Shown here piece after piece: positions 1 to 64,000 of a DNA stretch of 64,000 nucleotides (positions are counted from its first letter, which is position 1; every line of letters begins with the position of its first letter). This DNA comes from Phenylobacterium aquaticum (lineage in GTDB: Bacteria; Pseudomonadota; Alphaproteobacteria; Caulobacterales; Caulobacteraceae): contig CANCJJ010000001.1 of assembly GCA_947378305.1 (NCBI GenBank), positions 1 to 64,000 of the forward strand, written 5' to 3'. Made by a program: the position numbers and the translations under genes. The notes under the pieces were generated by a model that had not been told where the DNA came from, did not search any database, and was given only the letters and a program-made list of their open reading frames with translations.

Positions 1-207
1 GATGTCGTCATGATGCGGGTCTATCTGGTCGGTGACCCTGCCAAGGGCGGCAAGATGGACTTTGCCGGCATGATGGAGGGCTATGGCCAGTATTTCGGCA
101 CAGCCGCCCAGCCCAACAAGCCCGCACGCGTGACCATGCAGGTCGCCGCCCTCGTCTCCCCGGGCATGTTGGCGGAAATTGAAGTCCAGGCGGTCAAGAA
201 ACCCTGA
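1..207 (+). CDS. RidA/YjgF-family protein, C-terminal part (5' end outside window)
   Basis: The frame is open from base 1 and reads through the ATG used by the ORF track, so this is the end of a gene that starts upstream. The 68 visible residues contain VVMMRVYLV, then PARVTMQVAAL and IEVQAV, which match the last strands and helix of the RidA/YjgF/UK114 trimer fold (imine/enamine deaminase family). The family Arg that binds the substrate carboxylate plausibly corresponds to the Arg of PARVTMQV. Members hydrolyse reactive 2-aminoacrylate-type intermediates in the cytoplasm, but many paralogues have other roles, so the specific substrate is unknown. The next gene is convergent. Confidence 0.8.
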   Translation, partial: DVVMMRVYLVGDPAKGGKMDFAGMMEGYGQYFGTAAQPNKPARVTMQVAALVSPGMLAEIEVQAVKKP

Positions 208-253
208 CCCCCCGGGCACAGCTCAAAAAGACCCAGCTCAATAAGACCCGGCT

Positions 254-1189
254 CTAACGGACCAGGGCGCTGACCTCTGCCATTTGAGCAGGGGTCAGGT
301 CCCAATCTGCCCCCTTGGCATTCGCGGCAATCTGCGCCTCGCTCGTGGCACCCGCTATGACCGAACTGACCCCGGGATGACCCAGCAGCCAGGCAAAGGC
401 CAGCTCCAGAAGACTATGGCCCTGAGCCTTGGCCCAGGCGTCGAGTTTCTCAACCTTGTCAAAATTGGCATCATTCAGCGCAGAGGCCGCCCGTGCGCCC
501 ATGGCCGCCATGCGCGTGCCTTCCGCGGGTGCCTCACCCCGGGTGTATTTCCCGCTCAGGAGGCCTGAGGCCAGGGGGAAATAGGGCAGGAAGCCAAGGC
601 CAAACCGCTCGCAGGCTGGCAAGACGTCGCGCGCCACGGCGCGTTCCAGCAGGCTGAAATGGTTTTGCGCACTGACAAACCGCTCCAGCCCGCCGCTGCG
701 CGATACCCAATCGGCATCGGCAATCTGCCAGCCGGAGAAGTTGGAATTGCCGAGATAGAGCACCTTGCCCGCCCGAACCAGGTCGTCCAGCGCCCGCAGG
801 GTTTCCTCGATGGGCGTATCCGCATCCGGGATATGCATCTGGTAGAGATCGATCCGGTCGGTATTCAACCGCCGCAGACTGGCCTCGACAGCCTCAACAA
901 TGTAGCGACGCGACCCGCCGCGCCGGTAGGGGCCTTCGCCCATGGGATTGGCAAATTTTGTCGCGATAATCGCCTGATCCCGCTTCCCCTGAAGCGCCAC
1001 GCCAAGATAGGTCTCGGACTTCGATCCGCCATAGACGTCCGCCGTATCAAAGAAGTTTATGCCGGCATCGAGAGCCGCCTCCACCACGCGCGTCGTCTGG
1101 TCCTGGTCAATCCGCATGCCGAAATTATTACACCCCAGCCCAATGGCGCTGACCTTCAGCCCGCTGGTGCCCAATTTGCGCAGTTTCAT
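254..1189 (-). CDS. Aldo/keto reductase
   Basis: A 311-residue protein, a normal length for a single-domain AKR (TIM barrel, NADPH-dependent carbonyl reduction). The catalytic tetrad is visible: Asp48 and Tyr53 in FFDTADVYGGSKSE, Lys78 in IIATKFAN and His119 in LYQMHIPD. The start MKLRKLGTSGLKVSAIGLG is the standard beginning of the YajO/Tas-like AKR group, and the C-terminal VIAGATSEAQIAANA forms the cofactor-phosphate loop. The gene is monocistronic between a convergent RidA gene and the divergent GH19 gene. Substrate specificity cannot be read from sequence. Confidence 0.93.
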   Translation of the reverse strand: MKLRKLGTSGLKVSAIGLGCNNFGMRIDQDQTTRVVEAALDAGINFFDTADVYGGSKSETYLGVALQGKRDQAIIATKFANPMGEGPYRRGGSRRYIVEAVEASLRRLNTDRIDLYQMHIPDADTPIEETLRALDDLVRAGKVLYLGNSNFSGWQIADADWVSRSGGLERFVSAQNHFSLLERAVARDVLPACERFGLGFLPYFPLASGLLSGKYTRGEAPAEGTRMAAMGARAASALNDANFDKVEKLDAWAKAQGHSLLELAFAWLLGHPGVSSVIAGATSEAQIAANAKGADWDLTPAQMAEVSALVR

Positions 1190-1301
1190 TCTTGCCCCCT
1201 CCCGATCCTATGGTTTGATATCACCATCTTAGGCGCAGAGTGATTGGCGGCGCCAGACGACCTGTGAGGGTTTGCCGGGGTGAGGGTTTGGGGGCTCTGT
1301 C

Positions 1302-1928
1302 ATGATTGGCATTACGAAAGGCCAGCTAGACCTGCTCGCCCCCAATGCCCGCGCCGACTATCTGGAGAGTTTCGAGACGGCTGATCTTGTGCTGGCGCAT
1401 CACGGAATAAATGCCAACGCGCGCCGGCTAAGCCATTTCATGGCACAAGTCCTCCATGAATCCGCAGGCCTGACCCTGCGGGTGGAAAACATGAACTATC
1501 GGGCCGAACGGCTCCTCCAGGTCTGGCCCTCCCGCTTTGCCGACTTGGCGGCGGCCCAACCCTTTGCCCATAATCCAGACGCCCTGGCGGACAAGGTCTA
1601 TGGGGGGCGCATGGGGAATATCGACCCCCATGACGGGGCCAAGTATATTGGCAGAGGGCTTCTGCAAATCACAGGGCGCGCCGCCTATCGTCGCATCGGT
1701 GCCCGGCTGGACATGCCGCTGGAGGAGGAGCCCGCCCTCGCGCTTTCGCCTGCCTGGGCGCTGAAAATTGCCGCTGAAGTCTGGGACCTCGCGGGCTGTA
1801 ACCCGCCCGCCGATGCCGACAGCCTTAGGCGAGTGACCCGGGCCATTAATGGCGGCCAGGTCGGCCTGGCCAGCCGGGCGGACTGGCTCGCAAAAACCCG
1901 GCATGTCTGGCCGACTGAGGGCAGTTAG
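1302..1928 (+). CDS. Glycoside hydrolase family 19 protein (chitinase/endolysin-like)
   Basis: 208 residues, the length of a bare GH19 catalytic domain. The probable general acid is Glu53 in LHESAGL and the second carboxylate is Glu62 in VENMNYRAE, the pattern of phage and bacterial GH19 muramidase/chitinase domains. GRGLLQITG (about residues 115-125) is the GH19 substrate-binding signature. No signal peptide is seen, so secretion would need a holin-like or other route; the protein resembles the free endolysins carried by many alphaproteobacteria. No other phage genes are nearby, so a prophage remnant is possible but not supported. It probably cleaves peptidoglycan rather than chitin. Confidence 0.85.
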   Translation: MIGITKGQLDLLAPNARADYLESFETADLVLAHHGINANARRLSHFMAQVLHESAGLTLRVENMNYRAERLLQVWPSRFADLAAAQPFAHNPDALADKVYGGRMGNIDPHDGAKYIGRGLLQITGRAAYRRIGARLDMPLEEEPALALSPAWALKIAAEVWDLAGCNPPADADSLRRVTRAINGGQVGLASRADWLAKTRHVWPTEGS

Positions 1929-1991
1929 GGTTCGCCTGGGACCGTCCATCGGCTATGGAGGAAATCACATCCTGCCAACAGGACACTGCCC

Positions 1992-3935
1992 GTGACCCAG
2001 ACTGACCCCGAAACCGGTACGCTTCAGGCCGCCCTGGACCTTGCCGGACGCATGCTGGGTCCACGCCCTGACCTTGCCATTGTCCAGGCCGAGGAAATCC
2101 TGAAGGTCGCCCCGGGACATGCGACCGCCATTTCCCTTCTTGCCCGGGCCCATCTGGGGTTCGGCCTGGCCCTGGCCCGGTCGGGCGTGTCTCGAAAGTC
2201 TGTTCAGAGCCTGAGGCGGGCCGTTGATATTCAGTCCGACCTTTCCGAGGCCTGGAGCGCCCTGGCCCAGCAATACCGGCTTCTCGGCGAAACCGCTCGG
2301 GCCGACCAAGCCGAGGCCAGATATCTGGGCACGGTGATCCAGGACCCCGTCCTCCTGGAGGCAGGCATGGCCCTGTCCGATGGCCGTCTGGCCGTAGCCG
2401 AACACCTGCTCAGGGATCTGCTCAAAGCGCGCCCCGATGAGCCCGTCGCCCTTCGCATGTTGGCCGAGATCGCGACCCGCCTGGGGCGTTATGAGGATGC
2501 AGAGGCCCTCCTGCGCCTGAGCGTGGATCAGGTGCCGGGCTTTCATCCGGCCCGCTATCAACTGGCCGTCGTCCTCTACCGCCAGGCCCGAGCGAGCGAG
2601 GCCCTCCTCGAGCTCGAGTATCTGCTGACCGAAGACCCTGCCAATCCTGGCTACCGTAACCTCAAGGCCGCGGCCCTCGGGCAGACCGGGGACTATGATC
2701 AGACCGTCGCCATTTACGAATCCCTGCTGGCGGACTTTCCGGTCCAGCCCAAGGGATGGATGAGCTATGGCCATGCCCTCAAGACACTGGGTCGCCAGGC
2801 CGACGCCATAGCTGCCTATCGCCATGCCCTGGATCAGATGCCGGGTCTGGGTGAAGCCTGGTGGAGCCTAGCCAACCTCAAGACAGTGCAGTTTTCTGAC
2901 GCCGATGTCGCGATCATGCGCAGCCAGCTCGATGACGAGACCCTGTCCGAGGAAGACCGCTTTCACCTTCAGTTCGCCCTGGGCAAGGCCCATGAAGATG
3001 CCAATGCCCCGGGTCAGGCCTTCGACTATTATGCCCAGGGTAATGCTCTTCGTCGGAGTCGTCTGGACTATGATGCCGAGGAAACGTCAGCACACCTGGA
3101 GCGCAGCCGGGCGCTCTTCAGCCCTGCCTTCTTTGCCGCCCGGACCGGTTTTGGTTGCCCCGCCCCCGCCCCCATCTTCATTCTTGGACTGCCCCGGGCG
3201 GGATCGACCCTGATCGAACAAATTCTTGCCAGTCATTCAGCGGTCGAAGGCACAATGGAGCTGCCTGACATGCCCGCCCTGGCGAAGCGGCTGGGCGGTC
3301 GCCTTCGTCGCGATGCCCGGTCTGCCTATCCGGAAGTCCTGGGCGACCTGGACGCAGACGCCTGCCTGGCCCTTGGGGAGGAATATCTGGCGCGGACAGC
3401 TGGCCAGAGGAAATTGGGCCGTGCCCACTTCATCGACAAGATGCCGAACAACTTTTCCCACCTCGGCCTGATCCATTTGATCCTGCCAAATGCAAAAATC
3501 ATCGATGCCCGCCGACACCCGCTCGGCTGCTGCTTTTCGGGGTTCAAGCAACACTTCGCCCGGGGTCAGGGTTTTACCTATGACCTCACCGACCTTGGCC
3601 GATACTACGCGGACTATGTTGCCCTGATGGATCACATGGATCGGGTCCTGCCGGGTCGGGTTCACCGGGTCATTTATGAAAATCTGGTCGGTGACCTCGA
3701 AACCGAGGTCCGAAGCCTGCTGGACTATTGCGGCCTGCCTTTTGAAGACGCCTGTCTGCGGTTTCACGAAAACGACCGGGCAGTGCGCACTGCCAGTTCC
3801 GAACAGGTGCGCAGGCCCATTTTCACCGAGGGTGTCGACCAGTGGCGCAAGTTCGAGCCCTGGCTTGGGCCCTTGAAGACGGCCCTGGGCCCTGTGCTTG
3901 ACTCTTATCCAGACGTGCCTGATTTCACCGTCTGA
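1992..3935 (+). CDS. TPR-repeat protein with C-terminal sulfotransferase domain
   Basis: 647 residues in two parts. Residues about 15-330 are tandem TPR helices (for example AWSALAQQYRLLGETARADQAEARY and GWMSYGHALKTLGRQADAIAAY). Residues about 390-640 are a PAPS-dependent sulfotransferase fold with the 5'-phosphosulfate loop LPRAGSTLIEQ (Pro401-Ser405) and the 3'-phosphate region DARRHPLGCCFSGFKQ. The protein should transfer sulfate from PAPS to an unknown acceptor, with the TPR part possibly docking a protein substrate. It lies directly upstream of a TonB-dependent receptor in the same direction, an arrangement common in sphingomonads and caulobacters. No signal peptide is seen, so it is probably cytoplasmic. 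Confidence 0.9.
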   Translation: MTQTDPETGTLQAALDLAGRMLGPRPDLAIVQAEEILKVAPGHATAISLLARAHLGFGLALARSGVSRKSVQSLRRAVDIQSDLSEAWSALAQQYRLLGETARADQAEARYLGTVIQDPVLLEAGMALSDGRLAVAEHLLRDLLKARPDEPVALRMLAEIATRLGRYEDAEALLRLSVDQVPGFHPARYQLAVVLYRQARASEALLELEYLLTEDPANPGYRNLKAAALGQTGDYDQTVAIYESLLADFPVQPKGWMSYGHALKTLGRQADAIAAYRHALDQMPGLGEAWWSLANLKTVQFSDADVAIMRSQLDDETLSEEDRFHLQFALGKAHEDANAPGQAFDYYAQGNALRRSRLDYDAEETSAHLERSRALFSPAFFAARTGFGCPAPAPIFILGLPRAGSTLIEQILASHSAVEGTMELPDMPALAKRLGGRLRRDARSAYPEVLGDLDADACLALGEEYLARTAGQRKLGRAHFIDKMPNNFSHLGLIHLILPNAKIIDARRHPLGCCFSGFKQHFARGQGFTYDLTDLGRYYADYVALMDHMDRVLPGRVHRVIYENLVGDLETEVRSLLDYCGLPFEDACLRFHENDRAVRTASSEQVRRPIFTEGVDQWRKFEPWLGPLKTALGPVLDSYPDVPDFTV

Positions 3936-3991
3936 ACCTAGGAAATACAGTGCCGCGAAGCCACACAATGTGACGAATTTATTGCAGCACA

Positions 3992-4020
3992 TTGACAGCC
4001 CGGGCCGGTCTGGAGGTTAT
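3992..4020 (+). promoter_or_regulatory. Putative promoter for the TonB-dependent receptor
   Basis: A perfect -35 hexamer TTGACA (3992-3997) is followed after 17 bases by GGTTAT (4015-4020), a half-match to a -10 box. It lies about 70 bases before the preferred start codon of the receptor gene, in the only sizeable gap after the sulfotransferase gene. The element was found by eye and has no experimental support. Confidence 0.4.
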
Positions 4021-4088
4021 TGCGCCAGCATAAGTCCCTGCACGGTGGGGGCCGTGTCAGATGTCGTTGTCAAACTGGGGACCCGCTC

Positions 4089-6455
4089 ATGATCAACCTA
4101 AACAGACTGTCGGCTCATAGCGGACAGGTGAAGTTCGGAGCCGCCCTGCTTGCCACCAGCATGCTGGTCGCCATTCCCGCCCTGGCCGCTGAGGTGGCCC
4201 AGGCTCCGGCCACGGTCGAGGAGCTGGTGGTCACCGCCCAGAAGCGGGAAGAAAACATCCAGGACGTGCCGGTCGCCATGACCGCGATTTCCACCAAGAA
4301 GCTGTCCGACCTGCACATCAACAACTTCAACGACTATGTGAAGTTCCTGCCGAGCGTCTCCTTCCAGGCCGCGACCCCGGGCTTTGCCAATGTCTATATG
4401 CGCGGCGTCGCCTCAGGCGGTGATGGCAACCACTCCGGCTCCCTGCCGAGCGTCGGCACCTATCTCGACGAACACCCTGTGACCACCATCGGCGGTGCCC
4501 TGGACGTGCACGTCTATGATGTCGCCCGGGTTGAGGCCCTGGCCGGTCCGCAAGGCACCCTTTACGGCGCAAGTTCCCAGGCGGGCACCATCAAGATTGT
4601 CACCAATCAACCGCAGCTTGGCGTGACCAAGGGCACCTATGACCTTGCAGTCAATTCGGTCGCCCATGGTGGGACCGGCTACAAGGCCGAGGGCATGGTC
4701 AACCTGCCCGTCAATGACAAGGTCGCCGTGCGCATGGTGGCATGGGACGAGCACGATGCGGGTTATATCGACAATATTCCGGGAACCCGGACCTATCCGA
4801 CTTCCCACGTGACCATCAACAACAAGGCCCGCGCCAAGAACAACTACAATGACGTGGACACCGTGGGCGCGCGCGTCGCAGCCCTGATCGAGCTCAACGA
4901 CACCTGGACCCTGCGGCCCACCTACATGACCCAGGACACCAAGAGCAACGGCTCCTTTGGCTATGACCGGACCCTGAAGGAACTGCAGGTCAAGCACTTC
5001 CTGCCGGAAGATGCCCACGACCGCTGGTACCAGGCCGCCCTGGCCGTGCAAGGCAAGATCAGCAACTTCGATCTGGTGGCGACCTCGGCCTATATGGATC
5101 GCCGCATCGATACCCACTCGGACTATACGGACTATTCCTATTTCTATGACAGCCTCTTTGGCTCGGGGGCCTATATCACCGACGCCTCGGGCAAGGTGAT
5201 CGATCCCACCCAGCGCATTACGGGTCGGGACCACTTCACCCGGATCTCCAACGAAATCCGCCTGTCCTCGCCCCAGGCCAATCGTTTCCGGTTTGTGGTT
5301 GGAGCCTTCCAGCAGCGCCAGACCCACTTCATCGAACAAAACTATCAGATCACCGGCATTGATCCGGCCATATCGGTGACCCACTGGCCGAATACCCTCT
5401 GGCTGACCGAGCAGCAGCGGGTGGACCGGGACTATGCTGCCTTTGGTGAAGCCTATTACGATATTACGCCAAAACTGACCCTGACGGCCGGAGTTCGGGC
5501 CTTCAAGGCCGACAACTCCCTCGCGGGCTTCTACGGCTTCAGCAAGGGCTATAGTTCCAGGACTGGCGAAGCGGCCTGTTTCTCCAAGGTGGTCGTCGGC
5601 CGCGCGCCCTGCACCAATCTCGACAAGCGAGTCAAGGAAACCGGGGAGATCTACAAGGTCAACCTGAACTACAAGATCGACGACGATAAGCTGGTCTATG
5701 CCACCTATTCCCAGGGCTTCCGACCGGGCGGCATCAACCGTCGCTCGACCCTGGCCCCCTACCTGTCCGACTATATCTATAATTACGAAGCGGGCTGGAA
5801 GACGGAATGGGCTGACAAGTCTGTCCGCTGGAACGGGGCCATTTATTACGAGCAGTGGAAGGACTTCCAATATGCCTTCCTGGGCCCGAACTCCTTCACC
5901 GAAATCCTCAATGCCGGTCAGGCCGAGGTCAAGGGCGCTGAAACCGAAATCACCTGGGCCACACCGGTTCAGGGTCTGAACCTCAATGGCGGGCTGGCCT
6001 ATACCGACGCCAAGCTGACCGAAGACTATTGCGGAACCGTCGATTCCAAGGGTGAACCGGTCAAGTCCTGCAAGTCACCCCAGGCACCCAGCGGCACACA
6101 GCTGCCTGTGACGCCCAAGGTGAAGGCCAATGCAACGGCGCGCTATGAATTCCCACTGGGCGGCTTTGATGCCCACCTCCAGGCCTCAGCTGTCTATCAG
6201 GACGCGACTTGGTCTGATCTGCGCGTCTCAGAGCGTAGCATTCTCGGCCAACAAAAAGGCTTCGGGACCGTGGATGTCGCCGGGGGACTGGCCAGGGACA
6301 CCTGGAAGGTTGAGCTGTCAGTGACCAATCTGTTCGATGAAATCGGCGATCAGTTCCGCTATTCCGAATGCACGCCCAGCGTCTGCGGAGCCCAAACCTA
6401 TTCCGTCCCCGCTCGGCCCCGGACCATCGCCCTGTCCTTCGGCCAGAAGTTCTAA
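4089..6455 (+). CDS. TonB-dependent outer-membrane receptor
   Basis: 788 residues from the preferred ATG at 4089. The track start at 4020 adds 23 residues (MRQHKSLHGGG...) that precede a good signal peptide and look like untranslated leader. The signal peptide (MINLNRLSAH..., hydrophobic GAALLATSMLVAIPALA) is followed by the TonB-box-like VEELVVTAQKREENIQDVP, a plug domain with VARVEALAGPQGTLYGASSQAG, and a 22-strand barrel ending in the aromatic C-terminus SFGQKF. It belongs to the large receptor class of Caulobacterales and Sphingomonadales that imports siderophores, carbohydrates or hydrophobic organics. The ligand is unknown. Context (sulfotransferase upstream, no iron genes) hints at an organic rather than an iron ligand. 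Confidence 0.95.
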   Translation: MINLNRLSAHSGQVKFGAALLATSMLVAIPALAAEVAQAPATVEELVVTAQKREENIQDVPVAMTAISTKKLSDLHINNFNDYVKFLPSVSFQAATPGFANVYMRGVASGGDGNHSGSLPSVGTYLDEHPVTTIGGALDVHVYDVARVEALAGPQGTLYGASSQAGTIKIVTNQPQLGVTKGTYDLAVNSVAHGGTGYKAEGMVNLPVNDKVAVRMVAWDEHDAGYIDNIPGTRTYPTSHVTINNKARAKNNYNDVDTVGARVAALIELNDTWTLRPTYMTQDTKSNGSFGYDRTLKELQVKHFLPEDAHDRWYQAALAVQGKISNFDLVATSAYMDRRIDTHSDYTDYSYFYDSLFGSGAYITDASGKVIDPTQRITGRDHFTRISNEIRLSSPQANRFRFVVGAFQQRQTHFIEQNYQITGIDPAISVTHWPNTLWLTEQQRVDRDYAAFGEAYYDITPKLTLTAGVRAFKADNSLAGFYGFSKGYSSRTGEAACFSKVVVGRAPCTNLDKRVKETGEIYKVNLNYKIDDDKLVYATYSQGFRPGGINRRSTLAPYLSDYIYNYEAGWKTEWADKSVRWNGAIYYEQWKDFQYAFLGPNSFTEILNAGQAEVKGAETEITWATPVQGLNLNGGLAYTDAKLTEDYCGTVDSKGEPVKSCKSPQAPSGTQLPVTPKVKANATARYEFPLGGFDAHLQASAVYQDATWSDLRVSERSILGQQKGFGTVDVAGGLARDTWKVELSVTNLFDEIGDQFRYSECTPSVCGAQTYSVPARPRTIALSFGQKF

Positions 6456-6463
6456 ATTCCGTC

Positions 6464-6492
6464 GGGATTCAGGGGGTAAGCCTCTGAGTCCC
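6464..6492. other. Long hairpin between receptor gene and DUF1272 gene
   Basis: GGGATTCAGGGG (6464-6475) pairs with CCTCTGAGTCCC (6481-6492) around the loop GTAAG, giving 12 pairs including two G-T. It begins 8 bases after the receptor stop codon. There is no T-run on either side, so it is not a classical intrinsic terminator. It may be an mRNA-stabilising 3' hairpin or attenuate read-through into the next gene. Confidence 0.5.
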
Positions 6493-6511
6493 GATCCTGA
6501 CGGAGTTTGCC

Positions 6512-6745
6512 ATGCTGGAAATGCGACCCGACTGCGAGGCCTGCGGGACTGACCTTCCTGCCCATCGAGCCGGAGCCTTTATCTGCACCTTCGAATGCAC
6601 CTTTTGTGCAGACTGTTGTTCGTCCCTGAAACAGACCTGCCCCAATTGCGGTGGCAATTTGCTTCCCCGACCCAGCCGCCCGGAAGCCCTCCTGGAAAAG
6701 AATCCGGCCTCGACGGTGCGCCGGTTCAAGCCTTCACACCCGTAG
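6512..6745 (+). CDS. DUF1272 zinc-binding small protein
   Basis: 77 residues beginning MLEMRPDCEACGTDLP, the hallmark of DUF1272. It has paired cysteines (CEAC, CTFEC, CADCC, CPNC) able to hold one or two zinc ions, followed by the GGNLLPRP motif and a basic, Pro-rich tail. Length is normal for the family. The family has no established function; members are small cytoplasmic proteins. The gene sits between the receptor and the b561-YceI gene, all on one strand, but the gaps of 56 and 66 bases leave co-transcription open. Confidence 0.88.
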   Translation: MLEMRPDCEACGTDLPAHRAGAFICTFECTFCADCCSSLKQTCPNCGGNLLPRPSRPEALLEKNPASTVRRFKPSHP

Positions 6746-6811
6746 CCCGCACTCTGGTCCTGATGACATAGGTTATGGTCAATCCTGGGCCTGGCATCCT
6801 AGACTGCGGGC

Positions 6812-8074
6812 ATGACCCAGACCCGCTCGTCCTATTCGACCGTCGCCATCCTGCTGCACTGGCTGATTGCCGGGGCCATTGTGTTTCAGATTCTGCTAGC
6901 CTGGCGGATGGAGGACCTGGACACGCCCCTGGGCTTTGCCTTGATGCAAATGCACAAGTCGGTGGGCATCACCATACTCGGTCTCAGCCTGGTTAGACTG
7001 GCTTGGCGTCTGGCCAATCCCCCGCCTGCGGACACCCTGACCGGCTGGGAATCCCTTCTCTCACGTTCGGTTCATGTCTCGTTTTACGTCATCATGATTG
7101 GCCTGCCCCTGACAGGCTGGCTCATGGTCTCGGCCAGCCGGTATAACATTCCGACCCTGCTCTATGGCCACCTGCCCTGGCCCCACCTGCCTGTCTCTGG
7201 CCTTCCGCCCGCCTCCAAAAAAGTCTGGGAAGAGGTGGGGGAGAAGGGGCATGAAATTCTGGCCTGGTTCACCTATGGCCTTCTGGCCCTGCATGTGGCG
7301 GGCGCGCTCAAGCATCAGGTCTTTGACCGCGACATGGCTGTGGTCTCGCGCATGGTGCCGGGCGTGCGGGCCGGTCGGGTGTTTGACCCGCGCCTGATCG
7401 GAGTCGGCCTGGCCCTTCTCGCGGTCGCCGCCATGGCCTGGACCTTCATGCCAACCCTGCCGCGCTCAGCCCCCCTGCCACCTGCCGTCGCCCCCGCAAT
7501 GAGCACACCTGGGCCCGTCACGGGCACTACAGATCCGGCCCAGGCAACAAAGCCGGAGGCACCGGTAGCGGCTTCAGGACCTGCCGTCTGGATCGTGGCT
7601 CCAGCATCGACCCTTGGCTTCGAGACCGCCTGGTCCGGAACCCCGGTCACAGGCCGCTTTAACCGCTGGACCAGTGACATTCTATTCGATCCCGTGGCCC
7701 TGACAGGGTCCAAAGTCCGGGTGGTTATTGACCTGGCCTCGGTGGTCACAGGTGACGCCCAAAGGGATGATGCCCTTCCGGGGCCTGACTGGTTCGATGC
7801 TTCCAGCCATCCGAGCGCCGTCTTCACCGCCAACAGGTTCGAAAAGAGGGGTCCGGAAAACTATATTGCCCACGGGAAACTCTCCCTGCGCGGCGTGACC
7901 CGGCCAGTGGATCTGGCCTTTAAACTGAAGATCGACGGCGACAAGGCCCGGCTGGACGGTGTAACCCAGATCGAGCGAACCGCCTTTGGCGTGGGACAGG
8001 GCGAGTGGCAGGCAACAGATCAGATTCCGGCAGGGGTGAAGGTGAGCGTCCAACTCACAGCAACCCGGAAATAG
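6812..8074 (+). CDS. Cytochrome b561 / YceI-domain fusion protein
   Basis: 420 residues. The N-terminal half (about 1-190) is a four-helix cytochrome b561 domain with candidate haem-ligand histidines in ILLHWLIAG, MHKSVGIT, SVHVSFYV and LALHVAGALKHQVFDRD. A fifth hydrophobic segment (LIGVGLALLAVAAMAWTFM) and a Pro/Ala linker lead to a periplasmic YceI lipocalin-like domain (about 255-420) with FNRWTSDILFDP, HPSAVFTANRF and LSLRGVTRPVDL. YceI domains bind long isoprenoids such as polyprenyl lipids or quinones. The fusion suggests electron transfer between a periplasm-facing haem protein and a bound quinone-like lipid. The last 70 bases overlap the next gene's apparent start. Confidence 0.92.
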   Translation: MTQTRSSYSTVAILLHWLIAGAIVFQILLAWRMEDLDTPLGFALMQMHKSVGITILGLSLVRLAWRLANPPPADTLTGWESLLSRSVHVSFYVIMIGLPLTGWLMVSASRYNIPTLLYGHLPWPHLPVSGLPPASKKVWEEVGEKGHEILAWFTYGLLALHVAGALKHQVFDRDMAVVSRMVPGVRAGRVFDPRLIGVGLALLAVAAMAWTFMPTLPRSAPLPPAVAPAMSTPGPVTGTTDPAQATKPEAPVAASGPAVWIVAPASTLGFETAWSGTPVTGRFNRWTSDILFDPVALTGSKVRVVIDLASVVTGDAQRDDALPGPDWFDASSHPSAVFTANRFEKRGPENYIAHGKLSLRGVTRPVDLAFKLKIDGDKARLDGVTQIERTAFGVGQGEWQATDQIPAGVKVSVQLTATRK

Positions 8075-8991
8075 CCCGGGCCGTCGCAGCCCTGCGGGCT
8101 GGGGCCCTGGTGATCCTGCCGACCGAGACCGTCTATGGGCTGGCCGGGGATGCCGCCACTCCTCTGAGCGTGGCTGCCATCTATTCCGCCAAGGGCCGGC
8201 CCCAGTTCAATCCCCTCATCGCCCATCTGGCCGATCTGGCCTCTGCCGAAAAAGTCGCCCAGTTTGATGACCGGGCGCGAAAACTGGCTCAGGCCTTCTG
8301 GCCGGGTCCCCTGACCCTGGTCTTGCCCGTAAAGGCGGGAGGCCAGGTCTGCGACCTGGCCCGGGCCGGTCTTGACACCGTGGCCGTACGAGTCCCCGCC
8401 CATCCCGTGGCCTTGGCCGTGCTCGCGGCTTTTGGCGGGCCGGTTGTGGCTCCATCCGCCAACCAGTCTGGGCGACCCAGCCCGACAACCCTGGCTGATG
8501 CTGTGGCCGAAACCGGACAGGCAGCCCAGGTCGCCCTAGAAGGCGGGTCCTGTCGGGTGGGGCTGGAATCGACAGTGGTCTCCCTCCTGGATGAACCGCG
8601 CCTCCTGCGCCCCGGGGCTGTGACAAGAGCCGAGATCGAGGCCCTGATCGGTCCCCTTTCCGAAGCGGAAGCCGATGCCCACCGGTCTCCTGGCCGTATG
8701 ACCCGCCATTATGCCCCCCGGGCCCCCGTCCGGCTGAATGTCCTCTCGCCCCTCCCGGGTGAGGCCTATCTCGCCTTTGGCCCGGCTACCGGCCCTGTCC
8801 CTGCCGGGGTGACCGTCTGGAACCTCAGTCCTTCGGCCAGCCTGTCCGAGGCGGCAGCCCGGCTGTTTGTCGACCTTCGCGCCGCCGATGCCAGCCATCC
8901 CACCGCCATTTCCGTGGCCCCCATTCCGCAATCGGGTCTGGGCGAAGCGATCAATGACCGGCTGGCGCGCGCGGCGGGCTGGATTGGCTGA
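8005..8991 (+). CDS. L-threonylcarbamoyladenylate synthase (Sua5/YrdC family)
   Basis: 328 residues, the long Sua5-type form. The YrdC domain (about residues 20-210) contains ILPTETVYGLAGDA, YSAKGRPQFNPLI, the KxR-type ATP/threonine site and APSANQSGRPSPT. A C-terminal Sua5 domain follows the linker SPGRMTRHYAPRAP. The enzyme makes threonylcarbamoyl-AMP from threonine, bicarbonate and ATP for the t6A37 modification of ANN-decoding tRNAs. The ATG at 8005 overlaps the fusion gene by 70 bases. No later ATG, GTG or TTG keeps the first beta strand, so I keep it, with the exact start uncertain. It is probably translationally coupled to the upstream gene. Confidence 0.93.
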   Translation: MAGNRSDSGRGEGERPTHSNPEIARAVAALRAGALVILPTETVYGLAGDAATPLSVAAIYSAKGRPQFNPLIAHLADLASAEKVAQFDDRARKLAQAFWPGPLTLVLPVKAGGQVCDLARAGLDTVAVRVPAHPVALAVLAAFGGPVVAPSANQSGRPSPTTLADAVAETGQAAQVALEGGSCRVGLESTVVSLLDEPRLLRPGAVTRAEIEALIGPLSEAEADAHRSPGRMTRHYAPRAPVRLNVLSPLPGEAYLAFGPATGPVPAGVTVWNLSPSASLSEAAARLFVDLRAADASHPTAISVAPIPQSGLGEAINDRLARAAGWIG

Positions 8992-9034
8992 GCGGGGGCT
9001 GGTCTCCAGGGATGTCTCAGCCTAACCTGCGAGG

Positions 9035-10438
9035 ATGATCCCTCCCCCCGACCTTCTGTTGCGCCTGCAAGCTGTCCTCGGTCCGGAAGGCTGGAGCACG
9101 GAGGCTGATCGTCTCGCCCCCAAGCTGGTGGAATGGCGGGACCGGTGGAGCGGCCATACCCCCTTCCTGGCCCTACCCGGTACGACCGACGAGGTCGCCG
9201 CTGTCGTAGGTCTCTGCGCGGCTGCGGGGATCGCCATTACGCCCCAGGGCGGCAATACCGGACTTGTCGGGGGGCAAATTCCCCAGGGCGAAATCCTCCT
9301 GTCCACCGAGCGGCTGACCCGGATTCGCGACCTGAACCTGTTTGACGACGTGATCGTGGCCGAGGCGGGCGTCAGTCTTGCGGCAGTACAGGCCGCGGCC
9401 CTGGCCCAGGACCGTCGCTTTCCCCTCGATCTTGCCTCCCAGGGATCGGCAACCATAGGGGGCATTGTCTCGACCAATGCGGGCGGCACGGCGGTCCTGC
9501 GCTATGGCACCACCCGCGACCTGGTTTTGGGACTGGAGGCCGTCCTGCCGAATGGCGAGATCTGGAACGGGCTCAAGCGGCTGCGCAAGGACAATACCGG
9601 CTATGATCTGAAACAGCTCCTCATCGGCGCTGAGGGCACATTGGGCGTCGTGACCGCCGCCAGCCTGAAACTCTTTCCGGTCTTGGCCAGTCGGGCAACG
9701 GCCCTCATGGCGGTGGATAGCCCCGAAATTGCTCTGTCCCTGCTGGTTCGCGCCCGGGCGGCCACGGGTGGCGAGGTGGAGGCCTTTGAGCTCATGGGCC
9801 GTCAGGGGCTGGAATTTGTCCTGAAGAATATTCCCGGCCAACGGGATCCCCTGGACAGGCCCCACCCCTGGTATGTCCTGGTCGAACTGGCCTCCGGGGA
9901 CCCAGGGGCTGCGGAGGCAGGCCTGGACCGCTTCCTGGCTGAAGGCCTAGAGGCCGGACGGATCCGGGATGCCGTCATTGCCCAGACCCGAAGCCAGGCG
10001 GCGGCGCTCTGGGCGCTCCGGGAAAACCAGTCTCCGGGACAGAAGCCGGAAGGGGCCACCTGGAAACACGACATTTCCGTTCCCGTCAGTCAGGTCCCCC
10101 GCTTCATTGCCGAGGCGAGCGAGGCCATGCGGGCCTTTGCGCCGGGTTGCCGGATTACGGCCTTTGGTCACATGGGCGACGGCAATATCCATTATGATGT
10201 CATTCGGCCCGAAGGTGGCGAGGATGCCGCCCATTCGGCAGGACGAGAGGCGGGGTCGCGGCGGGTCCACGATATTGCCGTTGGCCTGGGGGGCTCGATT
10301 TCGGCGGAACATGGCCTGGGCATGATGAAAACCGAGGCCGCAGCGCTATATAAGAGCCCGGTTGAACTTGCGGCCCTGCGTGCAATCAGGCAGAGCCTTG
10401 ATCCTCAGCGGATCATGAATCCGCGCGTACTTTTCTGA
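9035..10438 (+). CDS. FAD-binding 2-hydroxyacid dehydrogenase (D-lactate / D-2-hydroxyglutarate type)
   Basis: 467 residues with FAD_binding_4 followed by FAD-oxidase C-terminal domains. GGNTGLVGGQIP (about residues 73-84) and SQGSATIGGIVSTNAGG are the PCMH FAD-binding loops, and ITAFGHMGDGNIHYDV near residue 380 holds the metal- and substrate-binding histidines of this family. QRIMNPRVLF is the usual C-terminus. The family oxidises D-lactate, glycolate or D-2-hydroxyglutarate and passes electrons to quinone, ETF or cytochrome c. The short soluble form without a membrane anchor most resembles the D-2-hydroxyglutarate group, but this cannot be settled by eye. yaaA follows 12 bases later. Confidence 0.9.
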   Translation: MIPPPDLLLRLQAVLGPEGWSTEADRLAPKLVEWRDRWSGHTPFLALPGTTDEVAAVVGLCAAAGIAITPQGGNTGLVGGQIPQGEILLSTERLTRIRDLNLFDDVIVAEAGVSLAAVQAAALAQDRRFPLDLASQGSATIGGIVSTNAGGTAVLRYGTTRDLVLGLEAVLPNGEIWNGLKRLRKDNTGYDLKQLLIGAEGTLGVVTAASLKLFPVLASRATALMAVDSPEIALSLLVRARAATGGEVEAFELMGRQGLEFVLKNIPGQRDPLDRPHPWYVLVELASGDPGAAEAGLDRFLAEGLEAGRIRDAVIAQTRSQAAALWALRENQSPGQKPEGATWKHDISVPVSQVPRFIAEASEAMRAFAPGCRITAFGHMGDGNIHYDVIRPEGGEDAAHSAGREAGSRRVHDIAVGLGGSISAEHGLGMMKTEAAALYKSPVELAALRAIRQSLDPQRIMNPRVLF

Positions 10439-10450
10439 ACCGGCTGACAC

Positions 10451-11236
10451 ATGCTGATCGTCCTCTCCCCTGCCAAGGCCATGGACTTCTCGGCCCCCGA
10501 GGCTCCCGTGCCGGTAACCACGCCCGAGCTGGCGGCGGACATCACGGAACTGGCGGCCGTCACCCGGAAGCTGACCGTGGCCCAGATCAAGTCCCTGATG
10601 AGCCTGTCAGACAATCTGGCCACATTGAACCGCGCCCGATTCCAGGCCTTTGATCCCGGGCTGGAGGACGGACTCCAGGCCGCCTTTGCCTTCAATGGCG
10701 ATGTCTATGCAGGCCTGAAGGCGCGCGAACTGGACCGTCCAGCCCTAGACTATGCCCAGACCCACCTGCGCATACTATCCGGCCTTTATGGCGTCCTGCG
10801 CCCCCTCGATGCCATCCAGGCCTATCGGCTGGAAATGGGCACGTCCTTGAAAACTCCGAGGGGCAAGAGCCTGTATGCTTTCTGGGGCGACCGCCTGGCG
10901 CGGAGCCTGAAGGCTGCGTCCGAAAGTCATGAGGACCCGACCCTCATCAATGCCGCCTCACAGGAATATTTCGGGGCCGTTGATCAGATCGCCCTGGGCT
11001 TGCCGGTCATCAACCTCCGGTTTCTGGAGGAAAAGGACGGCACGGCCCGCATACTCAGCTTCTTCGCCAAGCGGGCCCGGGGACGACTCGCCCGTTTTGC
11101 CATTGATCATCGCATCACCCGGGCGGCAGACCTTAAGGGCTTTGACTATGACGGCTACCGGTTCCAGGCCGGGGCCTCGACCGATACAGACTGGGTCTTT
11201 TCCCGCCCCCAGCCGCCGCCTCCCAGCAAAAAATAA
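10451..11236 (+). CDS. yaaA: Peroxide stress protein YaaA
   Basis: 261 residues, full family length (UPF0246/DUF328). The start MLIVLSPAKAMDF, the central AFNGDVYAGLKA, ILSGLYGVLRPLD and the late INLRFLEEKDG...FFAKRARG are diagnostic. In E. coli YaaA lowers intracellular free iron during hydrogen peroxide stress and binds DNA, protecting it from Fenton damage. The gene begins 12 bases after the oxidoreductase gene and is probably co-transcribed with it. No OxyR-like site was looked for systematically. Confidence 0.93.
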   Translation: MLIVLSPAKAMDFSAPEAPVPVTTPELAADITELAAVTRKLTVAQIKSLMSLSDNLATLNRARFQAFDPGLEDGLQAAFAFNGDVYAGLKARELDRPALDYAQTHLRILSGLYGVLRPLDAIQAYRLEMGTSLKTPRGKSLYAFWGDRLARSLKAASESHEDPTLINAASQEYFGAVDQIALGLPVINLRFLEEKDGTARILSFFAKRARGRLARFAIDHRITRAADLKGFDYDGYRFQAGASTDTDWVFSRPQPPPPSKK

Positions 11237-11277
11237 GCTCTAGTTATTTGGAACTAATGCTCTTTTTCCAGGGCCGC

Positions 11278-11323
11278 TATTATTTGTGGACAGGTACCTT
11301 GCGTTAACAGGTACCTTGCAGTA
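11278..11323 (+). promoter_or_regulatory. Promoter/operator region with 17-bp tandem repeat before padR
   Basis: Two adjacent 17-base units, ACAGGTACCTTGCGTTA (11290-11306) and ACAGGTACCTTGCAGTA (11307-11323), differ at two or three positions. A -10-like TATTAT (11278-11283) lies immediately upstream. Repeats directly downstream of a promoter and just before a PadR-family repressor gene are well placed to be an autoregulatory operator. GGTACC is itself a palindrome in each copy, so each repeat could seat a PadR dimer. Confidence 0.45.
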
Positions 11324-11354
11324 AACACTCTCTAGCTGAAGAGGAGTGCTGCCT

Positions 11355-11681
11355 TTGCCCGAAGCCATTCAGATACAGTTAAAGAGGGGGGTCCTGGATC
11401 TATGCGTCCTCGCCCTCCTGTCCCGGAACGATGCCTATGCTTATGATATTGCTGCGCAACTTGCCGAGGCCATAGATATGGGTGAAGGCACCATCTATCC
11501 CCTTATGCGTCGCATGCAGTCTGAGCGGCTGGTGGAGACTTATCTGGTTGAGAGTTCTTCCGGGCCACCGCGTAAATATTACAAGCTGACCACATCCGGT
11601 CGGGCGAGCCTTGCCGCCCAGACCATCGAATGGACCGCCTTTTCCAAGGCCGTCAACACCATACTGGGAGAGCCCCAATGA
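11355..11681 (+). CDS. PadR-family transcriptional regulator
   Basis: 108 residues. I choose TTG at 11355: GAGGAG at 11341-11346 lies 8 bases before it, whereas the track's GTG at 11346 overlaps that site. The winged-helix fold is clear: LKRGVLDLCVLALLSRNDAYAYDIAAQLAEA, then EGTIYPLMRRMQSERLVETYLVESSSGPPRKYYKLT, the typical PadR recognition helix and wing. The short C-terminal helix fits the PadR-s2 type. Its stop overlaps the ATG of the DUF1700 gene (ATGA), so the two are co-translated. PadR proteins that neighbour DUF1700/DUF2807 genes generally repress their own operon, sometimes in response to envelope stress. Confidence 0.92.
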   Translation: MPEAIQIQLKRGVLDLCVLALLSRNDAYAYDIAAQLAEAIDMGEGTIYPLMRRMQSERLVETYLVESSSGPPRKYYKLTTSGRASLAAQTIEWTAFSKAVNTILGEPQ

Positions 11682-12253
11682 CCAGACAGGGATTTTTAGA
11701 TACCTTGCGAGCGAGTTTGCGTGGCCTGCCACCAACCTCCATCGACGAGGTGATTGCTGATTACGAGGCCCACTTCGCCGAAGGTCTCCAGGCGGGCCGG
11801 ACCGAAGCAGAGATTTCGGCGGCCCTGGGCGATCCCGCGCGTCTGGCGCGGGAACTGCGTACGGAAGCCGGCCTCAAGCGCTGGGAGCTGGAACGAAACC
11901 CGTCCGCCGCTGTGGGCGCGATCTTCGGAATTCTGGGACTGGGGGCCATTGATATCCTGGTCCTCCTACCCATCCTCCTACCCGTCGCCGCCACACTGCT
12001 GGGCTTTAGCATTACCGCGGTTGTGCTCTTTGTCTGCGGCGCCATTGTCTTTGTGCTGGGCCCCTTTGCCGGGCTTGGGCCCTATATCGCCGCCCTCATG
12101 TTTGGCGGGCTCAGTGTCATGGCCGGCGCAGTGTCCCTTGGGGCCCTGACCAGCCTGGTCGCCATTGGCTTTGTGAATGCCCTGGTCTGGTTCGGTCGCC
12201 TGCACATGCGTGCACTCAAACCCATTCTCGACTCTTCGGAGGTCCGCTCGTGA
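11678..12253 (+). CDS. DUF1700 / HAAS-domain membrane protein
   Basis: 191 residues starting MTRQGFLDTLRASLRGLPP; the ATG overlaps the padR stop, so the track's earlier start is not used. The N-terminal 80 residues are the HAAS domain (DEVIADYEAHFAEGLQAGRTEAEISAALGDPARLARELR), which in related operons accompanies PadR regulators. At least three hydrophobic spans follow (AVGAIFGILGLGAIDILVLLPILLP; ITAVVLFVCGAIVFVLGPFA; LMFGGLSVMAGAVSLGALTSLVAIG). The family function is unknown; DUF1700 proteins are thought to act with PadR in envelope-related control. The stop overlaps the GTG start of the DUF2807 gene. Confidence 0.88.
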   Translation: MTRQGFLDTLRASLRGLPPTSIDEVIADYEAHFAEGLQAGRTEAEISAALGDPARLARELRTEAGLKRWELERNPSAAVGAIFGILGLGAIDILVLLPILLPVAATLLGFSITAVVLFVCGAIVFVLGPFAGLGPYIAALMFGGLSVMAGAVSLGALTSLVAIGFVNALVWFGRLHMRALKPILDSSEVRS

Positions 12254-13002
12254 TCCGCACCCTCATTCTGGTCGTTGTCGTAGGATTTGTCCTCTCCATC
12301 TTGGCCCTTGTCACGGCGGTCGCCTTCGCGGGCGGGCCGGGGGGCATAGGCAATATGATGTCAGCGCTGAGCCACAATAAAAACCTGCACTGGGAATTTA
12401 CGTCCGACGATAATCCCAAGTCGCTGCACTGGTCCGGGCCAACGGTCAGCCGGGATTTTCCCTGGTCGGGCGAAGACCGTCTTGAAATCGAGGACACGGC
12501 CGACATCACCTATATCCAGGGGCCGGTGGCCAAGCTGACCATCGAGGCTCCGGCGACAGTGCTGGATACGGTTCGGGTCGAGGGCGGTCGAATTGAACGC
12601 GATGGCAATCACAACAGCCGTGGTGTCCTGAAGATTACCCTGACCGCGCCCAAGGTGCACAGGTTCGACCTGGGCGGGGTCCAGACCCTGAAGATCAGCC
12701 AGTTTGACCAGGACGATCTGGACTTGAACCTCAGCGGCGCTAGCAAGGTCACCGGGACAGGACGGGTCCACGATCTGAGCCTGGACATTTCTGGAACCGG
12801 GGCCGCCGATCTGGCCGACATGCAGATGGAAACCGCGCGGGTCGATCTGTCCGGCGCAGGCAAGGCCCGGCTTGGTCCCAAGGCCTCGGCCAAGGTCTCA
12901 ATCTCCGGGATTGGCGAGGTCGAACTCACCCGCAAGCCTGAGACCCTGAGATCTGACATTTCCGGGCTGGGCCGCGTGTCTCAGCCAGGACTTCCAGACT
13001 GA
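12250..13002 (+). CDS. DUF2807 (GIN-domain) exported protein
   Basis: 250 residues from a GTG that overlaps the previous stop (GTGA). One N-terminal hydrophobic segment (LILVVVVGFVLSILALVTAVAFAGG) serves as signal anchor. From about residue 85 the chain is a regular beta-helix-like GIN domain with repeated short strands such as VTGTGRVHDLSLDISGTGAADLADMQ and VSISGIGEVELTRKPE. DUF2807 and DUF4097 proteins are the usual outputs of PadR/DUF1700 operons. Their role is unresolved, probably as surface or periplasmic adhesion or sensing proteins. Translational coupling of three genes argues they act together. Confidence 0.87.
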   Translation: MIRTLILVVVVGFVLSILALVTAVAFAGGPGGIGNMMSALSHNKNLHWEFTSDDNPKSLHWSGPTVSRDFPWSGEDRLEIEDTADITYIQGPVAKLTIEAPATVLDTVRVEGGRIERDGNHNSRGVLKITLTAPKVHRFDLGGVQTLKISQFDQDDLDLNLSGASKVTGTGRVHDLSLDISGTGAADLADMQMETARVDLSGAGKARLGPKASAKVSISGIGEVELTRKPETLRSDISGLGRVSQPGLPD

Positions 13003-13036
13003 TAACAACTGACCTAGGCTGGGGACAGGAGGAGCC

Positions 13037-13561
13037 ATGTCCATGTCCCGATTCATCCCCGGCCTAGCCTTGCTGACCTGTCTGTGCCTTGCCGGCACCG
13101 CAATGGCCCGCCCGGCTCCGATCACCCACAAGCCGATTGTGGCGGCGAAATTCTACAGCGGCCAGTGGTACGAAATCGCCCGGACTCCCATGCTGTTGAC
13201 GCGCAACTGCAATGCCAGCACCACGGAATACACCTTGCAGGCCGATGGACTGGTCAAGGTGGTCGATGCCTGTTTCCGAAACGGCAAGCGGGTCTCTATC
13301 GAGGGTCGGGGCAATTTCATGGACCCGGGCACCAATGCCCGGCTCAGGGTCCGCTACAATCCGCTGATCATCTGGAACTACTGGATTCTGGACCATGACC
13401 CGGCAGGCCAGTGGTTCATTTCGTCAGACCCGACCTTTGACAAGCTGTTCATCTATACCCGCCAGCCACCGACCCAGGACTACCTTGATCAACTCCTCCA
13501 GCGGGCCAGGAACCTGGGCTATGATACCTCTCGACTGGAGTATCCGACGATTGCGCCCTAA
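13037..13561 (+). CDS. Lipocalin-family protein (Blc-like), secreted
   Basis: 174 residues with a Sec signal peptide (FIPGLALLTCLCLAGTAMARP). The mature part carries the bacterial lipocalin pattern: KFYSGQWYEIARTPM (the GxW motif of strand A), NCNASTTEYTL, ARLRVRYNPLIIWNYWILDHDP and a late FIYTRQPPTQDYLDQLLQRARNLGYD helix. Bacterial lipocalins of the Blc type bind lysophospholipids or fatty acids at the envelope. A Cys in LTCLCLAG could be a lipobox, but the spacing is not canonical, so a soluble periplasmic form is equally likely. It lies 34 bases after the DUF2807 gene and may be the last gene of the PadR operon. Confidence 0.88.
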   Translation: MSMSRFIPGLALLTCLCLAGTAMARPAPITHKPIVAAKFYSGQWYEIARTPMLLTRNCNASTTEYTLQADGLVKVVDACFRNGKRVSIEGRGNFMDPGTNARLRVRYNPLIIWNYWILDHDPAGQWFISSDPTFDKLFIYTRQPPTQDYLDQLLQRARNLGYDTSRLEYPTIAP

Positions 13562-13606
13562 CATCGGGTTCAGAGCTTGATTCAAACATAAGGGAGGGGA
13601 CAAGAC

Positions 13607-14392
13607 ATGGCCTTCAAACCATTCGATCTGACAGGAAAAGTGGCCCTGGTGACGGGCGGCAATGGCGGCATTGGTTTCGGCATGGTCGAGGCCCTGGCCC
13701 AGGCCGGCGCGGACATCGTCATCTGGGGCTCCAACCCTGCCAAGAATGCCGATGCTGCGGAAAAGCTGAAGCCCACCGGCGTTCGGGTTCTGACCCAGGT
13801 GGTCAATGTTGCCGATGAAGACGCCGTCCGGGCGGGCATGGTTGAGGCGGTGGCCAAGATGGGCCGGGTCGATACGGTCGTGGCCAATGCCGGCATTGGC
13901 GGCGGCGCATCCTCCTTCTCCGACTTCCCTACGGAAACCTATCGCCGGGTCTTGTCCGTCAATCTGGACGGGGTCTTCTTCACCTTCCGCGAAGCCTGCA
14001 AGCACATGGTCGCCCGTGCGGGCCAGGGTGACCGGGCCGGGGGCTCCTTGGTGGTCATCTCCTCCCTGTCGGCCATAGACGGTGCCGCGCGGAACGAGGC
14101 CTATGCCGCCACCAAGGGCGCGGTGATCTCCATGATCCGGGCCATTGCCGTTGAGCACGCCCGCTATGGCGTGCGCGCCAATGCCATCCTGCCGGGCTGG
14201 ATTGCCACCGACATGACCGCCGGGGCCCAGGGCAATGACAAGTTCAACGACTCCGTCATCCGCCGCGTTCCTGTGCGGCGCTGGGGCGAACCGGCGGACT
14301 TTGGCGGCATGGCCGTCTATCTGGCCTCCGATGCGTCCAGCTTCCACACCGGCGACAGCTTCCTGATCGACGGCGGCTACGGCATCTTTTAG
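13607..14392 (+). CDS. Short-chain dehydrogenase/reductase
   Basis: 261 residues, a classical SDR. The NAD(P) motif TGGNGGIG is at about residues 17-24, NAG in VVANAGIGGG, the catalytic Ser in VVISSLSAI and Tyr-x3-Lys in EAYAATKGAVISM. WGSNPAKNADAA at the second strand suggests NADPH binding by Ser/Asn-Arg type residues, but this is weak evidence. IDGGYGIF is the usual C-terminus. The ribosome site AGGGAGGGG precedes the ATG. It is convergent with metZ, with only 12 bases between. The substrate is unknown; hydroxy-lipid or steroid alcohols are common for this type. Confidence 0.93.
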   Translation: MAFKPFDLTGKVALVTGGNGGIGFGMVEALAQAGADIVIWGSNPAKNADAAEKLKPTGVRVLTQVVNVADEDAVRAGMVEAVAKMGRVDTVVANAGIGGGASSFSDFPTETYRRVLSVNLDGVFFTFREACKHMVARAGQGDRAGGSLVVISSLSAIDGAARNEAYAATKGAVISMIRAIAVEHARYGVRANAILPGWIATDMTAGAQGNDKFNDSVIRRVPVRRWGEPADFGGMAVYLASDASSFHTGDSFLIDGGYGIF

Positions 14393-14404
14393 GCCGGATC
14401 TGAT

Positions 14405-15613
14405 CTAGGCCTGATCCAGGGCGCGGTTGACGTCCCGGCTCAGGTCTTCCGCCCCTTCCAGACCCACACTCATCCGCACCCAGCCTTCGGTCAGGCCGAT
14501 TTCCAGCCGCTCGGCTTCGGTCATGGACCTGTGGGTTGTGGTGCACGGATGGGTCGCCATGGACTTGGCATCCCCAAGATTGTTGGAGATGTCGACAATC
14601 TCCAACCGGTCGAGGAAACGCCAGGCGGCCTCCTGGGAGCCCAGATCAAAGGCCACCACCGTGCCCGGTCCGGTCATCTGACTGGCAATCAGGTCGGCCT
14701 GGGGGTGGTCGGCCCGACCGGGGAAGATCACCTTGCCAACCCGCGAATGGGCGGCAATGACCTCGGTCACCTTGGCTGCATTTTCCGCCTGACGCCGGAC
14801 CCGAAGATCCAGGGTTTCCAGACCCTTGAGCATGACCCAGGCATTGAAGGGCGACAGGGCCGGGCCCGTATGACGCAACAAATCCTTATAGGCCTCGCTC
14901 ATCAGGGGCTCATTACCGAGGATAGCCCCGCCCAGCACCCGGCCCTGGCCGTCAATGTGCTTGGTCGCCGAATAGACGACAATGTCGGCCCCCAGGGTCA
15001 GGGGTTTCTGGAAGATCGGCGTGGCAAAGACATTATCCACGACCAGCTTGGCCCCGGCGGCATGGGCCAGGTCGGCAACCGCGCGGATGTCGGTGATTTC
15101 CAGCAGGGGATTGGCCGGGCTTTCTACGAGAAAGGCCCGGGTATTTGGCCGAACAGCATTGGCCCAGGCCGCGAGATCCGTGGCGTCCACATAGGTCACC
15201 TCAACCCCAAAGCGCGGCATCCAGTTTGACAGGATCCACCGGCAGGAACTGAACAGGGCCTTGGCCGCGACAATATGGTCCCCGGCCCGGACCAGCCCTT
15301 GCAGGGCCGCGTGAATGGCCGACATGCCCGAGGCCGTGGCCCGGCAGACTTCAGCCCCTTCCAGCAAGGCCATCCGGGTCTCGAACATCTGGGTCGTGGG
15401 ATTGCCGAAGCGCTGATAGATGAACCCGGCATCCTCGCCAGAGAATCGCCGGTCCGCTGCGCCTGCGCTCTCATAGGCAAAGCTCTGGGTCAGAAACAGG
15501 GCTTCTGAAATCTCTCCATAGGGGGATCTGTCGAGACCGCCACGCACCAGGCGGGTCTGATCTTGCCAGTCTTTCGGGTCTTCGGACACGGTCTGCCTCG
15601 GTCTGATGATCAA
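14405..15613 (-). CDS. metZ: O-succinylhomoserine sulfhydrylase
   Basis: 402 residues of the Cys/Met-metabolism PLP enzyme family. The N-terminal TRLVRGGLDRSPYGEISEALFLTQSFAYESA and YQRFGNPTTQMFETRMALLEGAE are typical of MetZ rather than MetB. The PLP lysine lies in VVYSATKHIDGQGRVLGG, and SNNLGDAKSMATHPCTTTHRSM is the late family signature. The enzyme makes homocysteine directly from O-succinylhomoserine (or O-acetylhomoserine) and sulfide in methionine biosynthesis. It is divergent from the dCTP deaminase gene. I saw no convincing SAM riboswitch in the short leader. Confidence 0.94.
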   Translation of the reverse strand: MIIRPRQTVSEDPKDWQDQTRLVRGGLDRSPYGEISEALFLTQSFAYESAGAADRRFSGEDAGFIYQRFGNPTTQMFETRMALLEGAEVCRATASGMSAIHAALQGLVRAGDHIVAAKALFSSCRWILSNWMPRFGVEVTYVDATDLAAWANAVRPNTRAFLVESPANPLLEITDIRAVADLAHAAGAKLVVDNVFATPIFQKPLTLGADIVVYSATKHIDGQGRVLGGAILGNEPLMSEAYKDLLRHTGPALSPFNAWVMLKGLETLDLRVRRQAENAAKVTEVIAAHSRVGKVIFPGRADHPQADLIASQMTGPGTVVAFDLGSQEAAWRFLDRLEIVDISNNLGDAKSMATHPCTTTHRSMTEAERLEIGLTEGWVRMSVGLEGAEDLSRDVNRALDQA

Positions 15614-15687
15614 AAATCGCGCCTTCCAGTCATCAGAAGGTCAGCCTGCCCTTGCAAACCCCAAGCGGGGCGGCGAGTAAAGGGGCA

Positions 15688-16710
15688 ATGCATAGTCATC
15701 TGCCCCCGGGGATTCTCCCCTGTCAGTCCATAGAGGCCCTGATCGACCAGGGGGCCATACGTGCGGCGACACCCTTTGAGGCTGGCCAGGTCCAGCCGGC
15801 CAGCCTCGACCTGCGTCTCGGAACCCGGGTCTGGCGGGTTCGCGCCTCCTTCCTGCCGCGCCCGGGGCGCACGGTGCAGGGCAGGCTGGCCGATGTCGCC
15901 ATGCATGAACTCGACCTGACCGGCGGTGCGGTTCTGGAACGGGGCTGCGTCTATATTGCCGAACTCCAGGAATCCCTGGCCCTGCCGCCCGGCCTGTCTG
16001 CCCGGGCAAATCCCAAGAGCTCCACGGGCCGGATCGACGTCTTTGTGCGGCTCCTGACCGACCATCAGCCTGCTTTTGACGATGTGGCCGACGGCTATTG
16101 CGGCCCCGCCTTTATTGAAATTTCGCCCCAGACCTTTTCCATACTGGTCCGCACCGGCACCCGTCTGAACCAGCTTCGCCTGAAGCGGGGCGAGCCTGCG
16201 CGTCTGGCCACAACCAGCGTCGGCGTAGACCTCTCTGACGGCATTGCGGGCTTCCGGGCGCGACGCCATGCCGGCGTTATCGACATGGATCACGTGGGCG
16301 GCCACGATCCCCGCGACTTCTGGGAACCCCTGGTGCCGCGACATGGCGAGGTCATGCTCGATCCCGGCGAATTCTACATTCTGGCATCGAAGTCCGCGAT
16401 TGAGATTCCCATTCTCCAGGCCGCGGAAATGACTCCTATCGACCCCTCCGTGGGGGAGTTTCGGGTGCATTATGCGGGCTTTTTTGATCCAGGCTTTGGC
16501 ACGTCAGAGGCGGGCGCCTCAGGATCGCGTGGCGTGCTTGAGGTCCGCAGCCACGAAACCCCCTTCCTCTTGGAAGACGGTCAGACCGTGGCGAGACTGG
16601 TTTATGAGCCCCTGACCGAGCGGCCAGAGCGCATCTATGGCGAAGGCGGCAGCCACTATCAGCGTCAAGGCCTGAAGCTCTCCAAGCACTTCCGGGCCTG
16701 GGACGGCTAG
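15688..16710 (+). CDS. dcd: 2'-deoxycytidine 5'-triphosphate deaminase
   Basis: 340 residues from ATG 15688, chosen over the track start because AAAGGGG lies just before it and the family begins near LPPGILPCQSIEALI. This is the long alphaproteobacterial form with two Dcd/dUTPase-like halves: AGQVQPASLDLRLGTRVWRVRASFLP, then RANPKSSTGRIDVFVRLLTDH in the first half and YAGFFDPGFG...VLEVRSHETPFLLEDGQTVARLVYEPLTERP in the second. The RANPKSSTGR segment carries the active-site residues. It converts dCTP to dUTP, feeding dTMP synthesis. The neighbours metZ (divergent) and a glycosyltransferase-like gene (convergent) give no functional link. Confidence 0.93.
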   Translation: MHSHLPPGILPCQSIEALIDQGAIRAATPFEAGQVQPASLDLRLGTRVWRVRASFLPRPGRTVQGRLADVAMHELDLTGGAVLERGCVYIAELQESLALPPGLSARANPKSSTGRIDVFVRLLTDHQPAFDDVADGYCGPAFIEISPQTFSILVRTGTRLNQLRLKRGEPARLATTSVGVDLSDGIAGFRARRHAGVIDMDHVGGHDPRDFWEPLVPRHGEVMLDPGEFYILASKSAIEIPILQAAEMTPIDPSVGEFRVHYAGFFDPGFGTSEAGASGSRGVLEVRSHETPFLLEDGQTVARLVYEPLTERPERIYGEGGSHYQRQGLKLSKHFRAWDG

Positions 16711-16711
16711 A

Positions 16712-16723
16712 CCCGAGCTCGGG
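16712..16723. other. 12-bp perfect palindrome between convergent genes
   Basis: CCCGAGCTCGGG lies one base after the dcd stop codon and before the end of the convergent glycosyltransferase-like gene. As RNA it could fold only with loss of the central pairs. No T-run follows, so a terminator role is uncertain. Confidence 0.3.
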
Positions 16724-16732
16724 CCATCTCAA

Positions 16733-17596
16733 TTAGAGCCGTGTGCGCACCGGCAGTTTCATTCCGGTGAACCGGGAGTCCAGGTGCTCGATCTCCAGGA
16801 AGCTCGCAGAGTGACCATAGGGCTTGTAGATCGAAAACGTCTTGGCAATGCCCAGGGTGGCCGAGCTTTCCAGCGGTGAGACAAAGTTACAGTCCCGGTC
16901 CAGCCAGTGGGGCTGGTCGATCCAGTAGGACAACTGGTCCCGGGTCACGGCAAAGAATCCGGAATGGGGGTTGCGGGCGCGCTGGAAACTGGCCGGCTGG
17001 CCCAGGGGCGAGCCATAGAGAACCTCGTCATCGGCCACAAAACTCTTCATGACCTTGGATACCCGGCCCGCCAGATCGCCGTCGATATAGGTTTTCAGGG
17101 CAGGCCCGGCACGGTTCCATTCGACCCGGTTGGGGAAGAGAACGCGCTTGTAGCCAAAGGTCTGGTTGAACCAGGCCAGCTTGTCCACGATCTGGGCATC
17201 ATTGATCTTCAGGTCGTCCTCGCTGAAGACGAACATGTCATAGCTGTTGCGCAGGGAGGCAAAGACCTCCTGGGCCTTGAAGCCCAGCATGCGCGGATTA
17301 TCCATCTCGAACTTGGCCACCTGGGCCCCGGCCTTGGCGCAGAATTCCGGTGTCATCAGGTGTTTGTCATTGGTTGTGGCAACGACAATATCGACCGTGT
17401 GGTCAGATCGCGGCCCAAGGTGGAAGGCCTTGTTGCCCACATCCAGGACCGCCGTGGTGCCGAAGTGCCCGCGCCAGGCCAGTATGGCCGATTCAATCGC
17501 CAGGCGTCGGTCGTCCTGGCGGCTGAGGTCGGTCGAGGCGTGGCGTGGATTATCCTCACCGGAAAAATAATGGGCGAAGACAAGGAGAATGCGCAT
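16733..17596 (-). CDS. Glycosyltransferase-like protein of unknown specificity
   Basis: 287 residues from ATG 17596 (MRILLVFAHYFSGEDNP); the 26 residues added by the track start are Arg/Gly/Pro-rich and look untranslated. MRILLVFAHYF is a first Rossmann-like strand, and MFVFSEDDLKIND near residue 140 resembles the acidic nucleotide-sugar/metal site (EDD) of GT-A-like transferases. HSGFFAVTRDQLSYWIDQPHWLDRDCNFVSPLESSAT would be the acceptor region. No signal peptide or membrane span is present. I recognise no named family, and the assignment rests on general architecture only. It could modify surface polysaccharide or protein. A tRNA gene follows on the other strand. Confidence 0.55.
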   Translation of the reverse strand: MRILLVFAHYFSGEDNPRHASTDLSRQDDRRLAIESAILAWRGHFGTTAVLDVGNKAFHLGPRSDHTVDIVVATTNDKHLMTPEFCAKAGAQVAKFEMDNPRMLGFKAQEVFASLRNSYDMFVFSEDDLKINDAQIVDKLAWFNQTFGYKRVLFPNRVEWNRAGPALKTYIDGDLAGRVSKVMKSFVADDEVLYGSPLGQPASFQRARNPHSGFFAVTRDQLSYWIDQPHWLDRDCNFVSPLESSATLGIAKTFSIYKPYGHSASFLEIEHLDSRFTGMKLPVRTRL

Positions 17597-17693
17597 GGGA
17601 CCCGGTCGATGACTGCCTGGTCCATTCCTGCCGGACCCTGACCTCGTCTTTAAGCCCAAATGCCATCTTCGCAAAGTGGCGCGCGTCCCGGCC

Positions 17694-17720
17694 TTGAGCC
17701 GCTGGCCCGGACGGGCTAAG
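17694..17720 (+). promoter_or_regulatory. Promoter of tRNA-Gly
   Basis: TTGAGC (17694-17699) and GCTAAG (17715-17720), separated by 15 bases, closely match the Caulobacter housekeeping promoter pattern (TTGACGS, 10-14 bases, GCTANAWC). The expected start point would fall about 10 bases before the mature tRNA 5' end at 17737. Confidence 0.55.
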
Positions 17721-17736
17721 GAAGGCGCTCACCTGC

Positions 17737-17811
17737 GCGGGCGTAGTTCAGAGGTAGAACGCAAGCTTCCCAAGCTTGATGTCGGGGGTTCGATTCCCCC
17801 CGCCCGCTCCA
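17737..17811 (+). tRNA. tRNA-Gly (anticodon CCC)
   Basis: A full cloverleaf can be drawn. The acceptor GCGGGCG pairs with CGCCCGC, the D arm is GTTC...GAAC, the anticodon stem CAAGC/GCTTG encloses the loop TTCCCAA (anticodon CCC), and the T arm GGGGG/CCCCC encloses TTCGATT. The discriminator is T and CCA is encoded (17809-17811). It reads GGG codons. It stands alone between a glycosyltransferase-like gene and a DUF6356 gene, with no integrase or attachment-site duplicate visible nearby. Confidence 0.97.
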
Positions 17812-17836
17812 GGTCCTCCCCGAAACCTCCGCCAGA

Positions 17837-18052
17837 TCAGGCGACCTGACCGTCCATGCGGCCCCTGCTCGCCATGTGGGCGTGCAGTTTCTGAACCCTC
17901 AGGCTGGCCGTGCGCTCAAAGATGAAGGGCAGGGCGGCATGAACCAGACAGGCCAGGCCCGCCAGGATCAGCGACACGCCATAACCGCCCGCATGGGCGA
18001 AATGCTCGCCATAGGTTTCACCGACATCGTCGAGGTGGCGGGTGAGTGACAT
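17837..18052 (-). CDS. DUF6356-type small membrane protein
   Basis: 71 residues from ATG 18052 (MSLTRHLDDVGETYGEHFAHAGGYGVSLILAGLACLVHAALPFIFERTAS). The earlier track start adds 22 residues without family character. One hydrophobic stretch (YGVSLILAGLACLVHAALPFIF) is preceded by a His/Asp-rich amphipathic segment. The pattern HxxxVGExYxEHxxHA...PFxFxxTAS is shared by a small alphaproteobacterial family that I associate with DUF6356; its function is unknown. It is divergent from the Lrp-type regulator, so the Lrp dyad at 18149-18163 could also influence it. Confidence 0.7.
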   Translation of the reverse strand: MSLTRHLDDVGETYGEHFAHAGGYGVSLILAGLACLVHAALPFIFERTASLRVQKLHAHMASRGRMDGQVA

Positions 18053-18148
18053 GGGACGGCTCCAGTCTCTGCAGCTTGATGGGAGACCCCAGTCTGACGC
18101 AATCTCTGGAAAGAACATGGTTTAAATTCTGCTGATCTTGGCTATATG

Positions 18149-18163
18149 GAGAATAATATTCTC
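18149..18163. promoter_or_regulatory. Perfect dyad, likely Lrp/AsnC operator
   Basis: GAGAATAATATTCTC is a perfect 7-1-7 inverted repeat centred at 18156, 18 bases before the ATG of the Lrp/AsnC-family gene. It agrees with 12 of 15 positions of the E. coli Lrp consensus YAGHAWATTWTDCTR. Position and symmetry fit autoregulation. TATATGG just upstream could be part of the -10 region. Confidence 0.6.
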
Positions 18164-18180
18164 TCTAATGGGCCAATGGC

Positions 18181-18642
18181 ATGACAGATATTCTTGATCC
18201 CATGGACCGCCGGCTCCTGCGGGAATTGCAGACGGATGCCAGCCTGTCCCTGGCGGACCTGGCCGAACGGGTCGGCCTGTCCCAGTCCCCGTGCTGGAAA
18301 CGGGTCAAACGGCTGGAGGCCCAGGGCATTATTGAACGCCGGGTGGCCCTGCTGGACCGGGAGCAGCTTGATCTGGGTCTCGTGGTCTTTGTCTCGGTCC
18401 GCGCCGGACGTCACGACCAGCTCTGGCTCGACCAGTTCACCAAGGAGGCGTCTGCCCTGCCCGAGGTCGTGGAATTCTACCGGATGAGCGGCGAGACCGA
18501 CTATCTGCTCAAGGTGGTGGTCCGAGACATTGCCGCCTATGACCGCTTCTACAAGCGCCTGATTGCCACCGCCGCCCTGGGCGATGTGACCTCAGCCTTC
18601 GGCCTGGAGCAGATCAAATACACCACGGCCCTCCCCATCTAA
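18181..18642 (+). CDS. Lrp/AsnC-family transcriptional regulator
   Basis: 153 residues, full length. The N-terminal helix-turn-helix is MDRRLLRELQTDASLSLADLAERVGLSQSPCWKRVKRLEAQGIIERRVALLDREQ. The C-terminal RAM/ASNC effector-binding domain includes VVFVSVRAGRHDQLWLDQFTKEASALPEVVEFYRMSGETDYLLKVVVRDIAAYDRFYKRLI. Such proteins form octamers that bind amino acids in the RAM domain. The ligand is unknown, and no amino-acid metabolism gene is adjacent to name a target. A perfect operator-like dyad lies just upstream. Confidence 0.94.
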   Translation: MTDILDPMDRRLLRELQTDASLSLADLAERVGLSQSPCWKRVKRLEAQGIIERRVALLDREQLDLGLVVFVSVRAGRHDQLWLDQFTKEASALPEVVEFYRMSGETDYLLKVVVRDIAAYDRFYKRLIATAALGDVTSAFGLEQIKYTTALPI

Positions 18643-18650
18643 ATTTGAGC

Positions 18651-19034
18651 CTAGGGCAGCTGCGACATAATGGTCGGCGCATCGAAATAGTCCCGCCAAT
18701 AGGTGATCAGGCCGTTGTGAACCTCATAGACCCCGGTCACCGGCAGCTCGACCCACTTGTCCCCGAACAGGTGCCGGTCCAGGCGTTCGAGAAAGACCAC
18801 GGGTCCGACTTCGGCTTCCCGCAGAACCCGAAACTCGTTTTCCGAGGTCGGTCCGAAAAACGGCTCCAGCACAGCGCGAATGCCCGCCGGGCCATGGACC
18901 GTCCCGATGGGCGGGGGATTGATATATTCGCAGTCAGGCGAGACCAGCTTCAGGGCCGCGTCATAGTCCAAAGGCTCCATGAGGGTCATGAACTGCCGCA
19001 CACAGGCGAGGGGGGACAGGGGGGATGCGGCCAT
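18651..19034 (-). CDS. Limonene-1,2-epoxide-hydrolase-like protein (NTF2 fold)
   Basis: 127 residues with an NTF2-like fold. FLERLDRHLF (Arg84, Asp86) and the C-terminal NGLITYWRDYFD (Asp115) match the Asp-Arg-Asp site of the limonene-epoxide hydrolase group rather than ordinary SnoaL-like proteins. The N-terminal half has DYDAALKLVSPDCEYINPPPIGTVHGPAGIRAVLEPFF. Characterised relatives open limonene or sterol epoxides in one step; others act on unknown epoxides. It is cytoplasmic and convergent with the Lrp gene. A role in oxidising hydrophobic carbon sources is plausible, but an SnoaL-like protein without epoxide activity remains possible. Confidence 0.7.
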   Translation of the reverse strand: MAASPLSPLACVRQFMTLMEPLDYDAALKLVSPDCEYINPPPIGTVHGPAGIRAVLEPFFGPTSENEFRVLREAEVGPVVFLERLDRHLFGDKWVELPVTGVYEVHNGLITYWRDYFDAPTIMSQLP

Positions 19035-19134
19035 GACTGGGCTCCAGAATGTGACAGAGCCCCAAACCTAGGGCGTTTTGTGTCCGGTGCAATTACGTCC
19101 GGGGTAATGGTTTAAACCCAGTGTCGCGCCCCCA

Positions 19135-19974
19135 TCAGGCTGCCCCCTTCCCGCCTCCGGCCTTGCGAAACAGGGCCTCAGTCTCGGGATCGGCGGGAAA
19201 GAGGGTTTCGATCCTCAGATCATCGGCGGTGATGTCCTGGGCTGTGCCAAAGGTGGCGATCACGGCGAACATGGAAATCTTCAGGTCCTTGATCTGCAGG
19301 CTGAAGGGCATGACCGGCAGGAGGGCCGGGTCGGCGGCGGACCAGAGGATATGCGGCTCCTGAAGCGGGGCCAGATCGTCCAGCACGGCCATCATTTCCG
19401 ATCCAGCGACCGCCTCGGCCTCGCGCTGGGCCCGTCGCCACATGAGGGGACCTACGGCAGACCAGTTGGTCACGAAGGGTCGAATACCCAGGGGATGGAA
19501 AAACAGACGCATCAGATTGCGTTCCCCGCCCCCGATCCGCGCCCAGACATCCTCGCCCATCATGGCCCCCAGGCGGTCAAAGGGTTTGTTGGACATGCGC
19601 ACATTCCAGGCCCGGTCCAGGGCGATGGCGGGAAAGGGCTCATGGGCCGTGAGCATCATTTTCACCGCATTCATGACCTGCTCCATCTGCGGGTCATCCA
19701 GGGTGCGGGTCCGAAACAGGGTGGCAAAGCCCGCCGCCGTCAGCCAGGCATTGCGATCCCGCAAGGGCACATCGAGGGTCTCGCTCAGGTGCAGGATCAT
19801 GTTGCGGCTTGGCCGGGCGCGTCCGGATTCCAGAAAGCTCAGATGGCGCTGAGAGACGCCTGCCGCCAGGGCCAGGTCCAGCTGGGACAGGCGGCGCTTT
19901 TGCCGCCAGTCGCGCAGGAGACGGGGAAAGGCCAGGTCTGCGTCTGGCCGCGACTGTGTAATCAATTCCGACAC
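19135..19974 (-). CDS. XRE-family regulator with MmyB-like ligand domain
   Basis: 279 residues from GTG 19974, which has AGGGG about 7 bases upstream; the track start adds 71 low-complexity residues and runs into the divergent gene's leader. The Cro/C1 helix-turn-helix is at about residues 12-68 (LRDWRQKRRLSQLDLALAAGVSQRHLSFLESGRARPSRNMILHLSETLDVPLRDRN). The remainder is an MmyB-type PAS-like domain (AIALDRAWNVRMSNKPFDRL) which in this family binds fatty acids or other ligands. Relatives often control a divergent oxidoreductase; here the divergent neighbour is a small membrane protein. Confidence 0.88.
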   Translation of the reverse strand: MSELITQSRPDADLAFPRLLRDWRQKRRLSQLDLALAAGVSQRHLSFLESGRARPSRNMILHLSETLDVPLRDRNAWLTAAGFATLFRTRTLDDPQMEQVMNAVKMMLTAHEPFPAIALDRAWNVRMSNKPFDRLGAMMGEDVWARIGGGERNLMRLFFHPLGIRPFVTNWSAVGPLMWRRAQREAEAVAGSEMMAVLDDLAPLQEPHILWSAADPALLPVMPFSLQIKDLKISMFAVIATFGTAQDITADDLRIETLFPADPETEALFRKAGGGKGAA

Positions 19975-20095
19975 GTCCCACCCCTGTTTGCCACCCCCGT
20001 CTGTCGCCCGCCCCCTGCGACCGGTCAATAACGTCAGAGGTAATTGACGCCCCGCTGCCGCCGGGGGGAAACTTGGATTAATGCGGGAGGGCGAT

Positions 20096-20521
20096 ATGTC
20101 TGGATTTTGGCGGCTATGGTTTTTCGTCTGGTGTCTGTCCATTGGCCTGTTCGGGGCCGTGCTGGCTGGCGGGGCGTTTGAGGCCACCAGCGCACCGGTA
20201 AGATTCGTCCTGACGACTCTTCATGGCCCGGGTCCCGTCGTCCTTGATCCCACCCTGCGGTTCAGCCTGGCGGTCATGGGCGCGGTCTCCCTGGGCTGGA
20301 CAGCGACCCTGGCGGTGATTCTGCGTCAGGCCATGGCCCTGGGCGATCCGGGGCGCGGCCTCTGGCAGGCCATTACCGCCGGACTGGTCACCTGGTTTGT
20401 CATCGACAGCACCCTGTCTGTTGCCACGGGATTCGGACTGAACGTCCTGCCCAACCTGGTCCTCGCTGGCATGTACGGAATTGGACTCGTGGGCAGCGGC
20501 GTTCTGAAGGACCGGACCTGA
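20096..20521 (+). CDS. Small multi-pass membrane protein, unknown function
   Basis: 141 residues from ATG 20096 (MSGFWRLWFFVWCLSIGLFGAVLAGG). Four hydrophobic spans are visible: residues about 5-25, LRFSLAVMGAVSLGWTATLAVIL, LWQAITAGLVTWFVIDSTLSVATGF and LPNLVLAGMYGIGLVGSGVL. The alternative ATG at 20081 is only five codons upstream. I do not recognise a named family. It is divergent from the XRE/MmyB-type regulator with about 120 bases between, so it is a natural candidate target of that regulator. It is convergent with the GreA-like gene. Confidence 0.7.
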   Translation: MSGFWRLWFFVWCLSIGLFGAVLAGGAFEATSAPVRFVLTTLHGPGPVVLDPTLRFSLAVMGAVSLGWTATLAVILRQAMALGDPGRGLWQAITAGLVTWFVIDSTLSVATGFGLNVLPNLVLAGMYGIGLVGSGVLKDRT

Positions 20522-20526
20522 AGGTC

Positions 20527-21024
20527 TCAGGACTCAGGGGCGGCGAAGTCGACGGACACGATCTCCACTTCGGCACCGGCCAGCAAGGCCGTATCGCCCG
20601 CCCCCTTGCCCAGCAGGGCGCGCGCCAGGGGTGAGACATAGGAAACCGCACCGAGCGCCGGATCGGCCTCATCCTCGCCCACAATCCGGAAACGGGACTC
20701 GCGGCCATCCTCCCTTAGAAAGGTGACGGTCGATCCAAAGACCACCGTGTCGCCGGTCTGAGGCGTCGTCACCAGCTGGGCGCTCGCCCGCCGGGCCGAG
20801 ACATAGCGCAGGTCGCGGGTGGCCCGCGCCATGGCGGTTCGGTCGGTATGAATATCCCCCGCACTCTGGGCCGCCGCATAGGCAGCCCTGGCCCGGACCA
20901 GTTCCGCCTCCAGCAGGGCCAGGCCCCGGGGCGTCACCAGATTGGGATGCGACGAAATGGGCCGGTCCGGCAGGTTTGCGGCCTGGGATTCCGCATCCTC
21001 CTCCCGGGTAAAGGCCACACTCAT
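20527..21024 (-). CDS. GreA/GreB-family transcription elongation factor (or Rnk-like variant)
   Basis: 165 residues. The N-terminal half is a helical hairpin beginning LVTPRGLALLEAELVRARAAYAAAQ, as in GreA. The C-terminal half is the GreA/B FKBP-like domain (GDTVVFGSTVTFLREDGRESRFRIVGEDEADPALGAVSYVSPLARALLGKGAGDTA). The family binds RNA polymerase through this domain and inserts the coiled coil into the secondary channel to stimulate cleavage of backtracked RNA. The coiled-coil tip lacks an obvious pair of acidic residues in the usual position (AAAQSAGDIHTDR), so it may be a competitor or antagonist of Gre factors. It is probably a paralogue of the main GreA. Confidence 0.85.
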   Translation of the reverse strand: MSVAFTREEDAESQAANLPDRPISSHPNLVTPRGLALLEAELVRARAAYAAAQSAGDIHTDRTAMARATRDLRYVSARRASAQLVTTPQTGDTVVFGSTVTFLREDGRESRFRIVGEDEADPALGAVSYVSPLARALLGKGAGDTALLAGAEVEIVSVDFAAPES

Positions 21025-21029
21025 AGGGC

Positions 21030-21452
21030 TTAAGCCAGGGCCTGACGGGTGGCGGCTTCGACCTTGGCGCGCGGGATCATGCGAATGGTCGAGGTGGCCT
21101 TGGCCAGAACCTCTCCGGCTGCATTCAGCAAGCGGCCCTCGGCAAAGGCGGTCGATCGTCCCTGGCGCTCGATCCAGCCCTCGGCAATGACCAGTCCGGG
21201 CCGCGCCGGGGCAAAGAAGCTGACCTTGAGTTCAAGGGACATGGGGGTCATGTCCATGGCCTCGGTCATGGCCGCATGGGCCATGGCGGCATCAATCCAG
21301 CCACAGACAAAGCCCCCCTGAACAACCCCGCCGGAATGGCACATGTGCAGCCCTGCCAGATATTCAATCGCGGCCCGTCCGGGCTCCCGGCTGATCACGC
21401 GTTGCTGACCCAGGCTTTTCCCGAGATCGTGGACGGCAGGTTCGGTGGTCAT
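21030..21452 (-). CDS. PaaI-family hotdog thioesterase
   Basis: 140 residues, a single hotdog fold. The active-site region is YLAGLHMCHSGGVVQGGFVCGWIDAAMAHAAMTEAM, where the HSGGVVQGG...D pattern matches PaaI/YbgC-type acyl-CoA thioesterases (Asp as base). ELKVSFFAPARPGLVIAEGWIERQGRSTAFAEGRLLNAAGEVLAKATSTIRM gives the remaining strands. It likely hydrolyses aromatic or medium-chain acyl-CoA in the cytoplasm. It lies 5 bases upstream of the GreA-like gene and about 1.1 kb from the acyl-CoA dehydrogenase cluster on the same strand, so it might serve as a CoA-recycling step. Confidence 0.85.
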   Translation of the reverse strand: MTTEPAVHDLGKSLGQQRVISREPGRAAIEYLAGLHMCHSGGVVQGGFVCGWIDAAMAHAAMTEAMDMTPMSLELKVSFFAPARPGLVIAEGWIERQGRSTAFAEGRLLNAAGEVLAKATSTIRMIPRAKVEAATRQALA

Positions 21453-21549
21453 GGCAGTCTCCCCCTTGTGTTGGACGCATTGTCACATGCCGCAGGGGCC
21501 GAGGTCGAGACCCGGCTTTTGATGCTGTTCCGGCGAAAGGGAAAGGGCT

Positions 21550-22434
21550 CTAGGGGGTTGGCTTGAGCTTTCCGTCTGCCACCAGCTGGTCATAGGCCAC
21601 GGCCTGCAGGGCGTGGGCCTGGCCGGGAGACAAGCCGATCTCGTCGGCGCTGATTTCCCGGTCACCCAGGCTGCGGGGGTCCAGACCGGTGACCCCGCCA
21701 AAGACCACCAGGGCCTCCAGATAATAGCCCGCCGCGCTGGCGTGATACTGGTCCCAGCCCCAGAGATTGACCTGACCGAAGGCCACACCATCATAGGGAT
21801 CGGCATCGGCCACTCCGGTCATTATGGCCCGGGTCCAGGCCTGGCCGACGGGCAGGACCGCGCGGACGGTCGGGTTGGCTTTTTTGAGCTTGTCATAGCC
21901 ATCACGAATATCCTGGGCCATACCGCTGATGGAGCGGCCATACCAGAAGCCACTGGGAAGATAGGTCAGGTCCGCCCGGGACCAGGTTGCCGTCAGATAG
22001 ACCTTCACGGCCGGATTGCGCCGGATCAGGGCCTGATTAAGCAGGGTGCCATACTTGATCAGGTTGTCGGGGTTTCCCGGGGCGGCGGCGTCCAGGGTGG
22101 AATAGCCGTGCATGACCACCACATCCCAGGGCCGGTCGATCACGGCCAGTTTCTGCTCATAGTGGTAGTCGAAATTCTTGCCGGGCGAGGTTTCCAGACT
22201 GACCTGGTAGTCGAGCCCCGCCTGCCGCGTAAAGGCCTTGAACAAGGCCGGAACCCCGCCGATCCCCTCACCATTCAGGTCCGTCACCGTGTCGGGACGA
22301 TACCGCTTCACCGCCGAGGTCGCCCCGAAGGTAAAGCTGTTGCCAATGAACAAAATGCTCTCGGCCCGGGCCCCGGCAGCCAGACCGGACAGGACAAGGG
22401 CCAGGCCCAGGGTTCGCAAAAATCGGTTCATCAT
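21550..22434 (-). CDS. Secreted SGNH/GDSL-like hydrolase
   Basis: 294 residues from ATG 22434 (MMNRFLRTLGLALVLSGLAAGARAE, a Sec signal peptide); the 72-residue track extension is discarded. Block I is ESILFIGNSFTFG with the candidate nucleophile Ser, and the late DQYHASAAGYY gives the Asp and His of the SGNH triad. Between them are VVMHGYSTLD and VYLTATWSRADL. The family includes esterases and lipases acting on small or polymer-linked esters. The mature protein should be periplasmic. It stands just downstream (on the minus strand) of the acyl-CoA dehydrogenase terminator, so it is probably transcribed separately. Confidence 0.82.
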   Translation of the reverse strand: MMNRFLRTLGLALVLSGLAAGARAESILFIGNSFTFGATSAVKRYRPDTVTDLNGEGIGGVPALFKAFTRQAGLDYQVSLETSPGKNFDYHYEQKLAVIDRPWDVVVMHGYSTLDAAAPGNPDNLIKYGTLLNQALIRRNPAVKVYLTATWSRADLTYLPSGFWYGRSISGMAQDIRDGYDKLKKANPTVRAVLPVGQAWTRAIMTGVADADPYDGVAFGQVNLWGWDQYHASAAGYYLEALVVFGGVTGLDPRSLGDREISADEIGLSPGQAHALQAVAYDQLVADGKLKPTP

Positions 22435-22527
22435 CGCCTCATAGCCTGAAGTGGAGATCAAAACACCTCCCCGGACCCAAGCCAAGTCATCCCGGAGGTC
22501 CTGACGCAAACAGACCGCTCGCTGCAC

Positions 22528-22558
22528 AAAAAACCCCCCGGCGTTTCCACCGGGGGGC
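22528..22558 (-). terminator. Strong intrinsic terminator of the acyl-CoA dehydrogenase row
   Basis: CCCCCCGG (22534-22541) and CCGGGGGG (22550-22557) form an 8-bp G-C stem around an 8-base loop. Read on the minus strand, the stem is followed by TTTTTT (22533-22528). It lies 28 bases beyond the stop of the last dehydrogenase gene, exactly where a Rho-independent terminator is expected. Confidence 0.9.
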
Positions 22559-22585
22559 CATTTCGCAACCCGATTTGGGCTGGGC

Positions 22586-23722
22586 TTAGTAACCCTGAAT
22601 GCGGGCGTAGCGGTCGCGATGATAGCTCTGGCTACCGAAGGCGGCCTCACAGGCGCGGGCGCGCTTCAGATAGAAGCCCGAGTCATGGGCATCGGTCATG
22701 CCGATCCCGCCGTGCATCTGGACCATTTCATTGGACACCAGATGGAAGACGTCGCCCATCTTGGCCTTGGCCAGGGAGACCAGTTCCGGAACATCGGGGC
22801 TATCGGCATCGATCGCAGCCAGGGCGGCTTCGACGGCGCTGCGGGCCAGTTCAAGATCGGTGAACATCTTGGCGGCGCGGTGTTGCAGGGCCTGGAAGGA
22901 GCCGATGACCTGTCCGAACTGAACCCGGACCTTCAGATAGTCCAGGGTGGTTTCGAAAGACTGGACGGCAGCGCCCAGCATTTCAGCCGACAGACCGGCC
23001 CGGACCCGATCCAGGGTCTTTTCCAGAACGTCCCAGCCCTTGCCGGCTTCACCCATCACCGCATCGGCACCGACCTCGACCTTGTCGAAGGTGATATTGG
23101 CTGCGCCGCGATTGTCGGCCAGGGCCAGACGCTTGCGGCTAATGCCCTTGGTATCGGCCGGAACGACGAACAGGGTGATCCCGTCCTTCTCGCCAGCCTT
23201 GCCGGAGGTACGTGCGGCCACGATCAGAACATTGGCCGCCAGACCTTCCAGAACGAAGGTCTTGGTGCCGTTCAGCACATAGCCCGCACCGGACTTGGTC
23301 GCCGCCAGGGCCGTCTTTTCCGGGGCATGGTGAGCGCCTTCATCAATCGCCAGAGCGCCCACGGCGGTGCCTTCGGCAATCTTGGGCAGCCAGGCCGACT
23401 TTTGCGCATCCGTGCCGCCCAGCACGAGGGCGGAAGCCGCCCCCATGGCCGAGGCCAGCAGGGGGGAGGCGGTCAGGGTCCGGCCCAGCTCTTCCAGGAT
23501 CAGGCCCAGGGACAGATAGCCAAAGCTCGATCCGCCGTATTCCTCGGGGATGATGACCCCGGCCCAGCCCATTTCCGCCATTTCATTCCAGGCGGCGGCG
23601 TCATAGCCAATTTCAACGCCGCTATCGCGCATTTTCCGAAAGGCTGTGACCGGGCTCTTTTCCTGGGTCCAGCTCTTTGCGGCGTCGCGGAGCATGCTCT
23701 GTTCTTCGTTCAGAACGGCCAT
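22586..23722 (-). CDS. Acyl-CoA dehydrogenase, short form with degenerate signature (possible partner subunit)
   Basis: 378 residues. The N-terminal helical, middle beta and C-terminal helical domains of the family are all present (MLRDAAKSWTQEK; MAEMGWAGVIIPEEYGGSSFGYLSLGLILEELGR; RVQFGQVIGSFQALQHRAAKMFTDLELARSAVEAA). The usual signature SEPGAGSD is replaced by IDEGAHHAPEK. The C-terminus MHGGIGMTDAHDSGFYLKRARACEAAFGSQSYHRDRYARIQGY resembles FadE28-like subunits of mycobacterial alpha2-beta2 steroid dehydrogenases, which pair with a catalytic subunit. It is the last gene of a five-gene row. Partner-subunit function is an inference; an independent dehydrogenase cannot be excluded. Confidence 0.88.
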   Translation of the reverse strand: MAVLNEEQSMLRDAAKSWTQEKSPVTAFRKMRDSGVEIGYDAAAWNEMAEMGWAGVIIPEEYGGSSFGYLSLGLILEELGRTLTASPLLASAMGAASALVLGGTDAQKSAWLPKIAEGTAVGALAIDEGAHHAPEKTALAATKSGAGYVLNGTKTFVLEGLAANVLIVAARTSGKAGEKDGITLFVVPADTKGISRKRLALADNRGAANITFDKVEVGADAVMGEAGKGWDVLEKTLDRVRAGLSAEMLGAAVQSFETTLDYLKVRVQFGQVIGSFQALQHRAAKMFTDLELARSAVEAALAAIDADSPDVPELVSLAKAKMGDVFHLVSNEMVQMHGGIGMTDAHDSGFYLKRARACEAAFGSQSYHRDRYARIQGY

Positions 23723-23757
23723 TGTGTGTGTTTCCCTAGTTTCTTGTTTGTGTGTGA

Positions 23758-24963
23758 TCAGTTGTGTTGGGTGAGGTCGGGCAGACCCAGAATGCGCTTG
23801 GAGATAATGTTCGACTGAACCTCCTGGCTACCGCCATAGATCGTGAAGGCCTTGCCCCCCAGCCAGCCGCGAACGGCCGCAAGTTCCTCGGCGGAGAAGG
23901 TATCGCCTTCCCATCCCAGACCCTGGTGACCCATGATTTCCAGGGTCAGCTCGGCCTTCATCTGCATCCATTGGGTGCCGGCATTCTTCATGATCGAGGT
24001 CGCAGCACTCGGGCCGGAATTGCCCTTGGCCTCCAGCATGGCGCGGACGGCCGTTTGCTGGAAGGACCGGCCTTCGATCTCGTGCATGGCAATGCGGGTG
24101 CGCAGGTCGGAATCGGCGATCCGGCCCTGATCGTCGACGCCCACATATTCCTTGGCCAAGGCGGTGAGGGACTTGCCCCCGGCCATGCCGCCGCCGCCCG
24201 CGCCGGACAGGCCGGAGCGTTCGTGCTGCAGGAGGCGCTTGGCAATGGTCCAGCCGCCGTTCAGCGGGCCGACCAGGTCCTTCTTCTCGGCGCGCGCGTC
24301 GGTGAAGAAGGTTTCGCAGAAGGGCGAGTTTCCGGCGATCAGCGGGATCGGACGAACCTCAACCCCGGGCTGGTGCATGCTGAACAGGACAAAGGAAATC
24401 CCTTCATGCTTCTTGGCGGTATCGGTCCGAACGAGGCAGAAGCACCAGTCGGCATATTGCGCGCCGCTGGTCCAGATCTTCTGGCCGTTGATCAGATAGT
24501 GGTCGCCCTTGTCTTCGCACTTGGTAGACAGGGCCGCCAGGTCAGAGCCTGCGCCGGGCTCGGAGAAGCCCTGGCACCATTGCACGTCCCCGCGGCAGAT
24601 CTTGGGGATGTGCTCCATCTTCTGGGCTTCCGTGCCGTATTCCAGCAGGGTGGGGCCGAACATCATAATGCCCATGCCGCCGATGGGATTATAGGCCCCT
24701 GCCCGTCCCAGTTCCTGCTGGATCACCCGGGCTTCCGCCGAGGACAGGCCGCCGCCGCCATACTGGGCAGGCCAGGTCGGTGTGCCCCAGCCCTTTTCGC
24801 CCATGGCCTTGCGCCAGGCTTCCTGAGCGGGAGAAGGCTTTGAGCGCTCCTCGCGCATCATCGGGTTGGGCCGGCCCTTCAGCTCGGCCGGAAAATTCGC
24901 TTCGATCCAGCTCCGCGCCTCAGTGCGCAGGGCATCGAGATCAACGCCTCCAAAGTCCGCCAT
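23758..24963 (-). CDS. Acyl-CoA dehydrogenase (paralogue A1)
   Basis: 401 residues. The middle domain has the intact family signature WCQGFSEPGAGSDLAA, then HYLINGQKIWTSGAQYADWCFCLVRTD, which contacts FAD and substrate. The C-terminal LEIMGHQGLGWEGD and IYGGSQEVQSNIISKRILGLP carry the FAD-binding and dimer region. It belongs to the FadE29-like soluble type that takes CoA esters of bulky or branched acids and passes electrons to ETF. The tail PDLTQHN is almost the same as that of the next gene upstream (PDLTQSH), so these two are a recent pair. AGGAGAT precedes the ATG. Confidence 0.93.
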   Translation of the reverse strand: MADFGGVDLDALRTEARSWIEANFPAELKGRPNPMMREERSKPSPAQEAWRKAMGEKGWGTPTWPAQYGGGGLSSAEARVIQQELGRAGAYNPIGGMGIMMFGPTLLEYGTEAQKMEHIPKICRGDVQWCQGFSEPGAGSDLAALSTKCEDKGDHYLINGQKIWTSGAQYADWCFCLVRTDTAKKHEGISFVLFSMHQPGVEVRPIPLIAGNSPFCETFFTDARAEKKDLVGPLNGGWTIAKRLLQHERSGLSGAGGGGMAGGKSLTALAKEYVGVDDQGRIADSDLRTRIAMHEIEGRSFQQTAVRAMLEAKGNSGPSAATSIMKNAGTQWMQMKAELTLEIMGHQGLGWEGDTFSAEELAAVRGWLGGKAFTIYGGSQEVQSNIISKRILGLPDLTQHN

Positions 24964-24993
24964 GAATATCTCCTTGAAATCTTGGTCTTGAAA

Positions 24994-26202
24994 TTAATGC
25001 GATTGCGTAAGGTCGGGGAGGCCCAGAATCCGCTTCGAAATGATGTTGTTCTGCACCTCGTTGGACCCGCCATAGATGGAGCCCGCCTTGCCGGAAAGCC
25101 AGGACCGCACCGCGGTCAGTTCGTCGGCCGAGAAGTCACTTCCTTCCCAGCCCAGACCCTGACTGCCCATGAATTCCAGGGTCAGTTCCGCCCGGTCCTG
25201 AGCCACCTTCATATTGGCATTTTTCATGATCGATGTGGCAGCGCTGGGGCCGGAATTGCCCTTGGCCTCCAGGGCGGCGCGACGCACGGTCTGTTGCAGG
25301 GCGCGCTTGTCCATCTCGTTCATGATGATCCGTGTCCGCAGATCGGTATCTGCCAGACGCCCCGCTTCATCCTCGCCGATATATTTCTTCGCCACGACGC
25401 CGAGGGCCGGTTCGGCCACGGGGGCCGCACGACCGCCATTCATGCCGGAGCGTTCATGCTGCAGCAGGCGCTTGGCCACGCTCCAGCCGCCATTCAAGGG
25501 GCCGATCAGGTTTTCCTTGGGCACCTTCACATCGGTGAAGAAGGTCTCGCAGAAGGGCGAATTGCCGGCAATCAGCTTGATGGGACGCACTTCGACGCCA
25601 GGCTGATGCATGGAGAAGACCACGAAGGAAATGCCTTCATGCTTCTTCGAGCTATCGGTGCGGACCAGGCAGAAAATCATCTGGGCGTACTGGCCGCCAC
25701 TGGTCCAGATCTTCGAGCCATTGACCAGGAAGTGGTCGCCCTTGTCCTCGGCCTTGGTCTGGAGACTGGCCAGGTCAGAGCCCGCGCCGGGCTCGGAAAA
25801 GCCCTGGCACCAGCGCACCTTGCCGGTGACGATGTCGGGGATATAGGCCTGCTTCTGGGCTTCCGTGCCGTATTCCAGCAGGGTGGGGCCGAACATGCCC
25901 ACGCCCATGCCGCCAATCGGGTTCACGGCACCAATACGGGCCATTTCCTGTTGCAGAATCCGGGTCTGTTCAATGGACAGGCCGCCACCGCCGTATTGGG
26001 CGGGCCAGGTCGGGGTGCCCCAACCCTTTTCCCCCATGCGGGTTTTCCAGACGGCGTAATCGCCGGTGGGCTCAGCAGGCGACAGGGTCAGGGCCAGCAG
26101 GGCCTCCGGGTCCTTGCCAAGGGACTTGGGGAAGTTCGCCTCAAGCCAGTCCCGCGCCTCGACGCGGAATCCTTCAAGATCTGTGTTTCCAAAATCAGCC
26201 AT
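24994..26202 (-). CDS. Acyl-CoA dehydrogenase (paralogue A2)
   Basis: 402 residues, the closest relative in the window of the gene 30 bases downstream. Signature WCQGFSEPGAGSDLAS and substrate/FAD segment HFLVNGSKIWTSGGQYAQMIFCLVRTD are intact, and the C-terminus is IYGGSNEVQNNIISKRILGLPDLTQSH. The two differ mainly in the mid-C-terminal loop after LLQHERSG (AGGGGMAGG here replaced by NGGRAAPVAEPALG), which lines the substrate tunnel, suggesting divergent acyl preference. The 68-base gap upstream holds a small palindrome, AGTCTAGACT (26237-26246). Confidence 0.93.
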   Translation of the reverse strand: MADFGNTDLEGFRVEARDWLEANFPKSLGKDPEALLALTLSPAEPTGDYAVWKTRMGEKGWGTPTWPAQYGGGGLSIEQTRILQQEMARIGAVNPIGGMGVGMFGPTLLEYGTEAQKQAYIPDIVTGKVRWCQGFSEPGAGSDLASLQTKAEDKGDHFLVNGSKIWTSGGQYAQMIFCLVRTDSSKKHEGISFVVFSMHQPGVEVRPIKLIAGNSPFCETFFTDVKVPKENLIGPLNGGWSVAKRLLQHERSGMNGGRAAPVAEPALGVVAKKYIGEDEAGRLADTDLRTRIIMNEMDKRALQQTVRRAALEAKGNSGPSAATSIMKNANMKVAQDRAELTLEFMGSQGLGWEGSDFSADELTAVRSWLSGKAGSIYGGSNEVQNNIISKRILGLPDLTQSH

Positions 26203-26236
26203 CTCAAATCCCCTCTAATTCAGCACGTTAATGATC

Positions 26237-26246
26237 AGTCTAGACT
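26237..26246. promoter_or_regulatory. Small palindrome upstream of paralogue A2
   Basis: AGTCTAGACT is a perfect 10-base palindrome in the 68-base gap between two dehydrogenase genes, the widest gap inside the row. It could be part of an internal promoter or operator, or chance. There is no second copy that I noticed. Confidence 0.25.
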
Positions 26247-26270
26247 ATCTAGGGTCGCCTGTGGGCCTGT

Positions 26271-27482
26271 CTATTTCGGATCAGGAAGTCCAAGCACCCT
26301 CTTGGATACGACGTTCAGATTAATCTCTGAAGTCCCGCCTTCAATCGAATTGCCTTTGGATCGCAGCCAGGTTCGCACGGCGGCGAGTTCGGGGCCGTCA
26401 AAGCCCTCCCCCTCCCAACCCAGTCCGTGGAGCCCCAGGGCCTCCACGATCAGTTCATTGCGGTCCTGCGCAATCTTGGCTCCGGCATATTTCATGATCG
26501 AAGTCGCCGCGGAAGGCCCCTGATTCGACCGGGCTTCATCGGCGGCACGGCGCACGGTCTGCTGGAAGGCCTGAACCTCCATCTGGTGCTCGATCACCCG
26601 TCGGCGCAGGTCGGAATCCGCCAGGCGGCCCGTCTCATCAAGACCCACATAATCCTCTGCGGCCTGACGGACCGTCAGGGCCGTGACCGGCGCACCGATG
26701 GACCCGCCCCCGAGGCCTGCGGAAATGTTGTCCCGTTCAAACTGCAAGAGCCGCTTGGCCACGGTCCAGCCGCCATTGAGGGGACCAAACAACTGGTCCT
26801 TCGGCACCTTTACCTCGGTAAAGAAGGTCTCGCAGAAGGGCGAAGTGCCATTAATAAGCAGGATGGGACGAACCTCCACCCCCGGAGACTTCATGTCGAT
26901 CAACAGGAAGCTGATGCCCTCATGCTTCTTGGTCGTGTCGGTCCGAACCAGACAGAAGCACCAGTCCGCCAGATTGGCCCCGCTGGTCCAGATCTTCGAG
27001 CCCGTCACCAGGTAATGGTCACCCATGTCGACAGCCCGGGTCTGAAGGCTGGCCAGGTCCGATCCCGATCCAGGCTCAGAATAGCCCTGGCACCACCGCA
27101 CCGAGCCCGTGACAATGCCGGGGAGGTGCTGCTGCTTGAGGGTTTCGGTTCCGTATTCAATCAAGGTCGGGCCAAACATCATGACCCCCATGCCGCCGAT
27201 AGGATTGCGCGCGCCAATCGCGGCCATTTCCTCGGCCAGGACACGGGCCTCGGGTCGCGACAGTCCACCGCCACCGTATTGCGACGGCCAGGTGGGTGTG
27301 CCCCAGCCTTTGGAGCCAATACGCTCGCGCCACATCCGGGCATCCGGGCCTTCCTTGCCCCCGGCCATGGCGGCCAGCTGCGCCGCGGGATCAGACTTCA
27401 GGGCTGCGGGAAAATTTTCACCCAGCCAGGTCCTGACTTCGGACCGAAAGGCCTCGACATCGCTCCCACCAAAATCAGCCAT
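26271..27482 (-). CDS. Acyl-CoA dehydrogenase (paralogue B1)
   Basis: 403 residues. The signature is WCQGYSEPGSGSDLAS, followed by HYLVTGSKIWTSGANLADWCFCLVRTDTTKKHEGISF. The C-terminal segment is IEGGTSEINLNVVSKRVLGLPDPK, differing from the A pair (IYGGS...PDLTQ) and agreeing with the gene upstream (IEGGSSEVNLNVIAKRVLGLPDPK). The four longer dehydrogenases therefore fall into two pairs. The loop after LLQFERDNISAGLGGGSIGAPVTALTVRQAAEDYVGLDE is specific to this copy. The product should be a cytoplasmic FAD enzyme forming the alpha,beta double bond of an acyl-CoA; the substrate is unknown. Confidence 0.93.
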   Translation of the reverse strand: MADFGGSDVEAFRSEVRTWLGENFPAALKSDPAAQLAAMAGGKEGPDARMWRERIGSKGWGTPTWPSQYGGGGLSRPEARVLAEEMAAIGARNPIGGMGVMMFGPTLIEYGTETLKQQHLPGIVTGSVRWCQGYSEPGSGSDLASLQTRAVDMGDHYLVTGSKIWTSGANLADWCFCLVRTDTTKKHEGISFLLIDMKSPGVEVRPILLINGTSPFCETFFTEVKVPKDQLFGPLNGGWTVAKRLLQFERDNISAGLGGGSIGAPVTALTVRQAAEDYVGLDETGRLADSDLRRRVIEHQMEVQAFQQTVRRAADEARSNQGPSAATSIMKYAGAKIAQDRNELIVEALGLHGLGWEGEGFDGPELAAVRTWLRSKGNSIEGGTSEINLNVVSKRVLGLPDPK

Positions 27483-27539
27483 TTCAATTCGCCTTCGAAA
27501 AATAACCGTTCAAAACTGGACCTGACGTTCTCTGCCGCC

Positions 27540-28763
27540 TCACTTGGGATCGGGCAAGCCCAGAACGCGCTTGGCGATCACATTCAGATTGACCTCCGAG
27601 CTGCCGCCTTCGATGGAATTCGCCTTGGATCGCAACCAGCCCCGCGCGGCACCGATTTCCTGCCCGGAATAGCTGTCCCCGGTCCAGCCCAGACCCTGGT
27701 GGCCCATGGTCTCGATCATGAGCTCCCACCGCTCCTGGGCAAAACTCGCTGCGGCATATTTGATGATCGACGTCGCCGCCGAAGGTCCGTTGGAGGCGCG
27801 GGATTCCGCTGCCACCCGGGAAATCGTCTTGTAGAAACAGTCGAAGTCCATCTTGTTGCGGGTGATCCGGGTCCGCAAGTCGCTGTCTTCAAGCGCACCC
27901 GACGGGTCAAGGCCGAGATACCCCTTGGCAATGGTCCCCAGATCGCTGGAGGAGCCCGAGGCCCCGTCGCCAGGTCCGAATCCGCCGGAAATGTTCTGGC
28001 GCTCATATTGCAGCAGGCGTTTGGCAATTTCCCAGCCGCCATTCACCTGCCCAACCAGATTGCCCTTGGGAATCTTCACATCCGTAAAGAAGGTCTCGCA
28101 GAAGGGGCTCTCGCCTGAAATCAGGGGAATGGGCCGGGTCTCGACGCCCGGGCTGGTCATGTCGATCAGGACAAACGAAATGCCCTCATGCTTCTTGGTC
28201 GTATCCGTGCGGACAAGGCAGAAGCACCAGTCGGCCTTGTTGGCATAGGAGGTCCAGACCTTCTGGCCATTGATCAGCCAGTGATCGCCCTTGTCCTCGC
28301 ATCGGGTCTGGAGTGAGGCCAGATCGGACCCCGCTCCGGGCTCGGAATAGCCCTGGCACCAACGCGCCTCGCCGCGAATGATGGCGGGGAGGTGTTCGCG
28401 CTTCTGGTCTTCATTGGCATATTCCAGCAGGACCGGACCCAACATCCAGACCCCGAAGGAGGCCAGGGCCGGACGATATCGGCCTGCCGCCATTTCCTGT
28501 TCGAGAATTCGGACCTGATCGCGATCCAGGCCGCCGCCGCCATAGGTTGAGGGCCAGGCCGGAGCCGTCCAGCCCTGCTCGGCCATACGGCGCATCCAGA
28601 CGATTTGGGGATCTGAAGAGGTGAGGAAGCCCCGCCCACCCCAGACCGCTTCCGGGTCTGTCGCCACACTGCCATCCCGGAGCTCTGCAGGATAATTGGC
28701 CGCCAACCAGGTCCGGACTTCGTCACGGAAGCCGTCAGGTGTCATGCCGCCAAAATCCGCCAT
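27540..28763 (-). CDS. Acyl-CoA dehydrogenase (paralogue B2), first gene of the row
   Basis: 407 residues, slightly longer than its sisters because of an insertion near the N-terminus (SVATDPEAVWGGRGFLTSSDPQ). The signature WCQGYSEPGAGSDLAS and the substrate segment HWLINGQKVWTSYANKADWCFCLVRTD are intact. The C-terminus IEGGSSEVNLNVIAKRVLGLPDPK matches paralogue B1. It is the promoter-proximal gene: about 70 bases upstream lies the near-palindrome TCGAACACGTGTTTGA at 28831-28846. Gaps between the five genes are 30 to 68 bases with no terminator, so one transcript is likely. Confidence 0.93.
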   Translation of the reverse strand: MADFGGMTPDGFRDEVRTWLAANYPAELRDGSVATDPEAVWGGRGFLTSSDPQIVWMRRMAEQGWTAPAWPSTYGGGGLDRDQVRILEQEMAAGRYRPALASFGVWMLGPVLLEYANEDQKREHLPAIIRGEARWCQGYSEPGAGSDLASLQTRCEDKGDHWLINGQKVWTSYANKADWCFCLVRTDTTKKHEGISFVLIDMTSPGVETRPIPLISGESPFCETFFTDVKIPKGNLVGQVNGGWEIAKRLLQYERQNISGGFGPGDGASGSSSDLGTIAKGYLGLDPSGALEDSDLRTRITRNKMDFDCFYKTISRVAAESRASNGPSAATSIIKYAAASFAQERWELMIETMGHQGLGWTGDSYSGQEIGAARGWLRSKANSIEGGSSEVNLNVIAKRVLGLPDPK

Positions 28764-28830
28764 AAGGCCCTCCGCCCCGATCTGCTCTTACCCTCGCACC
28801 TTAACGCCGGGATGGCGCGGAGCAAGTCAT

Positions 28831-28846
28831 TCGAACACGTGTTTGA
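28831..28846. promoter_or_regulatory. Near-palindrome, candidate operator of the acyl-CoA dehydrogenase row
   Basis: TCGAACACGTGTTTGA is symmetrical at 14 of 16 positions about the central ACGT. It lies between the divergent dehydrogenase row and the DUF2156 gene. Its size and symmetry fit a TetR-family repressor, the class that usually controls fatty-acid and steroid catabolism (FadR, PsrA and KstR-type). No regulator gene of that family is in the window. Confidence 0.45.
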
Positions 28847-28928
28847 CTCTTCACGGCCAAAGCTGGTCGTTTCCGGGGTCCTACCTATGTTATAGACTGC
28901 AGGGCTTCGGTAGACTTCAGGACAAGTT

Positions 28929-30587
28929 ATGCGCTTTTGGCGTGAAATCCGGCCCGCACTCCTGGCAACGGCCCCGCCGGTATTCGCCCTCCTGACCCTG
29001 GCTGCGGGGGTCATGCTGATGGCGTCCGGGGCCACGCCCTCGGTTCCCGAGCGGTTCATGGCCCTCTATGAGCATACGCCAATCCTGGAGATTGAGCTCA
29101 GCCACTTTCTCTCCAGCATACTGGGTCTGGCCCTGGTCTTGTTTGCCTTTGGGCTTCGCGCCCGCCTGGATGCCGCCTGGACGGCCAGTGTGGCAACCCT
29201 GGCCGTGACTTCGATCCTAGCCATGACCAAGGGGTTTATCTGGGAAGAATCCCTGACCCTGGCCGCCCTGGCCCTGGCCCTCTTGCCCTTCCGGGCAGCC
29301 TTTCACCGGCGTGCGCGTCTGACCCAGATGGAGGTGACCCCTGGCTGGCTAATGTCTACGGCCGCCGCCCTGATCGGGGCCGGACTGCTTGGCCTCTGGT
29401 TCTTCCAGCATGCGGATTACGACGCCCAGCCTTTCTGGAAAACTATGGTGGACCGCGATGCCGCCCGCTCGATCCGCGCCTGGGCTGGCACAGCCACGAC
29501 CTTCTTTGCCTTCGGTGTCTGGCGGCTCTGGGCCACGGCAGCGACGCCCAAGGTCATTGCCCAGGACGATACGGATTTTGAAAAGGTCCGCGCCATATTG
29601 GCGGTGGCCGAGGTCGGCGAGCCCGCCTCCAACCTGGCCCTGCTGGGCGACAAGCGGTTCCTGTTCAGCCCCTCGGGCGAAAGCTTCCTCATGTTCGGCG
29701 TGCGCGGGCGCTCCTGGATCACCCTGGGCGCTCCGGTCGGGCGACGGGACGAGCGAATGGAATTGCTCTGGCGGTTCCGGGAACTGGCGGATTCCCACGC
29801 TGCCCGGGCGGGCGTTTATGCCATAGGCCCTGACGACCTGCCCGATGTGGTCGAGCTGGGCTTTTCCATCCAAAAGATAGGTGAAAACGCCCTCGTCCCC
29901 CTGGAAACCTTCAGTGTGCAGGGGCGCAAGCGGGGGAACCTGCGTCGGGCCTGGCGCAAGGCCTGCGAGGACGGGGCCAGTTTCGAGGTCATTGCCCCAT
30001 CTGAGGTCGCAGCCCATCTGGAGGCGCTGAAATGGGTGTCGGACTCCTGGCTTGAGCACCATTCCGGAGGGGAAAAATCCTTTTCCCTGGGCGGATTTCA
30101 ACCCGACTATCTGTGCGAGTTTCCCGTGGCCCTCATTCGGTTCGAGGGGCAGATTGTGGCCTTCACCAATCTATGGACCACCGCCAGCAAGGCCGCCTTC
30201 TCCATGGACCTGATGCGCTATTCCGACACAGCGCCCAAGAACATCATGGACTATTTGTTCATTGAACTTCTCGAATGGGGCCGGGCCCAGGGATATGAGT
30301 CCTTTGACTTCGGCATGGCCCCCCTGGCCGGGCTTGAGGATCGCCCCCTGGCCCCCATGATGTCGCGGGTTGGGCGTCTGTTTTTCGACCGGGCCGAGAG
30401 CTTCTACAACTTCCAGGGCGTGCGGAAATTCAAGGACAAGTACGACCCGAACTGGCAGCCACGCTATCTGGCCGCCCCGGCCAAATGGACCATTCCCCTG
30501 CTGTTGGCCGATGTTGGGCTCTTGTCATCAGGCGGCGTGGCGGGCCTGACCCGCAGAGGTCGCCGCGACGAGCCGACGGAAACCTAA
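28929..30587 (+). CDS. DUF2156-domain membrane protein (MprF C-terminal-like)
   Basis: 552 residues. The first 190 contain about five hydrophobic spans (LLATAPPVFALLTLAAGVMLMAS; LSSILGLALVLFAFGL; ATLAVTSILAM; LALALLPFRAAF; LMSTAAALIGAGLLGLWFF). The rest is the DUF2156/LPG-synthase catalytic domain, a tandem GNAT-like fold, with FLFSPSGESFLMFGVRGRSWITLGAPVG, RKRGNLRRAWRKACEDGASFEVI, FSMDLMRYSDTAPKNIMDYLFIELLEWGRAQGYESFDFGMAPLAG and FYNFQGVRKFKDKYDPNWQPRYLA. In MprF this domain moves Lys or Ala from aminoacyl-tRNA to phosphatidylglycerol. A reduced membrane part makes a full MprF flippase unlikely, but aminoacyl-phospholipid synthesis or a related transfer is plausible. Confidence 0.9.
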   Translation: MRFWREIRPALLATAPPVFALLTLAAGVMLMASGATPSVPERFMALYEHTPILEIELSHFLSSILGLALVLFAFGLRARLDAAWTASVATLAVTSILAMTKGFIWEESLTLAALALALLPFRAAFHRRARLTQMEVTPGWLMSTAAALIGAGLLGLWFFQHADYDAQPFWKTMVDRDAARSIRAWAGTATTFFAFGVWRLWATAATPKVIAQDDTDFEKVRAILAVAEVGEPASNLALLGDKRFLFSPSGESFLMFGVRGRSWITLGAPVGRRDERMELLWRFRELADSHAARAGVYAIGPDDLPDVVELGFSIQKIGENALVPLETFSVQGRKRGNLRRAWRKACEDGASFEVIAPSEVAAHLEALKWVSDSWLEHHSGGEKSFSLGGFQPDYLCEFPVALIRFEGQIVAFTNLWTTASKAAFSMDLMRYSDTAPKNIMDYLFIELLEWGRAQGYESFDFGMAPLAGLEDRPLAPMMSRVGRLFFDRAESFYNFQGVRKFKDKYDPNWQPRYLAAPAKWTIPLLLADVGLLSSGGVAGLTRRGRRDEPTET

Positions 30588-30793
30588 CGCCCCGTCTTGA
30601 CCCCCAGCAGATTGACCAGGTGGACCACCATAACCAGAAGGCCAAGGGCCGCTGAGGCCATCAGGGGTCGCCAGGGCATGAGGCGGGGTCCCTTCGCAAA
30701 ATCCGGCGGCTGAGCCCCGCGCCATCCACAAAAGATGCCGCCAGCGGCAAACAGGGCGATCAGGACAAGGGTCTGCATCAGGCTCAGGGGCAT
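30584..30793 (-). CDS. Small two-span membrane protein, unknown function
   Basis: 69 residues with two hydrophobic spans (LMQTLVLIALFAAGGIFCGWRG and LMASAALGLLVMVVHLVNLLG) joined by a Pro-rich loop (AQPPDFAKGPRLMPWRP). The reading frame is consistent with small alphaproteobacterial inner-membrane proteins, but I do not recognise the family. Its 3' end overlaps the DUF2156 gene by 4 bases (convergent). It is divergent from the PodJ-like gene and shares that regulatory region. Confidence 0.6.
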   Translation of the reverse strand: MPLSLMQTLVLIALFAAGGIFCGWRGAQPPDFAKGPRLMPWRPLMASAALGLLVMVVHLVNLLGVKTGR

Positions 30794-30855
30794 GGCCCTC
30801 TCGCTAACCTAGGTGACTTCTCGCCGCAAAGCCTATCGCGGGTCGGGGGCGATAT

Positions 30856-30961
30856 TCATCCACAGTCACGGCCTTGACCTGCGACTCAAAGGTTAACGTC
30901 GCGTTTACACTCATACCCCGGGTGGTTAGGGTTGTTCCAATCAGCTGGAACAGAGAGATTC
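30856..30961 (+). promoter_or_regulatory. Cell-cycle-type regulatory region of the podJ-like gene
   Basis: The leader holds, in order, a DnaA-box-like TCATCCACA (30856-30864, one mismatch to TTATCCACA), a -35-like TTGACC (30874-30879), a CcrM site GACTC (30883-30887), a CtrA-like box TTAA-N7-TTTAC (30893-30908) overlapping a -10-like GTTAAC, and a second CcrM site GATTC (30957-30961) just before the ATG. Caulobacter podJ is known to respond to DnaA, GcrA and CtrA; GANTC sites are how GcrA recognises promoters. Each site alone is weak, and the combination is what is notable. Confidence 0.5.
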
Positions 30962-30963
30962 GT

Positions 30964-32958
30964 ATGTCCTCAAGGACGCCCTGGAGCGTCAAGGGAATCG
31001 ATCCAAAAGCCCGGGAGGTCGCAAAGGACCTGGCCCGTCGGTCTGACATGACCCTGGGCACCTGGCTGAACGCCCGTATTTTCGAAGAACAGGCCCCCCA
31101 GCCCAGTCGCGCCGATGATGACCTGCCTGACCTGAATCAAACCCTGGACCAGCTTGGCCGCCGACTTGACCTTGCAGAAGCTGCCCTGCAGGTGCCCGTC
31201 CCTGAGGCCCTGATCTCCAGTCTCCAGCACCTGGAATCCAAGATTGAGGACCTTGCGGCCCGGATTGCCCGGTCAGAGCAGGGGTCAGCGCGCAGGGTCA
31301 GTGCCCTGGGCCGGGAGGTTCTCACCCTGGCAGAGGCCTTGACCCACCGGGTCAGTCAGGCGGAGGCGCGAAATTCGGAAGCGATTGGGCGCGTGAGCCA
31401 GGACCTGGTGCGCATGAATCAGGGCTTTGAATCCCGCCTCTCCCTCAATTCAGCGGCGCAAGCCGATGCCATGGCGCGCCTGGGTGGCGAGATTGCCCTC
31501 ATGCGCGACCGCCTTGCCGCGCGCATGGCCGATCCGGAGCGCAAGCCCGCCCTGGGGGCGAATTTGACTCCTTCATCGACATCGCCGTCGCCAGATGCCC
31601 CGCTGGACGACCCCTTAAGGGACCGGATACGCCAGAGCGAGGGTCGGACGGCGCTTCTGTTGGAACAGGCCCGCGCCCAGATCGAGGCCCACCGCGCCCA
31701 GAAGGATAGGTCTGGATCGGGGTCCACCAGCGACCTCATGCCTCCTGTTGCCGACCCTTCCGGCGATGACCTGTTTGATGAGCAGCTATTTCAACCCCTG
31801 CCCGTTCCGGACGCCCGGCCCATTCTTGATACACGACCGGTCTTTTCCCCTCAGGCCCGGACGGTCGGACCCTTTGGGCGTAGTTTCAGCCTGTCGGGGG
31901 CTCAGGGAGAGATGAGCCTGGTCCCGACCGGGCCTGTCCTGGTCTCCAGCCGTGATCCTGCTGCGGAAGAGGGGCAGGACCTGGAATATCCGATGGAGGC
32001 CCCGGCCCTGGCCGCCCGGTCCCGACCGACCAACTGGACCTTGCGGCTCGTCGCGACAACCTCGCTCATTGCCCTTAGCCTGGCAGGCCTTGGACTGCTG
32101 CAACAGGCACCGGGCGGCGCGAGTTTGCCCAGGTCCGGCCCTCCCGCCAAGGTCGTCTCCAAGACCCTGCCGCCGGCGGTACAGCCCCGACTTGCTGTCG
32201 CCCTGACCCCTGCGGTCACCGCTCCCGCTGCGACATCCGCCCTCCCGGACCTGTCCACACGGTTCGATCAGGCCAGAAGAGATTTGGCCGCAAACCGGCC
32301 CGGGGCCCTGGCCGATCTACAGGGGCTGGCCAATCTGGGTTTTCCGCCTGCCCGGGCCTTGCTGATCGATGTCTATGACAAGGGACAGGGTAATATTGCC
32401 CGCGATCCGGCCGCCGCGAGGGTCTGGATGCAGCGTGGCGCTGAAGCCGGCGACCGGCTGGCCATGCATCGTCTGGCCTTGACCCTTGCTCAGGGGACCG
32501 CTGGCCCCAAGGACCCGGTCACGGCCAGTCGCTGGTTTCGCAAGGCCGCAGATCTGGGTCTGGTGGACAGTCAGTTCAATATGGGCGTGATCTATGAGCG
32601 GGGCCTGGGTGTCGAACGCGATCTGACCCAGGCCTATAACTGGTATGTCATCGCCGCGCGGGCGGGCGATGGGGAGGCCCGGAAAAGTGCCGATCGCCTG
32701 CGCGAGCAAGTCCCGCTCGAAGCGCGCCTGGCAGCAGGCGGGTCTGACTCAACGGCGACGAGCCCCCAGGATAGCGCCGACATCAAGCAGGCCCAGCGGG
32801 TCCTTTACCGGCTAGGCTATTATCGCGGGACCACGGACGGCCTTGCCAGCGCGGCCTTCAAACAGGCCCTGAGTGCCTATCAGCGCGAGCACAACCTGAC
32901 GGTGACCGGTGGCCTGGATCCCCTGACAACCCAGCGCCTTGCCGTCCTGGCGCAATAG
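30964..32958 (+). CDS. podJ: PodJ-like polarity/localisation factor (Sel1 repeats, PG-binding domain)
   Basis: 664 residues from ATG 30964 (MSSRTPWSVKGIDPKAREVAKDLARRSDMTLGTWLNARI, the standard PodJ beginning); the track start adds 30 leader residues. The cytoplasmic part has coiled-coil stretches (about residues 55-190 and 225-245). One membrane span (LRLVATTSLIALSLAGLGLL, about 361-380) is followed by periplasmic Sel1-like repeats (ALLIDVYDKGQGNIARDPAAARVWMQRGAEAGD; FNMGVIYERGLGVERDLTQAYNWYVIAARAGD) and a C-terminal PG_binding_1 domain (QRVLYRLGYYRGTTDGLASAAFKQAL). In Caulobacter PodJ organises the new pole and directs stalk and pilus machinery. This copy is about two-thirds of that length, with a shorter coiled-coil part. 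Confidence 0.85.
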   Translation: MSSRTPWSVKGIDPKAREVAKDLARRSDMTLGTWLNARIFEEQAPQPSRADDDLPDLNQTLDQLGRRLDLAEAALQVPVPEALISSLQHLESKIEDLAARIARSEQGSARRVSALGREVLTLAEALTHRVSQAEARNSEAIGRVSQDLVRMNQGFESRLSLNSAAQADAMARLGGEIALMRDRLAARMADPERKPALGANLTPSSTSPSPDAPLDDPLRDRIRQSEGRTALLLEQARAQIEAHRAQKDRSGSGSTSDLMPPVADPSGDDLFDEQLFQPLPVPDARPILDTRPVFSPQARTVGPFGRSFSLSGAQGEMSLVPTGPVLVSSRDPAAEEGQDLEYPMEAPALAARSRPTNWTLRLVATTSLIALSLAGLGLLQQAPGGASLPRSGPPAKVVSKTLPPAVQPRLAVALTPAVTAPAATSALPDLSTRFDQARRDLAANRPGALADLQGLANLGFPPARALLIDVYDKGQGNIARDPAAARVWMQRGAEAGDRLAMHRLALTLAQGTAGPKDPVTASRWFRKAADLGLVDSQFNMGVIYERGLGVERDLTQAYNWYVIAARAGDGEARKSADRLREQVPLEARLAAGGSDSTATSPQDSADIKQAQRVLYRLGYYRGTTDGLASAAFKQALSAYQREHNLTVTGGLDPLTTQRLAVLAQ

Positions 32959-33072
32959 TCTTCGGGCACCCGGGATGGGTCCGCATGGCCAAATCTTTAG
33001 ACGGGATAAACCAGTCTTGGCCCAATCTGGTGGTCCGGGCCGGTTCTGGCCCCGGGTGAGGGACCGGATCGT

Positions 33073-33996
33073 TTGAATATCTATCTGCCGATAGCCGAGA
33101 TTTCGGTGAATGCGCCGCTCCTGATTGCGCTAGGCGCGGCTGTCGGCTTCATTTCCGGCATGTTCGGGATTGGTGGCGGGTTTCTCATGACCCCGGTCCT
33201 GGTATTCTTCGGAATTCCCCCCGCAATTGCCGTGGCCAGCCTGGCCAGCCATGTCGCGGCCTCCTCAACCTCCAGTGTCATCTCCTACACCCGGGCCAGG
33301 GCCGTCGATTTCAAGATGGGCGGCATACTCGCAGGCGGCGGGGCCTTGGGCTCCCTGATCGGGGTTGAGGTCTTTCGCTGGCTGAGGGTCATGGGCCAGG
33401 TCGATGTGGTGGTGTCCCTGGCCTATCTGATCTTTCTGGGGGCCATTGGCGGACTCATGCTGGTGGAATCCGTCGGGGCCATTCGCCGGGCGCGTCAGGG
33501 GGGGCCGCCCCGTCCCGCCGCAGATCGCCGCCCCATCTGGCTCTATGGCCTGCCCTTCAAGGTCCGCTTTAGTCGTTCCAAGCTCTATATCAGCGTCATT
33601 CCCCCCGTGATTCTGGGGATTTTTGTCGGCATGCTTTCGGCGATCATGGGGGTGGGTGGCGGGTTCATCCTTGTGCCGGCCATGATCTATCTTCTGCGCA
33701 TGCCCGCCAGTGTCGTCGTCGGCACCAGCCTGTTTCAGATCATCATCACCACCACCCTGACCAGTGTGCTTCAGGCCGGGCGCAACCAGACGGTCGATAT
33801 TGTGCTGGCCACCCTCTTGCTGATCGGCGGCGTCATGGGGGCCCAGCTCGGCGCACGGGCCTCCTCCCGGTTCCGGGCCGAGGAGCTTCGCGCCCTCCTG
33901 GCCCTCATCGTGCTGGCCGTGGGCCTTCGCATGGGTCTTGGCCTGTTTCTGACGCCGGAGGATCCCTTCGTCCTCATGAGCGGGATTGGCGGATGA
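33073..33996 (+). CDS. TauE/SafE-family sulfite/organosulfonate exporter (copy 1)
   Basis: 307 residues from TTG 33073. Eight or so hydrophobic spans form two repeats, each with the family Gly-rich motif: GAAVGFISGMFGIGGGFLMTPVLVFFG near residue 17 and GIFVGMLSAIMGVGGGFILVPAMIYLL near residue 183. The central loop is cytoplasmic and basic (RRARQGGPPRPAADRRP). TauE proteins export sulfite, sulfoacetate or related anions. The gene is the first of a coupled row: its stop overlaps the ATG of the TIGR02186 gene, an association common in alphaproteobacteria, and a DUF3429 gene follows. Confidence 0.9.
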   Translation: MNIYLPIAEISVNAPLLIALGAAVGFISGMFGIGGGFLMTPVLVFFGIPPAIAVASLASHVAASSTSSVISYTRARAVDFKMGGILAGGGALGSLIGVEVFRWLRVMGQVDVVVSLAYLIFLGAIGGLMLVESVGAIRRARQGGPPRPAADRRPIWLYGLPFKVRFSRSKLYISVIPPVILGIFVGMLSAIMGVGGGFILVPAMIYLLRMPASVVVGTSLFQIIITTTLTSVLQAGRNQTVDIVLATLLLIGGVMGAQLGARASSRFRAEELRALLALIVLAVGLRMGLGLFLTPEDPFVLMSGIGG

Positions 33997-34718
33997 TGGC
34001 CCCCCTCCCGCCCCCGTCGGTCCCGGCTGAGGTCTCTGCGGCCCTGACCACCCCGCGGGTCCAGGTCACCTCCGGCTTTCAGGGGGCGAGGATTGTCCTT
34101 TATGGCGCAGTGATCGATCCCCGCGCCTGTCCCTGTGATGTCGTGGTTCTGGTTCGAGGCCCTGAGCAGTCCGTGCGCATTGCCCGCAAGATTCGCGTGG
34201 CCGGGCTCTGGCTGAACTCACGCCCGGTGGAATTTCGCGGGGCCCCCGGCTTCTACATGGCGGCCTCGACCCGACCCTTGAAGACCATTGCCAGTCCTGC
34301 GGTTCTCAGTCAGCGCGGGGCCGGGCTTGAGCACCTGCCCATTCGCAGCACGGGCACCCCGGGCCTTGAGGTCTCGGACCAGGCGGAATGGCGAGCGGCC
34401 ATTGTCCGGCTCAAAACCCAGGCGAAACTCTACAATGCCGATCCCGAGGGCGTGACCTTTGTGGATCAGGGGCTGTTCAAGTCAGAGATCAACCTGCCGA
34501 CCGCAGCCCCCATTGGTCGCTACCGGGCGGAGATCATGCTCTTCCGTCAGGGTCAGGCGGTGGCCACCCGGTCCCGAGACTTCACCGTCGAAAAGGTGGG
34601 TTTCGAGCGGCTGATTTACCTTTTTGCCCACGGCGCACCTTGGGTTTATGGTCTAGTCTCGGTTGCCATTGCGCTCGGGGCGGGTTGGGTGGCATCGACA
34701 ATCTTCAGGAGGGTTTAG
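33993..34718 (+). CDS. TIGR02186-family protein, apparently without signal peptide
   Basis: 241 residues from an ATG overlapping the TauE stop. The body matches the TIGR02186 family that sits beside TauE-like exporters: RVQVTSGFQGARIVLYGAVIDPRACPCDVVVLVRGPEQSVRIARKIRVAGLWLNSRPVEFRGAPGFYMAAST, and a C-terminal membrane span (WVYGLVSVAIALGAGWVASTIF) after a presumably periplasmic domain. Relatives have an N-terminal signal peptide; here the N-terminus MMAPLPPPSVPAEVSAALTTP has none. Either the true start is elsewhere inside tauE or export uses only the C-terminal anchor. The function is unknown, probably a helper of the exporter. Confidence 0.88.
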   Translation: MMAPLPPPSVPAEVSAALTTPRVQVTSGFQGARIVLYGAVIDPRACPCDVVVLVRGPEQSVRIARKIRVAGLWLNSRPVEFRGAPGFYMAASTRPLKTIASPAVLSQRGAGLEHLPIRSTGTPGLEVSDQAEWRAAIVRLKTQAKLYNADPEGVTFVDQGLFKSEINLPTAAPIGRYRAEIMLFRQGQAVATRSRDFTVEKVGFERLIYLFAHGAPWVYGLVSVAIALGAGWVASTIFRRV

Positions 34719-35158
34719 TGTCTGAACCTGTGCCAAGATCCATCTGGGCGCTCGCCCTGATCGGTATGCTCGGATTTCCGATTTCGGCAGCCCTGTTTGT
34801 CTACGGGCCAGCCCCCTATGCAGAGCGGGGCCTGCACTTCCTTCTGGCCTGGTCTGCGGTGATGATGGGCTTTCTGGGCGGCGTCCGATGGAGCCTCGAA
34901 AGCAGCAGGGCCATTCCGCGGGCCCTCCGCCTGGGTGTCGCCATCCTGCCGCCGCTGGTTGGATGCGGCCTGCTCTTGGCCCGGGATTTTCTGGAACTTG
35001 ACTGGTCCCTTGGCGGCTATCTTGCGGCCTTTCTGGTGGCCTGGCTGTTTGATCAGGTCCCGGAAACCCCCTCCCGGTTTCCGCGCCTCATGACGATCCT
35101 GACCTTCATGGCCTGTATTGGCCTGGCCATGGCTCTGGAAAAAGCCTTGCGGATGTAA
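34718..35158 (+). CDS. DUF3429 inner-membrane protein
   Basis: 146 residues from GTG 34718, which shares one base with the TAG stop of the previous gene and has AGGAGGG upstream; the long track frame before it is spurious. Four to five hydrophobic spans: WALALIGMLGFPISAALFVYG, LHFLLAWSAVMMGFLGGVRWSLE (the family motif YxxxxxxFLGGVxWG), LRLGVAILPPLVGCGLLLARDF, LGGYLAAFLVAWLFDQ and LMTILTFMACIGLAMALEKAL. DUF3429 proteins have no known function. Translational coupling to TIGR02186 and TauE suggests joint expression. Confidence 0.85.
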   Translation: MSEPVPRSIWALALIGMLGFPISAALFVYGPAPYAERGLHFLLAWSAVMMGFLGGVRWSLESSRAIPRALRLGVAILPPLVGCGLLLARDFLELDWSLGGYLAAFLVAWLFDQVPETPSRFPRLMTILTFMACIGLAMALEKALRM

Positions 35159-35163
35159 CCGGC

Positions 35164-35874
35164 TCAGTCGGGACAGAGGGACCGTCGTCCTACCGCATGG
35201 ACCCGCTGGGTGCCCAGAACCCCGGCCAGGGGCGGGGTCGCAAACAGGCCCTCAAAGGCAGGGTCGAGGAGATTCAAACCCCCGGCATAGGCCCCGAAGG
35301 CGGGCAGGATCAGTCTCAGGCCATCTGTGGCAAAGCATCGGCGTCGCACCTGGCCACGCGGTCCGGAAATGCGGGCGCAGGGGTGCAAATGGCCCGAAAC
35401 CTCGCCCGGCCTCGGTCCCGCTTCGGGCTCATGGCGCAGGGTCAGCCCCGCTAGCGAGAGGTCCGCAACCACCTCACCCGGGGCCAGGCGCGGTCCGTCC
35501 TCATCATGATTGCCCGTGACCCAGACCAGGGTTCGACCCTGGGCGAGGGCGGCCAGGTCCCGGGCATCCTCGGGTGCCAACCGGGCCTCGGCCTGATCAT
35601 CATGGAAACTGTCCCCCAGCAGGATCAGCGTCTTCGGTCCCCGTCGCGCCACCTCCGCCGATAGTCGCGCCAGGGTCTCGCGGGTATCATAGGGCGGCAG
35701 CAGCTGCCCCCGCCGGGCATAGGCCGATCCCTTCTCCAGGTGCAGGTCGCCAACAACCAGGGCGGAGTCCCCCGGCATCCAGAGGGCACCAGACAGGCAA
35801 AGAGTCACCGGGCTTCCCGACAGCTCCACATCCAGTCCGCCGCAGGGTGAGGCTGTCCAGGCTGGAGACGTCAT
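35164..35874 (-). CDS. pdeM: Ligase-associated DNA-damage-response endonuclease PdeM
   Basis: 236 residues of the calcineurin-like metallophosphoesterase fold. Metal-ligand motifs are seen in VVGDLHLEKGSAYARRG (D-x-H), ILLGDSFHDDQAEAR (G-D-x-x-H-D), WVTGNHDEDG (G-N-H-D) and the late GEVSGHLHPCARI (G-H-x-H). This is the PdeM group found with an Lhr-like helicase and usually also an exonuclease and an ATP-dependent DNA ligase in a repair locus. The ATG overlaps the helicase stop by 4 bases, so the two are co-translated. Ligase and exonuclease genes are not adjacent here. Confidence 0.93.
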   Translation of the reverse strand: MTSPAWTASPCGGLDVELSGSPVTLCLSGALWMPGDSALVVGDLHLEKGSAYARRGQLLPPYDTRETLARLSAEVARRGPKTLILLGDSFHDDQAEARLAPEDARDLAALAQGRTLVWVTGNHDEDGPRLAPGEVVADLSLAGLTLRHEPEAGPRPGEVSGHLHPCARISGPRGQVRRRCFATDGLRLILPAFGAYAGGLNLLDPAFEGLFATPPLAGVLGTQRVHAVGRRSLCPD

Positions 35875-38333
35875 GCCGTGGCCTCGGCGATCAACTCACG
35901 CTCGGCCTCGGCGAGAATCAGGTCGCCCGATTCACCCGGGCTTCGCTCCTTGCCGATCTCCATCAATATGGGCACCGAAAAGGGCGACAGGTGATCCAGA
36001 TGAACGGGGTGGAGCTTTCCCCGCACCCGCGCCAGCAACTGGCCCAGACGCGCAACATCGATCATCCCGGTTGCGGCATCTTCACGCGCGCACCTCAGGA
36101 GCAGGTGGTCCGGCTGGTGGCGTCGCAAAACGTCATAGATCAGGTCCGTGGAGAAGGTGACCTGCCGTCCGCTCTTCTGTGCCGCCCCGGGAAACCGCCG
36201 CTCAATCAGGCCTGAAATCACTGCACAGCCCTTGAAGGCCCGCTTCATCATGAAACTTTCATCCAACCAGGCGTCCAGATCGTCGCCCAGCATGTCCTCG
36301 TCGAAAAGATCAGCAAGATTCAGGTCCGCCATGGGCCGGGCCGACCAGATGGCCAGGGCGTAATCATTGCAGACAAAGCCCAGGGGCTCGGCCCCCGCCC
36401 GCTCAAGCCTGCGGGTCAGCAACATGGCCAGGGTGGTGTGGGCCAAACGTCCCTCAAACGGATAGCAGACCAGAAAATGCCGCCGACCCCGGGGGAAGGT
36501 CTCCAGCAGGAGTTCGTCCTCTGCAACAATGGCTGAGCGGGCCTTTTGCAGCTCCAGCCACTCGCGCACATCGTCGGGCAGGACCGACCAGCCCGCCTCA
36601 TTGAACATCAACTCCCGCACCCGCTTGGCCAGATAGCTCGACAGGGCAAATTTCGATCCGCCCCAGGATGGCAGTTTCGGATCCTTGTCGGCGGCGGGCC
36701 GGACCAGGACATCCAGCCCCGTCACGGCCACCAGGCTCCAGACCTGTCCGGCAAAGACAAAGGTATCGCCGGGGTTCAGCATTTCGAAATACCCCTCCTC
36801 GATCTCGCCAATCTTGCGCCCGCCCCTCAGGCTCTTGCCCATCGCCTGGCGCACGGACAGGACGGCCGGCGACAGGATCGCCCCGACATTCAGCCTGTGC
36901 CTCTGGGCGGTCGCCACGTCCCGCACCTTCCAGGTCCCCTCCTGGGTCTTCACGATCCGCCGGAACCGGTCATAGCTGCGCAGGGCATAGCCGCCGGTCG
37001 AGACGAAATCGACCACCTGCTCGAAGTCCTCCCAGCCCAGGTCCCGATAGGGCCCCGCCGTCAGGATCTCGTCATAGAGCCCGGTCAGGGTGAAGGGCTC
37101 GGAACAGGCACACCCCATAATGTGCTGGGCCAGGACATCCAGAGCGCCGATCCGCGCGGCCTCCCCGTCAAACCGGTTCTCGGCAATCGCCTCCCGCGCG
37201 GCCTGACATTCAAGCGTCTCGAACCGGTTGGCCGGAACGAACAGGGCGCGGCTTGGCTCGTCCATGCGGTGATTGGCCCGCCCGATCCTCTGGACCATGC
37301 GACTGGCTCCCTTGGGCGAGGCCAGCTGGATCACCAGGTCCACATCGCCCCAGTCAATCCCAAGATCCAGGGTGGAGGTGCAGATCACCGCCCGCAGGGC
37401 CCCGCGCGCCATGGCCGCCTCGACCTTGCGCCTTTGTTCCGCAGCCAGACTGCCGTGATGCAAGGCAATGGGCAGGTTGTCCTCGTTCAGTCGCCACAAT
37501 TCCTGAAAGGCAAATTCAGCCTGGAACCGGGTATTGACGAAGACCAGGGCGGTACGCGCTCCGCGAATGGCATCATAGACCTCGGCCATGGCGTGTTTGG
37601 CCGTATGCCCAGCCCAGGGCACCCGGCCCTCGGACAACAGCAGATCGACAATCGGGGCGGCCCCCCTCGGACCCTGCACCAGGGCCACAGGACGGTCCCC
37701 GCGACCCAGCCAGGTCTGGATGACCTCCGGGTCCTCGACCGTGGCCGACAGTCCCACCCGTCGAGCGCCGGGGGCTAGTCGAGACAGCCTCGCCAGGTCC
37801 AGCGCCAGCAGGTCGCCGCGCTTGGAGGCATGGATGGCATGAACCTCGTCGATAATAATGCAGGCCAGATCCTCGAAATAGCGCCGCGCGCCGTCCCAGG
37901 CGCAGAACAGGGCCAGCTGTTCCGGGGTGGTCAACAGAATGTCCGGCGGCTTCAGCCTCTGTCGCTGACGCCGCGCCAGTCCGGTGTCTCCCGTGCGGCT
38001 CTCCGCCACGATATCCAGCCCCATGTCCCGGATGGGGAGCATCAGGTTGCGTTCGACATCGACAGCCAGGGCCTTCAGGGGCGAAATATAGAGGGTGTGC
38101 ACGCCCCTGGGCGACCCGTCCCTGGACCGTCCGGCCAGATCAATCAGGCTGGGCAGAAACCCGGCCAGGGTCTTGCCGCCCCCCGTGGGCGCAATCAGCA
38201 GACAGTCCTGCCCCGCCCGACCGGCGGCAACCATGTCCAGCTGGTGGGCACGGGGGCTCCATCCCCGGCTGGCGAACCAGTCGGAAAAGCTCCGGGGCAG
38301 ACCGGACTCCCCCATGTCGGCGGCGTTAACCAT
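35871..38333 (-). CDS. Ligase-associated DEXH-box helicase (Lhr-like)
   Basis: 820 residues. Helicase motifs occur in order: Q-like region with RAHQLDMVAAGRAGQD; Walker A LLIAPTGGGKTLAGF (about residues 37-51); TTPEQLAL; motif II CIIIDEVHAIHASKRG; motif III RVGLSATVEDPE; ICTSTLDLGIDWGDVDLVIQLASPKGASRMVQRIGRANHRMDEPSR (motifs V and VI). The winged-helix and Lhr-core C-terminal domains follow (GDTFVFAGQVWSLVAVTGLDVLVRPA...). The family unwinds RNA:DNA hybrids and nicked DNA 3' to 5' in a repair set with PdeM. The ATG at 38333 or at 38315 (MGESGLPRSF) could be the start. It is divergent from a second helicase gene, with only 5 bases between. Confidence 0.94.
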   Translation of the reverse strand: MVNAADMGESGLPRSFSDWFASRGWSPRAHQLDMVAAGRAGQDCLLIAPTGGGKTLAGFLPSLIDLAGRSRDGSPRGVHTLYISPLKALAVDVERNLMLPIRDMGLDIVAESRTGDTGLARRQRQRLKPPDILLTTPEQLALFCAWDGARRYFEDLACIIIDEVHAIHASKRGDLLALDLARLSRLAPGARRVGLSATVEDPEVIQTWLGRGDRPVALVQGPRGAAPIVDLLLSEGRVPWAGHTAKHAMAEVYDAIRGARTALVFVNTRFQAEFAFQELWRLNEDNLPIALHHGSLAAEQRRKVEAAMARGALRAVICTSTLDLGIDWGDVDLVIQLASPKGASRMVQRIGRANHRMDEPSRALFVPANRFETLECQAAREAIAENRFDGEAARIGALDVLAQHIMGCACSEPFTLTGLYDEILTAGPYRDLGWEDFEQVVDFVSTGGYALRSYDRFRRIVKTQEGTWKVRDVATAQRHRLNVGAILSPAVLSVRQAMGKSLRGGRKIGEIEEGYFEMLNPGDTFVFAGQVWSLVAVTGLDVLVRPAADKDPKLPSWGGSKFALSSYLAKRVRELMFNEAGWSVLPDDVREWLELQKARSAIVAEDELLLETFPRGRRHFLVCYPFEGRLAHTTLAMLLTRRLERAGAEPLGFVCNDYALAIWSARPMADLNLADLFDEDMLGDDLDAWLDESFMMKRAFKGCAVISGLIERRFPGAAQKSGRQVTFSTDLIYDVLRRHQPDHLLLRCAREDAATGMIDVARLGQLLARVRGKLHPVHLDHLSPFSVPILMEIGKERSPGESGDLILAEAERELIAEATA

Positions 38334-38338
38334 ATTTC

Positions 38339-41200
38339 GTGACTATCATGTTCCGGTTCCGTTTCCGTCAGACTTCCTTTAAGCGCAAGCCTGTGATTTC
38401 CCTTCCGCCCGCCCTGATTGTCTTGCCTGGTCCCCGTGCAGCGGTGGCAGAGTCCGGGACGCGCGTGGCTGTGCGCCCCCCTGAAGCGCGGGACCTGTTC
38501 CAGGCGGGGCCGGTCCTCGTCGCCCACGCGGCCATGACGGCCCGGCGTCTGGGTTTGGACCCGCCCCCAAGATCGCCGCGAATCTTCGATGCCCTGGAGC
38601 TGTTCGCCTTCGTCCGCCCCGCCCAGTTCTGCGCGCCCTCCGCCGCAGGCCTGGCCCTCAATCTCGGCCTGCCCGAGCCCAAGGGTGGCCCCGAACAGGC
38701 CAGCGCCCTCCAGCAGGCCTGTCAGCGCCTCTTGCAGGACCTTGCCGAGCAACCCCAACCCAGTCGCGAAGAAGCCCTCGCCCTGGCCGAAACCCTGGCC
38801 CGGGCGGGATGGGCCTGGGGCCTGCTGACCGTTGAAGCCCTGCGCACCGCCCCGGTGGGCAATCAGTTCCGGTCCTCGGGTCTGGATGTCTGGACCCGGG
38901 TGGCGGAATGGGAGGATCAGGCCCCGCCGGGGGAGGCCGGGACCCGCCCCATTGAGCCCGAAGACGCCAGTGCCCGTCTGGCCGAACTTCTGACCCAGGC
39001 CGGGCTGGATGAGGCCCGCCCAGATCAGGCCCGATTCGCCGCCGAGGCCGCCTTTGCCTTCCAGCCCCGGGAGCGGGAAGGCGAACCCCGCATGATGCTG
39101 GCCGAAGCCGGCACCGGCATTGGCAAGACCCTGGCCTATCTGGCCCCGGCCTCCCTCTGGGCCGAAGCCAATGGGCCAGCCGTCTGGATTTCGACCTATA
39201 CCCGGGCCCTACAGAGACAGATCGAGCGCGAGAGCCACGCCCTCTATCCCGACCCCAAGGTGCGAGCGCGCAAGGCCGTGGTGCGCAAGGGCCGGGAAAA
39301 CTATCTCTGCCTGCTGAACTTTCAGGATCAGGCCAATGCTGCCCAGTTGGGAACCTCAGACCTGATCGGCATGGGGCTCACCGCCCGCTGGGTGCGGGCC
39401 AGCCGGGATGGCGACATGACCGGCGGGGACTTTCCGGCCTGGCTCCCGGGCCTGTTTTCGGTGGCCCCCGCCGCCCAGGCCAGCGCGGCCAATCTGGTTG
39501 ACCGGCGGGGGGAGTGCATCCACGCAGGCTGTGCGCACTACCGGACCTGTTTTGTCGAAAAGGCCATTCGCGGTTCGCGCCGGGCAGACATTGTCATTGC
39601 CAATCACGCCCTGGTCCTGACCCAGGCCGCCTTTGACGGCGCACGCGCGGCGCGAGGCTCAAGGGGCGACGGGGAGACCACCCAGCTCAAGCGCATTGTC
39701 TTCGACGAGGGCCACCACCTGTTCGATGCCGCCGATGCGGCCTTTGCAGCGGCCCTGTCGGGGGCTGAGGCCGCCGAACTGCGGCGCTGGATTCGCGGTC
39801 CCGAGGGCCGGGGACGGCGGGGCCGGGGGCTGGAGACCCGGCTCATGGAGGTGCTTGGCGAACGCGAAGCCGCACGCAAGGCCCTGCTCGATGTGACCCG
39901 CGCGGCGACAGCCCTGCCCGGCGAGGGCTGGTCTGGCCGGATCGCACCCGCCCAGGGGGAACCCAGCCCCAGCGGACCGGTTGAGACCTTTCTGGTCACC
40001 CTCATTGCCCAGCTTCGGGCACGCGCTGCGCCGTCCGATGTCGGCATGGAGTGCGCGGCGCGTCCGGCCCTCGACAGCGTGCGTGAAACCGCCCGGCTGG
40101 CTGCCCATGCCCTGGCGGAGGTCGAGGCTCCCCTCGTGGCCCTGGCCCGCCACCTGGAAGATGTCCTCGACGACGAAGCCGCCACCCTTGGGGCCAGCGA
40201 GCGGGCGCGGATAGAGGGGGCCCTGCGCGGGCTGGACCGTCGGGCCCGCATGACCCTTCCGGCCTGGCGCGGAATGCTGCAGGCCATTGACGAGGACGCC
40301 CAGGACAATCCGGATTTCGTTGACTGGTTCGAGGCCACATTCCTCTACGGCCGACTGGTCGATGCCGCCTGCCGTCGCCACTGGGTCGATCCGACCGAAC
40401 CCCTGACAAATGCCGTCATTGCCCCGGCCCACGGGGTTTTGGTGACCAGCGCCACCCTGGCTGATCCCACCCTGACGGACCCCTTCGCCCTGGCCGAAAT
40501 GCGTACGGGAGCCGCCCGCCTGCCGGATCGCCCCAAGACCCTGCGCCTGGCCTCGCCCTTTGACTATTCCGCCAATGCCCGGGCCCTGGTGGTCACCGAT
40601 ATTGCCCGCGATGATGTGCGCCAGGTCTCGGCCGCCATGCGCGAATTGTTCCTGGCGGCGGGCGGCGGGGGGCTCGGCCTCTTCACCGCCATACGCCGTT
40701 TGCGGGCGGTCCACGAACGGATTGCCGCCCCCCTGTCAGACAAGGGGCTAGCCCTCTACGGCCAGCACGTTGACCCCCTGGAGGTCGGAGCCCTGGTGGA
40801 TATCTTCCGGGCGGAACAGGATGCCTGTCTGCTGGGCACCGACGCCGTGCGCGATGGCGTCGATGTGCCGGGCCGCAGCCTGCGCCTGCTGGTCTTCGAT
40901 CGCGTGCCCTGGCCCCGCCCGGACCTTCTGCACAAGGCGCGTCGGGCGCGGTTCGGGGGCAAGACCTATGACGATACCGTGGCCCGTGGCCGCATAGCCC
41001 AGGCCTTTGGTCGTCTGATCCGCCGGGCAGATGATCGCGGGGTGTTTGTCATGCTGGATGCGGCGGCCCCTACCCGGCTGTTTGCGGGCCTCCCGGCCGG
41101 CGTGGAAATTCAGCGGGTGACCCTGGTTGAAGCCATTGAGATGGTCGAGGCCTTTCTCAGCCCTGACCCCGCGACGGATCTCTCAGACCTGGCTTTTTGA
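38339..41200 (+). CDS. ATP-dependent DNA helicase, DinG/XPD-like with Fe-S cluster
   Basis: 953 residues. Walker A is in MLAEAGTGIGKTLAYLAPASLW (about residues 253-274). Four cysteines for a 4Fe-4S cluster are at 324 (NYLCLLNF), 393, 398 (CIHAGC) and 404 (RTCF). Motif II is IVFDEGHHLFDAADAAF, followed later by VLVTSATLADPTLTDPFALAE and the final motifs LLGTDAVRDGVDVPGRSLRLLVFDRVPWPRPD and RIAQAFGRLIRRADDRGVF. It is a superfamily 2, 5'-to-3' helicase; the alphaproteobacterial DinG-like members have an extra N-terminal region (about 1-240) as seen here. The start codon is not certain, since the first 30 residues (RFRFRQTSFKRKP) are unusual. Confidence 0.92.
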   Translation: MTIMFRFRFRQTSFKRKPVISLPPALIVLPGPRAAVAESGTRVAVRPPEARDLFQAGPVLVAHAAMTARRLGLDPPPRSPRIFDALELFAFVRPAQFCAPSAAGLALNLGLPEPKGGPEQASALQQACQRLLQDLAEQPQPSREEALALAETLARAGWAWGLLTVEALRTAPVGNQFRSSGLDVWTRVAEWEDQAPPGEAGTRPIEPEDASARLAELLTQAGLDEARPDQARFAAEAAFAFQPREREGEPRMMLAEAGTGIGKTLAYLAPASLWAEANGPAVWISTYTRALQRQIERESHALYPDPKVRARKAVVRKGRENYLCLLNFQDQANAAQLGTSDLIGMGLTARWVRASRDGDMTGGDFPAWLPGLFSVAPAAQASAANLVDRRGECIHAGCAHYRTCFVEKAIRGSRRADIVIANHALVLTQAAFDGARAARGSRGDGETTQLKRIVFDEGHHLFDAADAAFAAALSGAEAAELRRWIRGPEGRGRRGRGLETRLMEVLGEREAARKALLDVTRAATALPGEGWSGRIAPAQGEPSPSGPVETFLVTLIAQLRARAAPSDVGMECAARPALDSVRETARLAAHALAEVEAPLVALARHLEDVLDDEAATLGASERARIEGALRGLDRRARMTLPAWRGMLQAIDEDAQDNPDFVDWFEATFLYGRLVDAACRRHWVDPTEPLTNAVIAPAHGVLVTSATLADPTLTDPFALAEMRTGAARLPDRPKTLRLASPFDYSANARALVVTDIARDDVRQVSAAMRELFLAAGGGGLGLFTAIRRLRAVHERIAAPLSDKGLALYGQHVDPLEVGALVDIFRAEQDACLLGTDAVRDGVDVPGRSLRLLVFDRVPWPRPDLLHKARRARFGGKTYDDTVARGRIAQAFGRLIRRADDRGVFVMLDAAAPTRLFAGLPAGVEIQRVTLVEAIEMVEAFLSPDPATDLSDLAF

Positions 41201-41512
41201 AAATATATTGATGACCGCGACCCCGGCCAGGATCAGCCCCATGCCCAGCAGGGCAGGCAGGTCCAGGCTCTGTTTGAACCAGATCCAGGCAATGGCCGTA
41301 ATCGCCACAATTCCCACACCCGACCAGATGGCATAGCCAATGCCCACTGGCACTGTGCGCATGGAATGGGACAGGCACCAGAAGGCGATCCCATAGCCCA
41401 AGACCGTCATCACCGAGGGCAGGAGGCGCGAAAACCCTGCTGAGGCCTTCAGGCTCGACGTGCCAATCACCTCTGCAGAAATGGCAATGGCCAGCCAGAC
41501 ATACCCGTTCAT
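41183..41512 (-). CDS. SMR-family drug/cation transporter (EmrE/SugE-like)
   Basis: 109 residues from ATG 41512 (MNGYVWLAIAISAEVIGTSSLKAS). Four helices; the essential Glu lies in IAISAEVIGTSSLKASAGF, equivalent to EmrE Glu14. The dimer motif is IGYAIWSGVGIVAITAIAWI and the late helix has LLGMGLILAGVAVINIFSKS. TSSLKxSxGF favours the multidrug EmrE/QacE type over guanidinium-exporting SugE (Gdx). It lies 22 bases downstream of the prephenate dehydrogenase gene on the same strand and overlaps the last 18 bases of the convergent helicase gene, an economical but slightly unusual arrangement. Confidence 0.92.
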   Translation of the reverse strand: MNGYVWLAIAISAEVIGTSSLKASAGFSRLLPSVMTVLGYGIAFWCLSHSMRTVPVGIGYAIWSGVGIVAITAIAWIWFKQSLDLPALLGMGLILAGVAVINIFSKSQV

Positions 41513-41533
41513 GGCTTGCACAGGGCACCCACC

Positions 41534-42457
41534 CTAGTGCTTGTCCCGGTCGCGGCCGAAATTCGGTTCCGGACTTTCCTGACCGGCGTCCACAATGCCC
41601 CGGCGGATGTCGCGGGTCCGGGTGAAGAGGTCAAACAGCTTGTCGCCCTCGCCCCAGCGTATGGCCCGGGACAGGGCTTGAAGGTCCTCGGTAAACCGTC
41701 CCAGCATTTCCAGAACGGCCTCCTTGTTGGACAAGAAGATGTCCCGCCACATGGTCGGGTCTGACGCGGCAATCCGGGTAAAGTCGCGGAAACCGCCCGC
41801 CGAATACTTGATCACCTCGGCCCGGGTCACATCCTCCATGTCGGCCGCTGTGCCGACAATGTTGTAGGCGATCAGGTGGGGCAGATGGCTGGTAATGGCC
41901 AGGACCAGATCATGGTGTGCCGCATCCATGCACTCGACCATGGCCCCGGTCGCGGTCCAGAACTCCGAAAGGGCGGCGACGGCCCCCAGATAGGCCGCGT
42001 CCTGCCGCGGCTCGGGCGTCAAGATGACCCAGTGTTTGTCAAACAGCTTGGCAAAGCCTGCCCCCGGCCCGGATTGCTCCGCCCCGGCAATGGGGTGACC
42101 GGGTATGATCAGGGCATGGTCCGGCAGGCTGGCGCGCAGGGCCTCACTGACCGAACCCTTGACCGACCCCACATCGCTGACCGTCGCCCCGGGCTTCAGG
42201 TGAGCGGCGGCTTCGGCGGCCGCATGGCCCATGGCCAGGACGGGGACCGCAAAAATCACCAGGTCCGCCTCGGCAACAGCCAGGGCAATGCTGTCCGTCA
42301 CCAGGTCGGCAAATCCCAGCTCGACGATCCGGGCGCGATGGTCCGGATTTGCATCCGCCACAGCAATCGCCCCCACCGTGCCGGCCATGCGCGCGGCCAG
42401 GGCCGTCGAGGCCCCGATGAGGCCGCAGCCAATCACAGCCATCCGGGGATAGATCAC
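41534..42457 (-). CDS. Prephenate/arogenate dehydrogenase (TyrA/TyrC type)
   Basis: 307 residues. The N-terminal Rossmann fold has MAVIGCGLIGASTALAARMAG (GxGxxG) and VIFAVPVLAMGHAAAEAAAHLKPGATVSDVGSVKGSVSEALRASLPDHALIIPGHPIAGAEQSGPGAGFAKLFDKHWVILTPE, including the family His of GHPIAG. The helical C-terminal dimer domain has HHDLVLAITSHLPHLIAYNIVGTA and YSAGGFRDFTRIAASDPTMWRDIFLSN. It oxidatively decarboxylates prephenate or arogenate toward tyrosine. It overlaps the upstream aminotransferase gene by 4 bases; with chorismate mutase two genes upstream, the row gives the tyrosine/phenylalanine branch. Confidence 0.94.
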   Translation of the reverse strand: MIYPRMAVIGCGLIGASTALAARMAGTVGAIAVADANPDHRARIVELGFADLVTDSIALAVAEADLVIFAVPVLAMGHAAAEAAAHLKPGATVSDVGSVKGSVSEALRASLPDHALIIPGHPIAGAEQSGPGAGFAKLFDKHWVILTPEPRQDAAYLGAVAALSEFWTATGAMVECMDAAHHDLVLAITSHLPHLIAYNIVGTAADMEDVTRAEVIKYSAGGFRDFTRIAASDPTMWRDIFLSNKEAVLEMLGRFTEDLQALSRAIRWGEGDKLFDLFTRTRDIRRGIVDAGQESPEPNFGRDRDKH

Positions 42458-43587
42458 GCCGGTTTCCCCTGCATGAAGTCGTCGAGGGCCTCGGCCACGG
42501 CCCGGTTATGGGCCTCAAGGCCAATCGTGATCCGCAAATGGTCGGGCAGGCCATAGCCTGCCACCACCCGGGGGATCAGACCCCGGGCACTTAGGAAGGC
42601 GTCAGCTTCCAGGGCCGTGCGCCCGGGGGTGGTGGGAAACCCAATCAGCAGGAAATTGGCCTGGGATGGCACGACCGCCAGACCCATTCCGCCCAGTTGC
42701 TGCACCAGCCAGGGTCGCCACTCGCTGACCAGGGCCAGGGACCGGGCCTGAAAATCCTCGTCCCCCAGGGCGGCCACGGCGGCCAGCTGGGCCGGGATGT
42801 TCACATTGAAGGGCAGTCGGATACGATCCACTGCATCAGCCATTTCCGGGGGCATATAGGCCCAGCCCACGCGAAGGGCCGCCAGGCCATGCAGCTTGGA
42901 GAAGGTCCGGGTCATGACCACATTCTTGAAGTCCCGAACCATGGTCGCGCCATTTTCAAAGTCCGGGTCTGTGGCAAATTCCGCATAGGCCCCGTCCAGC
43001 ACCAGGATGACCGAGGGGGGCAGGCTGGCATGTAGCCGCCGGATCTCTGATCCGGTCACGACCGTTCCGGTTGGATTGGCGGGGTTGGCAATGAAGATCA
43101 ACCGGGTCCGGGAATCAACGAGGGACAGGACCTCATCGACATCGATCCGGTAGTTGATTTCCCGGGCAAAGCGAACCTCCCCCTGGGCGGCCCGCGCCGA
43201 AATGGCAAAGGCCCCAAAGCCATATTCGCCCTGGATGATGTTATCGCCGGGTTCCAGAAAGGTCTGGGAGAGGAGCTGGAAAATCTCGTCCGAGCCACAG
43301 CCGAACAGCAAGCCATCAGGGGCCAGGCCATAACGCACGCTGATCGCCGCCCTGAGCAGGTTGGAACGGCCGTCTGGATAAAGGTGCAGCTGGTCAATGG
43401 CCTCCACAAAGGCCTTCCGCGCCAGGGGACTTGAGCCCAGGACATTTTCATTGGCCGACAGCTTCAGGGGATGGGCTATGCCCTCCACATGGGCCTTGCC
43501 CGGCTTGTAGGGCGCAATGTCCATTATGCCCGGCTTGGGCAGGGGGCGCAGGGCAGTGGAGCGGTCGGGGCGTTCAAGTTGGGACAT
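42454..43587 (-). CDS. hisC: Histidinol-phosphate / aromatic aminotransferase
   Basis: 377 residues, fold type I aminotransferase of the HisC group: KLSANENVLGSSPLA, VLDGAYAEFA and the PLP lysine in MTRTFSKLHGLAALRVGWAYMP. Placement between chorismate mutase and prephenate dehydrogenase genes indicates that it also (or mainly) handles aromatic acids, forming Tyr/Phe or arogenate; alphaproteobacterial HisC2 enzymes are often bifunctional for histidinol phosphate and aromatic substrates. No his genes are in the window. Upstream, 35 bases separate it from the chorismate mutase gene. Confidence 0.92.
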   Translation of the reverse strand: MSQLERPDRSTALRPLPKPGIMDIAPYKPGKAHVEGIAHPLKLSANENVLGSSPLARKAFVEAIDQLHLYPDGRSNLLRAAISVRYGLAPDGLLFGCGSDEIFQLLSQTFLEPGDNIIQGEYGFGAFAISARAAQGEVRFAREINYRIDVDEVLSLVDSRTRLIFIANPANPTGTVVTGSEIRRLHASLPPSVILVLDGAYAEFATDPDFENGATMVRDFKNVVMTRTFSKLHGLAALRVGWAYMPPEMADAVDRIRLPFNVNIPAQLAAVAALGDEDFQARSLALVSEWRPWLVQQLGGMGLAVVPSQANFLLIGFPTTPGRTALEADAFLSARGLIPRVVAGYGLPDHLRITIGLEAHNRAVAEALDDFMQGKPA

Positions 43588-43622
43588 GAGTCTGGCCAGC
43601 AGGAGCGGGGTAGAAGGGCCTC

Positions 43623-44432
43623 TTACACGTCCAGGGGCGCAGATGCAGCCCCAATCACTCCGGAAAGTCGGCCAGGCGCTCGGACCAGGCGTTGATCATC
43701 GGCCTGATAAAACCCCATCAGGGCAAACAGTTTGAGACCACCGGCCTCGGCAATGAGATCGCCCGCCACGCCGTCCCGGCTGAGGGCCTCTTCCAGATGC
43801 GCCGCAGAGCCGGGGGCATCGGTGACCCAATATGTCAGGTCGTCCCCGGTAGGTTCGACCTCCACATCGGCAATGGCCAGGGCGGCTGGCGCGCCCCAGG
43901 CGTTCAGGCACGGCAGGGCGGTAAAGATTTTCAGGCGCGGTTCGGCGAGCAGCCGTCCCCACCAGGGCATGTCGCTGACCAGGGACATGACGGCCACGCC
44001 GCCAGGGGTGCGGGCTGCTGCCAGGGCGTCCTCCGGCCGGGTCACCGTGATCATTTTCGGCGCGCCGCCAAACCGCATACGGGCCAGTTCAACCGTGTGA
44101 TCCGCCGCCTTGCCACCATAGACGGCGAGATGAAAGGGGCCCTGGCGCGACAGGCTGTCACTCATGATTTCCCGCCAGATGCGCACGATCAGGCTGGCGG
44201 TTGCATCCTTGCGCGGGCGGGCGAGCAGGCTGCGCAGCAATTGCGCCTCCCGCCCCGGGCGCAGGGCAAAACGTCCGGCCTCGCCCGCCGCGGCCTTGGC
44301 CGCAGCGACTTCCCGGGAAATGCCGGCCCGCTCATCGATCAGGGCCAGGACCTGGGCGTCGATCGCATCCAGGCGTGCCCGAATGGCCTCCAGCGAAGGC
44401 GCAGCGGTCTTGGGCTGGGCGTCGGCCATCAT
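43623..44432 (-). CDS. Chorismate mutase with extra C-terminal domain
   Basis: 269 residues. Residues about 13-100 are an AroQ-class chorismate mutase (SLEAIRARLDAIDAQVLALIDERAGISREVAAAKAA...RPGREAQLLRSLLARP...LIVRIWREIMSDSL), with the catalytic Arg and Lys pattern intact. The remaining 165 residues (GPFHLAVYGGKAADHTVELARMRFG...GGVAVMSLVSDMPWWGRLLAEP...DDLTYWVTDAP...GGLKLFALMGFYQADDQRL) are shared among Caulobacterales homologues but lack the TRF motif of prephenate dehydratase and look like a much altered relative or ACT-like sensor. It makes prephenate from chorismate and heads the row with hisC and tyrA. Confidence 0.88.
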   Translation of the reverse strand: MMADAQPKTAAPSLEAIRARLDAIDAQVLALIDERAGISREVAAAKAAAGEAGRFALRPGREAQLLRSLLARPRKDATASLIVRIWREIMSDSLSRQGPFHLAVYGGKAADHTVELARMRFGGAPKMITVTRPEDALAAARTPGGVAVMSLVSDMPWWGRLLAEPRLKIFTALPCLNAWGAPAALAIADVEVEPTGDDLTYWVTDAPGSAAHLEEALSRDGVAGDLIAEAGGLKLFALMGFYQADDQRLVRAPGRLSGVIGAASAPLDV

Positions 44433-44498
44433 ATCCCCCGAAATCAGAGCCTTGGCGGATAGGTCATTGCGGCCACTGAGGCAAGTCCCGGGACTTGC

Positions 44499-46775
44499 CT
44501 AGCTCCCCGGCTTATAGGTTCGCTCCGTATGGCCCTTGAGCTGGCCGGGATAGAAATAGACCTCCCTCAGGTTTCCCCGCGCATAGCGGTCGGCCTGATC
44601 GTTGAAGTGGGCGGTATTGGCATGTCCGCTCTCGCCCCCTGCGGTGACGGCCAGGGCCCGGACCTTGTCCCCGAACTCCACCACCGCCACAAAGCTATTT
44701 CCGCTGGTGCCATAATACCGCCGGGTGCCGGGATAGCGCTTGGCACCGAAGGAGGCGAGGGAGCCCCACTGGGCCGAGGCAAAGGCCACCGGGGTGCTGG
44801 GACCCGAATCCGTGAAGGTCTGGGTGATATCACTGGTCAGACGCTGATAGCGGTTGATCTCGCCCCAGGGCACCTGCCAGGAGCCGAAATCCTGGGTCAG
44901 GCGATCGCTGGCTTCAGCCAGGGCGGCCAGCTTCTGGTCCGGCGTGGTGCGGTGGGCCATGGCCTCATAGACCGAAATCCCCGCCGCCTTGGCCGCAGGT
45001 GCCGCCTTGGCCCACAGGGCCTCTCCCCAGAAGACCGCAAGCGAAGTTGCCGTCGAGTCCAGGCTCCACCGGTCATCCCAGCCCTTGAGCAGGGCGATTT
45101 GGTCGGCCAGCCTGACCTTTACCGGGTCTGCGCCCGGCGTGATGTTATAGGCTCCCACCAGGGCCGGAATGAGCTCACCGAAGGCCGGCATGTAGGGATC
45201 ATAGGCCGCCGCCACCAGGGTTTCCGGTGTAAAGGCCTTGCTGGCACTCAGCACCTGGGTGGCATGGGCTCCGCGCGGATTGGGGCCCGCCGTATCCATA
45301 TAGCGCGGAAAGGCCTCGCGTTTCGGACTGTCGGGTCCGGCCGCCGACCAGGGCCAGTCATTGGTATTATAGACCCAGCCCGTTGCCGGATTGACCAGCT
45401 GCGGGGCCTCGCTGGCCGGATGGACCCCGGCCCAGTCTGTGGCCGGATCGGCCCCATCCACCGGCTGGGTATAATCAAACCGGTCATTCCGCCGCGGGAT
45501 GAACTGGGGATGCATATAGGCAATCGTGCCCTCGGCATCGGCAAAGAGGGTATTGTTCGACGAATTGGCAGCCAGCTCGCTGACCTTCCGGAAGGCCGCA
45601 TAATTGACCGCCTTGGTGCGCAGGAAGGACTGGCTCAGGGCCTCGACCGGCTTATTCATCAGGGCAAAGGCAATCCACGTGTCGCCCGACTGGCGCACGA
45701 TTGGACCGTGGTGGGAATGGTAGACCGTGAAGGCGCGCACACCGCTTGCCCCCGTGGGGCTGGCGAAGGGGATCCTTATGACACTGGTCTTGAGCGGACG
45801 CTCGGTGTCGCCATAGCGGTAATAGAGCTTTCCGGTCTTGCGGACGATGGTCTCGGCGAATTCATCGACGGAATCGACGCCGCTGGTCGTATGCATCCAG
45901 CCCGCGTGTTCATTAAAGCCCTGATAGATGAAGAACTGGCCCCAGGTCGCGGCCCCATAGGCATTCAGGCCGGAATCACTGGTCATCTGCAATTCGGAGC
46001 GGAAGAAGAAGCTGGTGTGCGGGTTGATCAGCAGCAGGGCATGGTGATTGGCCGTATTGGCAGGCGCTATGGCCATGCCGTTTGAGCCCTTGGGTTCCTG
46101 GAACCGCAGGGGGTCTTCTGGATTGGACACCTCATTCATGGCCATGGGCCGGGGGCGGTTGCCGTAGAAGGCTTCGAGCTCCTTGATGGACACCCGCTCC
46201 ACATCCCCGCCGATACTGCCCTCGCTGAAGCTCAAGGCCATCCAGGGTTCAAAATGGGTAATGACCCGGGGCTTCACCTGTGGATGGGTCGCCAGATAGA
46301 AGTTCAGGCCGTCGGCCCAGCTGGTCATCAGAGCCTTCAGCCAGGCGGGGCTCGTCTTGTAATCGGCCTGCAAGACGTCGGGATCGATGAACAGTCTGGC
46401 CCGCAGGTCCTGATAGATGGCGCTTTCACCCTCTGCCTCGGCCAGTCGCCCCAGGGAGGTCAGGTAATTGGTCTCCACCCGGTTGAAGTCATCCTCGGCC
46501 TGGGCATAGATCATGCCGAAGACCGCATCGGCGTCGGACTTGCCATGGACGTGGGCAATGCCCCAGTCGTCCCGCACAATACTGACCCGCGCAGCCTGGG
46601 CCCGCCAGCGCACCATGTCGGCGGGCAGGAGTTTTACGGCCTCGGCCTTCACCTTGGCCTTTGCCTGGGCGACAATCCGGGCCGGGCCCCGCTCCGGAAT
46701 CATGCGCTCGGCCAGGGCTGCCCCCGGAGCCAGGGTCAGGATCAGGGCCGCCAGGGGCCAGGTCAACTTGTGCAT
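44499..46775 (-). CDS. Penicillin-acylase-family N-terminal-serine hydrolase
   Basis: 758 residues from ATG 46775 (MHKLTWPLAALILTLAPGAALAE, Sec signal). The predicted autocleavage site is KG|SNGMAIAPANTANHHALLLINPH, making Ser231 the new N-terminus and catalytic nucleophile. That gives an alpha chain of about 210 residues after signal removal, a spacer, and a beta chain of about 527. Other family points are DDFNRVETNYLTSLGRLAEAEG near the start and GGESGHANTAHFNDQADRYARG near the end. The family cleaves amide bonds in the periplasm: acyl-homoserine lactones, penicillins, cyclic lipopeptides or aculeacin. The long beta chain is closest in layout to the aculeacin/AHL acylase group; the true substrate is unknown. 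Confidence 0.9.
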   Translation of the reverse strand: MHKLTWPLAALILTLAPGAALAERMIPERGPARIVAQAKAKVKAEAVKLLPADMVRWRAQAARVSIVRDDWGIAHVHGKSDADAVFGMIYAQAEDDFNRVETNYLTSLGRLAEAEGESAIYQDLRARLFIDPDVLQADYKTSPAWLKALMTSWADGLNFYLATHPQVKPRVITHFEPWMALSFSEGSIGGDVERVSIKELEAFYGNRPRPMAMNEVSNPEDPLRFQEPKGSNGMAIAPANTANHHALLLINPHTSFFFRSELQMTSDSGLNAYGAATWGQFFIYQGFNEHAGWMHTTSGVDSVDEFAETIVRKTGKLYYRYGDTERPLKTSVIRIPFASPTGASGVRAFTVYHSHHGPIVRQSGDTWIAFALMNKPVEALSQSFLRTKAVNYAAFRKVSELAANSSNNTLFADAEGTIAYMHPQFIPRRNDRFDYTQPVDGADPATDWAGVHPASEAPQLVNPATGWVYNTNDWPWSAAGPDSPKREAFPRYMDTAGPNPRGAHATQVLSASKAFTPETLVAAAYDPYMPAFGELIPALVGAYNITPGADPVKVRLADQIALLKGWDDRWSLDSTATSLAVFWGEALWAKAAPAAKAAGISVYEAMAHRTTPDQKLAALAEASDRLTQDFGSWQVPWGEINRYQRLTSDITQTFTDSGPSTPVAFASAQWGSLASFGAKRYPGTRRYYGTSGNSFVAVVEFGDKVRALAVTAGGESGHANTAHFNDQADRYARGNLREVYFYPGQLKGHTERTYKPGS

Positions 46776-46903
46776 GTGCGCAATCCTTGAAATTTCTGTG
46801 CCGACGCTATCGGCACAGGTGTCCGCCAGCAAGGCACCACGCGCTCAAGACTTGTCCTTTCGGGAAGTCTGCCTCATGAGGTGGCATTGACCTGGGTTGG
46901 GGA

Positions 46904-48385
46904 GTGCACGGCGTGTCTGAACATTTTGATGTGGTGATTGTCGGGGCTGGCCTCTCCGGTATTGGCGCGGCCCATCACCTGCAAGAGAACTGCCCCGATC
47001 GCAGCTATGCCATTCTCGAAGGCCGCGAGGCGATTGGCGGTACCTGGGACCTGTTCCGCTATCCGGGCATCCGCTCGGACTCCGACATGTATACCCTGGG
47101 CTATTCCTTCCGGCCCTGGACCCAGGCCAAGGCGATTGCAGATGGTCCGTCGATCCTGAACTATGTGCGCGACACCGCCCGGGAAGGCGGCATCGAGCCC
47201 CATATCCGCTTCAGCCACAAGGTGTTGAGCGCCGCCTGGTCCACCGAGGACGCGGCCTGGACCGTCACGGCCCAGAAGGGGGACGAGACCGTCACCCTGA
47301 CCTGCAACTTCCTGTTTCTCTGCGGTGGCTATTACAGCTATGCCAACGGCTATACCCCCGATTATCCCGGCCTCAAGGCCTATAAGGGACGCCTGATCCA
47401 CCCCCAGCAATGGCCAGCCGACCTCGACTATGCGGGCAAGAAGGTTGTCGTCATCGGATCAGGGGCCACCGCCGTCACCCTCGTGCCCGAAATGGCCAAG
47501 ACGGCAGGCCATGTCACCATGCTGCAGAGATCCCCCACCTATGTGGTCTCCCGTCCGGCGGAAGATGCCTTTGCCAACAAACTTCGGTCCTGGCTACCGG
47601 CCAAGCTGGCCTATGGGATCATTCGGTGGCGCAATGTCCTCTTCGGCATGTATTTCTACCGCGTAGCCCGCAACCGGCCGGACGTGGTCAAGGCCAATAT
47701 CATCAGCATGGTCCGCGCCCAACTGGGTCCGGACTTCGATGTCGCCAAGCACTTCACCCCGACCTACAATCCCTGGGACCAGCGCCTGTGCCTGGTGCCG
47801 GACGCCGACCTCTTCGAGGCGCTGAAGTCTGGGTCCGCCTCGGTGGTGACTGACCACATCGACACCTTCACCAAGACCGGCATCAAGCTGAAATCCGGGG
47901 CCGAACTTGAGGCCGACATTGTCGTCTCCGCCACGGGCCTCAATCTGCAAGTGCTGAATGGCATGACCCTGACCGTCGACGGCCAGGCCGTCCAGCCCGG
48001 CGAGACCCTGAGCTATAAGGGCATGATGTATTCCGGCGTGCCAAACCTGGCCTCGTCCTTCGGCTATACCAATGCCTCCTGGACCCTGAAGTGCGACCTA
48101 ACGTGCGAATATGTCTGTCGCCTATTGAACCACATGAAGGCGACCGGCACCCGCCAGTGCACACCGCGGATCGACGATCCCTCCATGGAGACGGCACCCT
48201 GGCTTGATTTCTCGTCCGGCTATGTCCAGCGCGGCATTGCCGCCTTCCCGAAACAGGGCACCAAGGCCCCTTGGAAGCTGCACCAGAACTATGCCCTGGA
48301 CCTGATGGACCTGAAGTATTCCTCGATTGCCGATGGGGCCATGACCTTCTCCAACCCGGCCCCGGTCGGTCAGAAGGCGGCCTGA
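46904..48385 (+). CDS. Flavin monooxygenase of the Baeyer-Villiger type
   Basis: 493 residues from GTG 46904 (or the in-frame GTG at 46913). FAD motif VVIVGAGLSGIGAAHHLQ is at about residue 10 and the NADPH motif KKVVVIGSGATAVTLVPEMA at about 180. The BVMO fingerprint is present as YKGRLIHPQQWP, with Tyr for the usual Phe. The segment WDLFRYPGIRSDSDMYTLGYSFRPW is diagnostic of the EthA-like group. The enzyme inserts oxygen into ketones (or oxidises S/N centres) using NADPH and O2. In this genome it could serve steroid or terpenoid breakdown, but no substrate is shown. It is convergent with the DUF2125 gene and divergent from the acylase. Confidence 0.93.
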   Translation: MHGVSEHFDVVIVGAGLSGIGAAHHLQENCPDRSYAILEGREAIGGTWDLFRYPGIRSDSDMYTLGYSFRPWTQAKAIADGPSILNYVRDTAREGGIEPHIRFSHKVLSAAWSTEDAAWTVTAQKGDETVTLTCNFLFLCGGYYSYANGYTPDYPGLKAYKGRLIHPQQWPADLDYAGKKVVVIGSGATAVTLVPEMAKTAGHVTMLQRSPTYVVSRPAEDAFANKLRSWLPAKLAYGIIRWRNVLFGMYFYRVARNRPDVVKANIISMVRAQLGPDFDVAKHFTPTYNPWDQRLCLVPDADLFEALKSGSASVVTDHIDTFTKTGIKLKSGAELEADIVVSATGLNLQVLNGMTLTVDGQAVQPGETLSYKGMMYSGVPNLASSFGYTNASWTLKCDLTCEYVCRLLNHMKATGTRQCTPRIDDPSMETAPWLDFSSGYVQRGIAAFPKQGTKAPWKLHQNYALDLMDLKYSSIADGAMTFSNPAPVGQKAA

Positions 48386-49141
48386 TCAGGGACCGGTCAC
48401 CGCGGCCACGAGGGCGCGTCCCTCAGGTCCGGTCTGGCCCTTGAGCTCAACCCGGCCACCCGCCGTACGCCAGGTCTGCATGGCCTCGGTCCAGGTCCTG
48501 CCCCGGATCTGGCTGGCCCGGGTCACGAGTCCCTCCAGGGCCAGGTCAACAGGCTTGCCACCGCTCAGCCCCCCGTCCAGCCGGAACAGGACGGCGGCCT
48601 GATCCTTGGGGCCTGGCCGAACATAGAGTTGTATCCGCCTCGCATCTGTGAGGGCTCCGGGGGTCTGTCCACTCAGGCTGACATCCAGACCCTCAAGGGA
48701 CAGTCGGCCCCGTCCCTGGGCCAGACCAAACAGGCTCCCGTGCAAGGTCTTGCCGGTCAGGCTGAACCGCACGCCCCCTGGCCTGCCAAGCTCCAGGCCC
48801 ACCGGGGCGGCCAGGACCCAGTTGTCGGGACTATGCAGATAGGCCTCGGCCTCCAGGCGCGGGCTGGCCAGACTCCACCCGTCCGGAGCTGTCACCTGCA
48901 AGTCCGTCAGGGTCAGGGTCAATCGAAATGGAAACCCGTCCAGCCGCTGGCCGCGCCACTGAACCTGGGTGCCCCCGGCCCGCAGGTCCGTCACAGCCCT
49001 CTCGAAGACCTGAAGCGTCGTCCGTCGGACCGAGACCCAATAGCCACTCCAGACCAACATGCCCAAGGCCAGCAGGATGAAGGGCCCATAGAGCCCCCAT
49101 CGCCGGGGTTGCCGCGCAGGCCCATCCACCGCCAGGGTCAT
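48386..49141 (-). CDS. DUF2125 membrane-anchored protein
   Basis: 251 residues. One N-terminal span (WGLYGPFILLALGMLVWSGYWVSV) is followed by VFERAVTDLRAGGTQVQWRGQRLDGFPFRLTLTLTDLQVTAPDGWSLASPRLEAEAYLHSPDNWVLAAP, typical of DUF2125 with its repeating beta strands. This AsmA/YdbH-like architecture suggests a periplasmic lipid-facing groove anchored to the inner membrane. It is the last gene of the ftsE-ftsX-ydcF-plsC row, with 3 bases after the plsC stop, which supports a lipid or envelope role, although nothing direct is known. Confidence 0.86.
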   Translation of the reverse strand: MTLAVDGPARQPRRWGLYGPFILLALGMLVWSGYWVSVRRTTLQVFERAVTDLRAGGTQVQWRGQRLDGFPFRLTLTLTDLQVTAPDGWSLASPRLEAEAYLHSPDNWVLAAPVGLELGRPGGVRFSLTGKTLHGSLFGLAQGRGRLSLEGLDVSLSGQTPGALTDARRIQLYVRPGPKDQAAVLFRLDGGLSGGKPVDLALEGLVTRASQIRGRTWTEAMQTWRTAGGRVELKGQTGPEGRALVAAVTGP

Positions 49142-49144
49142 GGC

Positions 49145-49861
49145 CTAGAGGTTCTGGTCCAGGAGCGCGTTCGACGCCGTCTCGATCCGGGTTTCCAGGA
49201 CACGCATGAACTCCCCGCGCTTCAGGCCCGGCGGTATGGGCTCCAGAAACTCGAACACGATTGTTCCCGGACGCCGCAGGAAACCTCGCGCCTCCCAGTG
49301 CACCCCGGCATTGGTCGCCACGGGATAGACCGGCTTGCCAAGCTCGCGATAGAGGGCCGCAATCCCGGGCTTATAGTCCCCGGGCTGGCCGGGAAGGCCG
49401 CGTGTGCCCTCCGGAAAAATAACCAGTTGGCGCTCAGCCAGGTCGAACTGATGCTGGGCATCCCGAACCATTTTCTTCAAGGCCGTCGCGCCGCCCTCCC
49501 GATCCACCACGACCGAGCCGATCTTCTGGCCGATCCAGCCGAAAATCGGGACCATCAGCAATTCCTTCTTCATGACGAACATGGCACTGGGCAGGGCGCT
49601 GAACTGCACAAAGACATCCAGCATGCACTGATGCTTGGCCGCCACGACCGCATCCCCGGTGGGAATGAACTCCCGCCCGCGAATCTCCACCCTGATGCCG
49701 CAGATCACCCGCAGCAGGAGATTGATCCCCGAACTCCAGACATGCAGATAGCGCACGCTCCAGGACACAGGCGCGATCAAAAGCGGCACCATGGACAGGG
49801 CAACGACCACCGACCAGGCATAAAAGCAGACGAGAAAAATCAGGGAACGCAGAACAACCAA
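49145..49861 (-). CDS. plsC: 1-acyl-sn-glycerol-3-phosphate acyltransferase
   Basis: 238 residues. An N-terminal membrane span (IFLVCFYAWSVVVALSMVPLLIAPVSW) anchors the enzyme. The acyltransferase motifs are AAKHQCMLDVFVQF (HX4D), VVDREGG, IFPEGTRGLPG and AGVHWEARGF. It adds the second acyl chain to lysophosphatidic acid, giving phosphatidic acid for phospholipid synthesis; the acyl donor is acyl-ACP or acyl-CoA. It starts 4 bases after ydcF ends. A plsC next to ftsEX and ydcF recurs in Caulobacterales and may tie lipid supply to envelope remodelling. Confidence 0.93.
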   Translation of the reverse strand: MVVLRSLIFLVCFYAWSVVVALSMVPLLIAPVSWSVRYLHVWSSGINLLLRVICGIRVEIRGREFIPTGDAVVAAKHQCMLDVFVQFSALPSAMFVMKKELLMVPIFGWIGQKIGSVVVDREGGATALKKMVRDAQHQFDLAERQLVIFPEGTRGLPGQPGDYKPGIAALYRELGKPVYPVATNAGVHWEARGFLRRPGTIVFEFLEPIPPGLKRGEFMRVLETRIETASNALLDQNL

Positions 49862-49864
49862 GTG

Positions 49865-50497
49865 TCAGCCTTTCTGGAGGGCGGTCTTTGGCGGGGCGCT
49901 CTTGGCCTCGCCGGGACCGAGGCCCCTTACAATTTCTCGGCCAAGTATGGCCAGATATTTGGAATATTCGAACACCATGAGCCGGGCCCCCTTGCTGGTC
50001 AACCACCAGCGCCGGGCGGAAAAGGCTCTCGTAGCCACCGGATAGGCGATCAGACGGGTCGCAGGCAGGGCGGCCCGCAATTCCAGCATGGCCCGGGGCA
50101 TGTGATAGTCGGCCGTGACCACAATCAGGCTGTCATAGCGCATGGCCCGCGCCCAGTCGGCAGCCTCCCGGGCATTTCCAAGGGTATTGGCCGCCGTAAA
50201 CCCCAGGTCAACGCAACAGTCATAGAGCCGCCGAACCGCCTTGCTCACGGCCCGGATATCTTCCCGGCTGGCTTCGCGATTGACCCCGGACACCAGCATG
50301 CGTTCAGCCAGCCCCCTTTCCAGCAGATCCATCCCGGCCTCGAGCCGCTCATTCGATCCGGCCCCCGTCAAGACGACCAGTCCATCGGCGGCCGCGGGAA
50401 TCGGGGCGGGGGTAGACCGGTCAATCCGGTCGATAAAGGTCAGGAGGCCCGCACCCCAGATGACGATGACCAGCATCATGGCGGCAAGCGTCTTCAT
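49865..50497 (-). CDS. YdcF/ElyC-family (DUF218) protein
   Basis: 210 residues with one N-terminal span (LAAMMLVIVIWGAGLLTFIDRI) and a DUF218 domain: GLVVLTGAGSNERLEAGMDLLERGLAERMLVSGVNREASREDIRAVSKAV, ANTLGNAREAADWARAMRYDSLIVVTADYHMPRAMLELRAALP. The domain is Rossmann-like, and ElyC/SanA relatives affect peptidoglycan precursor use or envelope permeability. The ATG overlaps the ftsX stop by 4 bases, indicating translational coupling with FtsEX, which controls cell-wall hydrolases at division. Its exact activity is unknown. Confidence 0.9.
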   Translation of the reverse strand: MKTLAAMMLVIVIWGAGLLTFIDRIDRSTPAPIPAAADGLVVLTGAGSNERLEAGMDLLERGLAERMLVSGVNREASREDIRAVSKAVRRLYDCCVDLGFTAANTLGNAREAADWARAMRYDSLIVVTADYHMPRAMLELRAALPATRLIAYPVATRAFSARRWWLTSKGARLMVFEYSKYLAILGREIVRGLGPGEAKSAPPKTALQKG

Positions 50498-51327
50498 GCC
50501 AGGGCCCGGATCAAGGTCATGGCCGTCTGCCGCGCCACCAAGGCACCTACCAGGGCCGCAAACAGGGGGGCGGGCAAAAGGAAGAGCAGGTCTGGCCAGC
50601 TCAGGGGCAGGTTAGGGGCCAGACCGTCAGGACTTGCTGCAAGGCACATCATGGCCCCGACAAGGGCCGCGCCCCCGGCCCCCAGACTTCCCCCCAGACC
50701 GGCAATCTTCGCAAACCGGGCCTGAAACAGACTGGCAATGAAACCGGGTCTCGCCCCGGCCTGGATCATCACCCGGATCAGGTTGGTCGAATCGGCCAAA
50801 GCGCTTCGGGTGGACAGGGCGATGATCGTCCCCGTGGCCAGGATCATGAGACCACAAAGGCCAAGCCCAAAGCCGCGCACCAGACCGGCCGCCTGGGCCA
50901 TGTCATCTGCCCAGACCAGTTGACTGTCCACCGACGCGACAATCCCGGCTCGCTTCAGGACCGCTTCAAGGGCAACAGGCCTGGTCTGGGCGCTGGGGGC
51001 AAGGTCTATGATCAATTGCCGTCCACCGGACGTGCGGGCAGGCAGGGCCAGGACCCGGACTGTACTCACCCCGTCCATTTCCTTGACGACCTTTGCCGCG
51101 CGCTGGACCGTTTGGTCAGAGGTTTCCCCCGGACTGGGCTGGACCGTAAGGGTCGCCTGACCCTGCAGGTGTTCGGACCATCCCCGTACGGCGCGGTCGG
51201 CCATGATGACGCCCAGCAGGGTCAGGCAGGACATGAGGCAAATGAGGCCAACCACCATGACCAGCAAATGATCGCGGCCATCCGTCGGTGGCAGGAGGCC
51301 GGGTGCGGATCTTGGGGTCGACGTCAT
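50494..51327 (-). CDS. ftsX: Cell division protein FtsX
   Basis: 277 residues. Four spans are visible: LLVMVVGLICLMSCLTLLGVIMA near residue 22-44; GLGLCGLMILATGTIIALS near 155; ARFAKIAGLGGSLGAGGAALVGAMMC near 205; WPDLLFLLPAPLFAALVGALVA near 245. The periplasmic loop between spans 1 and 2 is the extracellular signalling domain that activates amidase activators in other bacteria. It pairs with FtsE to form an ABC-type complex regulating septal peptidoglycan hydrolysis. The start overlaps the ftsE stop by 4 bases. The N-terminus MTSTPRSAPGLLPPTDGRD is short, as in Caulobacter. Confidence 0.92.
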   Translation of the reverse strand: MTSTPRSAPGLLPPTDGRDHLLVMVVGLICLMSCLTLLGVIMADRAVRGWSEHLQGQATLTVQPSPGETSDQTVQRAAKVVKEMDGVSTVRVLALPARTSGGRQLIIDLAPSAQTRPVALEAVLKRAGIVASVDSQLVWADDMAQAAGLVRGFGLGLCGLMILATGTIIALSTRSALADSTNLIRVMIQAGARPGFIASLFQARFAKIAGLGGSLGAGGAALVGAMMCLAASPDGLAPNLPLSWPDLLFLLPAPLFAALVGALVARQTAMTLIRALA

Positions 51328-52034
51328 GATCCGGTCTCCGGGGCCTGGACCAGTTGGCCCCCTTCCAGATGCAGCACCGGCTTGCCCGCCCGGGCCACCA
51401 GGTCCTGATCATGGGTCGCGATGACCACCGTCGTGCCCTGGCGGTTCAGTTCCGCAAACAGTTTCAGAATTCGCACACCCATCTCGCGATCGACATGACC
51501 GGTGGGTTCGTCGGCCACCAGAATGTCCGGCCGCCCCACAATGGCCCGGGCAATCGCCAGACGTTGCTTCTCGCCTCCGGACAGGCGGGGCGGCAGGGTA
51601 TGCATCCGGTTTCCCAGCCCCACCCACCGCAGGAGATCATGAATATCGCTGCGATAACTGGTCAGCTTGCGGCCAGTCACCCGCAGGGGCAGGGCGGCAT
51701 TTTCGAAGGTAGACAGGTGATCCAGCAGACCGAAGTCCTGAAAAACCGCCCCGATCCGTCGGCGCATTTGTAGTTTGTCGTCAGGGCGCAGGCTTGCGAC
51801 ATTCTGGCCGAACAAGGTGAGGGTGCCCGAACTTGGCCGGGCCGCCATGCAAATGAGGTTCAACAAGGAGGTCTTGCCAGCCCCCGAGGCCCCGGTCACA
51901 AAGTGAAATGACCCGGCCGTGAGGGTAAGACTCACCTCCTGCAGGCTGGCCTCAGCGCCGCCATAACGCAGGCTTACCCGATCCAGTCGCAAGATTTCCG
52001 CACCGGGTGCGGGATCAATGATCATTCTCGTCAC
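51324..52034 (-). CDS. ftsE: Cell division ATP-binding protein FtsE
   Basis: 236 residues from GTG 52034, which has GGAAGGGG upstream; ATG 52058 and ATG 52025 are alternatives, and the track start at 52118 is too long. ABC motifs in order: Walker A VTGASGAGKTSLLNLICMA; Q-loop VFQDFGLLDHLST; signature LSGGEKQRLAIARAIV; Walker B ILVADEPTGHVDREMG; H-loop VIATHDQDLV. It is the ATPase partner of FtsX at the division site. The divergent neighbour is the zinc-ribbon DUF3426 protein, with about 220 bases between them. Confidence 0.94.
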   Translation of the reverse strand: MTRMIIDPAPGAEILRLDRVSLRYGGAEASLQEVSLTLTAGSFHFVTGASGAGKTSLLNLICMAARPSSGTLTLFGQNVASLRPDDKLQMRRRIGAVFQDFGLLDHLSTFENAALPLRVTGRKLTSYRSDIHDLLRWVGLGNRMHTLPPRLSGGEKQRLAIARAIVGRPDILVADEPTGHVDREMGVRILKLFAELNRQGTTVVIATHDQDLVARAGKPVLHLEGGQLVQAPETGS

Positions 52035-52257
52035 GGGAACCCCTTCCCCTTCCGTCATCCGCTTCGCCGGGGGCAGTCTAGCATGATCGAGACCTCTCGC
52101 CCCCAACGCCCATGCCAATCCGGGCTAAATTGTCGGTTTCAGCTCAAAACACGGCCTTCAGAGCCGTTTTTCCCACCGCCCGGCGCAAGGAAAGTGTAGC
52201 ACGACGGCGCAAGTCCCGTTTATCAATCTGTTTGGGAACTTAGATAAGTCTGCTGAC

Positions 52258-53181
52258 ATGATTCTGACCTGTCCAAATTGTTCTGCAAGTTACAGTCTGG
52301 GGGACGGCGAGATCGCCCCTGAGGGCCGTCGGGTTCGTTGCATTGCCTGTGACCACCGTTGGCTGGCCTTTTCCCGGGACGATGTAACCGGGAGTCTCCG
52401 TTCGGCCCGGCCCGTTCCCGCCCGGACCCCGGCCCGCCCGCCATGGGAAGCAAGCTTGGGTCGACCACAGCCTGCGCCCTCCCCTGAGCCCCATTCTGAG
52501 CCTGCGCTGCCCCCAGAGCCTGCCCCAGAGCCACCCGCCGTGGCAGATGTGCCCGTGGCCGATTTTGAGCCCCTGGTCATGCGCCCAGTGAAACCCTCGA
52601 AGGCCTCGCGCCGTAGCCAGGTCAAGGCCTCCACCGGGGGTCTGGTTTGGGCCGGCATGGCCGCTGTCCTGATTATCCTGATTGGGCTTGCGGCCATTTT
52701 CCGCGCCGAGATCGTCAAGGTCTGGCCGAATTCTGCCGGAACCTTCGCCCTTGTGGGCCTGCCCGTAAACAGTCTGGGCCTGACCCTTGAAGGGGTCAGG
52801 ACGGCCCCGAGCATCCGGGGGGGGCACCCCGTGGTCTCTGTTATGGGCAAGATTCATAACCAGACGGCCCATTCCATCAACGCCTTGCCCATCAGGGTCA
52901 GCTTCCTGGGCAAGGACAAGAAAGCCATCTCCAGCGTCGTGGCCCAGCCGGTTGGCAGGATTCCGCCTTTTGGCATGCGACACTTCGCCTTGACGGTCCT
53001 TGATCCGCCAGGGGCTGTGAATGGCGTTGAGGTTACCTTTGCGCCTGAAGGAGCCGAATCGACCAAGGCCTCGCCAGCGCCTGCGCCAGAGCCGGAGCTT
53101 GGGTCCGACGCGACCCCGACGCCCCCGGCTGCCGCAATCCCCGAAGCTGTGCCCCTCCCGGAAGAGCCCACAGTCCACTAG
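52258..53181 (+). CDS. Zinc-ribbon MJ0042 / DUF3426 membrane protein
   Basis: 307 residues. The first 38 are an MJ0042-type zinc ribbon (MILTCPNCSASYSLGDGEI...RRVRCIACDHRWLAF; CxxC...CxxC). A Pro/Glu-rich linker leads to one membrane span (GLVWAGMAAVLIILIGLAAIFRAEIV, about residues 140-160) and the periplasmic DUF3426 domain (LTLEGVRTAPSIRGGHPVVSVMGKIHNQTAHSINALPIRVSFLGKDKKAISSVVAQPVGRIPPFGMRHFALTVLDPP). Families with this layout are common next to ftsE in Caulobacterales; a role in envelope or division control is suspected but unproved. The C-terminus is Pro/Ala/Glu-rich and probably disordered. Confidence 0.88.
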   Translation: MILTCPNCSASYSLGDGEIAPEGRRVRCIACDHRWLAFSRDDVTGSLRSARPVPARTPARPPWEASLGRPQPAPSPEPHSEPALPPEPAPEPPAVADVPVADFEPLVMRPVKPSKASRRSQVKASTGGLVWAGMAAVLIILIGLAAIFRAEIVKVWPNSAGTFALVGLPVNSLGLTLEGVRTAPSIRGGHPVVSVMGKIHNQTAHSINALPIRVSFLGKDKKAISSVVAQPVGRIPPFGMRHFALTVLDPPGAVNGVEVTFAPEGAESTKASPAPAPEPELGSDATPTPPAAAIPEAVPLPEEPTVH

Positions 53182-53201
53182 AGCAAGTCTTCAAAGGCGC
53201 A

Positions 53202-53846
53202 CTAGCGGCCCTTCCGGATCTCCTCCAGGGCCGGGAGGGACAAGGCGCCGAGGTGCTCTCGATCCAGCATGTTGAACCTGCGGTCCGTCGCCTTGCGCCA
53301 CTCCTGGCGTGAGACTCTTCCGTCCAGGTCGGCATCTGCGCCCCGCACAGGTTGCGGCTCGTTGAGGAGCGAGAACCTTGCAGCCCCCTCTCGGCGATCC
53401 TGAGGACCATTGCGGTGCTTGCGACCGCCGAAAAATCCACGGGGTTCGGGCATGGCCTCACCGGAATCCGCCAGTTCCTCGATCCGCCCGCCAAAGCTCA
53501 GGCCATTGATTTCCGGCGCAATCTTGCGCTCGTAGTCGCCATTTTCAAACCCGTCCACAGTTCCGTTTCCATCTGCGTCCAGCTGCTGAAAGAATCGCGC
53601 CGCATCGGCCTGGGCTTCGGTCTTGGTCAGCTGGCCGTCATGATCCAGGTCCGCGCCTGCAAACCATGTGGCAAGGCCATTTCCACCCCGGAATGGCTCC
53701 CCCCAGGGGCTGAAGAATATATGCCGACTGCGAGGGGGTTCGGCCCGATCCTCTCCACTGCGCAGCGGGCGAGGCTGGGCGGTCCCGTGGCTGGCGAGGC
53801 CCAGGGTCGTGATCAGAATGGCGATTCCGAGGGCGTGGCGGACCAT
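53202..53846 (-). CDS. Secreted EF-hand calcium-binding protein
   Basis: 214 residues from ATG 53846 (MVRHALGIAILITTLGLASHGTAQP, a signal peptide; AAAGGAAG precedes the ATG); the track's 76-residue extension crosses the groEL terminator region and is rejected. EF-hand loops are visible in AGADLDHDGQLTKTE, LDADGNGTVDGFE and GADADLDGRVSRQEW, with a fourth, imperfect unit MLDREHLGALSLPALEE. The mature protein should bind calcium in the periplasm or outside. It resembles the EF-hand proteins common in Caulobacterales, whose role is unknown. It is convergent with the zinc-ribbon gene, with 20 bases between. Confidence 0.88.
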   Translation of the reverse strand: MVRHALGIAILITTLGLASHGTAQPRPLRSGEDRAEPPRSRHIFFSPWGEPFRGGNGLATWFAGADLDHDGQLTKTEAQADAARFFQQLDADGNGTVDGFENGDYERKIAPEINGLSFGGRIEELADSGEAMPEPRGFFGGRKHRNGPQDRREGAARFSLLNEPQPVRGADADLDGRVSRQEWRKATDRRFNMLDREHLGALSLPALEEIRKGR

Positions 53847-53926
53847 GTTCGCAACTTCCTTTGCTAGATCGCTCTTACAGCCATCAGGGCGGGAAGGACA
53901 GCCTGAAGCTGTGGCCATCATGGGGC

Positions 53927-53966
53927 CAAAAAAAGAAAAAGGGCGGACCCTTTCGGACCCGCCCTT
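53927..53966 (-). terminator. Intrinsic terminator of groESL
   Basis: AAGGGCGG (53939-53946) and CCGCCCTT (53959-53966) form an 8-bp stem. On the minus strand the hairpin is followed by the T-rich run (complement of 53927-53940, with a single C). It lies 25 bases past the groEL stop codon. The signal is strong and correctly placed. Confidence 0.85.
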
Positions 53967-53991
53967 GATCGTCTGCAACCGGGTTTGGACT

Positions 53992-55650
<1,659 letters not shown>

Positions 55651-55692
55651 TCAAAAAAATATGATTGGGGGGGGATTGCGGTAGAGGGAGGG

Positions 55693-55980
55693 TTATTCAA
55701 CCACGCCCAGAACGTCGCTTTCCTTCATGATCAGCAGGTCTGCACCGTCGATCTTGACCTCGGTGCCGGACCACTTGCCAAACAGGATACGATCACCCGT
55801 CTTGACATCGAGGGGCTGGATCTTGCCGCTGTCATCGCGAGCACCCGGGCCCACGGCGACAACTTCGCCTTCCTGCGGCTTTTCCTTGGCCGTGTCGGGA
55901 ATGATGATCCCGCCCTTGGTCTTTTGTTCTTCCTCGACACGCTTGACGAGGACGCGGTCTCCCAGGGGACGAAACGCCAT
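55693..55980 (-). CDS. groES: Co-chaperonin GroES
   Basis: 95 residues: [44 protein letters not shown], the mobile loop and the roof region all standard, ending VLGVVE. It forms the heptameric lid of GroEL. It is first in the groESL transcript, with the CIRCE element 60 bases upstream of its ATG. Confidence 0.99.
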
Positions 55981-56039
55981 GTTCTGAAATCTCCGTTCGG
56001 AACGGTTAAATGAGATCGGGTCGGGTCAGGGCCATCATT

Positions 56040-56066
56040 TTGGCAGTCACAGGCCCTGAGTGCCAA
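56040..56066. promoter_or_regulatory. CIRCE element (HrcA operator) of groESL
   Basis: TTGGCAGTC (56040-56048), 9 bases, then GAGTGCCAA (56058-56066) is the 9-9-9 inverted repeat of CIRCE (consensus TTAGCACTC-N9-GAGTGCTAA). The arms are complementary at 8 of 9 positions. The HrcA repressor binds it and GroE modulates HrcA. It is on the leader side of the promoter described next, at the expected place for blocking transcription. Confidence 0.85.
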
Positions 56067-56076
56067 CGCCGAGGTG

Positions 56077-56106
56077 GAGTTAGGTATGCCGCCCGACGGA
56101 GTCAAG
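56077..56106 (-). promoter_or_regulatory. Putative groESL promoter
   Basis: On the minus strand CTTGACT (56106-56100) is followed after 17 bases by TAACTC (56082-56077). TTGACT with 17-base spacing suits a sigma-70-type promoter, and CTTGA with the later GCATACCT partly resembles a heat-shock sigma-32 promoter. CIRCE lies just downstream. The two possibilities cannot be separated by eye. Confidence 0.4.
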
Positions 56107-56206
56107 CGCACTCAAACAATTTGCCGCCCTTCAGTTCGCGGTGGAAGTTTCCGGCAAGACGGCTAAGGTCACTGAAATTGAACACATGACCCTCAAGGAT
56201 TTGACC

Positions 56207-56644
56207 ATGCGTCGCATGATTGCACTCTCGGCCCTGGCCGCCCTCGCCCTTCCCGTCCTCGGACTCGCAGGCCATGCCCAGGCAGAAACCTGGACAGGCT
56301 ATTCTGCGGTCAGCCCCACCGGTATTCAGTGGTCCTTTGATGCGGACTATTCCTATGTCGACAGCCAGTCGAAGCGGGTCGTCGTCCTGAATGCCATTGG
56401 CAAGGTGGGTGCCACACCGCGCATGGGTCCGTCTGCCCCCGGCGCATCGGACGGTGTAGGCAGTGTCCTGGCTCTGGATTGCAAGGCCAAAAACCTGATC
56501 CTGATCTCCGGGTACTCGCCGAAAAAGCCCCTGGACATCAACAATGAGTGGCGCGCGGTAAGTCCGAAGAAAGTCGAGACCGAGGACGACAAGGCCCTGC
56601 TTGCCGCGGTCTGTCCCATGGCCGCAAAACTGCCGGTGAAATAA
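56207..56644 (+). CDS. Small exported protein, unknown function
   Basis: 145 residues from ATG 56207 (AAGGA 8 bases upstream): MRRMIALSALAALALPVLGLAGHAQAE is a Sec signal peptide. The mature region ETWTGYSAVSPTGIQWSFDADYSYVDSQSKRVVVLNAIGKVGATPRMGPSAPGASDGVGSVLALDCKAKNLILISGYSP is rich in beta strands, and two Cys (LDCKAKN, AAVCPM) could form a disulfide. I do not recognise the family. Similar single-domain secreted proteins with a Trp-rich start occur in Caulobacterales. It lies between groES (divergent) and TauE; no pathway link is evident. Confidence 0.65.
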   Translation: MRRMIALSALAALALPVLGLAGHAQAETWTGYSAVSPTGIQWSFDADYSYVDSQSKRVVVLNAIGKVGATPRMGPSAPGASDGVGSVLALDCKAKNLILISGYSPKKPLDINNEWRAVSPKKVETEDDKALLAAVCPMAAKLPVK

Positions 56645-56700
56645 GGCATAACGTCACGGCTTCGGGTAAGCCTTGATTGTAGGAACGGGGGGTCCGGGCC

Positions 56701-57450
56701 TTGAGCGCAACCATCTCGGGCCTGGGCCTGGTTGGCCTTGCCTTCCTGACCGCGACCCTGTCCGGGGTTTTCGGCATGGCAGGCGGGCTGGTCCTGATGG
56801 GCGGGCTGGCCCTGGTCCTTCCGGTTCAGGCCGCCTTCGTTACCCACGGACTCCTGCAACTTGTTGCGAATGGCTGGCGGGCAATTCTGCATGCCCGTCA
56901 TGTCCGCTGGCCGATTGTGGGGCTTTATGCCCTGGGGGCCCTGGCCATAGGTCTGGTCGTGGTCAGGATCGCCTTCAGTCCCGATCGGCGAACCCTCTAC
57001 CTCTTGTTGGGACTCGTCCCCGCCCTGGTCTGGATTCCCCGGACCTGGCTGAGGCTCGATGCGGCAGACCCGGGTCAGGCCGTCCTGGCAGGCCTCCTGG
57101 TTACCGGTCTGAATCTGACGGCGGGGGCCGCGGGCCCGTTACTGGATATCTTCTTTGTGCGCACGGCGATGGATCGCCACGCCATAGTCGCGACAAAGGC
57201 CGCGACGCAGGTTCTGAGCCATTTGACAAAGATTGTTGTCTTTGGCCTGCCCATGATCGCTACCGGTGCAAAGGGCATGCCGCCTTGGCCGGTCCTGGCC
57301 CTGGCCGTTACCGTATCCATGCTTGGGACCGCAGTCGGTGGCCGAATTCTGGACCGCCTGGATGACGTGAATTTCAAGACCTGGACCCGCTGGATCGTAA
57401 CCCTTATCGGACTCTATTACCTCGTCCTTGCGGCCCAGCCAGGATCCTAG
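56701..57450 (+). CDS. TauE/SafE-family membrane exporter (copy 2)
   Basis: 249 residues from TTG 56701. Seven to eight hydrophobic spans carry the repeated TauE motif: GLAFLTATLSGVFGMAGGLVLMGGLALVLP near residue 10 and LVTGLNLTAGAAGPLLDIFFV near 137. The protein is shorter and only distantly similar to copy 1 at 33073, so the two are not a recent duplication. The family exports sulfite or organosulfonates, but members of this short group often lack known substrates. It precedes the GNAT gene by 13 bases and may be co-transcribed with it. Confidence 0.88.
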   Translation: MSATISGLGLVGLAFLTATLSGVFGMAGGLVLMGGLALVLPVQAAFVTHGLLQLVANGWRAILHARHVRWPIVGLYALGALAIGLVVVRIAFSPDRRTLYLLLGLVPALVWIPRTWLRLDAADPGQAVLAGLLVTGLNLTAGAAGPLLDIFFVRTAMDRHAIVATKAATQVLSHLTKIVVFGLPMIATGAKGMPPWPVLALAVTVSMLGTAVGGRILDRLDDVNFKTWTRWIVTLIGLYYLVLAAQPGS

Positions 57451-57463
57451 GGATGCCCATGTC

Positions 57464-58048
57464 ATGCTGATCAAGCCCGGTCCCCTCTTCAGTCCGCACC
57501 TTACCCTGGAACCCCTGACGGAGGCTCATGCGGCGGAGCTAAAGGCTGCCTGTGCAGCCGACCCCGAGGTTTGGCCCCGGCTCTATCGCGAATCCTGGGC
57601 ACCCGCGGAGTTTGCTGCCAGCTGGGACAAGCTCATGGTCGCAAATACCACAGGGCGGGCCCTATCCTATGCCGTCATTGTCAAGGATCTGGTCGTGGGC
57701 ATGACAAGCTTTCTGGCCCTGGACGCTGCCGAGGCCAGCCTGGACATCGGTGCGACCTATTATCATCCAGATTATCGGGGTGGTGCGGTAAACCCGGCGG
57801 CAAAATATCTCCTGCTGGACCACGCCTTTACCGGCGGGGCACGTCGGGTGGCCTTCACGGTCGATGCCCTCAACACCCGGTCCCAGGCCGCCGTCCTCAA
57901 GCTGGGCGCGACCCGGGAAGGCCTACTGCGCCAGGATCGGGTAACCTGGACCGGCCGCATCCGCGACACGGTGATTTTCTCTATCCTGCAATCGGAATGG
58001 CCGGAGGTTCAAGATCGACTGAACCTCCGGCTCTCCGCCTTCAGCTAG
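57464..58048 (+). CDS. GNAT-family N-acetyltransferase (RimJ-like)
   Basis: 194 residues from ATG 57464 (MLIKPGPLFSPHLTLEPLTEAHAAEL). The RimJ/RimL pattern is LTLEPLTEAHAAELKAA, YAVIVKDLVVGMTSFLALDAAEASLDIGATYYHPDYRGGAVNPAAKYLLLDHAFTGGARRVAFTVDALNTRSQAAVLKLGATREGLLRQDRVTWTGRIRDTVIFSIL. The acetyl-CoA pyrophosphate-loop equivalent is RGGAVNPAAKY. It probably acetylates a protein N-terminus or small amine; the substrate is not predictable. The short gap after TauE suggests a shared transcript. It is convergent with an SDR gene. Confidence 0.88.
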   Translation: MLIKPGPLFSPHLTLEPLTEAHAAELKAACAADPEVWPRLYRESWAPAEFAASWDKLMVANTTGRALSYAVIVKDLVVGMTSFLALDAAEASLDIGATYYHPDYRGGAVNPAAKYLLLDHAFTGGARRVAFTVDALNTRSQAAVLKLGATREGLLRQDRVTWTGRIRDTVIFSILQSEWPEVQDRLNLRLSAFS

Positions 58049-58066
58049 ACCAAAGCTCAACCTGAT

Positions 58067-58945
58067 CTAGGCGCTGGCCGCCGTCTTTTCCGGAGCGGCC
58101 GGGAAGAAGACCTCGGCGGCATGGTCGGCCACCTCCTGCGCCGTATAGGGTCGACCCGGCTGGAACCCATCGGTTTGCAGCATCTTGATTTCCCGCACCC
58201 CCCGCGACGACACGCCCAGCACCTTGCCGGTATGGTCGGCCGCCAGGTCAGAGGCCATGTAGAGGACCCCGGGCGCAATATTCTCGGGCAGGCTCAGGGG
58301 ATCAGGCTCCTGCCCCTTCCGGCCCGGCAGATCTGAGGTCATACGGGTAAAGGCTCCGGGGGCGAGGCCCATGACCCGGATTCCATACTTGCGGCCCTCA
58401 ATGGAAAGCACCCGCATGAAACCGTAGATTCCGGCCTTGGCGGCCCCGTAATTGGACTGTCCGAAATTACCGTAGAGGCCCGAGGTCGACGAGGTCATGA
58501 TGATGGTTCCCGGTCGGCCATTGGCCCGCAGCCAGGTCCAGACCGGCATGGTGCAGCAATAGGTGCCCTTCAGATGGACCTTCACCACCAGATCCCAGTC
58601 CGCCTCGCTGGTGTTACCAAAGGTCTTGTCCCGCAGGATTCCGGCATTGCAAACCAGTATGTCCACCTGCCCAAAGGCATCGAGGGCCGTCTTGAGGATG
58701 TTTTCCCCACCTGCCATGGTCGAGACATCGTCGCCATTGGCCACCGCCTTGCCACCCGCAGCAATAATGTCATTGACGACCTTCTGGGCCGCTGACACCG
58801 ACCCGTCGCCAGACCCGTCCCGGGCCCCGCCCAGGTCATTGACCACGACACTGGCCCCTTCCTTGGCAAACAGCCTGGCATAGGCCTCGCCGAGACCGCC
58901 GCCTGCCCCGGTGATGATGGCCACCTTACCGTCAAGTAATCCCAT
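58067..58945 (-). CDS. Short-chain dehydrogenase of the HSD17B4 / 3-hydroxyacyl-CoA type
   Basis: 292 residues, longer than a plain SDR. The cofactor motif TGAGGGLGEAYARLFAKEGASVVVNDLGGARDGSG (Asp after the second strand: NAD) is typical of the multifunctional-enzyme type 2 and steroid side-chain 3-hydroxyacyl-CoA dehydrogenases. Active-site Ser is in IIMTSSTSGLYGNFGQSNYGAAKAG with Tyr-x3-Lys. The C-terminal helix EVADHAAEVFFPAAPEKTAASA extends the fold. It would oxidise 3-hydroxyacyl-CoA (or a hydroxysteroid). Together with the acyl-CoA dehydrogenase row it could supply beta-oxidation of bulky acids, although about 30 kb separates them. Confidence 0.9.
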   Translation of the reverse strand: MGLLDGKVAIITGAGGGLGEAYARLFAKEGASVVVNDLGGARDGSGDGSVSAAQKVVNDIIAAGGKAVANGDDVSTMAGGENILKTALDAFGQVDILVCNAGILRDKTFGNTSEADWDLVVKVHLKGTYCCTMPVWTWLRANGRPGTIIMTSSTSGLYGNFGQSNYGAAKAGIYGFMRVLSIEGRKYGIRVMGLAPGAFTRMTSDLPGRKGQEPDPLSLPENIAPGVLYMASDLAADHTGKVLGVSSRGVREIKMLQTDGFQPGRPYTAQEVADHAAEVFFPAAPEKTAASA

Positions 58946-59283
58946 AATCCGCTCCCTTGCTTTTGATCTTGTGGAGAGATCATCCTGCCGGGCGCGCCTG
59001 GAGTCGAGCCCCAGATTTCAGCCTGGCCACCAGTCTGTTGCCGCTCACCTTCACCGAAACCAAAAGACCCCGTCGTCCTGCATAAAGTGTCAAATTCCAA
59101 GATTTCCAGATCTTATTTATAGTTAACTTGAATTAACCATAAGTTTAGACGAGCTCTATTTACTCGATTTACGAGAGGTTAAGACTCTTCAAGGTATGTC
59201 TTCCGTCTATGTATACGCGGAGCAACCAGAATGGTTTCTCTCGGCGCGCCCAGGTGCGTTGACCTACGTATCGGGAGAACAGA
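58946..59283. other. 338-bp intergenic region, partly AT-rich, between SDR and Flp-like gene
   Basis: The left part (58946-59090) is GC-rich leader of the SDR gene. From about 59095 the base content switches to AT-rich (TTATTTATAGTTAACTTG), unlike the surrounding DNA. It includes TTAAC (59123-59127) and TTAACCAT (59133-59140), 5 bases apart, and a GACTC methylation site at 59183-59187. I see no other gene here; the 96-aa track frame starting at 59196 has no family character and overlaps the Flp-like frame. Confidence 0.6.
59123..59140 (+). promoter_or_regulatory. CtrA-like binding site before Flp-like gene
   Basis: TTAAC-N5-TTAACCAT. The right half is the exact 8-mer associated with CtrA control in Caulobacter; the full two-half consensus TTAA-N7-TTAA has one base less here (TTAA-N6-TTAA). 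It lies about 145 bases before the ATG, in an AT-rich stretch. In Caulobacter the pilin gene pilA is CtrA-activated, so the site is in a meaningful place. Confidence 0.5.
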
Positions 59284-59448
59284 ATGTCGAGATACCTGAG
59301 GCGGCTTCTCAGTCAGGAACCAAGCGCGTCCATCTTCGAATATGGCCTGATCGCGGCCGTTATCGCCATGATCCTGCTGACCGCAGCCACCACGCCATCG
59401 AGCCGCTTTCCGTCACCCCGTTTCACCGACCATACAGGCCACCGCTAG
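59284..59448 (+). CDS. Flp/PilA-pilin-like small protein, atypical (not in the ORF track)
   Basis: 54 residues, below the track cut-off, with GGAG 6 bases before the ATG. MSRYLRRLLSQEPSAS followed by IFEYGLIAAVIAMILLTAAT aligns with the start of Flp-type IVb pilins (FLKDESGATAIEYGLIVALI...). The conserved Glu5-Tyr6 of the mature pilin and the hydrophobic helix are kept. The residue before the cleavage point, Gly in functional prepilins, is Ser here, and the C-terminus is a short basic/Pro/His tail (SSRFPSPRFTDHTGHR). It may be a minor pilin-like membrane protein, a decoy or a decaying pilin copy. No tad/cpa genes are nearby. Confidence 0.6.
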   Translation: MSRYLRRLLSQEPSASIFEYGLIAAVIAMILLTAATTPSSRFPSPRFTDHTGHR

Positions 59449-59463
59449 GGCCTGGCGTTCAAG

Positions 59464-60696
59464 TCAGGACAGGTGTGGGAAGTTAAGACTCGCGAGGTTT
59501 AGCGGCTCACCGGATTCCAGCATCGCCTGATGGGGCATGTCCATGACCTCGCGGAAGGCCACCCGGAACCGGGCCATTTCCTCCACCGTTCCCACCGAGA
59601 CCCGAACCGCATTGGGCCAGATGGGCCAGGTCCGTCCGATATAGATATTCTTGGCCTTCAGGGCGGCAATCACCCCGCGCCCGTCGCGGCCGGTATCAAT
59701 CATGAAGCAGTTGGTCTGAGGGTCCCCTATGACCTTGTAGCCATTGGCCTTGAGCCAGCTCAGGGTTTCCCGGCGGGTATCGCCGATGATCTTCTTGCGC
59801 ACCGGCACCAGGTCCGGATCGAGGAGGGAGGCCCGGGCGGCGGCAGAGCCGGTAATCGCCATGGCATTCTGGCCAAAGGGCTTCAGGGACGCGAGCAGGT
59901 CCGGACGACCGGCTGCAAATCCACAACGCAGACCCGCCATGCCGTAGATTTTCGAGAAGGTCCGCAGCACAATCAGGTCCTGGTCGGCAGCGACCAGATC
60001 CAGGACATCCTCGCCTTCCGACAAATGGATATAGGCCTCATCCACCAGAAGGATCGACCCCTTTGGCTTGTTGGCCAGGGCCCACTTGATATCCGCCTTT
60101 GAGGTCAGGGTGCCGGTTGGGTTGTTCGGGTTGCAGATATAGATCACCCCGGCTTGGGGGTCGGCAGTCACCATGGCCTTGACGTCATGGGCATAATTGG
60201 CCGTCAGGGGCACCTTGACCACCTTTGCGCCAGCTGTCTCCGCCGCCCGCATGCCCGCCTCATAGGAGGGATCAGCGGTGACAAAACTGCGCTTGGGCGA
60301 GGTAAAGGCCAGGACGGAAAAATGCAGCGGGTCGGACGATCCCGCATAGACCGCGACATGGCTCTCCTTCAGTCCGGACTGTTGGGCGAAGGTCTTGGCC
60401 AGCATGGCCGTCTCACCCATGCGATCATAGCGCCCGCCGGTCGGCGTGATCTTGGCAATGGCCTCGCAGGCAGCAGGCGACGGACCCAGGGGATTTTCAT
60501 TGGCATTGATCAGCACAGCGTCTGGCGGTGGAACCTCGCGCCCCTGACCATGCTGGGCCATGCCGGAAGGAATGGCCGCCTTGTCGGCCGCATGGGCCAG
60601 GTGAGCTTCGGTCAGAATGGGTGTGGCTGCAGCCAGGGCGGCAGCCCTCAGGAAACCACGACGACCGATCAGGCTGAACTCGGAAGATGACACCAC
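59464..60696 (-). CDS. Tat-exported PLP-dependent aminotransferase (HisC-like)
   Basis: 410 residues. The N-terminus has a twin-arginine signal (IGRRGFLRAAALAAATPILTEAHLAHAAD), so the enzyme appears to be exported folded with its PLP. The catalytic body is a fold type I aminotransferase: LINANENPLGPSPAACEAI, SSDPLHF, YICNPNNPTGTL, LLVDEAYIHL and the PLP lysine in RTFSKIYGMAGLRCGFAAG. It is similar to HisC, but the second HisC-like copy (42454) sits in an aromatic operon, so this one probably has another role, perhaps on amino acids or peptides in the periplasm. Relatives with Tat signals occur in Caulobacterales and Xanthomonadales; their substrate is unknown. Confidence 0.9.
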   Translation of the reverse strand: MVSSSEFSLIGRRGFLRAAALAAATPILTEAHLAHAADKAAIPSGMAQHGQGREVPPPDAVLINANENPLGPSPAACEAIAKITPTGGRYDRMGETAMLAKTFAQQSGLKESHVAVYAGSSDPLHFSVLAFTSPKRSFVTADPSYEAGMRAAETAGAKVVKVPLTANYAHDVKAMVTADPQAGVIYICNPNNPTGTLTSKADIKWALANKPKGSILLVDEAYIHLSEGEDVLDLVAADQDLIVLRTFSKIYGMAGLRCGFAAGRPDLLASLKPFGQNAMAITGSAAARASLLDPDLVPVRKKIIGDTRRETLSWLKANGYKVIGDPQTNCFMIDTGRDGRGVIAALKAKNIYIGRTWPIWPNAVRVSVGTVEEMARFRVAFREVMDMPHQAMLESGEPLNLASLNFPHLS

Positions 60697-60797
60697 GGGA
60701 ACCTCCAGGACAGGGCAAGAGCGTTTGAGGCCTCATTCACGCCCGCCCTGACCCCGGCGGCAATCACAGGTCCACTCGCCGGGGCTCGCGACAGAAA

Positions 60798-60863
60798 CCT
60801 GCCTTGGAAGCAGGCAGGTAAGGGTCGATTCGATCAGGCCAATGCCCAAGGGGCAAGCGACCC
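60798..60863. other. Two stacked hairpins in the divergent leader region
   Basis: Stem 1 is CCTGCCT (60798-60804) with AGGCAGG (60812-60818). Stem 2 is GGGTCG (60822-60827) with CGACCC (60858-60863), containing an inner TGCCC (60843-60847) and GGGCA (60851-60855). They sit in the 260-base gap between the Tat aminotransferase (minus) and the aminopeptidase (plus) and could act in either leader RNA. They match no riboswitch that I recognise. Confidence 0.35.
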
Positions 60864-60956
60864 GGTGGGCCGGACGAGACCTTGCGATCATGCACAACTT
60901 GTCACAAAGGGTAGGACACCCCCGCCGAAACTGGCTGGAACCTCAGGGACACGCCC

Positions 60957-62342
60957 ATGACTGATGCCATTATCGAGACGTCGGAGAGGCCCGGCACCCC
61001 AGTCCATCTGGTGACCTCTGACAGCCTGGATGCGGTCCTGGCCGAGACCTTTGTCCAGGGACTGGCGCAGGCGGCCGACTTCAAGGCCAGGGCGGGCCAG
61101 ATCCTTATCGTACCCAATGATCAGGGCAAGGTCCGGGAGGTCTATTTTGGCCTCGGCTCACAAGCCGGGATCAACCTACAGACCCTGCGCGGACTTCCGG
61201 CGAAATTGCCCCCCGGTGACTTCACCCTTACGACTCTGCCGGAGGGTCTCGACGCCGCCGACCTGGCCCTGGCCTTCGCCCAGGGGACTTACCGGTTCGA
61301 TCGTTACAAGACCCGGGACCCGGCAGGGGTGCGGCTGGTCATGCCCGGCGTCGATCTCGCCGAAGCCCGCCAGATTGCCCAAGCCTGCGCCCTTGCCCGG
61401 GACATGATCAACACACCGGCCAATGACCTGGGCCCGCTCCAGATCGAGACCCTGGCCCGGGACGTCGCGCAAACCTTTGGTGCAGAGATTACCGTCATTA
61501 CCGGCGATGACCTTCTGACCCACAACTATCCGGCCGTGCATGCAGTCGGGCGGGCCGCTGTGCCTCACCGGGCCTCGCGCATGATCGAACTGACCTGGGG
61601 CCAGCCTGACCATCCGGTCGTAGTGGTCATCGGCAAGGGCGTGGTCTTTGACACCGGCGGTCTGGACATCAAGCCCTCCTCCAGCATGCGCTTCATGAAG
61701 AAGGACATGGGCGGGGCCGCCCACGCGCTCGCCCTGGGCCGGATGATCATGGCCGGGAAGCTTCCCCTTCGTCTGATCGTCCTGATCCCTGCCGTGGAAA
61801 ATGCCATTTCCGGCGACGCCATGCGCCCGGGCGACATTCTGTCGACCCGGAAGGGGCTGACCATCGAGGTCGGAAATACAGACGCCGAGGGCAGGCTCAT
61901 CCTGGCCGACGCCCTGACGCGAGCTGACGAGTTAAACCCGGCCTTGACCCTGGACCTGGCGACCCTGACCGGGGCTGCGCGTGTGGCCCTGGGCCCGCAA
62001 TTGCCGCCCTTCTTCACCGACGACGAGGACCTGGCCCGCCAGATCGAACAGGCCGCTCAGACGACCGGCGATCCGGTCTGGCGGCTGCCCCTCTGGAAGG
62101 GATATCTAGACTCCCTGGACTCCGACATTGCCGATATTCGCAATGACCCGGATGGCTGGGCCCAGGCTGGGGCCATGACCGCGGCCTTGTTCCTGCAACG
62201 CTTCGCCCCCAAGGGGCCTTGGGCGCATTTCGACATCTTTGCCTGGAACCCCAGATCCCGTCCGGGCTTTCCATCCGGGGGGGAGGCCCAGGCCATTCGC
62301 GGCCTCTACCAGATGCTCCGGACCCGGTTTCATGGGGTCTGA
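60957..62342 (+). CDS. Leucyl aminopeptidase family protein (M17)
   Basis: 461 residues. The N-terminal macro-like domain (about 1-150) precedes the M17 catalytic domain with the metal-binding region VVVIGKGVVFDTGGLDIKPSSSMRFMKKDMGGAAHALALG and NTDAEGRLILADALTRADE, the strongest family signature (Asp and Glu ligands and catalytic Arg). It is shorter than E. coli PepA (503) and typical of the second M17 group of alphaproteobacteria. It hydrolyses N-terminal leucine-like residues from peptides in the cytoplasm, as a hexamer with two metals per subunit. An NlpC/P60 gene overlaps its stop, the usual pairing in this group. Confidence 0.94.
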   Translation: MTDAIIETSERPGTPVHLVTSDSLDAVLAETFVQGLAQAADFKARAGQILIVPNDQGKVREVYFGLGSQAGINLQTLRGLPAKLPPGDFTLTTLPEGLDAADLALAFAQGTYRFDRYKTRDPAGVRLVMPGVDLAEARQIAQACALARDMINTPANDLGPLQIETLARDVAQTFGAEITVITGDDLLTHNYPAVHAVGRAAVPHRASRMIELTWGQPDHPVVVVIGKGVVFDTGGLDIKPSSSMRFMKKDMGGAAHALALGRMIMAGKLPLRLIVLIPAVENAISGDAMRPGDILSTRKGLTIEVGNTDAEGRLILADALTRADELNPALTLDLATLTGAARVALGPQLPPFFTDDEDLARQIEQAAQTTGDPVWRLPLWKGYLDSLDSDIADIRNDPDGWAQAGAMTAALFLQRFAPKGPWAHFDIFAWNPRSRPGFPSGGEAQAIRGLYQMLRTRFHGV

Positions 62343-63165
62343 CCCGCGCATAACCCCCTGGCGAGCCGATCTCGCCAGTTCAGACCTGGAGGGGCGCATG
62401 TCTGCCCCTGCCTATCGACAGCCGCGTCCGCACACGGTCGTGACGCCTGCCCTCCGGATTACCGCCACCCAGGCACCGGACAGCGAACAACAGGACCAGC
62501 TGCTGTTTGGCGAGGTGTTTGATCTTCTGGACACTACCGGCGATCAGGCCTGGGGTCAGGCCCGACGGGATGGCTATGTCGGTTATGTGGACCTGGCGGC
62601 CTTGGGCGCGGACCCTGGCTTGCCCACCCATCGGGTCTCGGCCATCCGCACCTATGCCTTCAGTGAGCCCAGCATCAAGTCGAGGGCCCTCGGGCCCTAT
62701 TCCCTGAACTGTCTGATTTCGATCCAGGCCCGAGAGGGCCGCTTCCTTAAAGGCGCAAACACAGGCTGGTTCGTGGCCGAGCACCTGTCACCCATCGGCA
62801 GCTTTGCCGGAGAGCCCGCGGCCGTGGCCGAACTTCACCTGGGGGCCGCCTATCTCTGGGGCGGTCGCGAGAGTCATGGGCTGGATTGTTCAGGACTGGT
62901 TCAACAAGCCCTGCTGGCCTGTGGTCGCGCCTGTCCCCGGGATACCGATCAGCAGCAGGCCCTGGGCCAGGACATTGATCCCGAGGCCCTTGCCCGCGGC
63001 GATCTCGTGTTCTGGAAGGGCCATGTGGCCATGATGGTGAGCCAGACCCACATCATCCACGCCAATGCCCATCACATGGCCGTCGCCACGGAACCTCTCG
63101 CGGAGGCCTGGAGCCGCATTGCCCGGACCACGACCGGTGACCCGGTCGCCTTCCGAAGACTCTAG
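62332..63165 (+). CDS. NlpC/P60-family peptidoglycan endopeptidase (C40)
   Basis: 277 residues from ATG 62332, which overlaps the aminopeptidase stop; family members begin near DPRITPWRADLASSDLEG, so the ATG at 62398 used by some gene finders is too late. Two SH3-like segments (TVVTPALRITATQAPDSEQQDQLLFGEVFDLLDTTGDQAWGQARRDGYVGYVDLAALG) are followed by the C40 catalytic domain: LWGGRESHGLDCSGLVQQALLACG (nucleophile Cys), GDLVFWKGHVAMMV (His) and HIIHANAHHMAVA. It cleaves gamma-D-Glu-diamino-acid bonds in peptidoglycan. No signal peptide is seen, so it probably acts on recycled muropeptides, in line with the aminopeptidase partner. Confidence 0.92.
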   Translation: MGSDPRITPWRADLASSDLEGRMSAPAYRQPRPHTVVTPALRITATQAPDSEQQDQLLFGEVFDLLDTTGDQAWGQARRDGYVGYVDLAALGADPGLPTHRVSAIRTYAFSEPSIKSRALGPYSLNCLISIQAREGRFLKGANTGWFVAEHLSPIGSFAGEPAAVAELHLGAAYLWGGRESHGLDCSGLVQQALLACGRACPRDTDQQQALGQDIDPEALARGDLVFWKGHVAMMVSQTHIIHANAHHMAVATEPLAEAWSRIARTTTGDPVAFRRL

Positions 63166-63803
63166 ACGGCGGGCTTGGCGCTCGCCGCTGCGGCGGGGGC
63201 AGCAGGCGCTTCACCCGCTTCCGCAGGGGCGGCGGCGGGCGCTGCAGCGGCGGCGGGGGCAGCGGCCGGAATCGGCAGGGTCGAGCCCTGGGCATGGAGG
63301 TAGGCGATCACATTGATGCGGTCTTCCGCCTTCTTCAGGCCGACGAAGGACATCTTGGTGCCAGAAATGTACTTTTGCGGGCCCGACAGGAATTCATAAA
63401 TGTGCTGGTAGTCCCAGATCGGCTGCTTGCCACCGAACTCGGTCATGCCCGCGGAATAGGCGAAGCCACCATGGCTGCCAGGCTTGCGACCAACCACACC
63501 CCAGAGGTTGGGTCCTGTGCCATTTGCGCCGCCATTGGCCGCATTGTGGCAGGACTGGCACTTTGCAAAGACGGCCTCGCCGGCCTTGACGTCTGCAATT
63601 GGCAGGACCGTGCCCCAATCGGGCGGAACATCAGCGACGGGCGCACCGCCAGCGTCGGCCTCAGCCGCAACTTCAATGGCATAGCCAGGTTTCTTGGGAG
63701 CTTCCGCCTCGAACAGGCCCGAGGTGAATTCGCGAAGGCCGACAATGGCCAAACCAGTCGCCAGTACGGCGCCAGCGATTTTGTTGAAATTCAGATCGCT
63801 CAT
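63162..63803 (-). CDS. Membrane-anchored cytochrome c (CycM-like)
   Basis: 213 residues. An uncleaved N-terminal span (IAGAVLATGLAIVGLREF) anchors a periplasmic cytochrome c of the c552/CycM type: haem motif CQSCHNA near residue 80, GPNLWGVVGRKPGSHGGFAYSAGM and the axial Met in GTKMSFVGLKKAEDRINVIAYL. An unusual Ala/Pro/Glu-rich tail of about 40 residues (PAAAPAAAAAPAAAPAEAG...) extends beyond the fold. It is expected to carry electrons from the bc1 complex to a cytochrome oxidase. The 3' end overlaps the convergent NlpC gene by 4 bases. Confidence 0.93.
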   Translation of the reverse strand: MSDLNFNKIAGAVLATGLAIVGLREFTSGLFEAEAPKKPGYAIEVAAEADAGGAPVADVPPDWGTVLPIADVKAGEAVFAKCQSCHNAANGGANGTGPNLWGVVGRKPGSHGGFAYSAGMTEFGGKQPIWDYQHIYEFLSGPQKYISGTKMSFVGLKKAEDRINVIAYLHAQGSTLPIPAAAPAAAAAPAAAPAEAGEAPAAPAAAASAKPAV

Positions 63804-63828
63804 CGTCCTGAAATCGGCCCTCTACTCG

Positions 63829-63846
63829 GCTGACATGATGGTCAGC
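63829..63846. other. Perfect inverted repeat in the cytochrome c leader
   Basis: GCTGAC (63829-63834) and GTCAGC (63841-63846) frame ATGATG, 26 bases upstream of the cytochrome c start on its strand and within the divergent kdsB leader. It could form a 6-bp hairpin in the leader RNA or be an operator. No partner copy was noticed. Confidence 0.3.
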
Positions 63847-63940
63847 GTTAGCACGGGAATCCCCGCCCCATATTGCGCCCGCGTCTCTTACACGCTACCG
63901 GCGCTCGCGCAACCAGCCAGTTGGGTGCAAGGGTACAGAT

Positions 63941-64000
63941 ATGACACCAATTATTCTCATACCTGCTCGCATGGCCGCAACGCGGCTGCCTGGAAAACCC
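63941..64000 (+). CDS. kdsB: 3-deoxy-manno-octulosonate cytidylyltransferase (KdsB), N-terminal 20 residues
   Basis: The frame MTPIILIPARMAATRLPGKP runs off the window. IPARMAATRLPGKP is the CTP-binding start of KdsB, which activates Kdo as CMP-Kdo for lipid A core synthesis. The gene is cut by the window edge and only 20 codons are visible, but the motif is specific. It is divergent from the cytochrome c gene, with 137 bases between. Confidence 0.9.
   Translation, partial: MTPIILIPARMAATRLPGKP

Follow-up and report, generated by a model that had tools for sequence, protein, structure and literature searches.

Acyl-CoA dehydrogenases (ACADs) assembled from two kinds of subunit, alpha and beta, are already known. 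Such enzymes depend on the heteromer, in which one of the two subunits carries the catalytic Glu and FAD is bound at the interface (PMC8399759); alpha holds the isoalloxazine, the Glu and the substrate, while beta holds the ADP part of the cofactor (PMC11153573). Homologues of the PimC/PimD pair are encoded in a two-gene large/small layout (PMC12543098), and IpdE1-IpdE2 corresponds to FadE30-FadE33 (PMC8708139). The usual layout of the heteromeric type, which is not strictly defining, is one alpha gene beside one beta gene, and this is not the layout of the window, i.e. the whole 64,000-nucleotide stretch of Phenylobacterium aquaticum DNA analysed here. The limited body of literature searched contained no case in which alpha alone had been amplified around a single beta.

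Layout of the five-gene array

The features of the locus, with subunit classes as predicted in the following section, are:

27540..28763, minus strand: L1, predicted alpha (large, catalytic) acyl-CoA dehydrogenase subunit, first gene; 407 aa; from Pfam, NCBIfam, PDB match and tree
26271..27482, minus strand: L2, predicted alpha subunit, derived clade; 403 aa; from Pfam, NCBIfam, residues and tree
24994..26202, minus strand: L3, predicted alpha subunit, derived clade; 402 aa; E250 aligns with ChsE4 E247 (PDB 4x28)
23758..24963, minus strand: L4, predicted alpha subunit, derived clade; 401 aa; from Pfam, NCBIfam, residues and tree
22586..23722, minus strand: S, predicted sole beta (small) subunit of the cluster; 378 aa; from Pfam, NCBIfam and residues
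22559-22532, minus strand: intrinsic terminator-like hairpin directly 3' of S; stem of 12 pairs, 9 of them GC, with a T-run; strong
28764..28928, no strand: intergenic region from which the operon and an mprF-type gene diverge, presumed promoter region; one GANTC site at 28845

Transcription proceeds in the order L1, L2, L3, L4, S across gaps of 57, 68, 30 and 35 bases. The terminator scan found no same-strand terminator-like site in the gaps between the five genes and one weak same-strand match inside L2, and the promoter scan gave no sigma-70 match in 28764..28928. The earlier note had described five same-strand genes of 378-407 codons, separated by 30-68 bases and closed by one terminator, and the open reading frames and hairpin scan agree with it on every point; it had also correctly read the C-terminal tails (GLPDLTQ in L3 and L4, GLPDPK in L1 and L2) and the differences among copies in the loop after LLQ(H/F/Y)ER. 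The neighbouring genes in the window (mprF, a podJ-like gene and a member of the GreA family) are unrelated, and an attempt to derive a function from them was given up. L1-L4 are 55-68% identical to one another versus only about 22-26% to S, the latter over partial alignments. Judged by these identities and by the gene order kept across the genus, both the array and the likeness of L1-L4 are far beyond chance. The source assembly (2.34 Mb, 91% complete) holds 29 matches to PF00441 (Pfam); its nearest named relatives fall in Phenylobacterium and elsewhere in the Caulobacteraceae.

Subunit class and active-site residues

All five proteins have the N-terminal, middle and C-terminal acyl-CoA dehydrogenase domains above Pfam cut-offs. 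The best NCBIfam model was the PimC large subunit for L1-L4 (251-280 bits) and the PimD small subunit for S (250 bits). Because these scores do not reach half of the equivalog cut-offs (624 bits for the large and 653 bits for the small subunit; TIGR03204/TIGR03203), L1-L4 and S are not the same enzyme as PimC/PimD, and identity with pimeloyl-CoA dehydrogenase was rejected. Best PDB matches of L1 and L3 were Tcur3483 and ChsE4 (FadE26; 4x28_A), and a PDB search with S matched the beta partners of these two proteins, but ordinary ACADs scored higher. The AlphaFold2 model of L3 (mean pLDDT 83.6) had the Tcur3481-Tcur3483 and ChsE4-ChsE5 complexes as its top Foldseek matches, and that of S (pLDDT 91.7) matched ACADs in general.

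The HMMER alignment places L3 E250 on ChsE4 E247, and the AlphaFold2 model places it within a helix spanning residues 239-256. This helix-G Glu is E in 241/241 related alphas, as many as retain W-T-S, and the J-K position (the site of MCAD E376) is G in 237 of the 238 alphas with a residue there and A in one. Among 59 betas, the helix-G position is invariably A, V or T (59/59), the J-K-loop position is never Glu (F in 50, Y in 8, one gap), and the R-x-x-FG...Q..Q motif is invariant (59/59). S itself has no catalytic Glu at either known position and keeps R266..FG270..Q277..Q280 and QMHGG (335-339); the R-FG-Q-Q motif is one that we take, from general knowledge of ACADs, to form the ADP side of the FAD site.

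On the strength of profiles, structure matches and active-site residues, L1-L4 are almost certainly alpha subunits of the PimC, FadE26 (ChsE4) and Tcur3483 kind, and S a beta subunit of the PimD, FadE27 and Tcur3481 kind; the array is therefore a set of four alphas with a single beta rather than two pairs. The kinship with heteromeric FadE-type dehydrogenases suggested in the earlier note is upheld, while its division of the four longer genes into two pairs has to be abandoned, all four being alpha and the short gene, which the note had left outside the pairs, the sole beta.

Copy number, ancestry and codon adaptation in relatives

We compared 80 named loci plus those of further genomes. Most of the family, and the order beyond it, have one alpha with one beta (loci L106, L108-L112, L116, L117 and L119-L124). 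Near relatives have two alphas with one beta (locus L113) or three with one (loci L114 and L125); four with one occur in the window, at loci L003, L006, L010 and L017 and in many Phenylobacterium, P. haematophilum and P. aquaticum among them, and five with one at loci L029 and L034. Alpha number grew stepwise across relatives, and beta stayed single. In multi-alpha loci the single beta comes last in the direction of transcription, after the alphas, and gene order is kept across the genus, in line with the joint retention in relatives that the earlier note had named as a check. The single-copy locus lies beside mprF and podJ-like genes, as in the window, in Caulobacter and at locus L106, covering several genera; a search for published work on the Caulobacter orthologues under guessed locus tags turned up only the mprF neighbour, CCNA_02127. 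Another cluster of four alphas and one beta occurs in a different alphaproteobacterial family (locus L128).

Among 81 genomes of the genus with completeness of at least 90%, 72 had one beta, 4 had two and 5 had none, and alpha presence and beta presence were linked (Fisher p = 1.5e-5). The median of 6 alphas per genome is a lower bound because about 23 candidates were scored per genome; at least four alphas with exactly one beta were found in 66/81. Single zero counts are unreliable, since genome G076 scored zero alphas, yet alphas sit at its locus L107. In one of the four genomes with a second beta (G022), this beta adjoins a second alpha (locus L098), so that some of the additional alphas come with a beta of their own; the extra pair at this locus lies near a transporter and a TonB receptor, which is a hint only as to substrate. 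Within the 91%-complete source assembly, the nearest other beta is 35% identical to S, though a second close beta might lie in the missing part. Four other beta-type genes are present there (32-35% identical to S), each directly beside its own alpha, which is 33-39% identical to L1-L4, and contig C22 carries an orphan alpha with no adjacent beta.

In IQ-TREE phylogenies L1 groups with the single-copy alphas of Caulobacterales, and L2, L3, L4 and further copies form one derived clade (100/100). Of the two pairs proposed from the tails, the AU test rejects a clade of L1 with L2 (p = 1.7e-8), as L1 belongs with the order-wide single-copy alphas; L3 and L4 do share their tail, but as a clade they are neither recovered nor rejected (p = 0.13). 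The first trees had placed the C22 orphan with an orthogroup of the cluster. Once class-level alphas were added it joined loci L105, L129, L132 and L133, and the claim that it is a dispersed copy was therefore dropped.

If one beta serves many alphas, it would have to be made in larger amount than any single alpha. Codon adaptation of beta exceeded the mean of the alphas in 34/39 multi-alpha loci versus 12/37 single-alpha loci; the measure is amino-acid-normalised with one genome (groEL/groES) as reference, the loci are related, and the single-alpha loci come partly from other genera. After collapsing of similar loci the counts were 14/16 versus 11/30 (Fisher p = 0.0015). In the window the values are 0.51 for L1, 0.46 for L2, 0.61 for L3, 0.63 for L4 and 0.68 for S, with groEL at 0.71. 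Higher codon adaptation of beta only where alphas are many is in correlative agreement with the prediction from sharing.

Probable substrate specialisation and proposed subunit sharing

Fifty-two positions are fixed within and different between L1-L4. Twenty of these 52 fall within the 55 positions of the active-site segments (E-helix loop, W-T-S strand, the part of helix G surrounding the Glu, and J-K loop; p = 1e-6); these segments were selected on the basis of ACAD anatomy once differences among the copies had already been noticed. Position 249, beside the catalytic Glu, is Tyr, Phe, His and His in L1, L2, L3 and L4, respectively. This pattern supports the view that L1-L4 act on different substrates, so that the splitting of substrates proposed in the earlier note is probable. 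The likeliest substrate class is bulky or branched acyl-CoAs. The E-helix Pro region of the bulky-substrate type (structure and function from PMC11153573), a feature in common with ChsE4-ChsE5 and Tcur3483-Tcur3481, has P in 214/241 alphas. The KshA-type 3-ketosteroid 9-alpha-hydroxylase (KshA_C, PF19298) had no match in the 91%-complete genome, a result of moderate weight given controls without a steroid degrader, and no steroid-ring genes adjoin the cluster; a canonical link to steroid degradation through the 9,10-seco pathway is therefore not supported. TonB receptor-like genes within loci L049 and L064, and a thiolase, a CoA-ligase and a GMC oxidoreductase near the extra alphas of locus L099, are hints only.

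Copy number suggests that a single shared beta, S, probably completes several alpha-specific dehydrogenases. The cluster would then encode a family of heteromeric acyl-CoA dehydrogenases, presumably of alpha2beta2 type, with beta in common. Each of L1-L4 would form the pocket for the acyl group, line the isoalloxazine side of the FAD site with KIWTSG and SEPGxGSD, and provide the helix-G Glu within LLQxER as catalytic base, and S would contribute the ADP-side half of the FAD site and no catalytic residue. No alpha would have a complete FAD site by itself, so that S together with the four alphas should yield four interchangeable enzymes of composition alpha-i2 beta2, perhaps with mixed alpha-i alpha-j beta2 forms besides. 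Residues beside the Glu, in the E-helix loop and in the J-K loop may tune the alphas to different acyl-CoAs. A wider form of this proposal, which we put forward only tentatively, is that one beta partners as many as about six divergent alphas, distantly encoded ones among them, and that mixed two-alpha tetramers form, such that enzyme species would outnumber alpha genes and the lineage would have gained new substrate range through duplication of the catalytic half alone of a split active site.

Were a single alpha to pair with S (likeliest L1 as the ancestral partner, or L4 as the gene next to S), the others would be homomeric or would use distant betas, and the four further beta-type genes of the genome and the unaccompanied alpha on contig C22 could be taken in this sense. 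Pairing of this kind is unlikely, given that each distant beta already has its own, dissimilar alpha at its side, that the catalytic and FAD-side residues are identical across all 241 alphas, that codon adaptation of beta is raised only in multi-alpha loci, and that enzymes of this type are reported to require the heteromer (PMC8399759). Nor do the alphas resemble dosage copies without specialisation: while tandem duplication often boosts dosage and all catalytic residues are common to the copies, the L1-L4 orthogroups are old, 55-68% identical and kept in order across many species, their copy-specific positions cluster in active-site segments, and dosage by itself would not keep beta single, which together leave this explanation quite improbable.

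Mixed tetramers built between two paralogue pairs, L1/L2 and L3/L4, would account for the tails common within each pair and have precedent in the mixed tetramers known among steroid dehydrogenases (PMC8399759). Those known, however, combine one alpha with one beta, whereas all four proteins here are alpha-type with the catalytic Glu; the tree rejects one pair and does not recover the other, and relatives have two, three or five alphas, so that we give the scheme very little chance of being correct.

Sharing of beta would mean that a split active site evolved by multiplication of its substrate-facing half only, with the cofactor-holding half held constant, giving an enzyme kit in which many specificities are activated by one partner. 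Sharing would also account for clusters that resemble mere paralogue arrays and would caution against annotating their members as independent enzymes. With its graded series from one to five alphas per beta, a single bacterial family allows direct tests of subunit sharing and of how specificity evolved.

Among described systems, FadE31-FadE32-FadE33 and IpdE1-IpdE2 of the KstR2 regulon resemble the cluster in being adjacent ACAD genes for heteromeric enzymes, and one FadE subunit is reported to pair with two partners. FadE31-FadE33 and IpdE1-IpdE2 belong, however, to the steroid C/D-ring pathway, and tandem amplification of one subunit type is not reported for them in the literature searched. 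PimC/PimD and dicarboxylate-specific beta-proteobacterial homologues provide the best NCBIfam models for the large and small subunits of the cluster, but this type has only one large subunit, whereas the window has four. The single-copy locus of Caulobacter occupies the same place beside mprF and podJ, with orthologues of L1 (by tree) and S (by identity); it has one alpha and, between alpha and beta, a DsbA-family gene (PF01323) that the window lacks. ChsE4-ChsE5 (FadE26-FadE27) of M. tuberculosis and Tcur3483-Tcur3481 of Thermomonospora curvata (PDB 4x28, 6wy8) have the same two subunit types and are the closest solved structures for the alphas of the cluster, with ChsE4 E247 aligned with the L3 Glu. 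Each of these two enzymes combines one alpha with one beta and serves a steroid side-chain pathway, whereas the window has four alphas with one beta in a genome without KshA.

Genes across the divergent region

Two plus-strand genes of the window lie across the divergent region from the acyl-CoA dehydrogenase operon:
28929-30587, +, 552-aa product of MprF type
30874-32958, +, Sel1-repeat, peptidoglycan-binding product (694 aa), syntenic with Caulobacter

The 552-aa protein matches only positions 312-839, the C-terminal part, of the bifunctional MprF model, and is predicted from this match to be a lysyl-phosphatidylglycerol synthase lacking the N-terminal part of the flippase-synthase. The Caulobacter proteins syntenic with the 694-aa product are longer (~977-1001 aa) and have an N-terminal start of MTAAAPWSVKGIDPKAREVAKDL. 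The window product is likely a shortened PodJ polarity factor.

GANTC, the CcrM methylation motif, occurs 132 times in the whole window, against ~262 expected from shuffles, and one site (28845-28849) lies within the intergenic region between the operon and the mprF-type gene (28764-28928). A CcrM study gives Caulobacter mprF (CCNA_02127) a value of -1.93 (PMC3973325).

Dispersed and orphan alpha genes

Large-subunit (alpha) genes also occur singly, at a locus of the same genome (L084, contig C22) and in three Phenylobacterium genomes (L102-L104):
L084 7093-8307, orphan alpha
L102 7361-8572, dispersed alpha
L103 7574-8857, dispersed alpha
L104 6859-8070, dispersed alpha

The three dispersed genes lie directly behind a glycolate-oxidase-like glcDEF set, with no small-subunit (beta) gene nearby in any of these genomes. 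The orphan, 53-61% identical to L1-L4, has no adjoining beta, and its closest relatives in other genomes include beta-adjoining alphas (L105, L132, L133).

Cluster composition in other genomes

Loci of other genomes contain:
L128 6510-12712, a row of four alphas plus one beta
L049 12583-15507, TonB-receptor-like gene
L064 12967-15963, TonB-receptor-like gene
L073 11211-11837, DsbA-family gene, Caulobacter
L061 11366-12001, DsbA-family gene, Caulobacter

The L128 row, from an alphaproteobacterium of another family, perhaps arose by partly independent duplication or by transfer. In two relatives the alpha array is interrupted by a TonB-receptor-like gene of ~1000 aa, whose Plug domain scores only at the borderline; this is a hint of substrate uptake across the outer membrane. 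In Caulobacter the DsbA-family gene separates alpha from beta; it is absent from the Phenylobacterium clusters.
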